NCBI RefSeq assembly: GCF_015163655.1
Contig: NZ_JADEUF010000027.1
Location: 1 to 37,751, forward strand
Reading direction: 5' to 3'
DNA length: 37,751 nt
From: Xenorhabdus griffiniae
GTDB lineage: Bacteria > Pseudomonadota > Gammaproteobacteria > Enterobacterales > Enterobacteriaceae
Positions 1 to 37,751 of the stretch are shown here, one piece after another. The notes below the pieces were generated by a model, which was given only the letters and a program-made list of their open reading frames with translations, did no database searches and had not been told where the DNA came from. A program made the translations under genes and the position numbers. How positions within the stretch are numbered: position 1 is the first letter of the stretch; each line of letters begins with the position of its first letter.

Positions 1-312
1 CCCCAACCGTTTATTAATGGCACGAACAGCAAACTCGCGGATTTTCTCAACACCAATAAATCCAACAGCGCCTCCAATGGCAGGGGCAAAACTGATAGGA
101 ATGCCGAACATCTCCAGACCACTGGATACGCTCCATGACAACGCCCCACAGAGCAGCGCCTCCACCCAGCGGTTCTTACGTTCCACACCGTCGTAAATCA
201 GGCGACCGTAACAAATCGCTATCGCCAAAGCAGAGCCGGATATTTGCGGCCACGAGTTTTTTAGACCATTGAGTATGTCAGCCCATAAATCAGGATTTTC
301 TTTCATCTTCAT
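1..312 (-). CDS. Lambda-family (S-like) phage holin, C-terminus cut by window edge
   Basis: The first 104 codons of a small membrane protein open off the left edge. It begins MKMKENPDLWADILNG, like lambda S (MKMPEKHDLLAAILAA), and has three hydrophobic stretches at about residues 27-42, 52-70 and 74-90. It should form the inner-membrane lesion that releases the endolysin at the end of the lytic cycle. Two start codons, Met1 (310-312) and Met3 (304-306), match the lambda holin/antiholin dual start. A hairpin lies directly upstream and a GGGGTGG ribosome site overlaps its base. It is the first late gene downstream of Q and the late promoter on the minus strand, where lysis genes sit in lambdoid phages. 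The family call rests on recognising the motif pattern; the C-terminal charged tail is not visible. Confidence 0.82.
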   Translation of the reverse strand, partial: MKMKENPDLWADILNGLKNSWPQISGSALAIAICYGRLIYDGVERKNRWVEALLCGALSWSVSSGLEMFGIPISFAPAIGGAVGFIGVEKIREFAVRAINKRLG

Positions 313-451
313 ATTCCACCCCATTAGAACAATGGGCGTCCGTGGGGTGAACGATGGTTACCCCTGTGAGTTGAGTTAATAGGTTGCCAGCCGCAATAGC
401 GATACTGACGTTCTGTGAGTGATTGCGGTGGCGAATGTGAAAAAGGCCGCC
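290..451 (-). pseudogene. Open stretch continuing the upstream small ORF after an in-frame TGA
   Basis: Directly after the TGA that ends the 452-661 reading frame, the same frame stays open for 53 codons and runs past the holin start before stopping at 290-292. It has no ATG, GTG or TTG near its 5' end, so it cannot be an independent gene as it stands. The peptide (for example NLLTQLTGVTIVHPTDAHC) looks protein-like to me, but I do not recognise a family. It could be the second half of a roughly 123-residue phage protein broken by one stop, or it could be chance openness. Confidence 0.25.
320..336 (-). promoter_or_regulatory. Hairpin overlapping the holin ribosome site (sdi-like)
   Basis: CCCATT and AATGGG form a 6-bp stem with a 5-nt loop in the late mRNA, ending where the GGGGTGG Shine-Dalgarno begins and only about 7 nt before Met1 of the holin. 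In lambda S a hairpin in this position sets the ratio of initiation at Met1 and Met3. The same role here is inferred from position and from the conserved MKM start. Confidence 0.5.
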
Positions 452-661
452 TCAGTGACCTCCTGAATTGATGCAGGTGTTGTTTATCTCGTCGTTATCA
501 CGAGGTGGCAGAATCCTGCAAACTGCGCCTCTGGAAAAGGCCACGCCACGCGCAGCCTTGAATTTATAACCGATTGAATTTATTCCGTTATGGGATTTCC
601 CATATCGGGATTTTGAACTACCTGAAAATCCTCGGTAGTTGAATAAAACCATCGAATTCAT
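452..661 (-). CDS. Small hypothetical phage late-region protein
   Basis: A 69-residue, basic, Gly/Arg/Ser-rich peptide (starting MNSMVLFNYRGFSG) lies in the late leader between the Q-dependent terminator and the holin. There is no convincing Shine-Dalgarno before the ATG, and I recognise no domain. The same frame continues beyond the TGA stop (290-451), so it may be the 5' half of a decayed longer gene. Its position makes it transcribed only after Q antitermination. Confidence that it is translated is low. Confidence 0.3.
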   Translation of the reverse strand: MNSMVLFNYRGFSGSSKSRYGKSHNGINSIGYKFKAARGVAFSRGAVCRILPPRDNDEINNTCINSGGH

Positions 662-858
662 CTTGCATGAGAGTGATCTCTTTTTCGCTGAAAATCAGGT
701 TAACCATATGATTTATATAGCATGTTAGAGTGTTCTCTATACCAATCCGAGGTGTTGCTCGAAATGGTTAAAATCGCACCTAATATATTGATTTAACTAT
801 GATGTAAGGTGCTGCCTCTGATCGAGCTGTCAACTCTGAGTTGACTACTGGTAGATAC

Positions 859-883
859 AAAAAAGCCCGCGAGTGCGAGGCTT
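859..883 (-). terminator. tR'-like terminator downstream of the late promoter
   Basis: On the minus strand AAGCC(T)CGC and GCGGGCTT form a stem with one bulged T and an ACTC loop, followed by a run of six T. It lies about 15-40 nt downstream of the predicted late promoter, as tR' does in lambda. The likely role is to stop late transcription until Q modifies RNA polymerase. Confidence 0.7.
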
Positions 884-897
884 GAAAAGTCGTAGTG

Positions 898-926
898 AGT
901 ATAGCTACAAGTTCCCACTATTTGAA
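898..926 (-). promoter_or_regulatory. Predicted late promoter pR'
   Basis: On the minus strand TTCAAA (921-926) and TATACT (898-903) are separated by 17 bp, immediately downstream of the Q stop codon and upstream of the tR'-like terminator. This is the lambda qut/pR' arrangement. The -10 is good and the -35 is weak (4 of 6), as in Q-dependent late promoters. No Q-binding site can be assigned by eye. Confidence 0.55.
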
Positions 927-960
927 GATGTTAGACCAAGGCCGGACAAAATGCAACGGT

Positions 961-1740
961 TTATTTTGTCACCGCTTCAAATGCCGCTTCTGCCTGTTTT
1001 TCTTCCGTGTAACACTTCTCCACCAATTTTTGATAAAAGGGCTTCCAGTTCCGCCGCCACGTTCTTTCATTCAGTTCAGGTAAGTATGCCCTGATTGCGG
1101 TATAAGCGACTGACGAGGGCACCTTGCTGTAGCCCCGTCCTGAACATCGCGGACAAATTTTATGCACTGGTACACCTTGCAATGCCGTCTGCTCCTCATC
1201 AACGACCATACCCCGCCCCTTGCAGCGACAACGATTTGACAAAGTACCTTTGCCGTTGCATTTCTGGCAGAGTTCGTCAACCCGCTCTTTTTCAATCCAC
1301 GGTTCAAGAACTACCGTTCCATCTGTGCGGATAATGCCAGGGTGTTTTACTACTTCCTTCTTGGAGTAAATCAGTCCTTTCCCCTGACATTCTTGGCACT
1401 GGCAGGTAGACGCGGCTGAACGGGAATAATCCTCAAAGGCCATTCTGGCTAAAATCACCAGACATTGCCCTAACTTATTTCCTGCCGCTTTCGAGATCAG
1501 TTTCGGTACAGTTCGCCTTGCGTAACGTGTCAATTCTTCCACGGTGCTGAACTTGTCTTCATTACTGACCTCGTTCTTGGCAAAAAAGGCCGTCATGCCA
1601 AATTTAGCCTGTGATTCAGTCATGCCTAAAGCCGCGGCGGTATCCATGCCCTTCATTCTGCCCGGTGCGGTACTGGATGACGAGTCACTGAAATTGGGCG
1701 ACTTCGGATGAAAGTGTTTTAATGCTGATTCCAGTTTCAT
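961..1740 (-). CDS. Late antitermination protein Q (lambda Q-like, enlarged zinc region)
   Basis: A 259-residue protein whose N-terminus (HFHPKSPNFSDS at 9-20 and GMTESQAKFGMTAFF at 39-53) parallels lambda Q. Q binds qut at the late promoter and makes RNA polymerase pass tR', switching on lysis and head genes. The cysteine-rich centre has CxCxxC at 113-118, CxxC at 158-161, CxC at 171-173 and CxxCxGxG at 196-203. Lambda Q is 207 residues with a smaller zinc region, so this one carries an insertion of DnaJ-like repeats. I chose ATG 1738-1740 because the match to lambda Q begins there. The open frame extends further upstream, but that part is antisense-frame overlap with the HNH gene, which Q overlaps by 56 nt. 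Confidence 0.88.
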   Translation of the reverse strand: MKLESALKHFHPKSPNFSDSSSSTAPGRMKGMDTAAALGMTESQAKFGMTAFFAKNEVSNEDKFSTVEELTRYARRTVPKLISKAAGNKLGQCLVILARMAFEDYSRSAASTCQCQECQGKGLIYSKKEVVKHPGIIRTDGTVVLEPWIEKERVDELCQKCNGKGTLSNRCRCKGRGMVVDEEQTALQGVPVHKICPRCSGRGYSKVPSSVAYTAIRAYLPELNERTWRRNWKPFYQKLVEKCYTEEKQAEAAFEAVTK

Positions 1741-2230
1741 TATTATGCTGTCTCCGCTGTTTGATGACGATGTCTTTTGCTCTTTTGTATGCTTGCGCCG
1801 CTTCTTCAATATGGTGATATCTTCCAAGGTGGTGGTATTTATCGCCAACTTGTATCTTTGCTCTCCATTTCTTGGTGTCATGACACCATGAGACACCTCT
1901 ATAACCTGATTTCGATGATGACTTTTCCCTTGTGTTGAGACCGTTTATGCTGTGCGAGACATCACGTAAATTAGAGATTCTGTTGTCATCCCTCACTCCG
2001 TTAATATGATCTATTACCTCACGAGGCCATTCTCCATACACATATAGCCACGCTAATCTGTGCGCCCTCATAAGACGCCCGTGTACTCTGATATCTATGT
2101 ACCCTTGATCATTAACAGAGCCTGCGATATCGCCAATTTTCACTCTATTGCTATTTCTTTTTATCCATGTAAATAAGCCTGTTTCAGGGTCATAGCTCAG
2201 CACGCTTTTTAACTCTGATTGAGTGATCAT
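1685..2230 (-). CDS. Free-standing HNH homing endonuclease with AP2 domain
   Basis: A 181-residue protein with an HNH_3-type core at about residues 35-95 (HRLAWLYVYGEWP, then VIDHINGVRDDNRISNLR) and an AP2 DNA-binding domain at about 108-160 (GYRGVSWCHDTKKWRAKI). This is the layout of free-standing phage homing endonucleases, which nick or cut a DNA site and spread their own gene. The start at 2230 has GGAG 7 nt upstream and overlaps the primase stop as ATGA; an ATG four codons earlier is possible. Its 3' end runs 56 nt into Q in another frame, so it sits as a cassette between primase and Q. Target site unknown. Confidence 0.85.
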   Translation of the reverse strand: MITQSELKSVLSYDPETGLFTWIKRNSNRVKIGDIAGSVNDQGYIDIRVHGRLMRAHRLAWLYVYGEWPREVIDHINGVRDDNRISNLRDVSHSINGLNTREKSSSKSGYRGVSWCHDTKKWRAKIQVGDKYHHLGRYHHIEEAAQAYKRAKDIVIKQRRQHNNETGISIKTLSSEVAQFQ

Positions 2231-3195
2231 TTTTTTCTCCATAGCTTGTGTTGATAAACTTCAGCCCCGTCTACTAAAAGATCATTAAAATCACACTCCC
2301 CCTCAGGCCATCGGATACTGACAACCTCAACATCATTGCTACTGAGAATATTTCTGTTTCCGCATTTAAAAGCCGCTGCTAATCCAGTACCGTTACTATC
2401 GCTATCTGCAAAGACGATGAGATGTTTCACACCCTGTGGTGCGATAAATTTCGCCATATGCCCGGCATTCATGGTTGACCACGTATTCACGCCGTAAATC
2501 TGCTTACAGGACAGTGCCGTCTCAATCCCTTCTGCAATACCCAGCGTTGAATCGACCGGGAACAGGCGAATAGCCAGTGATGGGGCGTGTTCGCGATAAC
2601 TCTCTTCCTGCGTGGAATCCAATTTTTTCTGCGGGGTAATATCGGCTTTCTTGTCCCCATCAAGATAAGTGCGGTGCAGGTAACACAAGGTGCCTTTAGC
2701 GTCCGTCACCAATGACCAGATAGCCTGGAGTTTCCCATTGCGAACAGGCTGATCGGGGCAATACTTCACGTTATCTGTGGGCAGAACATGAATGCCTCGG
2801 TTGCGCAGATAGGCTTCACCCTGCGTCCCTTTCAGGCTGGGTAAATTGGCATAGCAGGCTGTCACTCTGTTTCTGAACGTGGTGATATTGGTCTCTTTCT
2901 TCACCGTGCTACGTTTATCAGACTGGATACCCAGAAGTTGATCAATTTCGGTTGCCAGTGTTTTAAAGTCTTTATCCTGTGTAAGCTCAAGCAGCTTCCA
3001 GCCATCACCGACGTTACAGGTACAAATAAAGGTGCCGCGCCCGTCACGGTCATCGATACGAAACTTGCCTTTCCGCTCACATATCGGGCACTTGCCTTTA
3101 AAGTGGTTTTTCCCCGTCACAGGGGGCAATTTGTAGTACGCGAAGATGTCAGGCCAGCGACCAACAACGGCATCGGCGGTTTTGATTCGGTTCAT
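2227..3195 (-). CDS. Phage DNA primase, zinc ribbon plus TOPRIM
   Basis: A 322-residue primase. A zinc ribbon is formed by C36-P-I-C39 and C58-T-C60. A TOPRIM catalytic core shows the AEGIETALSC block (about 221-230, E222) and FADSDSNG (about 262-269, D264 and D266) that bind Mg. It should make RNA primers for phage DNA synthesis. The start overlaps the helicase stop by 4 nt (ATGA), so the two are translationally coupled and probably work as a pair. The helicase domain found at the C-terminus of P4 alpha-type primases is absent, the upstream SF2 helicase being a separate protein. The pair replaces lambda O/P. Confidence 0.87.
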   Translation of the reverse strand: MNRIKTADAVVGRWPDIFAYYKLPPVTGKNHFKGKCPICERKGKFRIDDRDGRGTFICTCNVGDGWKLLELTQDKDFKTLATEIDQLLGIQSDKRSTVKKETNITTFRNRVTACYANLPSLKGTQGEAYLRNRGIHVLPTDNVKYCPDQPVRNGKLQAIWSLVTDAKGTLCYLHRTYLDGDKKADITPQKKLDSTQEESYREHAPSLAIRLFPVDSTLGIAEGIETALSCKQIYGVNTWSTMNAGHMAKFIAPQGVKHLIVFADSDSNGTGLAAAFKCGNRNILSSNDVEVVSIRWPEGECDFNDLLVDGAEVYQHKLWRKK

Positions 3196-4733
3196 AGCAT
3201 GCCTCCCTGTTGTGGCTGTTCTACCCGCTTGCGGCTTTTCGCCCAGGCAATTTGCTTGTGCCTGATAAAGTTGTTCACTTCCGGTGTCAGTTCCTGCGGG
3301 GTATCATGGAACCCGCGAGGCCAGACACCGAACTTGTCTTTAAACGTGTTAGATACCCAACCATCGCTCAGGATCTTTCCCTGTGAGGCGCGTTGGTTCT
3401 GGTAATATTTGAGCTGTGAGTAGAAGCTTTGCTTTTCAGCCTGCGTGTAAACCCGCGCTTTCTTGTTGAGCTTCTGAATGGTGCGACTGGTATCGACTTC
3501 GATATCCTCGCCTGCCAGCGGCTTAAAGCCACACTTCGGGCAGACATAAACGCCTGCGGGCTTCATGTAATGGCAAGAAGTGCATTCTTTCGGCAACTTC
3601 TCGCGTTTTTCTTGCTCCCGGTAGCTGGAGCGGGTTTTCATGCCATCGTTTTTATTTGGTAATTCGTCATACTCGATATCATCGGGATAGCCGAGACGAT
3701 GGACAGAACCGGAGTGATCGAGAATGATGCACCTATTCTTACCCTCAGCGATACGCAGACCCCTACCGATTGTTTGAAGCCAGCGGATTTCTGATTTCGT
3801 GGGGCGAGCGTAGATAATGCACCGAACGTCACTATCAAAACCTGCCACGAGTACGCCCACATTGACGATAATTTTCGTTGCGCCCTGCTCAAAGCGGTGG
3901 ATAATTAAATCCCGTTCATCATGAGGGGTATTAGCTGTCATCACCTCAGCATTGACCCCGGCGCGGTTAAATTCGACAGTGATAAAGTTGGCGTGGCTGA
4001 CATTGACACAAAAGCAAATTGTGGGTTGATTTTCACCCAACTTCAGCCAACTACTGACCACATCGCCGACCAGATCCGCCCCGCACATGATCTCGGCTAT
4101 CTCATCTTCCTTGTAGTCACTGCCATATTCCGCGCTGCTGCTGGATTTCACCCCGGTTAAGTCTGGCTTGGTGGGCGCATAAAATTCATAAGCACTCAGG
4201 TCACCACGCTGAATTAGTTCCTTAATCGTGGTGGGTTTTATCAGCTTCTGATAGTAATGACCGAGGAACGGTGAGAAAGGGGTGCCGGACAGACCGATCA
4301 CCTTACAGTCTGTTTCAGTTGTCAGCCGGGTGATTTCTTCCAGTATCTTTTTGCGTTTCAGATGCGCTTCATCAATCACCAGCAGACTAATGTCTTCGGG
4401 GAAGTCACGGCGGATCAAGGTATCAGCCGAAGCAATCTGAATCAGCTTTGACGGGTCTTGGTTAGGATGATCACGCCAGACAAAGGCAATTTCATCCCCG
4501 GGCAGGCCATATTCGGCAAACTTTTTTGCGGTTTGGTCTACGAGGATCGTATACGGCACACAGAACATGACACGCATCCCACGAGAGACATAACCGTCAG
4601 TGATAAAGGCCGCCAGTCCGGTTTTACCTGAACCGGTCGGGCTGTACACCATGAAAGTACGGTGCTGTTTCCAGTGCTGTCGCAACAGGCTTAAGCCACG
4701 TTCCTGTGCAAAGTTAGGGGTAATTTCTAGCAT
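3192..4733 (-). CDS. DEAD/DEAH-box (SF2) phage replication helicase
   Basis: A 513-residue ATPase with Walker A SPTGSGKT (31-38), DEAH (121-124), LSGTPFS (about 148-154) and the motif VI-like block QTIGRGLRIAEG. A four-cysteine zinc cluster (CTSCHYMKPAGVYVCPKC) follows in the C-terminal third. It belongs to the phage helicases related to the type III restriction/UvrB-like group and probably unwinds the phage origin or forks for the primase encoded next to it (4-nt overlap). The ATG at 4731-4733 overlaps the end of the upstream HNH gene. The direct replication role is inferred from its pairing with primase. Confidence 0.87.
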   Translation of the reverse strand: MLEITPNFAQERGLSLLRQHWKQHRTFMVYSPTGSGKTGLAAFITDGYVSRGMRVMFCVPYTILVDQTAKKFAEYGLPGDEIAFVWRDHPNQDPSKLIQIASADTLIRRDFPEDISLLVIDEAHLKRKKILEEITRLTTETDCKVIGLSGTPFSPFLGHYYQKLIKPTTIKELIQRGDLSAYEFYAPTKPDLTGVKSSSSAEYGSDYKEDEIAEIMCGADLVGDVVSSWLKLGENQPTICFCVNVSHANFITVEFNRAGVNAEVMTANTPHDERDLIIHRFEQGATKIIVNVGVLVAGFDSDVRCIIYARPTKSEIRWLQTIGRGLRIAEGKNRCIILDHSGSVHRLGYPDDIEYDELPNKNDGMKTRSSYREQEKREKLPKECTSCHYMKPAGVYVCPKCGFKPLAGEDIEVDTSRTIQKLNKKARVYTQAEKQSFYSQLKYYQNQRASQGKILSDGWVSNTFKDKFGVWPRGFHDTPQELTPEVNNFIRHKQIAWAKSRKRVEQPQQGGML

Positions 4734-5254
4734 GATTTACCCTCCAACGAGATGCGCTCAAAACGATAACCTTTATGGGTTTTGGCTCGCCCATTAAGAC
4801 AGGCATAAACCGTTGAGGAATCAAAACCAGCAGCAAGTAGTTCACTCTTGCCTACGAAAACCAAATGACTGTCGGTTTCTATATCTATGGCTAATATCGC
4901 ACTCCTGAGAACACCATTAGATGCAGAAGTCCAAATCAAGTTGGATGCCTGATTATTTAAGATGTTACCGTCCCAATGCCTTACACCCGGTAAAGCCATA
5001 GGATTAGGCACAAAAACCATAGCAACCAAACGGTGAACAGAAAAATCAGCCCATATTCCATTTAGAGAAAGTTTTACTGAGTGATATCCGTCGTGGTGGA
5101 TTTTACCTTTCAATACTCGATTACTGTGCAGGCTATGAATGCGGCCTAAATTACTTACCCGATAAAAATCGGAATAACTTGCAATCGGTACGGGCTGCCA
5201 TTCCTCCGAAGAGGAATTAGTGTCATAATCGGCTATGGAAATTTGGTTATTCAT
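4727..5254 (-). CDS. HNH homing endonuclease with NUMOD4 domain
   Basis: A 175-residue protein. The N-terminal NUMOD4-type segment (EEWQPVPIASYSDFYRVSN) is followed by an HNH_3 core (FSVHRLVAMVFVPNP, then RHWDGNILNNQASNLIW) and a C-terminal helix-turn-helix/NUMOD1-like part (GKSELLAAGFDSSTVYACL). The usual NH(x)DG is RHWDG here, so one Asn of the core is replaced while the His is kept. I chose ATG 5252-5254 because GGAGGG lies 6 nt upstream; a longer start five codons earlier is weaker. It overlaps the genes on both sides by a few nt, so it entered without disturbing the operon. Confidence 0.8.
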   Translation of the reverse strand: MNNQISIADYDTNSSSEEWQPVPIASYSDFYRVSNLGRIHSLHSNRVLKGKIHHDGYHSVKLSLNGIWADFSVHRLVAMVFVPNPMALPGVRHWDGNILNNQASNLIWTSASNGVLRSAILAIDIETDSHLVFVGKSELLAAGFDSSTVYACLNGRAKTHKGYRFERISLEGKSC

Positions 5255-6074
5255 AGTTTCCCTCCGCAAGAACCGGATCAGTTGTGCTCGCCAAAGTTTC
5301 GCTGCCCGGTTTCTTGCCTCCTTTAATTTTCAATTCTTTTTTCCATTCATTGATAATTCGCTTACTGTCCTCAGAGTGCTCATGCGCAGGCATTTCACTG
5401 TACTCGCGCGCATAATCAATTTCGTGGAAATAAGGATTAACTATTGCCGGTGCGACGATACCCACGGTACGTTTGACATCTTCATCAGTCGGCACACGAT
5501 CAAGGTATTTCTTGAGAGGCAGTGCGCCAGATTCCGCCAGACCATCAGTGATTTTTTTCAGTTGCTTAACTGCACGAAAAACATCTTTCACGCGGTCGTT
5601 ATCTGCTGAGGGCATCTCTTCACCGTCGATCATCTTCCCGTCAATAAACAGCGGAATACTGCCAATGAACGCGCCACGGTTGAGGAACTTATTCACCTCA
5701 GCTGTGGTGATGATTGGGTATGCTTTGACTAATCCGAATAGAGTTACTGCCATTGACTCATCATGTCGTGAGCATTTTCCTTTGCCGTTTCGAATGGCGG
5801 CGATCAGTGCATCTTGATGATTGAGGCTCAGCAAATCGTAGTCCCCAACCACGATGTAGTGAGCACTCAGTGCTTCCAGATTCACCGGCTTTGCATGGCT
5901 ATTGTGCGGTTTGTGTGCTTTCCGTTCCGGTGCGTTTGCTTTGGTCATTGCTGCTGCTTCGGCTTCTGACATCCCCGCCGCAACCAGTTCAGTCACGATG
6001 CGTGCTGGTTTCCAGCTCACGAGAGCGCGGTGTTTTTGGATAATCTTTTCTGCTTTTCCGTTGTTGATAATCAT
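5247..6074 (-). CDS. Hypothetical phage early protein (275 aa), possible replication factor
   Basis: I do not recognise this family. The protein is charged, with an Ala/Glu-rich N-terminus (ELVAAGMSEAEAAAMTKANA) resembling a degenerate helix-turn-helix, a central mixed region and a Lys-rich end. It has no signal peptide or membrane segment. It lies where lambdoid phages carry the O-like origin-binding protein, directly before the helicase-primase pair, so an initiator or loader role is possible but unproven. The first codons repeat those of the small ORF just upstream. The 3' end overlaps the HNH gene by 8 nt. Confidence 0.6.
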   Translation of the reverse strand: MIINNGKAEKIIQKHRALVSWKPARIVTELVAAGMSEAEAAAMTKANAPERKAHKPHNSHAKPVNLEALSAHYIVVGDYDLLSLNHQDALIAAIRNGKGKCSRHDESMAVTLFGLVKAYPIITTAEVNKFLNRGAFIGSIPLFIDGKMIDGEEMPSADNDRVKDVFRAVKQLKKITDGLAESGALPLKKYLDRVPTDEDVKRTVGIVAPAIVNPYFHEIDYAREYSEMPAHEHSEDSKRIINEWKKELKIKGGKKPGSETLASTTDPVLAEGNYE

Positions 6075-6076
6075 TC

Positions 6077-6163
6077 TTATTTGTCCAAAAAAATAGGGGG
6101 GTTCTTATTTAGTACTCTTCCGTAATGACCCGCTTTTTTAGCTTCCCCCATTTTGATAATCAT
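6077..6163 (-). CDS. Small ORF, 28 aa, tightly packed upstream of the 275-aa gene
   Basis: ATG at 6161-6163 gives a 28-residue peptide beginning MIIKMGEAKKAGHYGRVL. It ends 2 nt before the next start codon. Its first bases (AGAATGATTATCAA) duplicate those at the start of the next gene. The Shine-Dalgarno is weak (AAGTGAG). The packing and sensible composition support translation, but it is too short to be sure. No function can be given. Confidence 0.35.
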   Translation of the reverse strand: MIIKMGEAKKAGHYGRVLNKNPPIFLDK

Positions 6164-6192
6164 TCTCACTTAGCTGCTTTTCATGCTCAGCC

Positions 6193-6258
6193 TTAGTGAT
6201 CCCTTAGGAATCGTTCCCACAGCCAGAAGACACAGCCATTTTCGGTGTTACCTGTCAG
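6193..6258 (-). other. Gap between two early genes with a short unassigned open frame
   Basis: Between the 114-aa gene and the 28-aa ORF one frame stays open for 21 codons (ending FWLWERFLRDH) but has only a CTG as possible start, directly preceded by a stop. I cannot support it as a gene. Nothing else is seen in this gap. Confidence 0.15.
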
Positions 6259-6592
6259 TTCTCTGCTCTAACGCGTTCCCCGAATAGGGCTTGTCCTTTG
6301 GCTGTGCTTTCGGGGCTAACGGTGGCGCTTCTGTATAACCTTTCATCGATCTATGATTCTTTTTGAAAAACAATCTGAGCCACGTATTGGCGGCTCTGGC
6401 ACCTGTGTTATCCCGCCGATATGGGATGGGATCTTCATCTCGCCGAAGTTTGTAGACGCGTGCGTATTTATCCCTTGCATACTCCCGCATAGTTGGGTTG
6501 GTCATGGCGGAAAGAATCTTCTGAATAAATTCCGCATCACCCGGCTGATAAACTTCGGGCATTATTACGTTATGGATTGGATATATATTCAC
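6248..6592 (-). CDS. Hypothetical phage early protein (114 aa)
   Basis: A basic 114-residue protein (RDKYARVYKLRRDEDPIPYR in the middle, Pro/Lys-rich tail) that is the first gene after cro and nutR in the rightward-type operon, the slot of lambda cII. It does not look like a CII activator, and I recognise no fold. The start is uncertain: GTG at 6590-6592 is the longest, and an ATG at 6560-6562 has no better ribosome site. Likely DNA- or nucleic-acid-associated from its charge, but that is only composition. Confidence 0.55.
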   Translation of the reverse strand: MNIYPIHNVIMPEVYQPGDAEFIQKILSAMTNPTMREYARDKYARVYKLRRDEDPIPYRRDNTGARAANTWLRLFFKKNHRSMKGYTEAPPLAPKAQPKDKPYSGNALEQRTDR

Positions 6593-6674
6593 GGTTGAAA
6601 TTTGCCTTTCTGCGCATTGGATAGGTGCGTTCTATGTGCAAAATTACTGAGGTTAGATTTTGATTAAGTTTTGT

Positions 6675-6705
6675 TTGACAAAAATACAGAATTGTCATCT
6701 ATCCT
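6675..6705 (+). promoter_or_regulatory. Possible pRE-like promoter antisense to cro
   Basis: A perfect TTGACA (6675-6680) lies between the 114-aa gene and cro, pointing towards cro and cI, the place of lambda pRE. The matching -10 is poor (TCTATC at 17 bp or TATCCT at 19 bp), which would fit a promoter needing an activator. TGACAA and TTGTCA also form a 22-bp inverted repeat here. Position is the main argument. Confidence 0.3.
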
Positions 6706-6726
6706 AAGATAGGTGATGTTGTGGAC

Positions 6727-6758
6727 GTGCTTTTTCAGCACAGAGATGTTAAAGAGCA
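6727..6758 (-). promoter_or_regulatory. nutR site (boxA and boxB)
   Basis: On the minus strand boxA TGCTCTTTAACA (6747-6758) is followed 5 nt later by boxB GTGCT-GAAAA-AGCAC (6727-6741), a 5-bp stem with the GAAAA loop of lambda boxB. It lies immediately downstream of cro, as nutR does in lambda. N bound to this boxB with Nus factors should let polymerase read into the replication genes and Q. Confidence 0.87.
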
Positions 6759-6765
6759 ATAACGA

Positions 6766-6966
6766 TTATTTTGAACCGTATTGAAGCCATAATGGATCGC
6801 AATCTAAGGCTTTAGAAATTTCTAAAATAAATCTAGGGCGTTTAGTGATCCCAGCTTCAATTCGCTGAATTGATTGTTGTCTTGTTCCAGATAGTTCAGC
6901 TAATTGAGCTTGAGTCATATTCATCTCATGTCGTCTGGTTTTTAATCGCTTGGATATAGTTTCCAT
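6766..6966 (-). CDS. Cro-like repressor
   Basis: A 66-residue protein that is one helix-turn-helix domain ([20 protein letters not shown] at about 18-37). It is divergent from cI and transcribed from the predicted pR, first gene of the lytic operon, with nutR directly after it. It should bind the same ACA-N8-TGT operators as CI and favour lytic growth. The Shine-Dalgarno (AAGGAGATTTGCAAGG) precedes ATG 6964-6966. Confidence 0.82.
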
Positions 6967-6985
6967 CCTTGCAAATCTCCTTTAT

Positions 6986-7044
6986 ACAAATTAGATTGTA
7001 TTTAATAACACATTATACTGTTTGTCAAATACAGTTTTTATTGT
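6986..7044. promoter_or_regulatory. Right operator array OR (three 14-bp sites)
   Basis: Three sites share ACA-N8-TGT: ACAAATTAGATTGT (6986-6999), ACACATTATACTGT (7008-7021) and ACAGTTTTTATTGT (7031-7044). Their centres are 22 and 23 bp apart, about two helical turns, so dimers would sit on one face. The middle site fills the spacer of pR and the right one the spacer of the cI promoter. Two matching sites recur at OL. This is the CI/Cro switch. Confidence 0.8.
7000..7028 (-). promoter_or_regulatory. Promoter pR for cro and the lytic operon
   Basis: On the minus strand TTGACA (7023-7028, perfect) and TTAAAT (7000-7005, 4 of 6) are 17 bp apart, with the middle operator in the spacer. Its -35 overlaps the -35 of the opposing cI promoter. 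Confidence 0.65.
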
Positions 7045-7050
7045 AAGAAT
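7022..7050 (+). promoter_or_regulatory. Promoter pRM for cI
   Basis: TTGTCA (7022-7027) and AAGAAT (7045-7050) are 17 bp apart on the plus strand. The spacer holds the right operator, and the -35 overlaps the pR -35 on the other strand. The -10 is weak, as expected for a maintenance promoter aided by CI. Confidence 0.5.
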
Positions 7051-7074
7051 CCTACTTTAATTAAAGGAGGGGTT

Positions 7075-7704
7075 ATGAGTCTTGCAGACAGAGTCAAGAA
7101 CAGAAGGCTTGAGTTAAAGTTAACTCAAACGGAGGCGGCTATGATTGCTGGCATTAGTCAGCAATCTTGGGCTGTCATTGAAGATGGGAAAACTCTGAGG
7201 CCACGGAATATAATAAGCATAGCTAAGGCTTTGAAATGCGATGCTGAGTGGCTAATTACAGGTGGCGATTTCCAGCCCCTTTGTGATGTAAACATTCGAA
7301 AAGTGCCGTTAATAAGTTACGTACAGGCAGGGAAGATAGCGAGAGGCTTTCCTATACGCGGCTACGATGACTTAGAACACATTACAACCGAGATGAATTG
7401 GTCAGAACGTGCATTTGCATTGCGTATAGACGGGGACTCAATGGAACCCGATTTTAAGGCTGGTGATATTGTTGTTATCGATCCAGAAGTTACTCCCAAT
7501 CCCGGAGAATTCGTAGTAGCAGTAAGCTATGAACGGGAGGCGACATTTAAAAAATATAGGCCAACAGTTATAAATACTGGTGGAGTACAGCACTTTGAAC
7601 TCATCCCGCTAAATAATGATTATCCAATTTTGGATAGCCAGCGGATGGAAATCATCATTATAGGAACAATGGTTGAACACCGAATCTACCGCAGAAAACG
7701 ATAA
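7075..7704 (+). CDS. CI-like prophage repressor (HTH plus LexA/S24 peptidase)
   Basis: A 209-residue repressor. A helix-turn-helix occupies about 5-60 (TQTEAAMIAGISQQSWAVIE) and a LexA-type S24 domain about 75-205. The self-cleavage site is Ala85-Gly86 (VQAG), the nucleophile Ser122 (GDSMEP) and the general-base lysine 159 or 160 (ATFKKY). It should hold the prophage silent at OR and OL and be destroyed during the SOS response. The ATG has a very strong AAAGGAGG site. The spacing suggests leaderless regulation only through pRM. It is the only plus-strand gene left of the OL region. Confidence 0.9.
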   Translation: MSLADRVKNRRLELKLTQTEAAMIAGISQQSWAVIEDGKTLRPRNIISIAKALKCDAEWLITGGDFQPLCDVNIRKVPLISYVQAGKIARGFPIRGYDDLEHITTEMNWSERAFALRIDGDSMEPDFKAGDIVVIDPEVTPNPGEFVVAVSYEREATFKKYRPTVINTGGVQHFELIPLNNDYPILDSQRMEIIIIGTMVEHRIYRRKR

Positions 7705-7734
7705 TTTTTATTAGCTCCCCCCCCTTTTTTCTGC

Positions 7735-7758
7735 AACCCGCCCCGCGCGGGTTTTTTT
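7735..7758 (+). terminator. Terminator after cI
   Basis: AACCCGC and GCGGGTT form a 7-bp stem with a 5-nt loop followed by seven T. It separates cI transcription from the leftward-type operon that starts at OL just downstream. A run of eight C (7717-7724) precedes it. Confidence 0.85.
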
Positions 7759-7807
7759 ATTAAAAATTCTTATAAATACAACAAAGTGCAAAAAAATAAC
7801 AATAAAT

Positions 7808-7844
7808 ACAACTTTGACTGTTGTCATCAAACAATTTTAATTGT
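7808..7844. promoter_or_regulatory. Left operator array OL (two 14-bp sites)
   Basis: ACAACTTTGACTGT (7808-7821) and the perfect palindrome ACAATTTTAATTGT (7831-7844) match the OR motif, with centres 23 bp apart. The second lies in the pL spacer. I see no clear third site upstream. Together with OR this gives the two-operator layout that permits CI looping in lambda. Confidence 0.75.
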
Positions 7845-7849
7845 ATATT
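7821..7849 (+). promoter_or_regulatory. Promoter pL
   Basis: TTGTCA (7821-7826) and TATATT (7844-7849) are 17 bp apart, overlapped by the OL sites. It drives N and the long plus-strand early operon. The transcript begins with about 100 nt of leader before nutL. That leader can fold (ATGCCCAC near 7869 with GTGGCAT near 7892). Confidence 0.72.
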
Positions 7850-7960
7850 CTAATCATCGAACAGGCAGGATGCCCACGAAGTAGCCGCCAGTGGCATATG
7901 AAGAACTGGATGATTCGATAATCAACTATACCAAATGCACAAATAAGTTTTTAGCTATGC

Positions 7961-7991
7961 CGATCTTTAACAGACAGCGCTGAAAAAGCGC
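7961..7991 (+). promoter_or_regulatory. nutL site (boxA and boxB)
   Basis: boxA CGATCTTTAACA (7961-7972) is followed by boxB GCGCT-GAAAA-AGCGC (7977-7991), the same 5-bp stem and pentaloop as nutR with different stem bases. It lies between pL and the N gene, as in lambda. The pair of boxes in both operons identifies N-dependent antitermination. Confidence 0.88.
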
Positions 7992-8062
7992 ACCATTCTT
8001 ACCAGTTGGTTACTGACTGAGATGTAAAGACTACTCAATCACAAATCAACTAAGGGGAATAT

Positions 8063-8392
8063 ATGCACAATTTTCATGGCTACAATAATGCAAGAAAAAG
8101 AAGGCATGAGCGCAGAAAAGAACTGCAAGAAGCGCATAACATCAACACTCAATTACAAAAAGCATTCAGTAATATTGATAGTATTAAATCAGAAATAGCA
8201 GTAAAACCAGCGCGCCCAATATTATCACTAAACAGAAAAGCAATGGATCGGGTAGAGAAGGCAATATCAATTAAAAATACTCCGATGCATGATAATTTAA
8301 GTAATTGCTGCTTACCTAACACAGCAATTTATTCAACTAAAACAAAATTCCGCCGCAGTTCTAAAGCTGGGGAGATTACAGCGAGAGCGTAA
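8063..8392 (+). CDS. Early antitermination protein N
   Basis: A 109-residue basic protein. The arginine-rich motif at about 9-25 (NARKRRHERRKELQEAH) should bind the boxB hairpins. KPARPILSLNRKAMDRVEKA (48-67) aligns with lambda N KPVNRPILSLNRKPKSRVESA, the NusA-contacting region. Lambda N is 107 residues. It is the first gene after pL and nutL, with an AGGGGA ribosome site 8 nt before the ATG. N would turn on both early operons by making polymerase ignore terminators. The C-terminus (FRRSSKAGEITARA) is basic but not clearly alignable. Confidence 0.88.
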   Translation: MHNFHGYNNARKRRHERRKELQEAHNINTQLQKAFSNIDSIKSEIAVKPARPILSLNRKAMDRVEKAISIKNTPMHDNLSNCCLPNTAIYSTKTKFRRSSKAGEITARA

Positions 8393-8509
8393 GCATGGAA
8401 GCCGAAAGCTAGTATACTGGCTATTTTTGCGATCGATAAATTTCTCTATGTGACAAAAGTCTCTTTAATCAATAACAATAATACGAACAAAACGACGCAT
8501 ATGTACAAT

Positions 8510-8534
8510 AACCTATTATTTCATTATATAGGTT
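8510..8534 (+). promoter_or_regulatory. Hairpin just upstream of the exonuclease start
   Basis: AACCTAT (8510-8516) and ATAGGTT (8528-8534) pair with an 11-nt loop, 6 nt before the exonuclease ATG. The only AGG that could serve as ribosome site lies in the 3' arm, so translation may be held down by structure. The run of A/T-rich sequence before it shows no strong promoter. Confidence 0.4.
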
Positions 8535-8540
8535 ATAAAT

Positions 8541-9311
8541 ATGCCAAATCGTAAACAGGTAAAATTATTTACAGAGACATTATTAGAGGAAGATACTATT
8601 GTATTGGATACAGAAACAACGGGCTTAAAAAACGATGATGAAATCATTGAAATTAGTATTATAAATTCTCATGGTGATATTTTATTAGACACGCTAATTA
8701 AACCACAAAAAATCATTCCTTCTGATGCTATAAAAATACATGGCATCACAAATGAAGATGTTAAACATGCGCCAACATGGAGTGATATTTATAAAAAATA
8801 CAGAGAAATAGTTAAAGGAAAAACAGTTATTATTTACAATAAATCCTATGACACAAGGATTATTAGGCAAACATGTAAAAAATATGAATTACCTACACCA
8901 AGAATAAAATCAGAATGTGCAATGCTATTATACGCAGAATATTACGGTGAAATAAATAAAAGAACGGGTGATTACAAATGGCATAAACTTACTGACGCAA
9001 TTTATGACAATGATATATTAGTTTTTGGTGAAGCTCATAGAGCGCTTACAGACGCTCGAATGACACTAGAGCTAATAAAGTTTATGGCCTACAAAGATTG
9101 CAAGATTCCCGACAATACATTGCGTTCAATATATCCCCCCATTGATCATGAATCTTATAAACATGAACGTGAAATTAAGGAGATAGAGCGACAAACGCGT
9201 GAAATTAAAGAAAAATTGAGAAAAGAAGAAAACGACAAATCGTTTTCAAAGCTCTTTAATATGATATTTGTTTTTTTATTTATATTGTTTTCAATTTGGC
9301 TCTTTGCTTAA
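8541..9311 (+). CDS. Membrane-anchored DEDDh (DnaQ-like) 3'-5' exonuclease
   Basis: A 256-residue protein. The RNase-T/DnaQ fold spans about 16-182 with motif I VLDTETTG (D23, E25), motif II NKSYDTR (D104) and motif III HRALTDA (H166, D171), so all four catalytic acids and the His are present. It should remove nucleotides from 3' ends of DNA or RNA. A charged coiled-coil (about 205-233, HEREIKEIERQTREIKEKL) leads into a single C-terminal hydrophobic segment (239-256, MIFVFLFILFSIWLFA), which predicts a tail-anchored enzyme facing the cytoplasm. It is much more A+T-rich than its neighbours and flanked by 150-170 bp gaps, as a moron inserted in the early operon. An anti-host or exclusion role is possible; the enzyme class is sure, the role is not. 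Confidence 0.85.
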   Translation: MPNRKQVKLFTETLLEEDTIVLDTETTGLKNDDEIIEISIINSHGDILLDTLIKPQKIIPSDAIKIHGITNEDVKHAPTWSDIYKKYREIVKGKTVIIYNKSYDTRIIRQTCKKYELPTPRIKSECAMLLYAEYYGEINKRTGDYKWHKLTDAIYDNDILVFGEAHRALTDARMTLELIKFMAYKDCKIPDNTLRSIYPPIDHESYKHEREIKEIERQTREIKEKLRKEENDKSFSKLFNMIFVFLFILFSIWLFA

Positions 9312-9386
9312 AGGCAAAAAAGACCAGATTATCTATATAAGTGCCGTAATGTTTTCAATTAAATCCCACCGATGATTGTTAATCAA

Positions 9387-9414
9387 CTCCAGCTCATTTC
9401 AAGGTAAGCTGGAG
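9387..9414 (+). promoter_or_regulatory. Perfect 8-bp hairpin between early genes
   Basis: CTCCAGCT (9387-9394) and AGCTGGAG (9407-9414) form a stem with a 12-nt loop in the gap after the exonuclease. There is no T run, so it is not a typical terminator. It could be an RNA processing or pause site in the N-modified transcript. Confidence 0.4.
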
Positions 9415-9486
9415 TGAGTTAATAATTGATACAAAACAGAATAAATTAATTTTAATTTATAAAGAAAATAAAAAAGGATAAATGAC

Positions 9487-9894
9487 ATGAATAGATTAGT
9501 TGGAGCTAAATCTTATTTGCAGAGCGCACTTGAAATTAATGAAGAAATGCAGGCTGTATTACTTCCGTTATTAAAAACGGTTGAAAATGAAGCCAGCGAT
9601 GATACTCATGCAATGTTACGCGCTGTACGCACATTATCAATGAATCAGTATCGGGATATTAATGAATTAGATTGTATTCTTGATTCAGTTATCGAAACAA
9701 AAAAAACAACCCCTGATTTAAAGATAGAATTAGAACCAGCTTGTAACGCAATAAAGAAACTAATGGCATTATTGAATACAATGATTGATTCTGGAGGTGA
9801 AGATAGAGACTTGGACTTACTTTCTATTGCGACAGATTTAACTCAGCAAGCTGGCAAAGAAATAGCGCGAGTCAGAGGAGTGGAATATCAATGA
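9487..9894 (+). CDS. Hypothetical helical phage early protein (135 aa)
   Basis: I recognise no family. The sequence is acidic and almost wholly helical by composition (SALEINEEMQAVLLPLLKTV and similar heptad-like stretches), with no cysteine pairs, signal peptide or membrane segment, so probably a soluble helical bundle. AAAAGGATAAATGAC precedes the ATG. Its stop overlaps the next start as ATGA. Being in the pL operon it is expressed early after infection or induction. Confidence 0.6.
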   Translation: MNRLVGAKSYLQSALEINEEMQAVLLPLLKTVENEASDDTHAMLRAVRTLSMNQYRDINELDCILDSVIETKKTTPDLKIELEPACNAIKKLMALLNTMIDSGGEDRDLDLLSIATDLTQQAGKEIARVRGVEYQ

Positions 9895-10250
9895 TGAATA
9901 ATATCCACCGCCTAAATCTTAGAATAAAAGTAATTTGTGAGGCAACATGCAAGCCCCCCCCCCCTAAATACATAGAAGAGTTTTATCAAACTTGTAATGG
10001 CTGGGAATGCAGATTATCTAAACATAATAATAAGACTGGTAGCTATGACTTAGTTGACTCATTCTACAGTTATGAAGATGCTTCAAATGAAGCAAAAGAA
10101 ATTATTATTAACAACCAGATAATAAAAGAAAGAATTATCGCAGCGTTAACCTTAAGGAATAACCATGAAAACATTAAAACCCATCGAAGTAGCAACTGCT
10201 TTAGAAATATTGATCGAACCGCGCGAGGTCTATGTCGTCCGCGGTGCTAA
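9891..10250 (+). CDS. Hypothetical early protein with a C11 tract near its 5' end
   Basis: A 119-residue reading frame. Codons 22-25 (PPPP) are encoded by a run of eleven C (9954-9964). The middle (YIEEFYQTCNGWECRLSKHN) looks like a small globular domain of unknown family. The last 30 residues lie inside the next gene in another frame, an unusually long overlap of 86 nt, so the natural C-terminus is doubtful. Any +1 or -1 change in the C tract gives a stop within four codons downstream. It could be phase-variable, or the tract length could be a sequencing artefact. Confidence 0.5.
   Translation: MMNNIHRLNLRIKVICEATCKPPPPKYIEEFYQTCNGWECRLSKHNNKTGSYDLVDSFYSYEDASNEAKEIIINNQIIKERIIAALTLRNNHENIKTHRSSNCFRNIDRTARGLCRPRC
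9954..9964 (+). repeat. Homopolymer C11 inside a coding region
   Basis: Eleven consecutive C in an A+T-rich region, 63 nt after a start codon. Both alternative frames stop immediately after the tract (CTAAATACATAG and CCCTAA), so slippage would switch the gene off. Confidence 0.9.
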
Positions 10251-10581
10251 CAAGGCGTATCTGAGTGAGGGCGGCGCACTGAATAAATTAGCTTACGTTC
10301 GTGCACAGGAGCAATTTAATGAGGAGGGCAAGGAAAGTAACTTTCCCGCCAAAAAAGTTAAACAAGAAGACGGTACAACTAAAGTTATTCTTGGCTCTAT
10401 GCGCCCTGAATTTATAGCACGCCATGCTCAGGTACTGGAAGAACTGAAAGACAGTGTTAAGCGAGAAAGAGATTTAATTAGAACTAAAAAGGAGCATCTA
10501 AAGGCAATAGAAAAACACAGGAAAGCACAGGATGAATTAATAGCCATAGAAAGAAAAATTCATCAATTACAATCAAAATAA
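10165..10581 (+). CDS. Hypothetical early protein with coiled-coil C-terminus (138 aa)
   Basis: Family not recognised. The N-terminal 85 residues are mixed alpha/beta (EVYVVRGANKAYLSEGGALN) and the C-terminal third is a charged coiled coil (about 90-138, RERDLIRTKKEHLKAIEKHR). AAGGAATAACC precedes the ATG. It overlaps the end of the upstream frame by 86 nt. It probably dimerises through the coil. Part of the early pL operon. Confidence 0.65.
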   Translation: MKTLKPIEVATALEILIEPREVYVVRGANKAYLSEGGALNKLAYVRAQEQFNEEGKESNFPAKKVKQEDGTTKVILGSMRPEFIARHAQVLEELKDSVKRERDLIRTKKEHLKAIEKHRKAQDELIAIERKIHQLQSK

Positions 10582-10653
10582 AAATTAACAAAACAAATTT
10601 AATTACAGCGCCATCGCTGGGGAATCGCTCACGCTGAAAACAGGAAATAGAAA

Positions 10654-10989
10654 ATGACATCATCAACGTTGCTTGAAAGAAAACGAAAGGCATTTATTAA
10701 CGTTAAATTGAATGCATTACAAAAAAAACATGGTTGTCATTCTGTTGTTGTAAAGGTAGGAAAATTTAATTACCAACTGGATTTAGACGAAGAGATATTG
10801 AATATCGCTTTAATTCGCTTCTTTGAGTTAGATGTGTTTGCACTTAAAAGAAAACAGGAAGCAGAGGAACTTATCGTAAGAACATACAACAGCTTTTATA
10901 CCAAGTTCGGCAATTTAACCGAAGAAGGTAATGAATTCATGAATGAGATATTAAAACTGATTGCTAAGAAAACGGAGCCAATAACATGA
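10654..10989 (+). CDS. Hypothetical early protein (111 aa)
   Basis: No family recognised. A basic N-terminus (SSTLLERKRKAFINVKLNAL) is followed by mostly helical sequence, with no membrane segment. CAGGAAATAG lies 4 nt before the ATG. The stop overlaps the next start as ATGA, so the two are coupled. The 70-bp gap before it holds no clear signal. Confidence 0.55.
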   Translation: MTSSTLLERKRKAFINVKLNALQKKHGCHSVVVKVGKFNYQLDLDEEILNIALIRFFELDVFALKRKQEAEELIVRTYNSFYTKFGNLTEEGNEFMNEILKLIAKKTEPIT

Positions 10990-11264
10990 TAAATAAATCC
11001 TATTTAGACTTTGCTAATGCAGCTATCCAGAAAGAGAAAGAAGAAAAGTACGACCTTGCAGCCGAATATTGGGGAAAGGCTAAAAATTTAGCCACCACGC
11101 TTAATACGCAACTATGGGCTGAATATCGCCAGTTACATAATGAAAAAAGACACTCATTACATAACAGTTACAGCAAGGTATTAAGAACCAATGAAAATAA
11201 GCGCACGGCTTCTGAATTAAAAAAGCATATGAAAAAGCAGGCGGTGAATAATGACTGCATATGA
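10986..11264 (+). CDS. ANR-family (aggregate negative regulator-like) transcription regulator
   Basis: A 92-residue protein with the ANR pattern near its N-terminus: SYLDFANAAIQKEKEEKYDL, then AAEYWGKAKNLA and LWAEYRQLHNEKR. ANR proteins bind AraC/Rns-type activators and block their dimerisation, and phages often carry them. Whether this one has a host AraC-type target is not visible. It overlaps the next gene, which has the related PerC-like pattern, by 14 nt. ATGA overlap with the upstream gene. Confidence 0.7.
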   Translation: MINKSYLDFANAAIQKEKEEKYDLAAEYWGKAKNLATTLNTQLWAEYRQLHNEKRHSLHNSYSKVLRTNENKRTASELKKHMKKQAVNNDCI

Positions 11265-11439
11265 ACAAGTAAAGGAATTAGCACGATTCTTAGAATATAG
11301 AAGTTTATTTCGTCGTGCCGCTGAGAAGTGGGGTGAGGCTCTTTCATTATCTCACGATAAAAAACAAGAACAGGAATGTATCAAAAATAATTTGCGTTGC
11401 GTCCGAAAAGCGAAAATCAAAATACAGGAGAGGTGGTAA
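11251..11439 (+). CDS. PerC/ANR-like small regulator (62 aa)
   Basis: A 62-residue basic protein with the PerC-type core (ARFLEYRSLFRRAAEKWGEA, then a CIKNNLRCVRKAK tail). PerC-like phage proteins act on host transcription, in enteropathogenic E. coli on virulence promoters. The next start codon shares one base with its stop (TAATG). Two ANR/PerC-type genes in tandem suggest a pair acting on the same host circuit, which is inference. Confidence 0.62.
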   Translation: MTAYEQVKELARFLEYRSLFRRAAEKWGEALSLSHDKKQEQECIKNNLRCVRKAKIKIQERW

Positions 11440-11930
11440 TGAGTAATACAGGAATGACAATAAAAGAAGTAATTGCCATTTTGAGAAAAAGTAAATTCGG
11501 ATGCCCTGATTTCCTTTTAGATGAAGAAAGGGCGAGAACTAACTACCCGCCATTAACCGATGCGGAAAAAATGGAATGGGCTGAATTATCAGTAAAACAA
11601 CAAAGAGCCATTGTTGCTAGAGAATATCTAGTTTCATGCGGTGAGCGATTTGGAAAACTTGAAAACGGCAATGTCATATTTACCCACGAAAATTGCGTAG
11701 TCGAGCTGGATGCTGACGTAATTGAAACACTACTTATTCACCAAATCGAAAATACGATTCTGGAAATTAATCCAGTCGAAAAATATATCGCCTTGTGGCG
11801 CTTCTATCTCGGTAATGAAGTGAACGAGAAAGAAAACAACTCCACATGGATGCGGGATTTTATCGATGACGTATTTATCGGTGGATTCAAATTATTTACC
11901 GCTGAACCAGCATCACCAACCACACATTGA
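11439..11930 (+). CDS. Hypothetical early protein (163 aa)
   Basis: The ATG at 11439 follows AGGAGAGGTGGTA and overlaps the upstream stop by one base, so I prefer it to the longer frame from 11397. The product is acidic (KEVIAILRKSKFGCPDFLLD at the N-terminus, many Glu/Asp), with no recognised domain, signal or membrane segment. It lies between the PerC-like and antirepressor genes. Confidence 0.6.
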   Translation: MSNTGMTIKEVIAILRKSKFGCPDFLLDEERARTNYPPLTDAEKMEWAELSVKQQRAIVAREYLVSCGERFGKLENGNVIFTHENCVVELDADVIETLLIHQIENTILEINPVEKYIALWRFYLGNEVNEKENNSTWMRDFIDDVFIGGFKLFTAEPASPTTH

Positions 11931-11940
11931 GAATCAAAAT

Positions 11941-12729
11941 ATGAGTAAGAAAGACGAATTAGTAACTATCGACTCAAGCCACTTACCAGTGATCGAGTGG
12001 CAAGGCGTCCGTGTTGTTACCACAGAAACATTAGCGGCTGGGTATGGTACAGAACCGACAAATATTCGCTCCAATATCGCTAACCATCGTAGTCGTTTTA
12101 TTGAAGGTGTTCATGTATTCACCCTTAAAGGTGATGATTTTCGAGCATTTAAGAACCAAGGCAATAATATTGACTTGGTTAATAAACACGCAAATCAAGT
12201 CGCTCTTTTCACAGAGAAAGGTGCTGCCCGTATGTCGAAAATCATTGATACCGACGAAGCGTGGAGTTTCTTTGAGAAGATGGAGTTCGCTTATTTTCAC
12301 CAGAAAAAGCCGACAACAAATCCTTCCGCCTTACCCGGTAATTACATCGAAGCTCTAGAAGCACTACTGACAACGGAAAAAGAAAAGCTAGCCATTGTTC
12401 AAGAGCGTGACGAAGCTCGTCGCACCAAATCACAGATTAGTCGCCGTCGTGAAGCTCAGGCACTTGGTAAGCTCGGCGCTGTCACCCGTAAGTGTCGGGA
12501 ACTGGAAGAACGTCTGGGGGAAAGCACCAAGCACTCAACAATCACCAGTGTGCAAAAAGCCACGGAGAAAGAATACAAATTCGCTCCACTCCGCAAATGG
12601 TGCCGTGAGAACAACATGGAAGCCACAGACGTTCCTGACCCCAGATACGGAAGCGTGAAGTCATGGCCTGCCGAAGCATGGCTGGCTGTATACGGCGTAG
12701 ATCTCAAAAAATTGTTTGGCAAAAAGTGA
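11941..12729 (+). CDS. Phage antirepressor/KilA-type protein, ORF6N plus ORF11CD3
   Basis: A 262-residue DNA-binding protein. The ORF6N domain is at about 15-120 (IEWQGVRVVTTETLAAGYGT, later FTEKGAARMSKIIDTDEAW), followed by a coiled-coil linker (about 145-200) and a C-terminal ORF11CD3-type domain (about 208-262, FAPLRKWCRENNMEATDVPD). Such proteins act as antirepressors or modulators of phage development. I start it at ATG 11941, where the domain begins; the longer frame from 11866 reads through the upstream gene. It is expressed from the pL operon and could target CI or a resident prophage repressor. Confidence 0.78.
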   Translation: MSKKDELVTIDSSHLPVIEWQGVRVVTTETLAAGYGTEPTNIRSNIANHRSRFIEGVHVFTLKGDDFRAFKNQGNNIDLVNKHANQVALFTEKGAARMSKIIDTDEAWSFFEKMEFAYFHQKKPTTNPSALPGNYIEALEALLTTEKEKLAIVQERDEARRTKSQISRRREAQALGKLGAVTRKCRELEERLGESTKHSTITSVQKATEKEYKFAPLRKWCRENNMEATDVPDPRYGSVKSWPAEAWLAVYGVDLKKLFGKK

Positions 12730-12739
12730 GGTGATGGAA

Positions 12740-12982
12740 ATGAAAAAGACAAAATATGTTGTGACTTATCTGGCTGATTATCCCTGTGGGCATCGCCACA
12801 CACTGAGAGTTGCTATGGAGGCTCATGATGCAATAGACGCTATCGAAAAATCGCAGGCAGCATTCACCGATGATCGACTGACATCAACTAACCACACCCT
12901 CTTTTCTGTCATGCCGGAAGAGTTCAACGAAAGCACGGTTGCTAGCATGGATTTGTGCCCAAGTGCGGAGATGAAGTCATGA
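12740..12982 (+). CDS. Hypothetical early protein (80 aa)
   Basis: The ATG at 12740 has GAGGTG 6 nt upstream (the frame opens at 12716). The 80-residue product starts MKKTKYVVTYLADYPCGHRH and looks like a small alpha/beta fold (strand, strand, helix with AMEAHDAIDAIEKSQAAF). I recognise no family. The stop overlaps the clamp-like gene start by 4 nt. Confidence 0.58.
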   Translation: MKKTKYVVTYLADYPCGHRHTLRVAMEAHDAIDAIEKSQAAFTDDRLTSTNHTLFSVMPEEFNESTVASMDLCPSAEMKS

Positions 12983-13593
12983 TCATTGATACCAATTTAT
13001 TACGTGCGGCATTGGTCTGTGTAGCCAAAGATGAGCAGGCAGAAAAATACCCCGGATTAACTGGAGTGCATATTACCCGGCAACACCTTGAGGCCACTAA
13101 CGGTAATGCTCTGGTTCGCATGGAGCTTAAAGAGGATAGCGGCACTTTCTTTGATGCTAGAGACGCTGCTGACCTCGATCTGGTTATCCGGTTCTGTGGT
13201 GATATCCCAGACGAGGCTTGTTTCACTGAAATTATCTTTAACGACGAAGCAAGAGCTATTCATCTGGATGAAGACCATAAGGCTTTTAGCTTCACTCGCC
13301 TTGAGGTCATCAACGGGCGCTTCCCTGATCTGGATAAAGTCATCCCGACAGAGAAGCAAAATGTCATGCCGTACTTTCACCTTGAGTACCTGGCTTACCC
13401 ATATCTGATGTTTCGCAATGGCGTTGTACTTATGGAGCCAGCCGGCATGGAGGCGCCCTGCCAGTTCCGGTTTTGCCCTTTCACGAACAAACTTTATGGC
13501 AACCCTATTTTTGTAGTTCAGCCGCTTTACGAAAATGCCTTCGAGCTTGCCGAACGGCAATTAAGGGAGCTGGAGGTAGACCGTGACCAATAA
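12979..13593 (+). CDS. DNA polymerase III beta (sliding clamp)-like phage protein
   Basis: A 204-residue protein with the clamp-fold pattern: MIIDTNLLRAALVCVAKDE, then GVHITRQHLEATNGNALVRM, and the hallmark GRFPDLDKVIP at 113-123. The host clamp is about 366 residues in three repeats, so this is one to one and a half domains. It could be a mini-clamp assembling from more subunits, a decoy for clamp-binding host proteins, or a loader blocker. It starts in an ATGA overlap. There is no phage polymerase in the window. The fold assignment rests on the motif and spacing. Confidence 0.65.
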   Translation: MIIDTNLLRAALVCVAKDEQAEKYPGLTGVHITRQHLEATNGNALVRMELKEDSGTFFDARDAADLDLVIRFCGDIPDEACFTEIIFNDEARAIHLDEDHKAFSFTRLEVINGRFPDLDKVIPTEKQNVMPYFHLEYLAYPYLMFRNGVVLMEPAGMEAPCQFRFCPFTNKLYGNPIFVVQPLYENAFELAERQLRELEVDRDQ

Positions 13594-13801
13594 GCACCGT
13601 CATATGGTGGATATCAACGACGAACTGGTCAGAACGGTAGTCTACATCGACGGTGGCAGGGATCACACACAGCGGCATATCCACCGCATGAGACGTAATC
13701 AACACATTCACGAGGGCATTTGCCCTCCCCTGCCACCCGCACCGAAAGTGGCAGGAGTGAAGATAACTCCGAAGAAAGGCAAGCGAGGCAGAAGACAATG
13801 A
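13583..13801 (+). CDS. Hypothetical basic early protein, GTG start (72 aa)
   Basis: GTG at 13583 has GGAGG 8 nt upstream inside the previous gene's last codons. The 72-residue product is His/Arg-rich in the middle (DHTQRHIHRMRRNQHIHEG) with a proline-hinged basic tail (KKGKRGRRQ) suggestive of nucleic-acid binding. No family recognised. The stop overlaps the next start as ATGA. Confidence 0.5.
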   Translation: MTNKHRHMVDINDELVRTVVYIDGGRDHTQRHIHRMRRNQHIHEGICPPLPPAPKVAGVKITPKKGKRGRRQ

Positions 13802-14151
13802 TCAACATCGATAACGCGAATGAAATTGGTTTATTCGGTCACATTGACGACGGGCGCGAGTGGGCAGATTGGTTATTAAAGAAGGCGAATGAAAGTAAGA
13901 AATCTCAAAGAATTCCTATGAGATTCGAGGCTGACGACACTGAGGATTTTGATAATTACTCCATGTCAGCATTAATGAAGCTCAGTAAAGAGAAGTTAAC
14001 CGAGTTCTACGCTATCGGGAAATCATTACCTGCTAACGAATATTATCAAATAACAGGCATAGACGTAGCTCGTATGGCATTTGAACTGTTAGAGGCACGG
14101 GAAAAGCTCGCTGAATATGAAATAGGAACAAGGGAAAAAGATGATCAATAA
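13798..14151 (+). CDS. Hypothetical acidic early protein (117 aa)
   Basis: Starts in the ATGA overlap at 13798. An earlier opening of the frame at 13720 lies wholly in the previous gene. The sequence is acidic and helical (SMSALMKLSKEKLTEFYAIG, later ARMAFELLEAREKLAEYEIG), typical of small phage proteins of unknown function. It overlaps the next gene by 11 nt. Confidence 0.58.
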   Translation: MINIDNANEIGLFGHIDDGREWADWLLKKANESKKSQRIPMRFEADDTEDFDNYSMSALMKLSKEKLTEFYAIGKSLPANEYYQITGIDVARMAFELLEAREKLAEYEIGTREKDDQ

Positions 14152-14455
14152 CTCATTCCACCTCACACAAATCATCGCCTCAGTCTGGGGCGATCCAGCT
14201 GATATCACCGATGTGGTATGGAAAGCCGGATACCGTAAGCCAGAGCGGGGAGAAAGGGAAATCGTCGCATTGGTTATTGATGTAATGAATGGGGTGCCCG
14301 ATGAGGTGCCCTACTCTGAAAGGCCAAGAAATTTGGACGATATTCTGACTACGGAGCTGTATAACATTATTTTTGAGGCAACACTCAGTGACCTGGCAGC
14401 ACCTGAAATGGTGGCAAAAATGGTTTTGTGGAACGGGTACGGGAGGAAGGAATAG
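14141..14455 (+). CDS. Hypothetical early protein (104 aa)
   Basis: A 104-residue acidic protein (IIASVWGDPADITDVVWKAG at the N-terminus) with no recognised family. AGGGAAAAAG precedes the ATG. Its TAG shares a base with the GTG of the AlpA-like gene (TAGTG), so the last two genes of the operon are coupled. Confidence 0.58.
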   Translation: MINNSFHLTQIIASVWGDPADITDVVWKAGYRKPERGEREIVALVIDVMNGVPDEVPYSERPRNLDDILTTELYNIIFEATLSDLAAPEMVAKMVLWNGYGRKE

Positions 14456-14637
14456 TGGCTACAAGATACATTGACTACAAAGAAATGCAAAAACTAACAG
14501 GGAAAAGCAAATCAACCCTTTGGAGAATGTACGCAAAAAGGAATGAATTTCCTAAACCAGACAGAACAAAAAGTGGAGTTTTCCTTGGGTGGTCAGAAGA
14601 AGTTTATGAGGCTTGGGTAAAAGAAAAGAAGGAGTAG
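14455..14637 (+). CDS. AlpA/excisionase-like small DNA-binding protein
   Basis: GTG at 14455 has GGGAGGAAGGAA just upstream. The 60-residue product is a winged-helix/MerR-like fold of the AlpA type (EMQKLTGKSKSTLWRMYAKR, then FPKPDRTKSGVFLGWSEEVY). AlpA-type proteins act as excisionases or activators of integrase genes. It is the last gene before tRNA-Arg, where a lambda-type phage carries xis, but the int gene expected beside it is missing. Confidence 0.75.
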   Translation: MATRYIDYKEMQKLTGKSKSTLWRMYAKRNEFPKPDRTKSGVFLGWSEEVYEAWVKEKKE

Positions 14638-14638
14638 T

Positions 14639-14662
14639 TACTTGACCCGTTACTTGACCCGT
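14639..14662 (+). repeat. Tandem 12-bp repeat TACTTGACCCGT
   Basis: Two exact head-to-tail copies (14639-14650 and 14651-14662) start at the end of the AlpA-like gene, about 50 bp from the tRNA 3' end. Short direct repeats here could be integrase arm or excisionase sites of the attachment region. The second copy also forms the left arm of a terminator. Confidence 0.7.
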
Positions 14663-14679
14663 TGTTATGACGGGTTTTT
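14657..14679 (+). terminator. Terminator of the early plus-strand operon
   Basis: ACCCGT (14657-14662) and ACGGGT (14670-14675) pair with a 7-nt loop, followed by five T. It closes the pL operon just before the convergent tRNA gene. Confidence 0.7.
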
Positions 14680-14708
14680 CATTTTCTTGATGTAACTCTT
14701 TGATTTTA

Positions 14709-14785
14709 TGGTACGCCCTACAGGATTCGAACCTGTGACCTACGGCTTAGAAGGCCGTTGCTCTATCCAGCTGAGCTAAGGGCGC
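14709..14785 (-). tRNA. argU: tRNA-Arg (anticodon TCT), probable prophage attachment site
   Basis: A complete 77-nt cloverleaf with encoded CCA (14709-14711), GGTTCGAATCC T-loop, TAGCTCAGCTGGATAGAGC D-arm and anticodon loop CTTCTAA. It matches E. coli argU closely, including its place beside folD. The acceptor stem pairs G1 with U72, where E. coli has G-C. The 3' end faces the prophage, the standard tRNA integration geometry and the site used by DLP12 in E. coli. The other att copy must lie left of the window. Confidence 0.95.
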
Positions 14786-14836
14786 ATTAGGGGATATAGA
14801 ATAAGAAACATTATTAATGCCTTAACGCAGCACCGG

Positions 14837-14864
14837 ATTATACGGGCATAATGGAATGAGTCAA
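14837..14864 (-). promoter_or_regulatory. argU promoter
   Basis: On the minus strand TTGACT (14859-14864) and a perfect TATAAT (14837-14842) are 16 bp apart, about 50 nt upstream of the tRNA 5' end. Confidence 0.8.
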
Positions 14865-14926
14865 TGCCCTTTTCACTCATATGTTCATTTTATGATTATT
14901 AATAAAACTGACAGGCGGTTCATGTT

Positions 14927-14954
14927 CTGACAAAATAGTCTCCATTCCTATATT
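14927..14954 (+). promoter_or_regulatory. Probable folD promoter
   Basis: CTGACA (14927-14932) and TATATT (14949-14954) are 16 bp apart, about 20 nt before the folD ATG. The short leader leaves little room for a ribosome site, so this is moderate evidence. Confidence 0.45.
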
Positions 14955-14975
14955 TGATAGTGGAATCTTAAATAC

Positions 14976-15851
14976 ATGTCAGCAAAAATTATTGATGGGA
15001 AAACGATTGCGCAGACAATCAGAAACGAAGTTGCAGAAAAAGTCAGGCAGCGCGTTGCCGCCGGAAAACGAGCACCAGGTCTTGCCGTCGTTTTAGTGGG
15101 AGAAAACCCGGCTTCTCAAATTTATGTCGCCAGCAAACGCCGCGCCTGCGAAGAGGTCGGGTTTATGTCCCGCTCTTATGACTTGCCTGATACTACCAGC
15201 GAGGCTGAATTACTCTCCCTGATAGATGACCTGAACGCCGATGCGCAAATCGATGGTATTTTGGTTCAACTCCCTTTACCTGCCGGCATTGATAATGTCA
15301 AAGTACTGGAACGCATTCATCCCGATAAGGATGTGGATGGTTTCCATCCTTATAATATCGGCCGTTTGTGCCAGCGCGCCCCTAAACTGCGCCCTTGTAC
15401 TCCCCGCGGAATTGTAACTCTGCTTGAACGCTGCAATATCAATACCTATGGGCTAAATGCCGTTATTATTGGCGCTTCTAATATCGTTGGGCGCCCTATG
15501 AGCCTTGAATTGCTATTGGCAGGCTGTACAACTACTGTAACGCATCGCTTTACCAAAAACTTACGTCAGCATGTTGAACAGGCGGATTTACTCGTCGTTG
15601 CGGTTGGTAAACCCAACTTTATTCCTGGTGAGTGGATTAAGCCGGGCGCAATTGTGATTGATGTTGGTATCAATCGGCTGGAAAATGGCAAAGTCATTGG
15701 TGATGTTGATTTCGATAAGGCGTCCGAACGCGCAAGTTGGATCTCCCCCGTACCTGGCGGTGTCGGACCAATGACCGTTGCAACATTGATTCAAAATACC
15801 TTGCAAGCTTGCGAGGAATATCATGATGTGGATACAACTGAAGGTTATTGA
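14976..15851 (+). CDS. folD: Bifunctional methylenetetrahydrofolate dehydrogenase/cyclohydrolase
   Basis: A 291-residue cytoplasmic enzyme that oxidises 5,10-methylene-THF to 5,10-methenyl-THF with NADP and hydrolyses it to 10-formyl-THF for purine and fMet synthesis. Tyr50 and Lys54 (YVASK) and Asp121 (DVDGFHP) are the known catalytic residues at the same numbers as in E. coli. [10 protein letters not shown] and [10 protein letters not shown] are family signatures. The stop overlaps the ybcJ start (TGATG), so the two are coupled. Length matches the family. Confidence 0.97.
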
Positions 15852-16063
15852 TGGAAATTTTTTATTTAGATGGTCACCCTTATATCGAGTTATGTGATTT
15901 GCTGAAATTTCAAGGCTGGTGTGAGAGTGGTGCTGCGGCGAAAGCCGTGATTGCAGAAGGTTTGGTTCAGGTTGATAGCCAACTCGAAACGCGTAAACGC
16001 TGTAAAATTACTGCCGGTAAGGTTGTTGCCTTTAATGGCGAATCTGTTCGCGTTGAAGCATAA
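15851..16063 (+). CDS. ybcJ: S4-like RNA-binding protein YbcJ
   Basis: A 70-residue single S4-type domain (ELCDLLKFQGWCESGAAAKA, then VDSQLETRKRCKITAGK) very similar to E. coli YbcJ, which follows folD there too. The S4 fold binds structured RNA; its target is unknown. I start at ATG 15851 in the TGATG overlap rather than the TTG one codon before. Confidence 0.93.
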   Translation: MEIFYLDGHPYIELCDLLKFQGWCESGAAAKAVIAEGLVQVDSQLETRKRCKITAGKVVAFNGESVRVEA

Positions 16064-16100
16064 CTAAGTAGGTAAACATTACCACTAATACTTTTCAGAA

Positions 16101-16135
16101 AAACAGTACCTTGTATATTAAGGTACTGTTTTTTT
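16101..16135 (+). terminator. Terminator of folD-ybcJ
   Basis: AAACAGTACCTT (16101-16112) and AAGGTACTGTTT (16120-16131) form a perfect 12-bp stem with a run of seven T. Confidence 0.92.
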
Positions 16136-16143
16136 ATTTTATA

Positions 16144-16301
16144 TATACCAATCGTCTTTCAAGATGTGTCTTATTATCTCCCCGCATAGCGGGGAGATAT
16201 AAACAATCACATTGAGTTGCAATTTACAACACTATATGAAACTTGATGTTTCCCCCGCTTCGCAGGGGCAATCATACGCATCTTGAAGTTAGATTGGTAT
16301 A
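16144..16301. repeat. Dispersed hairpin repeat, copy A (composite, 158 bp)
   Basis: Bounded by TATACCAATC and GATTGGTATA. The right part (from about 16200) is a full unit like copies B2 and C (GAGTTGCAATTTACAACAC ... CATCTTGAAGTTAGATTGG). The left part is an inverted half-unit with CTCCCCGC-ATA-GCGGGGAG. No ORF. The rest of this 449-bp gap holds the ybcJ terminator and small inverted repeats (TGATGT/ACATCA at 16338-16357, ATTGATA/TATCAAT near 16436-16457) before the next small gene. Confidence 0.85.
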
Positions 16302-16512
16302 AACCAGTACAAGGTGATATGTGAATATTAAATAATATGATGTCAATAATAACATCAATATTGTTGGCAGATATCATTTTTTCTGGCTACAGATTTATCT
16401 GTTTTTATTCGTAAAATATGTGACATTGACGATATATTGATAAACAATCATATCAATTTTCTAATAAGTCGCTATACTGGGAAACTTATGTACAACTGAA
16501 ACGGAGTTAATT

Positions 16513-16749
16513 ATGTTAAGTAATAGAGCTGCAAGAAGGTTGTTAGGTTTGCCTTATAAATTAAGTAATTCTAAACGCAGAGTAAAAATTTCTCTTCTTA
16601 ATCCTGCTTCCAGTGATAACACTCATCAAATACCAGAACATCTGAGTCATTCTTCTTTCATTGCCATGAAACGAGATGCAGTTTCTGGAAAAGTCACGTA
16701 TCACGCTGGAAATGCTTTCTATCCTAAGCACTTAAGCAGTCATCAATAA
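16513..16749 (+). CDS. Small hypothetical basic protein (78 aa)
   Basis: A 78-residue protein (MLSNRAARRLLGLPYKLSNS) with an arginine-rich N-terminus and His/Ser-rich end. CGGAG lies 7 nt before the ATG and a TATACT -10 at 16473-16478. No family recognised; it is isolated between ybcJ and cysS, where E. coli has other genes. The inverted repeats upstream could be operator sites. Likely real because of the ribosome site and spacing, but lineage-specific. Confidence 0.5.
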   Translation: MLSNRAARRLLGLPYKLSNSKRRVKISLLNPASSDNTHQIPEHLSHSSFIAMKRDAVSGKVTYHAGNAFYPKHLSSHQ

Positions 16750-16827
16750 ATTTGTCGGTTTTATTCCGCTCATTTATACAACCAGAACTACAACTAAAAA
16801 ATCTCGCTATGAAAGCGTAAAGACATT

Positions 16828-16859
16828 AAAAACTGAACCGCCCATCTAAGGGGCGGTTC
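16828..16859 (-). terminator. Terminator of cysS
   Basis: GAACCGCCC (16835-16843) and GGGCGGTTC (16851-16859) form a 9-bp G+C-rich stem with a 7-nt loop. On the minus strand it is followed by a T run (16828-16832), 15 nt beyond the cysS stop. Confidence 0.9.
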
Positions 16860-16873
16860 TGGGCAAAAATCGA

Positions 16874-18256
16874 TTATTTACGACGCCATGTTGTTCCTTG
16901 TGGACCATCTTCCAGCTCAATTCCCATTTCATTTAACTGGTCACGCGCCGCATCAGCCAATGCCCATTCTTTGTTTTTACGGGCATCGTTACGCTGTTTG
17001 ATTAATGCCTCAATTCGGGCAACATCGTCGTCCGCCTGTGCTCCACCTTGCAAAAAGTGTTCTGGATCTTGTTCCAACAGACCAAGAATCCCTGCCAATT
17101 TACGTAATCTTGCCGCCAGACCATTAGCCGCAACCATGTCTTCTGTTTTCAAACGATTAAGCTCACGCGCCATATCAAACAAGACTGAATACGCTTCTGG
17201 TGTATTGAAATCATCGTTCATTGCTTCAACGAAACGGGCTTCAAATGCTTCCCCACCAGCAAGTTGGGCGAATTTATCCGTGCCACGCAGAGAAGTATAC
17301 AAACGTTCAAGGGACGTGCGCGCCTGTTTCAGGTTCTCTTCCGTATAATTCAACTGGCTGCGATAGTGGCCGGACAGCAAGAAATAACGCACGGTCTCAG
17401 CATCGTAATATTCCAGCACATCACGGATAGTAAAGAAGTTGTTCAATGACTTGGACATCTTCTCTTTATCCACCATGACCATGCCGGAGTGCATCCAATA
17501 ATTGACGTAAGGACCATCATGGGCACAAGTGGATTGGGCAATTTCATTTTCATGATGCGGGAACATTAAATCAGAACCTCCACCGTGAATATCAAAGTGG
17601 TGACCCAGCGTCTTACCGTTCATGGCGGAACATTCAATATGCCAACCCGGACGTCCTGCTCCCCACGGAGATTCCCAACTCGGCTCGCCTGGTTTGGACA
17701 TTTTCCATAATACAAAATCCATCGGGTTACGTTTTACATCTGCCACTTCAACACGGGCCCCCGCTTGTAATTGTTCCAAATCCTGGCGGGAGAGCAGGCC
17801 ATAATGAGGATTGGTGTCGATGGAGAACATGACGTCACCATTAGCGGCAACATAAGCGTACCCGCGCTTAATTAGCTCTTCCGTGATGGCAATGATTTCT
17901 GGGATATGCTGCGTTGCACGAGGCTCTAAATCCGGGCGCAAGATATTCAATGCATCAAAATCGCTGTGCATTTCTGCCAACATGCGTGCGGTCAAATCGT
18001 CACAACTTTCATTATTTTCGATGGCGCGTTTAATAATTTTATCATCCACGTCAGTGACGTTACGGACATAGGTCAGATTATATCCCAGATAACGCAGGTA
18101 ACGAGCAATCACATCAAATGCCACAAATGTTCGGCCATGACCAATATGACACAAGTCATAAATGGTGATACCACACACGTACATGCCCACTTTTCCTTCG
18201 TGAATCGGCTTAAATTCTTCTTTTTGACGGCTGAGAGTGTTGAAAATTTTTAGCAT
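16874..18256 (-). CDS. cysS: Cysteinyl-tRNA synthetase
   Basis: A 460-residue class I synthetase charging tRNA-Cys. Zinc ligand Cys28 (YVCGITIYD), HIGH signature at 37-40 (HIGHGRTF) and KMSKS ([11 protein letters not shown], about 266-270) are all present, with the zinc-binding WHIECSAM and HHENEIAQS blocks. Length equals the E. coli enzyme (461). It diverges from ppiB as in E. coli. Confidence 0.97.
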
Positions 18257-18455
18257 CAGTGGGTTTCCGTAAAAATTAATGTACGTGTAATAAAATCAAA
18301 TGAATTGGCTGATTATAGGCTTCTTTATCAGCAAGATAAATAAATGAGAATATAGAAAAGCCAGACGAGTATTTCACCTTGATATGCAATGCTTTGCAAG
18401 TGCCATAAACCGCCTTGTTCTGATACTTCTCAGAATACTGACTCAAAATCTGAGA

Positions 18456-18476
18456 TATGATATAACAACGGTTGTT
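18456..18476 (+). promoter_or_regulatory. ppiB promoter -10 with adjacent perfect palindrome
   Basis: TATGAT (18456-18461) is followed by AACAACGGTTGTT (18464-18476), a perfect 13-bp inverted repeat at the expected transcription start. This is a likely operator, regulator unknown. The -35 is unclear. The rest of the 271-bp gap between cysS and ppiB holds nothing else that I can name. Confidence 0.4.
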
Positions 18477-18527
18477 CCGAATCCCCTAAATACGGGGTCA
18501 ATCAAAACTATTACTAGGATTTTTATT

Positions 18528-19022
18528 ATGGTGACTTTCCACACCAACTTTGGCGATATCGTAATCAAAACCTTCGCTGATAAAGCACCTGTAACTGTTG
18601 AAAATTTCCTGAGTTACTGCTCGGAAGGTTTTTATGACAACACTATTTTTCACCGTGTTATCAATGGCTTCATGATTCAAGGCGGTGGCTTTGAACCAGG
18701 TATGAAGCAGAAAACAACTAAGGCTCCTGTCAAAAACGAAGCCAACAATGGCCTGAAAAACAGCCGTGGCACTATCGCTATGGCACGCACCAATGATCCG
18801 CACTCTGCAACTGCCCAATTCTTCATTAACGTTGTCGATAACGATTTCCTGAACTTCCGTTCAGAGCGTCCAGATGGATGGGGTTACTGTGTATTTGCCG
18901 AAGTTGTTGAAGGCATGGACGTGGTTGATAAAATTAAAGGTGTTTCCACCGGTCGCAGCGGTATGCACCAAGATGTACCACATGAAGATGTGATCATTGA
19001 ACGTGTCACTGTTGGCGAATAA
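18528..19022 (+). CDS. ppiB: Cytoplasmic peptidyl-prolyl cis-trans isomerase B (cyclophilin)
   Basis: A 164-residue cyclophilin assisting protein folding at proline bonds. [15 protein letters not shown] (catalytic Arg), TAQFFINV and the [11 protein letters not shown] block are the active-site segments. Starts at ATG 18528, after TAGGATTTTT; the frame opens further upstream but the family N-terminus [13 protein letters not shown] fixes the start. lpxH follows after 17 nt, as in E. coli. Confidence 0.96.
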
Positions 19023-19039
19023 TTACTGTTAGACGCTAC

Positions 19040-19762
19040 ATGAGTACACTGTTTATTGCAGATTTGCATCTCAGTGAACAAGAGCCGGCAATTACTGCCG
19101 GTTTTCTGCGTTTTTTACGTGAAGATGCAATCCACGCTGAAAGTCTTTATATTCTCGGTGATTTTTTTGATTACTGGATTGGTGATGATGATCCCAACCC
19201 ATTGCATACTAAAATCGCCCAGGCCCTTAATGAACTGAAACAACAAGGTATTCCCTGTTATTTCATGCATGGCAATCGTGATTTCTTGCTCGGCTCCCGT
19301 TTTGCCAGAGAGAGCGGCTTGATTCTGCTTCCACAGGAAGAAGTGCTGGAGTTGCATGGTAAACGTATTCTGATTTTGCATGGCGATACGCTATGCACCG
19401 ATGATATCAACTATCAGCAATATCGTAAGCGGGTACATACTCCGTGGATACAACGGCTATTCCTGTTTCTCCCTTTATTTATCCGTTTAAAAATTGCAGC
19501 CAAAATGCGAGCAGGTAGCCACTATGCCAACAGCCAAAAATCCGCGTCTATTATGGATGTCAACCAAGAGGCTGTTATTGAGCATTTTAATAAATATCAA
19601 ACAGATTGGATCATTCACGGGCATACTCATCGCCCAGCAATACACGATATTCAGATTGGCGATAAGACCGTGCATCGCGGTGTATTAGGGGCCTGGCATG
19701 AGCAAGGTTCGATGTTCAAAGTTACAGAAACGGCTATTGAATTGATATCCTTCTCTTTCTAA
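19040..19762 (+). CDS. lpxH: UDP-2,3-diacylglucosamine diphosphatase
   Basis: A 240-residue Mn-dependent calcineurin-fold hydrolase that cuts UDP-2,3-diacylglucosamine to lipid X and UMP in lipid A synthesis, at the inner face of the inner membrane. Metal ligands D8 and H10 (ADLH), D41 (GDFFDYW), N79 (GNRDF), H114 (HGDT) and the HGHTHRP block are at the E. coli positions. Co-transcribed with ppiB. Confidence 0.96.
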
Positions 19763-19800
19763 GCGCCTTGCTTATTTTGTAAAAATCGATAAATCAAACG

Positions 19801-19816
19801 ACGCAAACGTTTTCCT
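19801..19816. promoter_or_regulatory. PurR operator of purEK
   Basis: ACGCAAACGTTTTCCT fits the PurR consensus at every fixed position. It overlaps the -35 region of a promoter with -10 TATGAT (19833-19838), about 60 nt before purE, as in E. coli. PurR with hypoxanthine or guanine should repress here. Confidence 0.9.
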
Positions 19817-19897
19817 CATGCTATTGGCATGATATGATCCGCCATCTGAAATTTCATCTTTGTTCTGGTAGACACCCAATACAGGAGCATCCGATTT

Positions 19898-20464
19898 ATG
19901 ATGTCCAGCTCTGATCCCACAATAGCTATTACTCCTACAATGACTTTTCCAACAGAAATAGAATCCCAAAACCACGCCAAAGTCGCCATTGTCATGGGTT
20001 CTAAAAGTGACTGGGCAACCATGCAACATGCAGCCGATATCCTGACCGATCTCGCCATTCCTTTTCATGTTGAAATTGTTTCGGCACACCGAACGCCAGA
20101 TAAACTTTTTCGTTTCGCAGAACAAGCGAAAGAAAACGGTTTTGATGTCATTATCGCGGGTGCAGGTGGGGCCGCACACCTACCAGGAATGTTGGCAGCC
20201 AAAACTTTAGTTCCTGTATTTGGGGTTCCTGTACAAAGCGCTGCGCTTAGCGGTGTTGATAGCCTGTATTCTATCGTCCAAATGCCAAAAGGCATTCCTG
20301 TTGGTACACTGGCTATCGGCAAGGCTGGAGCCGCAAATGCCGCATTACTGGCTGCGCAAGTGCTGGCGTTGCATGACAGTGCACTGTTTCAACGTTTATC
20401 AGATTGGCGTAGTGAGCAAACCCAGGCTGTTCTGGATAATCCAGATCCACGGGAGGATGCATGA
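19898..20464 (+). CDS. purE: N5-carboxyaminoimidazole ribonucleotide mutase
   Basis: The catalytic domain ([52 protein letters not shown]) moves the carboxylate of N5-CAIR to CAIR in purine synthesis. The reading frame gives 188 residues, about 19 more than E. coli (169). The extra N-terminus ([18 protein letters not shown]) is low-complexity, and an internal ATG at 19940 would remove most of it. The stop overlaps purK as ATGA. Confidence 0.95.
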
Positions 20465-21534
20465 AGCCCGTTTGTGTATTGGGAAATGGTCAGTTAGGCA
20501 GAATGCTGCGTCAAGCCGGTGAACCGTTAGGGATCGCTGTTTATCCTGTTGGGTTAGATGCCGAACCGGAGGCAGTGCCTTACCAAAGCAGTGTGATCAC
20601 CGCAGAAATTGAACGTTGGCCCGAAACCGCATTAACCCGCGAACTGGCCCATCATCAGGCTTTTATCAATCGTGAGATTTTTCCGCAACTGGCGGATCGT
20701 TTGCCACAAAAACAGCTCATGGATACGTTGGGTCTGGCAACCGCACCGTGGCAACTGCTTTCTTCTCCCGAACAATGGCCACAACTATTTGCAGAGTTAG
20801 GCGATTTTATCATTGTCAAGCGACGGACTGGGGGCTATGACGGGCGTGGTCAGTGGCGTATCCGTCCAGGTGATGAAACAACGCTTCCACCTGAAATTTA
20901 CGGTGAATGTATTGTAGAACAGGGTATTCCGTTTTCGGGAGAAGTCTCGCTGGTGGGAGCCCGTAATGCCAAAGGTGAATCAGTCTTCTATACTCTGACT
21001 CACAATTTGCATCAGGAAGGTATCTTACGTACCAGTGTTGCTTTACCTGATAATAGTGCCGATAAGCCATTTCAACAGCAAGCAGAGCAGATGCTATCCA
21101 GCATTATGAATCACCTGAATTATGTTGGTGTTATGGCGATGGAGTGTTTTATTATTGGCGATAATTTGCTGATCAATGAATTGGCTCCACGGGTTCATAA
21201 TAGCGGCCACTGGACGCAAAACGGCGCTTCTATCAGCCAGTTTGAACTTCACCTGCGGGCGATCTTGAATCTTCCTATGCCACAACCAGAAATCTTTGCA
21301 CCATCCGTCATGATCAATCTGATCGGCACAGAGGTGAATCCCGCATGGCTGAATTTGCCGCTGGTTCGTTTACATTGGTATGAAAAAGATGTTCGTCCTG
21401 CACGTAAGGTAGGTCACTTAAATGTTATCCATGCAGATAAAGTGACATTGGAAACAACGTTGCAAACATTAGCCTCGCTATTGCCAGCAGAATATCAAAG
21501 CAGTCTTAAATGGGCACAAGATAAATTAAGTTAA
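20461..21534 (+). CDS. purK: N5-carboxyaminoimidazole ribonucleotide synthase
   Basis: A 357-residue ATP-grasp ligase making N5-CAIR from AIR, bicarbonate and ATP, handing it to PurE. N-terminal [21 protein letters not shown]-grasp [16 protein letters not shown] and active-site [18 protein letters not shown] identify it. Coupled to purE by a 4-nt overlap and so under PurR. Confidence 0.97.
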
Positions 21535-21546
21535 TCGGTTATTTTA

Positions 21547-21581
21547 GGAAGTGGTAACGATTAAAATAAACTACCACTTCC
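21547..21581. terminator. Stem-loop between purK and the lumazine-domain remnant
   Basis: GGAAGTGGTA (21547-21556) and TACCACTTCC (21572-21581) form a perfect 10-bp stem with a 15-nt loop between two convergent genes. No strong T run on either strand, so a weak or Rho-assisted bidirectional terminator. Confidence 0.5.
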
Positions 21582-21601
21582 CATTCCAGTCCGGTCAGCG
21601 A

Positions 21602-21937
21602 TTATCGCATTCTTGATAGCGTTCGGGATAGTGTATCTACGATAGTTCTTGTCATTTGATCTATTTCATAATTAAGGAAATCACCGACCTTAATCTTACT
21701 GAGATTGGTCATTCTTAATGTTTCCGGGATCAGGTTTAAAGCAATTGTCTTATTTTCTTCATCAATGCCATTAATGGTTAAACTACAACCATGTAATCCA
21801 ATAAAACCTTTCAGGAAAAAATAGTTAATATTGTCTTGAGGTATCCGAATAACTAACCGATAAGTTTCACCAGTCGCAGTAAACTCTACCACTTCTGCTA
21901 TACCTTCTATATACACGTTACCTTTCAAGTTGCTCAT
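21602..21937 (-). pseudogene. Single lumazine-binding domain, remnant of a riboflavin-synthase-like gene
   Basis: 111 residues from ATG 21935-21937. The sequence matches the second lumazine-binding domain of riboflavin synthase: FLKGFIGLHGCSLTINGI, IALNLIPETLRMTNLSKIKV, DQMTRTIVDTLSRTL. The first domain (about 95 residues), needed for dismutation of two lumazines, is missing. The start codon and the next codons (MSNLK) are supplied by repeat copy B1, and no Shine-Dalgarno precedes them. The repeat therefore appears to have replaced the 5' half. A one-domain protein could still bind flavin or lumazine, but without an obvious ribosome site I call it a remnant. Confidence 0.65.
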
Positions 21938-22014
21938 TATAAGACAACATAACTCATTATTTCTCCCCGCTTCGCGGGGAGAAATTACATGCATCTTGAA
22001 ATTGGATTGGTATA
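21925..22014. repeat. Dispersed hairpin repeat, copy B1
   Basis: Begins TTCAAGTTGC, overlapping the 5' end of the lumazine ORF. It has a TTTCTCCCCGC-TTC-GCGGGGAGAAA hairpin and ends CATCTTGAAATTGGATTGGTATA-type. Its left 45 bp match copy C at about 32 of 45 positions by my count, so it is an older, diverged copy. Confidence 0.75.
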
Positions 22015-22117
22015 TACGCATTAAACTTCAAGCTGCAATTTACAACACGATATGAAACCTGATATCTCCCCGCTTCGCGGAGAGATATCACACGCACCTT
22101 GAAGTTAGATTGGTATA
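22015..22117. repeat. Dispersed hairpin repeat, copy B2 (tandem to B1)
   Basis: Starts near ACGCATTAAACTTCAAG and ends GATTGGTATA (22108-22117), with ATCTCCCCGC-TTC-GCGGAGAGAT as central hairpin. Outer arms AACTTCAAG and CTTGAAGTT are inverted repeats. Downstream to 22403 the A+T-rich gap holds the promoter region of the next gene; I see no other element there. Confidence 0.85.
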
Positions 22118-22403
22118 TATCAAGTTATTTCAATCTTAATACTTTTATCATAATTTAATTATTTTATTTAAAAGCAATTAAATAATTGTGATGAATATCG
22201 GCATATTAATATATTCAATAACATCTTAGGTAAATTAAAAAAATAAATCTATTTTCTAAGGAAAAATTATTTACCTTCCCATTTATATGAAAAATAGCTT
22301 CAATTTGTTTTCGTTCTCGAGAGAGAATTTTTTTGACAAAATTACCCTGTTAAGGGGATGCTATTATCCATCGCCAAGTCATAAATGTGAAAGGAGAAAT
22401 TAC

Positions 22404-23192
22404 TTGCGATTTACCAACAACTTGAAAGACCTTATGATTAGGATGGCTTTATCTCCGGTCTTATTGTTATTTGTTGTCAGTTACGCCCAAGCAAACAACT
22501 TTGTCAATTTTCAATCAATTGATACCAGCCTTTACTTCCAATTTGAGAATAAGGTTGCCCCTCAAAAAACCCTTTCCCCAATTGTGGAAGCGTTTGGTGA
22601 TTACAAAATTGGCGATATGTATGTTTACAGTATTTGGCAAAATTCGCTGCAACACGATTATCAAGGCGACAAAAGTACCTATTACTATAAGTTTGTACCA
22701 AGGCTTAGTGCCAGCAAAATCACAGGGTATGACCTCTCCTGTGGCCCATTAAAAGATGTCCTGTTTGCCCAATGGATAGCCAAAACCAAAAACGTAAGAT
22801 ACGACTATTTCCCTGGTATCAGCTTTGATTGGCAAATCAGTGGGTTCAGTTGGTTGCGCACTATCTTTTATTTTGAAAATAATGCTAAGGGAAGCTGGAA
22901 CGATCAACGTATCCATATTGATTACGGTATTCCTTTCAGGAATCGATTGGGCGATTTCCGCATTGTAGGCACTTTCGATTATACACTGGGATTAGGTGAT
23001 AACCCTGAAATGATCGATTTCAAACCCGAATTGCATTATGACTTAGGCAAAAAATTAGGCTATCAAACCGGTCATCTGTGGACTGGGATTGTCGTGAATC
23101 CCGTCAAAAATAAGTACAAAATAAAAGATACGCCTGGCTTTCGCACGAATCAATTTAGTTATGGTGTGTTTATTCGATACAGCTTTTTCTAA
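22404..23192 (+). CDS. Tsx/OmpK-like outer-membrane channel protein, TTG start
   Basis: TTG at 22404 is placed 8 nt after AAGGAG and opens a signal peptide (IRMALSPVLLLFVVSYAQA, cleavage before NNF). The mature part of about 230 residues alternates aromatic and polar residues like a beta-barrel and ends in RYSFF, the terminal-Phe signal for outer-membrane insertion. The pattern (YFPGISFDWQISGFSW, FKPELHYDLGKKLG) fits the nucleoside-specific channel family (Tsx, OmpK). It probably admits a nucleoside-like or small heterocyclic solute. An upstream ATG (22287) opens the same frame but has no ribosome site. First gene of a unit with an MFS carrier and a RutA-like oxygenase. Confidence 0.78.
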   Translation: MRFTNNLKDLMIRMALSPVLLLFVVSYAQANNFVNFQSIDTSLYFQFENKVAPQKTLSPIVEAFGDYKIGDMYVYSIWQNSLQHDYQGDKSTYYYKFVPRLSASKITGYDLSCGPLKDVLFAQWIAKTKNVRYDYFPGISFDWQISGFSWLRTIFYFENNAKGSWNDQRIHIDYGIPFRNRLGDFRIVGTFDYTLGLGDNPEMIDFKPELHYDLGKKLGYQTGHLWTGIVVNPVKNKYKIKDTPGFRTNQFSYGVFIRYSFF

Positions 23193-23246
23193 TAAACACA
23201 TAAAATAGTGCCGCTTTTAATCGTTTATATCCTTGATGGAGTCACA

Positions 23247-24503
23247 ATGTCCATTCAACACGACAAATTCGGGCGTACTTATCAGTGGTTTTTGCTGACA
23301 CTTTTAGGCATGGTCTATTTTCTATCCACAGCAACAACCTTTACGTCATTGGGTGTTGTCCTGCCGAGTATGATTAATGAACTGGGCTGGAGTTGGACAA
23401 ATGCGGGGTTAGGGTTCACACTGCTCGGCCTGACTTGCGGGCTATCCAGTTTTCTGCCAACGATATTTATTCGTAAAATTGGTGTTCGTTTTACCCTGTT
23501 TACCGGCCTGCTGATTTTTCTGGCGGGTTTCTACAACCTTTATCACACATACGCTATTTCATCCTATTTTATCGGTACGGCTTTAATTGGTATCGGTTTT
23601 ACTTTTCTGGCGACAGTGCCGGGCACTTATGTGATTTCACGGCTATATGAGAAACAATCCCTTGCGTTTGGTTTCTACTTCACAATCGGTGGACTAGGCG
23701 GGGTAATTGGCCCGTGGATCTACTTTCTGGCAACTCGTATTTGGGGAACATGGCGAATGCATTGGATGATTTCCGCGATTATCCTCTCCATTTTCGTCAT
23801 CCTGACGATTATTATTCTTCAAGAAGGTCAGCGGGAAATCGCTCACGCTAAAGCAGTAAACCAGAAACATAACAATCAGGATACGCCCAGCATTTATCGC
23901 ACTAAACAACGCTGGACTGCACATCAAGCACTGCGGACATGGCAGTTCTATGTGATTGCTGCCACTTATACCGCATTTTTATGGTGTGGCATTACCGTCA
24001 ACAGTTTTGCAGTTGCTCATATTATCGAAAATGGTTTTAGCGAAGCTATCGCCGCAGGATTACTGAGCACGATGGCTTTTATCAATGCCTTTTCCCGCTT
24101 AGCCGGTGGTGCTGTTGGAGAGTGGGTAGAACCGAAAAAGTTACTGATTATCAGCCTGTCTATTATTATATTTGGCTTGATTGCACTGAGTATCGCCTCG
24201 TCATGGCCATTCTTGATTGCCTTCACACTGTGTGTCGGAATGGGATATGGCATGACTTTCCTTGCATCTAGTGTATTGCTGGCTAACTATTTTGGCCGCA
24301 AGCCTTATCTGGAACTGTTTTCTATCATGAACCTGATATCTACCCTGGCTTGTCTGGCGCCTTTTTTCGCCGGTGCCATCAAAGATTATTCAGGCAGTTT
24401 TACCTCTGCATTCCTGATCATCGCTATTCCCGTATTTGTTGTTCTTGTCGTAACATTGATGATGAAACCACCTGTACATAAAATGAGAAAACACGCGGTT
24501 TAA
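23247..24503 (+). CDS. MFS transporter (OFA/MCT-like), inner membrane
   Basis: A 418-residue carrier with twelve hydrophobic segments in two halves and a charged central loop (about 200-235). Segments 1-2 carry the GVVLPSMINELGWSWTNAGL pattern of OFA/monocarboxylate-type MFS proteins, and RKIGVRF after segment 2 is the MFS loop motif. ATG 23247 follows GATGGAGTCACA. It follows the outer-membrane channel by 54 nt and precedes the RutA-like gene by 63 nt, so all three are probably one transcript. Import of the oxygenase substrate is the simplest role; the substrate cannot be read from sequence. Confidence 0.82.
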   Translation: MSIQHDKFGRTYQWFLLTLLGMVYFLSTATTFTSLGVVLPSMINELGWSWTNAGLGFTLLGLTCGLSSFLPTIFIRKIGVRFTLFTGLLIFLAGFYNLYHTYAISSYFIGTALIGIGFTFLATVPGTYVISRLYEKQSLAFGFYFTIGGLGGVIGPWIYFLATRIWGTWRMHWMISAIILSIFVILTIIILQEGQREIAHAKAVNQKHNNQDTPSIYRTKQRWTAHQALRTWQFYVIAATYTAFLWCGITVNSFAVAHIIENGFSEAIAAGLLSTMAFINAFSRLAGGAVGEWVEPKKLLIISLSIIIFGLIALSIASSWPFLIAFTLCVGMGYGMTFLASSVLLANYFGRKPYLELFSIMNLISTLACLAPFFAGAIKDYSGSFTSAFLIIAIPVFVVLVVTLMMKPPVHKMRKHAV

Positions 24504-24566
24504 AACACCCCATTTACTCAATAAGGTAAAAATGAACTGAAATAACGAAGAAACAAGGAAATAGCG

Positions 24567-25622
24567 ATGTCAAAGAAAGAGTTCGGTGTATTTCTACCCA
24601 TCGCCAAAGGTGGGTGGATCATATCCAAAAACACACCACTACTGGATGCGTCTTATAAACAGAACCGAGAGGCTGCTATTTTGGCCGACCAGATTGGCCT
24701 TGATTTCATTATGTCCATGGGAAAATGGCGTGGGTTTGGTGGTGAAACAGATCATTGGGGCTGCTCGCTTGAATCCGTCACCATGATGGCGGGTATTGCC
24801 GAAGTGACCCACCGCGCAAAATTAATCGCAACAGTTCATGCCGGACTGCATAATCCGGCGGTTACAGCCAAAATGATCGCCACGCTAGATCATATTAGTC
24901 AGGGGCGTGCGGGGCTGAATATTGTTTCCGGTTCATTCCGAGATGAATTTGAACAAATGGGTGCATGGGATAATAGTTTGAACCATGACCAGCGTTACGC
25001 CATGACTGAAGAGTGGACTCAGGTGATCAAACGACTTTGGCGTGAAAAACAAGTCAATCATGAAGGCACTTATTTTCATTTAAGACAGTGCGTTTCTGAA
25101 CCCAAACCCCTTTCCCTTCCTTACCCTTATCTCGTTTGTGCTGGCCAATCCGAACAAGGATTACGTTTCAGTGTACGTCACACCGATGTTTGTTTTATCG
25201 GTGGCAAGGATGAGACTGAAACGCGCAATATCAGTTTAAGCGCAAAGCGTATCGCTGCTGAATACAACACAACCGCTAAGACATTCTGCATGTGTACCGT
25301 CATTTGCGCTGAAACAGATGCCTATGCGGAAACCCTCGCCCAGTTCTATCGCCAGGGCTTGGATGTGGAAGCTGTCAAAAATATGATGCATAGTTTTGGC
25401 GTCGATACGGATGGAAAAAGCAATGCGATGGTAGAACGTTCCCAAAACGCCTTTATGACTCATACTGCCATCGGTACGCCGGATACCTGCTACAAGCAAC
25501 TAACAAATTTAATGCGTACTTGTGAGTTGGATGGCGTTATGTTGATTTTCCCCGATTACATAAAAGGATTAAAGATTTTTGGCGATCAGATCCTGCCCAA
25601 GTTAAGAGAAGAATTTGCCTGA
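24567..25622 (+). CDS. RutA-like FMN-dependent monooxygenase (luciferase-like)
   Basis: A 351-residue luciferase-like TIM barrel. It matches pyrimidine oxygenase RutA along its length by eye: FGVFLPIAKGGWIISKNTP, FIMSMGKWRGFGGETDHW, ISQGRAGLNIVSGS, YLVCAGQSEQGLRFSVRHTD and a C-terminal LDGVMLIFPDYIKGLKIFGD. RutA opens the uracil ring with reduced FMN and oxygen. Related enzymes act on other amides, halogenated rings or sulfones. No flavin reductase (RutF) or other rut gene is nearby, so reduced FMN must come from elsewhere. The substrate could be a pyrimidine or another N-heterocycle. The call to the RutA group is good, the substrate open. Confidence 0.82.
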   Translation: MSKKEFGVFLPIAKGGWIISKNTPLLDASYKQNREAAILADQIGLDFIMSMGKWRGFGGETDHWGCSLESVTMMAGIAEVTHRAKLIATVHAGLHNPAVTAKMIATLDHISQGRAGLNIVSGSFRDEFEQMGAWDNSLNHDQRYAMTEEWTQVIKRLWREKQVNHEGTYFHLRQCVSEPKPLSLPYPYLVCAGQSEQGLRFSVRHTDVCFIGGKDETETRNISLSAKRIAAEYNTTAKTFCMCTVICAETDAYAETLAQFYRQGLDVEAVKNMMHSFGVDTDGKSNAMVERSQNAFMTHTAIGTPDTCYKQLTNLMRTCELDGVMLIFPDYIKGLKIFGDQILPKLREEFA

Positions 25623-25631
25623 TAATATACC

Positions 25632-25742
25632 GCTGATATACACATTAAACTTCAAGTTGCAATTTACAACACGATATGAAACCTGATGTCTCCCCCGCAA
25701 AGCGGGGAGACATCACACGCATTTTGAAGTGAGATTGGTATA
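25632..25742. repeat. Dispersed hairpin repeat, copy C
   Basis: Runs from GATATACACATTAAACTTC to GATTGGTATA (25733-25742), with GTCTCCCCCGC-AAA-GCGGGGAGAC as hairpin. Nearly the same as copy B2. It occupies most of the 161-bp gap between the convergent RutA-like gene and ybbP. Confidence 0.88.
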
Positions 25743-25768
25743 AACCTCGTTAATTTAAACGAGGTTTA
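25741..25768. terminator. Stem-loop between convergent genes
   Basis: TAAACCTCGTT (25741-25751) and AACGAGGTTTA (25758-25768) form a perfect 11-bp stem with a 6-nt loop, 16 nt from the ybbP stop. Short T runs only; a probable bidirectional terminator abutting the repeat. Confidence 0.6.
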
Positions 25769-25783
25769 TCAAAGAAATAAGAA

Positions 25784-28216
25784 TTATTCCGGCAAGCGCC
25801 GATATTGCCCTGGCCTCCGTAATAACCGGACACCCAACCAGCCACCACATAGTGAAAGCAGTAAGCTACTGATGATGGGAAGCAGAAACCACATCTGCCA
25901 TTGTGGTTGCCACGGAAAATCAAAGACCTGAGTTTGTAACAACCAAAGTGCAATTTCTGCACCCAATGCCGCGGCCAAACCAGCCATAAAACCAAGCAGG
26001 GCAAATTCACTCCACAATGTACGACGCAAGAGTTTTTTGCTTGCCCCTAATGTGCGATATACCACCAGTTCAAGTTGTCGCTGGCTCATTCCGACCTGAA
26101 TTTGTGCCAATAACAGCAATCCACCACAAATCATCACCAAAACGACCATCACTTCTAATGCCTTGCTAACTTGCTGCAAAATGCCTTGTGCTTGTTTGAG
26201 TATTGAACCAATATCCAACATGCTGATGGTTGGGAAATGGCGGTTAATTTCCGTTAGTAGCTTTCCATCACCTTCATAATGAAAGCTGGTTAACCACATT
26301 CTGTGCTGATTTTCCAACGTCTCTTTGGCGAAAATAAAAATGAAATTCGGATTTATGCTCTCCCAATCCACTTTGCGAATGCTGCTTACCGTAGTATGAA
26401 ATGTTCGAGTATCTCCGGTGAATGTGAGCCTGTCTCCAAGGTTGATTTTCAACTGCTCAGCGACGCTTTGTTCCATGGAAACTTCATTCGGTTTTGGCGG
26501 CCATGTTCCCGCAATCAAGGTGTTAAAAGGCGGCAATTCCGCTTTCCATGTTAAGTTCAGTTCACGACGTACCGTAGAACTATTAGGGTGTTTTTCATTC
26601 GCCCATTCCAGCGCAGATTGTCCATTCACTTCCGTCAAACGTGCCAATACTACAGGGTAAAAATCGGTAGGCTCCACCTGGTATTTAGCCAATAAGTCAT
26701 TAACCTGAACAGTTTGTGGTTGGGTCATGTTAAGCAGGAAATAATTAGGGCTATTCGGCGATAATTGCTGTTGCCATTGATTCAATAAATCTCCCCTTGC
26801 CATAATCAGCAAGGCCAACAACATGAATGACAGGGAAAATGCTGCCAATTGGGTCATGGTCTGAAATGGCCGACACAGTAACCGATTGACTGCCAGACGC
26901 AGGCTTAACTGACGGAACGTCACACGGCGCAATAGCCATAATCCCCCCCATCCCAATAATGCGAGAAACAACGCGACAATCGGTACTCCCGCTAACAGCG
27001 ACCATAATAACGGCTGAGTACCTGCCAGTAATACTAATCCTCCCGTTATGATGAATGCCACCGCAGGCAAATAATAACGCAAGGGCCAAATGGATGCTGT
27101 TACGTCACTTCTCAATACCCGTGAAGGTTGGGTAGCCATAAGTTGGCGATAAGGGCGAATCCCCACTAACACGGCAATCCCAAACAGCGCAGCTACCGCC
27201 CATACCCACGGCCACATTCCCGCAGCCGGTAACATCTTAGGTAACATTCCTGCCAAAATCCGAATCAGTGCAGACTCAAAAGCCAAACCTAGAATGGAGC
27301 CTACCACTATGGCGGCCAGTAATATCACCAGCCATTGCCCAATGATCCATTGACGCAACGCCCAACGCCCTGCCCCTAATGTCTTCAGAATGGCAATCAG
27401 GTTATGTCGGCTGCGGCAATAATGCGCCATAGAAACCGCCATCGCCGCTACTGCAAGGAGTAATGTCAGCAAAGCTGATAGCAGTAAAAATTGCTGGGCA
27501 CGCTCAATAGATTGTGCCATGACGCCATTATCCTGTTCCAAAGTCAGCCAGCGTTGATCGGCTTTTAGTTGTGGCTCCACGAATTGCCGGAATGATTGAA
27601 TGGCGGCAGGAGAACCCGCAAACATATAACGGTAAGTCAAGCGGCTGCCGGGTTGAATCGCTCCGGTTGCCTGGGCATCATCAATATTGATTAAAATTCG
27701 GGGCGAAATCTGAAAAGGATTGAAACCGCTGTCAGGCTCTTGCAACAGTTCTCCACGGATCTTCAACGTGGTATCCCCTACGTCAATATTATCCCCAACC
27801 TTGACACCCAATAATGTCAACAATCGTGGTGCCACCAACACAGAACCTTTTTCCGGCTTTAACCCACGCGGATTGGTTTCCAGTTCGCCATACAGCGGAT
27901 AACGCGCATCTGCCGCTTTCACCTGAGCCAGTTGCGGAATATCTCCCGCGTATGTCATGGTCGAAAATGAGATTTGGCGACTTAATACCAACCCCTGTTC
28001 TTGTGCCTTTTGCAACCAGGTTTCATCAACGGGATACGAAGCCCTTAAGACAAGATCACCCGCCAGAAAATCACGGCTTTGATAATGCACACTTTGATCA
28101 ATGCGATCACTAATACGCCCTAATGCCAGTACACAGGCCACCGCTAAGGTCAGGGATAACCAAACAATCAGGAGAGAGGGTGTACGCCATTCACGCCAAA
28201 ACCAGCGCCAGATCAT
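25784..28216 (-). CDS. ybbP: ABC transporter permease YbbP (FtsX/MacB type)
   Basis: An 810-residue permease with an N-terminal anchor, a large periplasmic domain, then several helices (about 240-480) and a second periplasmic domain with a final FtsX-type helix block (LEVMVVLVMICGGLLLLAQI and beyond). This is the YbbP architecture, type VII ABC systems that move or extract substrates from the outer leaflet or periplasm rather than pump across. It overlaps ybbA by 4 nt and pairs with it. Substrate unknown; a role beside TesA has been discussed. Confidence 0.93.
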   Translation of the reverse strand: MIWRWFWREWRTPSLLIVWLSLTLAVACVLALGRISDRIDQSVHYQSRDFLAGDLVLRASYPVDETWLQKAQEQGLVLSRQISFSTMTYAGDIPQLAQVKAADARYPLYGELETNPRGLKPEKGSVLVAPRLLTLLGVKVGDNIDVGDTTLKIRGELLQEPDSGFNPFQISPRILINIDDAQATGAIQPGSRLTYRYMFAGSPAAIQSFRQFVEPQLKADQRWLTLEQDNGVMAQSIERAQQFLLLSALLTLLLAVAAMAVSMAHYCRSRHNLIAILKTLGAGRWALRQWIIGQWLVILLAAIVVGSILGLAFESALIRILAGMLPKMLPAAGMWPWVWAVAALFGIAVLVGIRPYRQLMATQPSRVLRSDVTASIWPLRYYLPAVAFIITGGLVLLAGTQPLLWSLLAGVPIVALFLALLGWGGLWLLRRVTFRQLSLRLAVNRLLCRPFQTMTQLAAFSLSFMLLALLIMARGDLLNQWQQQLSPNSPNYFLLNMTQPQTVQVNDLLAKYQVEPTDFYPVVLARLTEVNGQSALEWANEKHPNSSTVRRELNLTWKAELPPFNTLIAGTWPPKPNEVSMEQSVAEQLKINLGDRLTFTGDTRTFHTTVSSIRKVDWESINPNFIFIFAKETLENQHRMWLTSFHYEGDGKLLTEINRHFPTISMLDIGSILKQAQGILQQVSKALEVMVVLVMICGGLLLLAQIQVGMSQRQLELVVYRTLGASKKLLRRTLWSEFALLGFMAGLAAALGAEIALWLLQTQVFDFPWQPQWQMWFLLPIISSLLLSLCGGWLGVRLLRRPGQYRRLPE

Positions 28217-28899
28217 GCTTCCTCCCGCAATTTACCATCTACCAGACGTAAACGACGCTGGCAACGCGCCGCCAGTTGGTTATCGTGCGTGACTAAAATC
28301 AACGTGGTGGCGTAATCATGATTAAGGGAAAACAGCAAATCGGCGATGCGATCTCCTGTCTGGCGATCAAGGTTACCTGTTGGCTCATCAGCAAACAGAA
28401 TTTTGGGACGGGTACAGAATGCCCGCGCCAAAGCCACCCGCTGTTGTTCTCCCCCTGAAAGCTGGGCTGGCATGTGTTTCAGGCGTTTTCCTAACCCTAA
28501 TAATTCGAGTAGTTCAATGGCTTGTTCACGGCTTTGGTTTTCCGATTCACCACGCAATAGTGCCGGAAGCTGGACATTCTCCAATGCATTCAATGTGGGG
28601 ATCAACATAAACGACTGAAAAACAAAACCTACATTTTCTGCCCTTAACTGCGCACGCTGCTCTTCATTCATGCGACTGATATTTTGCCCCAATAGATGAA
28701 CTTCCCCTCCACTACCATCATCCAATCCGGCAATAATGCCCAGAAGCGTTGATTTACCTGATCCTGATTCACCAATTAATGCAATTGTCTGTGCTGGCTC
28801 GACAACCAACTCAATACCTTGCAATATATTAATTACCTGTTCCCCTTGACCGACATGTTTAGTGAGATGATGAACTTCAAGAATACTTTCTACAGCCAT
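28213..28899 (-). CDS. ybbA: ABC transporter ATPase YbbA
   Basis: A 228-residue ATPase with Walker [10 protein letters not shown] (43-51), signature [14 protein letters not shown] and Walker [13 protein letters not shown] followed by the H-loop VTHD. It powers YbbP. Its 5' end overlaps the divergent tesA start by 33 nt, as in E. coli, so the two promoters lie in each other's coding region. Confidence 0.95.
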
Positions 28900-29502
28900 G
28901 TATTTTTCCTTTTATTGTTAGTGCTATGCAGTGCCAGAGCAGCGGCGGCAGATACCCTGCTTATATTAGGCGATAGCCTCAGTGCCGGATATCGTTTACC
29001 AGTTGAGCAGTCATGGCCTGCACTGATGGCAAAACAGTGGCAACAAACTGGCAAAAAAACAGTCATTGTTAACGGCAGTATTAGTGGCAATACTGTAGCG
29101 CAAGGGCTTGAACGTTTGCCTGAGTTATTGAAACAGCACAATCCAAAATGGGTTTTGATCGAGCTTGGTGCTAATGATGGACTGCGTGGTTTTCCCATTC
29201 AAAACATAGAACAAGATTTGCAGCAGAGCATCAATCTGATTAAACAAGCCGATGCACAACCACTGTTAATGCAAATCCAAATTTCACCCAATTATGGAAA
29301 ACGATATACCGAATCCTTCGCCAAAATTTATCCTGTGCTTGCTAAACGTAACCAAATTCCTCTGCTGCCATTTTTCATGGAGCACGTTGCTATCAAACCA
29401 GAATGGATGCAAGATGACGGGTTGCACCCTAATCAAGCTGCACAACCCTTTATTGCTGATTGGATGTCCAACACATTGTTGGCATATATCAACTCTCCTT
29501 AA
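28867..29502 (+). CDS. tesA: Periplasmic acyl-CoA thioesterase I / lysophospholipase L1
   Basis: The ATG pair at 28867-28872 begins MMNFKNTF, as in E. coli TesA; the frame opens earlier. A signal peptide (VFFLLLLVLCSARAAA) is cut before ADTLLILGDS. SGNH hydrolase residues: Ser37 of the precursor (Ser10 mature, GDSLSAGY), GSISGN, GANDG and DGLHPNQAAQ (Asp and His). It hydrolyses acyl thioesters and lysophospholipids in the periplasm. Divergent overlap with ybbA. Confidence 0.96.
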   Translation: MMNFKNTFYSHVFFLLLLVLCSARAAAADTLLILGDSLSAGYRLPVEQSWPALMAKQWQQTGKKTVIVNGSISGNTVAQGLERLPELLKQHNPKWVLIELGANDGLRGFPIQNIEQDLQQSINLIKQADAQPLLMQIQISPNYGKRYTESFAKIYPVLAKRNQIPLLPFFMEHVAIKPEWMQDDGLHPNQAAQPFIADWMSNTLLAYINSP

Positions 29503-29569
29503 GTAAAAAATATTTCTTAATAGTAAATCATTTATTTCCATAAATTGATGCAGATGGATAGGTAAAGTT

Positions 29570-30349
29570 ATGCAAAAAGCCATTTTTATTACTGGGTGTT
29601 CTAGCGGGATCGGGTTAGTCGCGGCCAAAATCCTCCACCAACGTGGCTACCGTGTACTCGCAGCTTGCCGCAAACCCTCTGATTTGGCACATATGCGTGA
29701 GTTGGGGTTCGATCCCATCGAATTGGATTTAGATGATAAAGAAAGCGTAGAGCGCGCAGCCAGGAAAGTCATCGAATTAACCAACGGGCGTTTATTCGGA
29801 CTATTCAATAATGGGGGATTTGGTGTCTACGGCCCATTGGAAAGCATCTCCCGCGAACAGATGGAAAAACAGTTTTCCACCAATTTCTTTGGCACCCATC
29901 AACTGACATGCCTGCTACTGCCAGCTATACGCGCTTATGGCGCAGGGCGGATTGTCCAAACCAGCTCTGTTATGGGATTGATCTCGACACCAGGCCGTGG
30001 GGCGTATGCTGCCAGTAAATATGCCCTTGAAGCCTGGTCGGATGCCTTACGTGGCGAATTGGCAAAAACAGATATTAAAGTTAGTCTGATAGAGCCTGGC
30101 CCAATCCATACCCGTTTTACGGAGAATGTTAATCAAACACAGCAGGATCATCCGGTTGAGAACCCAAGTCTTGCTCGTCGTTTCACTTTGATGCCTGAGG
30201 AGGTCGTTTCTAAACTCATTCATGCACTGGAAAGTCCCAACCCGAAATTACGCTATTCGGTTACGTTATTGACTCATGGAGTAAAAGTGATGCGCCGTCT
30301 ACTCCCTGAGCGATGGCTTGATAGGATCTTGCGCTGGCAAAGTAAATAG
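29570..30349 (+). CDS. ybbO: Short-chain dehydrogenase/reductase YbbO
   Basis: A 259-residue SDR with TGCSSGIG nucleotide-binding motif (about 9-16), NNGGFGVYGPLE, catalytic Ser (QTSSVMG) and YAASKYALEAW (Tyr and Lys). YbbO proteins reduce fatty aldehydes with NADPH in E. coli. The position after tesA matches E. coli. Cytoplasmic or membrane-associated. Confidence 0.94.
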   Translation: MQKAIFITGCSSGIGLVAAKILHQRGYRVLAACRKPSDLAHMRELGFDPIELDLDDKESVERAARKVIELTNGRLFGLFNNGGFGVYGPLESISREQMEKQFSTNFFGTHQLTCLLLPAIRAYGAGRIVQTSSVMGLISTPGRGAYAASKYALEAWSDALRGELAKTDIKVSLIEPGPIHTRFTENVNQTQQDHPVENPSLARRFTLMPEEVVSKLIHALESPNPKLRYSVTLLTHGVKVMRRLLPERWLDRILRWQSK

Positions 30350-30420
30350 ACATTGAAAAACGGACAAACAAGTCTTATTTATTCATGTAATCACCTTACA
30401 ACGACTCAGAGAAAAATCCC

Positions 30421-31299
30421 ATGGAACCAACCGCGAATACAAGCAACAATACTGCCTCTATCATTCATATTGATGAATCGAATATTGCCCAGGTTGTGCA
30501 GCACTCTCTCACCCAACTTGTCGTATTCTACTTCTGGTCCCCACAGGACCTGCATTGTCATGAATTAGAAACCACGCTTGATAAAATAGCCCATGAATAT
30601 GCAGGACTATTTACCCTGGCTAAAGTCAATTGTGACCAACTTTTTCATATCGCTGCACAATTTGGGGTGCGTAGCTTACCTACTGTACTGTTTGTAAAAG
30701 AAGCTCGCCCTGTTCAGGGTTTTGAGGGTATCCAGACAGATGAAGCCATCAAAAAACTTTTTGCCACTCTCCTCCCCCAAATGGAAAAATCGCCATTAGA
30801 GCAAATTAACGAGCTACTTGCAGAAGGCAAAGATCAGGAAGCATTGCCTTTACTAAAAGAAATCCATCAAGAAGATCCACAAGATACAGAGATTACCCTA
30901 TTGCTGGCCCAAGTGAATCTTTCACTCAATCATCTTGAAGAAGCCCAAAAAATACTGGATACCGTTCCATTAGAAGCACAAGATGAACACTATAATGAAT
31001 TACTTGAATACCTTAAGTCACAGCAAGAGGCGGCGGATTCACCGGAGATTCGACAACTACAACAAGCGTTGGCAACTCAACCAGAGAATGCAGAATTAGC
31101 CGTACAACTGGCTGCCAAATTACACGAAGTTGGCCGTAATGCAGAAGCCCTGGAATTGCTATTTAGTTTTCTAAAAAGGGATCTTTCCGCTGCCGAGGGT
31201 GCAGTGAAAAAGACGATGATGGATATTCTCTCTGCACTGGGTACTGGAGATGCTCTGGCATCTAAATACCGTCGTCATGTATACTCTTTACTCTATTAA
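30421..31299 (+). CDS. cnoX: Thioredoxin-fold chaperedoxin YbbN/CnoX
   Basis: A 292-residue protein with an N-terminal thioredoxin domain (about 15-115, [15 protein letters not shown], cis-Pro in RSLPTVLFV) and four TPR-like helices (about 125-290, [20 protein letters not shown]). The CxxC is not complete (only the second Cys), as in E. coli CnoX. It holds substrates under bleach stress and hands them to GroEL and DnaK. In E. coli fetAB (ybbL/M) lie between it and qmcA; they are absent here. Confidence 0.95.
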
Positions 31300-31347
31300 G
31301 TAAAGAAAATTTATATATTCCATAATTAGCTAAGTAAGGGAATTGTT

Positions 31348-32280
31348 ATGGATTTACTCTCTTTTGGTGCTGTCCCGATTTTAATCGTTATTGCAATTGC
31401 TATCGTCTTTACCTGTGTCAAAACCGTTCCACAAGGCTATCAATGGACTGTTGAGCGCTTTGGACGTTACACCCGTACATTAACACCAGGCCTGCACATT
31501 ATCATGCCATTTGTTGATCGTATCGGTCGTAAAATCAATATGATGGAACAGGTTCTGGATATTCCATCGCAGGAAGTCATTTCTCGCGATAATGCCAATG
31601 TCACCATTGATGCCGTCTGCTTCATCCAGGTTGTCGATCCCGTACGTGCTGCCTATGAAGTCAGCAATCTGGAACTGTCCATCATCAACCTGACCATGAC
31701 CAACTTCCGTACTGTGCTGGGCTCAATGGAACTGGATGAAATGCTGTCCCAACGCGATTCCATCAACAGCCGATTGCTGGCAATCGTCGATGAAGCGACT
31801 AACCCATGGGGCGTCAAGATCACCCGGATTGAGATCCGTGATGTGCGTCCACCAAAAGAGTTAATCTCCGCCATGAACGCCCAAATGAAAGCCGAGCGTA
31901 CCAAACGTGCAGATATTCTTGAGGCAGAAGGTATTCGTCAGGCCGCCATTTTGAAAGCGGAAGGAGAAAAACAGTCGCAAATTTTGAAAGCAGAAGGTGA
32001 ACGCCAATCAGCCTTCCTCCAAGCTGAAGCCCGTGAACGTGCCGCCGAAGCAGAAGCGCGGGCAACCAAAATGGTTTCTGACGCTATTGCAAATGGTGAT
32101 ATGCAGGCAATTAACTACTTCGTTGCCCAAAAATATACCGATGCCCTCACCAACATCGGTGCCTCAAATAACAGCAAAGTGATTATGATGCCACTGGAAG
32201 CCAGCAATTTAATGGGAGCCATTGGTGGTATTGCTGAATTAATTTCCGAAAGCAAGAAAAGCAAGCAAGATAATAAATAG
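31348..32280 (+). CDS. qmcA: SPFH/stomatin-family membrane protein QmcA
   Basis: A 310-residue protein: one N-terminal membrane segment (about 6-24), an SPFH/band-7 domain (to about 185) and a coiled coil of repeated ILKAEGE/RQ units (about 188-245). It forms large cage-like assemblies on the inner membrane with its NfeD-type partner YbbJ, encoded 19 nt downstream. AAGGGAATTGTT precedes the ATG. Confidence 0.96.
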
Positions 32281-32299
32281 TCATACAGGGTAAATTGTT

Positions 32300-32761
32300 A
32301 TGATTGAACAGATCGCCGCTCAGCCAGCCTGGTTCTGGCTCTGTTTTGGTGGCCTGCTTCTGATTGCAGAATTGCTGGGAACGGGAGGATATCTGTTGTG
32401 GACAGGAACCGCAGCCATCGTTGTTGTCCTGATCACATGGATTTTCCCTACTATGGGCTGGGAATTGCAAGGTACTCTGTTTGCTGTCTTAACCTTGCTT
32501 TCTGCTATTGCATGGCGTAGCTGGCTACGCCATCGCCCACGCCAGACTAGTGATAAGGCGCTCAATCAGAAAAACCACCAGTTGATTGGAATGCGTACCC
32601 GTTTAATCACGGATACCGAAAACGGTTTTGGACGAGTCAAACTGGCCGATGGCAGTTGGCGCGTTCATTGTAACCAAGAACTTCCAGCCAATACCGAAGT
32701 TGAGGTTATCGCCGTCGACGGGATCACATTAAAGGTGAAACCGGTTCTCCATCAACCATGA
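32300..32761 (+). CDS. ybbJ: NfeD-like membrane protein YbbJ
   Basis: A 153-residue protein with two or three hydrophobic segments (about 10-85, including [20 protein letters not shown]) and a C-terminal OB-fold NfeD domain ([20 protein letters not shown]). It works with QmcA. The 3' end overlaps convergent cueR by 10 nt. Confidence 0.94.
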
Positions 32762-33156
32762 TACTTACAGCAGCCAGATAAATGCTCAATGATGGGACAA
32801 TCAGCCCCATCATCTCCTGGGCATTCAGCCACCAATACCAGTAATTTTTCCTTTATCTTTTGCAATTCCAACATCGTTTTTTCTATTTCCGCCACTTTTT
32901 GCAGGGTTGCCATTTTTACATCGGCACTGTGACGGTGAGGATTGCGAAATAGTCGCAGCAATTCGCGACACTCCTCCAACGTAAATCCAACTTCTTTCGC
33001 CTGACGCAAAAGCATCAGTTCATCAATATGCCTTTTTTGGTAATGACGATAGCCATTATCTCCCCGCTCTGGTGCGGTAATGAGATCTTTTTCTTCATAA
33101 AACCGAATCGCTTTGCTGGTTAAACCGGTCTTACGGGCAATTTCACTGATATTCAT
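32752..33156 (-). CDS. cueR: Cu(I)-responsive MerR-family regulator CueR
   Basis: A 134-residue MerR regulator: helix-turn-helix ([20 protein letters not shown]), dimer coiled coil, and the Cu(I) site Cys112 and Cys120 in CPGDDGADC, the E. coli positions. It binds the copA operator next door and, on sensing Cu(I), twists the 19-bp spacer into an active promoter. In E. coli glsA-ybaT separate it from copA; here it is directly divergent. Confidence 0.97.
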
Positions 33157-33165
33157 TATTTCCCC

Positions 33166-33196
33166 TTGACCTTCCCCTTGCCGGAAGGTTTAGCCT
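33166..33196 (+). promoter_or_regulatory. CueR operator/promoter of copA
   Basis: -35 TTGACC (33166-33171) and -10 TAGCCT (33191-33196) are separated by the over-long 19 bp typical of MerR promoters. The dyad ACCTTCC (33169-33175) and GGAAGGT (33183-33189) between them is almost the E. coli copA box. Confidence 0.95.
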
Positions 33197-33235
33197 TAAT
33201 GATAAGTATATCACTCTGTATCAGGAGATATTGTT

Positions 33236-35983
33236 ATGTCCACAACCACCATTCTCGCACTTCAAGGCCTGACTTGTATGCATTGTGTCGGCAGGGTTAA
33301 AAAAGCGTTGGAAAGAATACCCGGCGTTGAGCTGACGGATGTGAACCTCAATTATGCCAAAGTTATCAGTAATGTTTCACCTGATGAATTGATTGCGGCC
33401 ATTGTTGCCGAAGATTATCAAGCCTCTGTTGCCACCCAACCCGATGTTGTATTACGCCTGTCAGGTTTAAGCTGCATGAAATGTGCAAATAAAACACAAA
33501 AGGCATTGGACGCGGTAGAAGGTGTTATCGCCACAGAAGTTAATACCCAAGCTGCAAAAATCTATGGTAAAGCAGAGAACAGTGCCTTAATCCATGCAGT
33601 CGAACAAGCCGGATATCACGCTGAATTAGCAACGGAAACCGAGTACCCAAAAACTGAGCCGCTGGCAATACATGTTCCACAGACTCCGGAGTCTTTGGCA
33701 GCGGCAATATCTTCGACTCCGGTAGAAACCGTTTCTGTTGAACACAGCAACAAAAATGATGTGAGTGGTAATGACAGTATTCAGCTCCTGCTGGATGGCA
33801 TGAGCTGTGCAAGCTGTGTTAGTAAGGTACAAAAAGCCCTGCAATCCGTTGATGGCGTGGAACATGCCAGAGTCAATCTCGCGGAAAGAAGCGCATTGGT
33901 CACAGGCCACGCCTCACCAAATGCCTTAGTTGAAGCCGTCATCAAGGCCGGTTATGGTGCGGAAATTATTCAGGATGAAACAGAACGCCGTGAGCGTCAG
34001 CAACAATTAGCACAGGCCAATATGCGCCGATTTCGCTGGCAATCGGCCCTTGCGTTAGTGGTTGGATTGCCTGTCATGGTGTGGGGTATGGTAGGCGACA
34101 ATATGATACTCACACCAGCAAACCACACCATTTGGCTAACTATTGGTTTGGTGACGCTGGTTGTAATGCTATTTGCAGGTGGGCATTTTTATCGTAATGC
34201 GTGGCAAAGTCTAAAAAATGGCAGTGCAACAATGGATACCCTCGTAGCTCTGGGTACTGGTGTCGCATGGCTCTATTCAATAAGCGTCAATTTGTGGCCA
34301 GAAATTTTCCCCCCCCAAGCTCGCCATCTTTATTATGAAGCCAGTGCCATGATTATTGGTTTGGTCAATCTCGGCCATGCCTTGGAACAACGTGCCCGCC
34401 AACGCTCTTCCAAGGCCCTTGAGCGATTATTAGATCTCACGCCACCAACGGCGCGGCTAGTTACCTCTGAAGGTGAAAAAACAGTGCCTCTGGCCGATGT
34501 CATGCCCAATATGATACTACGCCTGACAACAGGAGATCGTGTTCCGGTTGATGGTGAAATTACTCAGGGTACAGTTTGGCTGGATGAAGCCATGCTGACA
34601 GGTGAACCTATTCCTCAGCAGAAAACAACTGGCGATACCGTCCATGCCGGCACTGTAGTCCAGGATGGTACGGTATTGTTTAAAGCCAATGCCATTGGCA
34701 GCCAAACAACCTTGGCACGCATTATTAAACTTGTTCGTCAGGCACAAAGCAGCAAACCTGAAATCGGCCAATTGGCCGATAAAATATCTTCAATATTCGT
34801 GCCTGTTGTCGTTGCTATCGCCCTGATTGCTGGCGCGATTTGGTATTTTGTCGGCCCTGCCCCACAAATCATGTACGCACTGGTCATCATGACAACCGTC
34901 TTGATTATCGCCTGTCCTTGCGCACTTGGGCTGGCAACCCCCATGTCCATCATCTCAGGGGTAGGACGGGCAGCCGAATTAGGTGTATTGGTGCGTGATG
35001 CTGATGCTCTGCAACATGCCAGTCAACTGGATACGATTGTCTTTGACAAAACAGGAACCTTAACTGAAGGTATGCCACAAGTCACAGAGATCCACACCTT
35101 TAATGGTTTCACCGAAGAGCAAGTATTACTATGGGCCGGTGCATTAGAAAATGGCTCTAATCACCCCTTGGCAAAAGCTATTTTATTGCAGGTTGAGGGG
35201 CAAAAATTACCCGAAGTACAAACATTCCGAACCCTCGCAGGATTGGGTGTTAAGGGAGAAATTGGAGAGGCTACGCTGTTATTGGGTAACCAAAAATTAC
35301 TTGAGCAGCATCAGATTGAAACAACAGAATTAAAGCCATTTATTGCGGCACAGGCAGAAAGAGGCATTACTCCCGTTATTCTGTCGGCCAATGGGAAAAT
35401 CGCTGCCCTGTTCTCTATCCGTGATCCCTTGCGCCAGGATACCATTTCTGCCCTGCAACGCTTACATCACCAAGGCTATCGTTTGGTTATGTTAACAGGA
35501 GATAATCCCATCACAGCGAATGCCATAGCCCAAGAAGCAGGTATTGACCAGGTGATTGCCGGTGTTTTGCCTGATGGTAAAGCCGCAGCCATTCAGTCAC
35601 TTCAATCAGAAGGCAGAAAAGTGGCGATGGTCGGCGATGGCATAAACGACGCCCCTGCATTGGCGCAAGCGGATGTCGGCATCGCAATGGGAAGCGGTAG
35701 CGATATCGCCATAGAAACCGCAACAATTACCCTGATGCGCCATAGCCTGCACGGGGTTGCTGATGCAGTTGAATTATCCCGCGGTACATTGCGTAATATG
35801 AAACAAAACCTATTTGGTGCATTTGTCTATAATACCTTAGGCATTCCAATTGCGGCCGGCATTTTATACCCGTTCACGGGCACTTTATTAAATCCTGTCG
35901 TTGCAGGTGCGGCCATGGCACTGTCTTCTATTACTGTTGTCAGTAACGCCAATCGCTTATTACGTTTCAAACCTAAGTCCTGA
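33236..35983 (+). CDS. copA: Cu(I)-exporting P-type ATPase CopA with three metal-binding domains
   Basis: A 915-residue P1B-ATPase, about 80 longer than E. coli CopA (834). Three HMA domains at the N-terminus carry C14MHC17, C80MKC83 and C191ASC194; E. coli has two. The membrane copper motif C560PC562, phosphorylation site D604KTGT, TGEPIPQ and [14 protein letters not shown] are intact. It exports Cu(I) to the periplasm at ATP cost. A probable -1 frameshift signal after the second HMA domain (33646-33705) would also yield a 140-residue soluble copper chaperone. A run of eight C at 34309-34316 lies in the membrane region. Confidence 0.97.
33646..33705 (+). promoter_or_regulatory. Programmed -1 ribosomal frameshift signal in copA
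   Basis: The slippery heptamer C CCA AAA (33646-33652) has P138 and K139 in frame. After a -1 slip the next codons are AAC TGA, ending the product at 140 residues. Five nt on, GCCGCTG (33658-33664) pairs perfectly with CAGCGGC (33699-33705). A small palindrome (GACTCCGGAGTC, 33682-33693) lies in the loop. E. coli copA shifts at a CCCAAAG site that also reaches a stop at once, in the equivalent place (HPKAKPLA there, YPKTEPLA here). Confidence 0.78.
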
Positions 35984-36003
35984 CCTAACTTATTTTCTCC
36001 ATG

Positions 36004-36033
36004 AAAAGCTAAACCTATTCCGTTTAGCTTTTT
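36004..36033 (+). terminator. Terminator of copA
   Basis: AAAAGCTAAAC (36004-36014) and GTTTAGCTTTT (36022-36032) form an 11-bp stem with a 7-nt loop and a T run. Confidence 0.9.
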
Positions 36034-36112
36034 ATCCCGCACTTTTCCCTCTTTCTTGTTGGTGATTAACGGGTTAGCATACCGCCCAATGCCAGCTATT
36101 GGAGGATGTAAT

Positions 36113-36925
36113 ATGGGAAAATTACTGTCATATTTCAGTAAAATATTGGGGCTCAATTCCCAACGACATTACCCTTATCCTGCTTTTGACATCGATTTAA
36201 ATAACAACAAACAGTTACATATTGTTGGCAGCATTCATATGGGTACTAAGAACATGTACCCACTTTCTGAAGTATTGTTGGAACAGCTAGAGCAAGCGGA
36301 TGCTCTGATTGTCGAGGCAGATATCACGCAGGCCAATTCCCCTTTCAAAGAAACATTTCCTGAACAGACCGAGTTATCACAACGTTTATCTCCCGAACAT
36401 TTTGCCTGCCTGCAACACTATTGCCGGGAAATTCAACATCCTGTCACGTTGCTGGATCCATTGCCATCGTGGCAAGTCGCATTGATATTACAAGCCACCC
36501 AAGCCCAATATTTGGGGTTACAACCCCAATATGGTATCGATTGCCAATTACTGAACAGTGCACAAGCACTCAATAAACCCATTATCGAGTTGGAAGGAAC
36601 TGATGCACAAGTAAGCCTTCTCACCAACTTGCCAAACGGTGGGATCTCACTATTGGAAGATACCATCACCCATTGGCATACTAATGCCCGTGCTTTACAG
36701 ACCATGATTAGCTGGTGGATGAATTACAAACCGGAGAAACAAAATCAGGTAATACCCATGACATTCTGCGAAGAGATTTATCAAACCTTAATGGCTGAAC
36801 GCAACCGTCAATGGAGTGAACAGTTACATAGCTTACCAGCAGGAAAATATTTGGTTACAGTAGGCGCTTTGCACCTTCACGGTGAGAACAACTTACGCCA
36901 GATGCTGGCAAAACCGCAAACATAG
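36113..36925 (+). CDS. ybaP: TraB/GumN-family protein YbaP
   Basis: A 270-residue protein with the two TraB/GumN metal-site motifs, GSIHMG near the N-terminus and GALHLHG near the C-terminus, and DPLPSWQVALILQATQ in the core. The fold is that of Tiki-type metalloproteases; the bacterial role is unknown. ATG 36113 has GGAGGATGTAAT upstream, so I prefer it to the earlier opening of the frame. No clear signal peptide (MGKLLSYFSKILGL could be an anchor). Confidence 0.9.
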   Translation: MGKLLSYFSKILGLNSQRHYPYPAFDIDLNNNKQLHIVGSIHMGTKNMYPLSEVLLEQLEQADALIVEADITQANSPFKETFPEQTELSQRLSPEHFACLQHYCREIQHPVTLLDPLPSWQVALILQATQAQYLGLQPQYGIDCQLLNSAQALNKPIIELEGTDAQVSLLTNLPNGGISLLEDTITHWHTNARALQTMISWWMNYKPEKQNQVIPMTFCEEIYQTLMAERNRQWSEQLHSLPAGKYLVTVGALHLHGENNLRQMLAKPQT

Positions 36926-37000
36926 CAACTTCATCTGCTTCATTCTGAAAGTCAACCATTACGGATAAGCAGTGATAAATTGATCTTTATAGGAAAAAAT

Positions 37001-37477
37001 ATGACTCCCGCTGTTGTCTTGCTGGAAAAACAAAAAATTAATTTCAAACTTCATCCTTATGACCACGATGTCAATGAACATAATTTTGGTGATGAAGTGG
37101 TGAAAAAACTCGGTTTAGATGCCAATCAGGTTTTTAAAACATTGTTGGTTTCATTGAATGGTGATCCTAAACATCTTGCTGTCGCCGTTACGCCTGTCTC
37201 TGGGCAACTCGATTTGAAAAAAGTGGCTAAAGTTTTCAAGGCCAAGAAAGCAGATATGGCCGATCCTCAACTGGCACAAAAGGTAACGGGTTATTTAGTA
37301 GGTGGCATTAGCCCGTTGGGACAGAAAAAGCGTCTACCTACCGTGATTGACAGTCAGGCGCAAACCTTACCAACTCTATTTATTTCGGGTGGTAAACGTG
37401 GTTTAGATATTGAATTGTCCCCCATAGATTTATGTCAATTACTTCATTGCTCATTTGCTGATATTGCTAAAATTTGA
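37001..37477 (+). CDS. ybaK: Cys-tRNA(Pro)/Cys-tRNA(Cys) deacylase YbaK
   Basis: A 158-residue trans-editing enzyme of the INS superfamily that frees mischarged Cys from tRNA-Pro. Lys46 (VFKTLLV) and [14 protein letters not shown] are the active-site signatures. ATG 37001 follows TAGGAAAAAAT and puts Lys46 at the family number. In E. coli ushA follows; here an IS1-like element does. Confidence 0.96.
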
Positions 37478-37513
37478 AGATCAATTGCAATTCTCGCTGA
37501 ATTTTTTCGAGCT

Positions 37514-37539
37514 GGCTCTGTTTTCTTTAAAACAGGGCC
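37514..37539 (+). terminator. Stem-loop downstream of ybaK
   Basis: GGCTCTGTTTT (37514-37524) and AAAACAGGGCC (37529-37539) pair over 11 bp with one G-T pair and a CTTT loop. The T run is poor (TTGTG), so termination may be partial. Confidence 0.6.
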
Positions 37540-37641
37540 TTGTGATAAACAATAATGTCGATATACTTTCCTCACAACGAAGAAATCCCTAATTACTATT
37601 TCAATTAACTTAGTTTCTTTAAATAAAAGAGGAATAAAATG

Positions 37642-37751
37642 GGTCGTGACATCAATTTATTGAATCATGTATAGTATGCCTATTTGGAGAACATTCAGAT
37701 GGCAAAGATTGATGTGACCTGTCCCTCTTGTTGTGCAGTTAAAGGGATCCA
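37642..37751 (+). mobile_element. IS1-family insertion sequence, left end
   Basis: GGTCGTGACATCAATTTATTG resembles the IS1 left inverted repeat (GGTGATGCTGCCAACTTACTG) and stands 57 bp before an InsA-like start, the IS1 spacing. The internal promoter region (TAGTATGCCTATTTGGAGA) also parallels IS1. The element continues beyond the window. Confidence 0.8.
37699..37751 (+). CDS. insA: IS1-family InsA, N-terminal fragment
   Basis: The 17 visible codons (MAKIDVTCPSCCAVKGI) match the zinc-finger start of IS1 InsA (MASVSISCPSCSATDGV), the DNA-binding repressor and the first half of the frameshifted InsAB transposase. GGAGAACATTC precedes the ATG. The rest is outside the window. Confidence 0.85.
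   Translation, partial: MAKIDVTCPSCCAVKGI

Follow-up and report, generated by a model that had tools for sequence, protein, structure and literature searches.

The window, that is, the whole stretch of 37,751 nucleotides of Xenorhabdus griffiniae DNA that was analysed, contains a copA gene whose product scores 1640 bits against the NCBIfam model NF007952 (copper-exporting P-type ATPase CopA; cut-off 1316) and whose best matches among the best 80 of 237 named loci are Xenorhabdus genes, 96% identical. A perfect dyad lies between copA and a divergent regulator gene, which we take to be of the MerR type and probably cueR; by its resemblance to CueR-type operators the dyad is presumably such an operator. 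The features of this region are as follows.

32752 to 33156, minus strand: divergent regulator open reading frame (ORF), 134 aa (ORF list)
33169 to 33189, plus strand: dyad ACCTTCC-N7-GGAAGGT upstream of copA, a putative operator (direct sequence reading)
33236 to 35983, plus strand: copA, copper-exporting P-type ATPase, zero-frame product of 915 aa (ORF list; NF007952)
33236 to 33657, plus strand: predicted -1 product, 140 aa, two CxxC domains (sequence; NCBIfam NF047957)
33254 to 33409, plus strand: metal-binding domain 1, CMHC (PF00403, 39.4 bits)
33449 to 33619, plus strand: metal-binding domain 2, CMKC, the final domain 5' of the recoding site (PF00403, 36.3 bits)
33646 to 33652, plus strand: slippery heptamer C CCA AAA (sequence; family conservation)
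33652 to 33657, plus strand: AAC TGA, last sense codon and stop of the -1 frame (sequence; family conservation)
33658 to 33664, plus strand: predicted pseudoknot stem 1, 5' arm GCCGCTG (sequence; comparative pairing)
33686 to 33693, plus strand: predicted pseudoknot stem 2, 5' arm CCGGAGTC (sequence; comparative pairing)
33699 to 33705, plus strand: predicted pseudoknot stem 1, 3' arm CAGCGGC (sequence; comparative pairing)
33715 to 33722, plus strand: predicted pseudoknot stem 2, 3' arm GACTCCGG (sequence; comparative pairing)
33791 to 33955, plus strand: metal-binding domain 3, CASC, present in the full-length pump only (PF00403, 64 bits)

The predicted recoding signal and its E. coli counterpart

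A sequence-only reading of this DNA had proposed that copA encodes a two-domain copper chaperone by programmed -1 frameshifting, and its elements were all recovered at 33646-33705. The heptamer, of the X XXY YYZ form typical of the E. coli-type copA frameshift, covers Y137, P138 and K139 of the zero frame, the -1 frame terminates immediately (AAC TGA), and the resulting 140-residue product with two CxxC domains would have a mass of 14,932 Da (14.9 kDa). The PF00403 positions bear out that the site follows the second of three domains, with one domain downstream, as required for a two-domain short product. The zero-frame portion of this product (139 of 140 residues) matches the NCBIfam NF047957 CopZ family in two stretches with 106.3 bits (cut-off 85), which assigns to it, as a sequence match alone, the CxxC ferredoxin-like HMA domains of the model. 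When the first 250 codons were shuffled 20,000 times, 3.95% of the shuffles produced an in-frame CCCAAAR, and 0.35% produced one that was followed after one codon by a -1 stop. An Rfam search over 33000-34200 gave nothing credible near the site (best E 3.3).

Programmed -1 frameshifting in E. coli copA, yielding CopA(Z), was reportedly described by Meydan et al. and by Drees et al. in 2017. Frameshifting of this type has been seen in cells and is stimulated by the nascent chain, and CopA(Z) has been reported as an aid to copper survival in E. coli. E. coli is reported to make a 70-residue frameshift product and an 834-residue pump (PMC5009743), with which a hand count on the E. coli locus (L145) agrees: the heptamer takes in the end of codon 67 and all of codons 68 and 69, after which the -1 frame reads GGC for residue 70 and then TAA. 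Another source backs the E. coli frameshift with ribosome profiling and an independent study and finds a claimed human ATP7B counterpart unsupported (PMC9548414); the frameshift is also treated in PMC6747150. The E. coli gene aligns without gaps with the family at the heptamer and at both downstream helices, in agreement with the homology that had been proposed. The two genes share the place before the last metal-binding domain, CCCAAAR, the immediate -1 stop and homologous pseudoknot helices. The window gene differs in having two domains before the site and a product of 140 rather than 70 residues, in a heptamer that ends in A and not in G, and in a -1 codon for Asn instead of Gly. The dnaX frameshift of E. 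coli is alike in combining a heptamer with a downstream structure and in that the slip leads to a shorter protein without the C-terminal part, and unlike in that the gene is unrelated, the structure is a hairpin rather than a pseudoknot, and the frameshift product joins the complex of the long form.

The 7-bp stem expected 5 nt after the heptamer is present (GCCGCTG 33658-33664, CAGCGGC 33699-33705), but it does not stand alone as had been assumed. A second helix of 8 bp, CCGGAGTC with GACTCCGG, which the earlier reading lacked, interlocks with it, and the two are therefore predicted to form an H-type pseudoknot, as expected downstream of an E. coli-type copA site. An equal number of pairs was reached in 19 of 300 triplet shuffles of the window sequence, so that the single-sequence evidence is modest and the comparative evidence decides. 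Over 102 aligned sequences, 89.6% of cells are paired, versus 19.6-49.5% with the partners slid, and 80 cells show two-sided changes, versus 28.8 in shuffles, none of 500 of which was as high. Such changes affect 12 of 16 pairs. Helix 1 is paired in 96.5% of cells and helix 2 in 84.2%, with a two-sided change at every one of the 9 counted pairs of helix 2; its inner end is the weakest part, the two innermost pairs being broken in 35 and 48 of the 102 sequences. Examples of C-G replaced by U-A are found in stem 1 in three Pantoea rows and L210, and in stem 2 in two Proteus rows and L122.

Conservation of the site across the family

Two partly overlapping sets of genes were compared: a family set of 104 genomes with a match at E <= 1e-40, out of 188 drawn evenly from the family, and a named set consisting of the best 80 of 237 named loci (L081 and L120 are the same stretch). 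Relatedness in the counts was handled by thinning only. In the family set, 99 of the 104 copA genes have at least two metal-binding domains, and 96 of these 99 contain an in-frame CCCAAAR, always with exactly one domain downstream, followed in 95 of the 96 by an immediate -1 stop after one codon. The three multi-domain exceptions are L120, with no site, L192, with AAAAAAA and the stop kept, and L197, with CTCAAAA. The site is also present in 67 of the best 80 named loci, with the immediate stop in 66; among these 80, the heptamer is found in 18 of 19 Xenorhabdus loci (immediate stop in 17) and, together with the immediate stop, in all 12 Photorhabdus loci. The 13 site-less loci of the 80 comprise L104, in which no N-terminus was found in the open frame, three one-domain Pasteurellaceae, five Photobacterium, one Moellerella, two Arsenophonus and X. 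innexi. In the five Photobacterium copA genes, a search for in-frame X XXA AAN or X XXT TTN before the membrane part found none at the matching place; one such heptamer, GGGTTTA in L114, lies within the second domain.

To make the choice of genes independent of the heptamer, they were selected by an amino-acid motif of the linker, K-x-[EKDNQ]-P-[LMV], which does require the Lys. This motif is present in 97 of the 99 multi-domain family genes; 95 of the 97 carry CCCAAAR, and in 96 the second codon of the -1 frame is a stop. The position before Pro-Lys is occupied by ten different residues in the 96 site-bearing family genes, so protein-level constraint does not account for the first C of the heptamer. 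Synonymous choice was assessed in 98 thinned sequences. These had been selected for having the heptamer, CC.[CT]TG and, within 24 codons, a -1 stop, which makes codons 0, 1, 2 and 6 circular; the assessment therefore uses codons 3 and 5 only. The third base of the stop-creating codon is T in 96 of the 98 (18.8 expected from per-gene codon usage), and that of the stem 1 Pro codon is G in 97 (45.8 expected). Free synonymous variation among relatives, which had been named beforehand as the observation that would speak against recoding, is thus not what was found: the heptamer, the -1 stop and the helices are kept while the residue before Pro-Lys varies. An origin of the site by chance or from the protein sequence only was rejected on the grounds of covariation, third-base bias, the linker-motif counts and the varied residues before Pro-Lys.

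As a side observation, Shine-Dalgarno-like GGAG, GAGG or AGGA elements occur 5-18 bases 5' of the heptamer in 35 of 98 relatives, versus 5.9% of control stretches, and G is in excess at synonymous positions of the region homologous to 33628-33641 in these 98. Such an element could possibly act as an extra stimulator in some relatives; window copA is without one at 33628-33641, and the element therefore forms no part of the explanation for the window.

Domain number, separate chaperones and the reading of the window site

Among the 96 site-bearing family genes, one domain lies upstream of the site in 66, two in 25 and three in 5; among the best 80 of 237 named loci the corresponding numbers are 18, 35 and 14. 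Two-domain short products are predicted in Xenorhabdus, Photorhabdus, Serratia and some Providencia, and three-domain ones in Proteus and other Providencia. The window gene thus departs from the single domain of the E. coli short product, and domain number was treated as a variable trait within the kind and not as a defining one. The layout that had been called a new architecture is real, but it is not peculiar to the window gene, since one to three domains occur across the family.

The history of these domains was followed on a FastTree phylogeny of 165 pump cores (58 of 162 inner branches weak), on which upstream domain number needs at least 18 changes, versus a mean of 68.7 after shuffling; with each state scored by itself, starred branches force 8 changes for one upstream domain, 9 for two, 4 for three and 3 for none. 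A second tree, built from 59 domains of 21 hand-picked copA genes, unites the last domains of all 21 in a single clade that excludes the upstream domains (100/99 support; 200 of 200 bootstrap trees), and gain and loss of domains are therefore placed before the site, in the chaperone part. The site is kept with one upstream domain, where most relatives have two, in X. koppenhoeferi, Xenorhabdus sp. IM139775 and P. thracensis, which is read from the sequences as losses. The comparison indicates that the site is fixed just before the last metal-binding domain while upstream domain number changes repeatedly; the suggestion that a domain was duplicated upstream with the site retained agrees with this, with the addition that domains were lost as well as gained. 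In the open-licence literature on the copA frameshift or multi-domain CopA(Z), to the extent of the text available, no statement of variable domain number or of inversion was found; Meydan et al. 2017 may show alignments with such species.

Of the four PF00403 matches (E <= 0.001) in the window genome, copA accounts for three and a 791-codon frame for the fourth; this search found no separate chaperone gene. In 30 chosen site-bearing genomes, a separate HMA ORF of at most 206 codons is absent from 19 and present in 11. Fourteen genomes lack the standard arrangement (the same Moellerella appears twice among them, as G503 and G557): nine of these have no separate HMA ORF, two have one elsewhere, and three have one directly upstream of copA. 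The site has been lost from the copA genes of Moellerella (L081/L120), two Arsenophonus (L086, L095) and X. innexi (L102), which still encode three or four metal-binding domains, and the search of these genomes gave no separate short HMA ORF either; the idea that a separate chaperone always replaces a lost site was ruled out on these cases. X. kozodoii (L099, from position 3444) and L198 retain CCCAAAA with the stop-making codon changed, and their -1 frame continues for 24 or 18 codons. Since some lineages lost the site or the nearby stop, and the site-less ones yielded no separate short HMA ORF in the search, the short product is dispensable in some settings.

In Pasteurellaceae copZ is kept adjacent to copA, and H. 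influenzae has between 3 and 7 copies of it in tandem (PMC10187127). Chaperone dose next to copA thus varies by tandem duplication in H. influenzae too, unlike copA of the window in that separate copZ genes are duplicated and not domains within one reading frame. In two Pasteurellaceae loci (L105, L113) the copZ ORF overlaps the pump frame and ends in GGCAAAGTAG or GGCAAAGTAA.

Taken together, the window site is very probably the known enterobacterial copA programmed -1 frameshift with a two-domain chaperone product, upstream domain number varying across the family; the family-wide conservation of heptamer and -1 stop and the covariation of the helices argue for this and against chance. Some ribosomes translating copA would slip back by one base, with CCA-AAA re-pairing as CCC-AAA, aided by the downstream H-type pseudoknot; they would add Asn and stop at UGA. 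The protein so released would be soluble and 140 residues long, with two domains for copper binding, and is expected to be a cytosolic copper chaperone; the remaining ribosomes would read on to the three-domain pump. Duplication and loss of upstream domains would set one, two or three copper sites in the chaperone. What the sequences themselves show is the site, the stop and the predicted pseudoknot, the conservation of these elements and the varying domain number. We infer slippage in the window species, and its efficiency, and the role of the short product as a free soluble protein delivering Cu(I) is suggested by analogy with E. coli.

The conservation of PK and PL in the protein and the modest pseudoknot of the window taken alone could also be accommodated if there were no recoding and the heptamer, stop and stem had arisen incidentally from codon bias and the conservation of a PK-x-EPL linker peptide. 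This is very improbable given an initial C that is free of protein constraint, the near-universal CCCAAAR in genes picked by protein motif, third bases that are kept, for the -1 stop and for stem 1, well beyond what codon usage predicts, and two-sided changes in both helices. It is likewise rather unlikely that frameshifting is real and merely tunes the amount of pump, the short protein being unimportant. Lineages with neither site nor detected separate short HMA ORF are in keeping with such tuning; extra domains that sit on the chaperone side of the site, the reported benefit of CopA(Z) for copper survival in E. coli, and purifying selection on a free-standing chaperone ORF (L239 versus L240, dN/dS 0.22, see below) speak against it, as does the retention of copZ by copA in Pasteurellaceae, tandemly repeated in H. 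influenzae (PMC10187127). For E. coli, the title of Drees et al. 2017, which mentions differential transcript formation, suggests as a title that a shortened transcript is involved. A short product made mainly from such a transcript, instead of or besides slippage, is held to be improbable for the window gene, where the conserved features are the heptamer, the -1 stop and the pseudoknot.

Copies with the chaperone in the zero frame

Three genomes (G493, G485, G396), the same three that have a short HMA ORF directly upstream of copA, keep the heptamer and both helices with five bases rather than six between the heptamer and CCGCTG. In these inverted copies the frame of the first domain stops soon after the heptamer, ending in SPKLSR, APKLRR or APKPRR. 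The pump is encoded in the -1 frame, so that a CCA-AAA to CCC-AAA slip would lead into the full pump. (L206 and L242 are G493, L243 is G565, L214 and L239 are G396, L212 and L240 are G485, and L216 is G411.) A scan for the pattern over 392 family genomes gave 11 places in 10 genomes, four of which are copA (G493, G485, G482, G396); the other seven are apparently unrelated, as judged by eye, and are expected as background because a reversed control pattern matched six genomes (counted by eye). G565, of the same genus as G493, is also inverted, and the remaining four of the six species there are standard. On the pump-core tree, L212, L214 and L216 group together, with L211 as the nearest other row, and L206 adjoins the standard-form L208 and L202; the smallest group with both placements holds 37 of the 165 rows. 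As the inverted rows fall in two places, at least two separate inversions are indicated. L216 has lost the upstream part, and the G482 copy is clearly decayed.

Between L239 and L240, dN/dS is 0.22 for the chaperone part and 0.15 for the pump part (dS 0.65 and 0.56), and between L242 and L243 it is 0.32 on two changes and 0.07, respectively; these comparisons indicate that both frames are under purifying selection where changes suffice to tell. The helices of the inverted copies contain, with G-U allowed, 7+11 pairs in L239, 7+9 in L240 and 10+8 in L242, numbers reached in 0, 5 and 0 of 300 shuffles. The pump frame opens 5' of the heptamer by 6 bases in L242 and L243, by 12 in L240 and by 96 in L239.

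From these sequences we consider it rather likely that slippage makes the pump in the inverted copies. The arrangement would then resemble the frameshifts of IS transposases, in which the zero frame gives a short protein and the -1 slip a long one, and differ from them in that those belong to mobile elements with other slippery sites and another function. An alternative, possible and less probable than not, is that no recoding takes place, the genes being separate copZ and copA with an internal or re-initiating start, or else broken or affected by sequencing errors. A separate copZ beside a one-domain copA is the Pasteurellaceae plan, L242 and L243 have an in-frame ATG at +102, and the decay in G482 also fits. 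Against this, the shorter spacer is common to G493 and G565, which are different species of a single genus, and to copies from three other genera (G396, G485, G482), L239 and L240 are constrained in both frames at a dS of about 0.6, and the heptamer and both pseudoknot helices are retained. Moreover, the candidate pump starts, GTG at +33 in L239 and TTG at +105 in L240, are not common to both, and no convincing ribosome-binding site was seen by eye in the 14 bases before either. With slippage making the pump, the copA signal would be a portable, polarity-free switch: upstream domains vary freely from one to three, and at least two independent enterobacterial lineages would have swapped the outcomes, with every full-length pump there arising by a -1 slip. 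The sequences incline us, with some reserve, towards this wider view as well.

A recoding site can thus serve as a fixed boundary at which a gene gains or drops domains of one of its two products, comparable to the variation of copZ gene copies in Haemophilus, and CopA(Z) with one, two or three domains provides natural variants with which to ask what extra copper sites do in a chaperone. If confirmed, the inverted copies would be a naturally inverted recoding signal, both of whose products are kept, and would show that the same signal can serve either product. They would offer a direct test of slippage efficiency as a constraint on polarity, and a warning that copA genes of this kind may be broken up or dropped in annotation.
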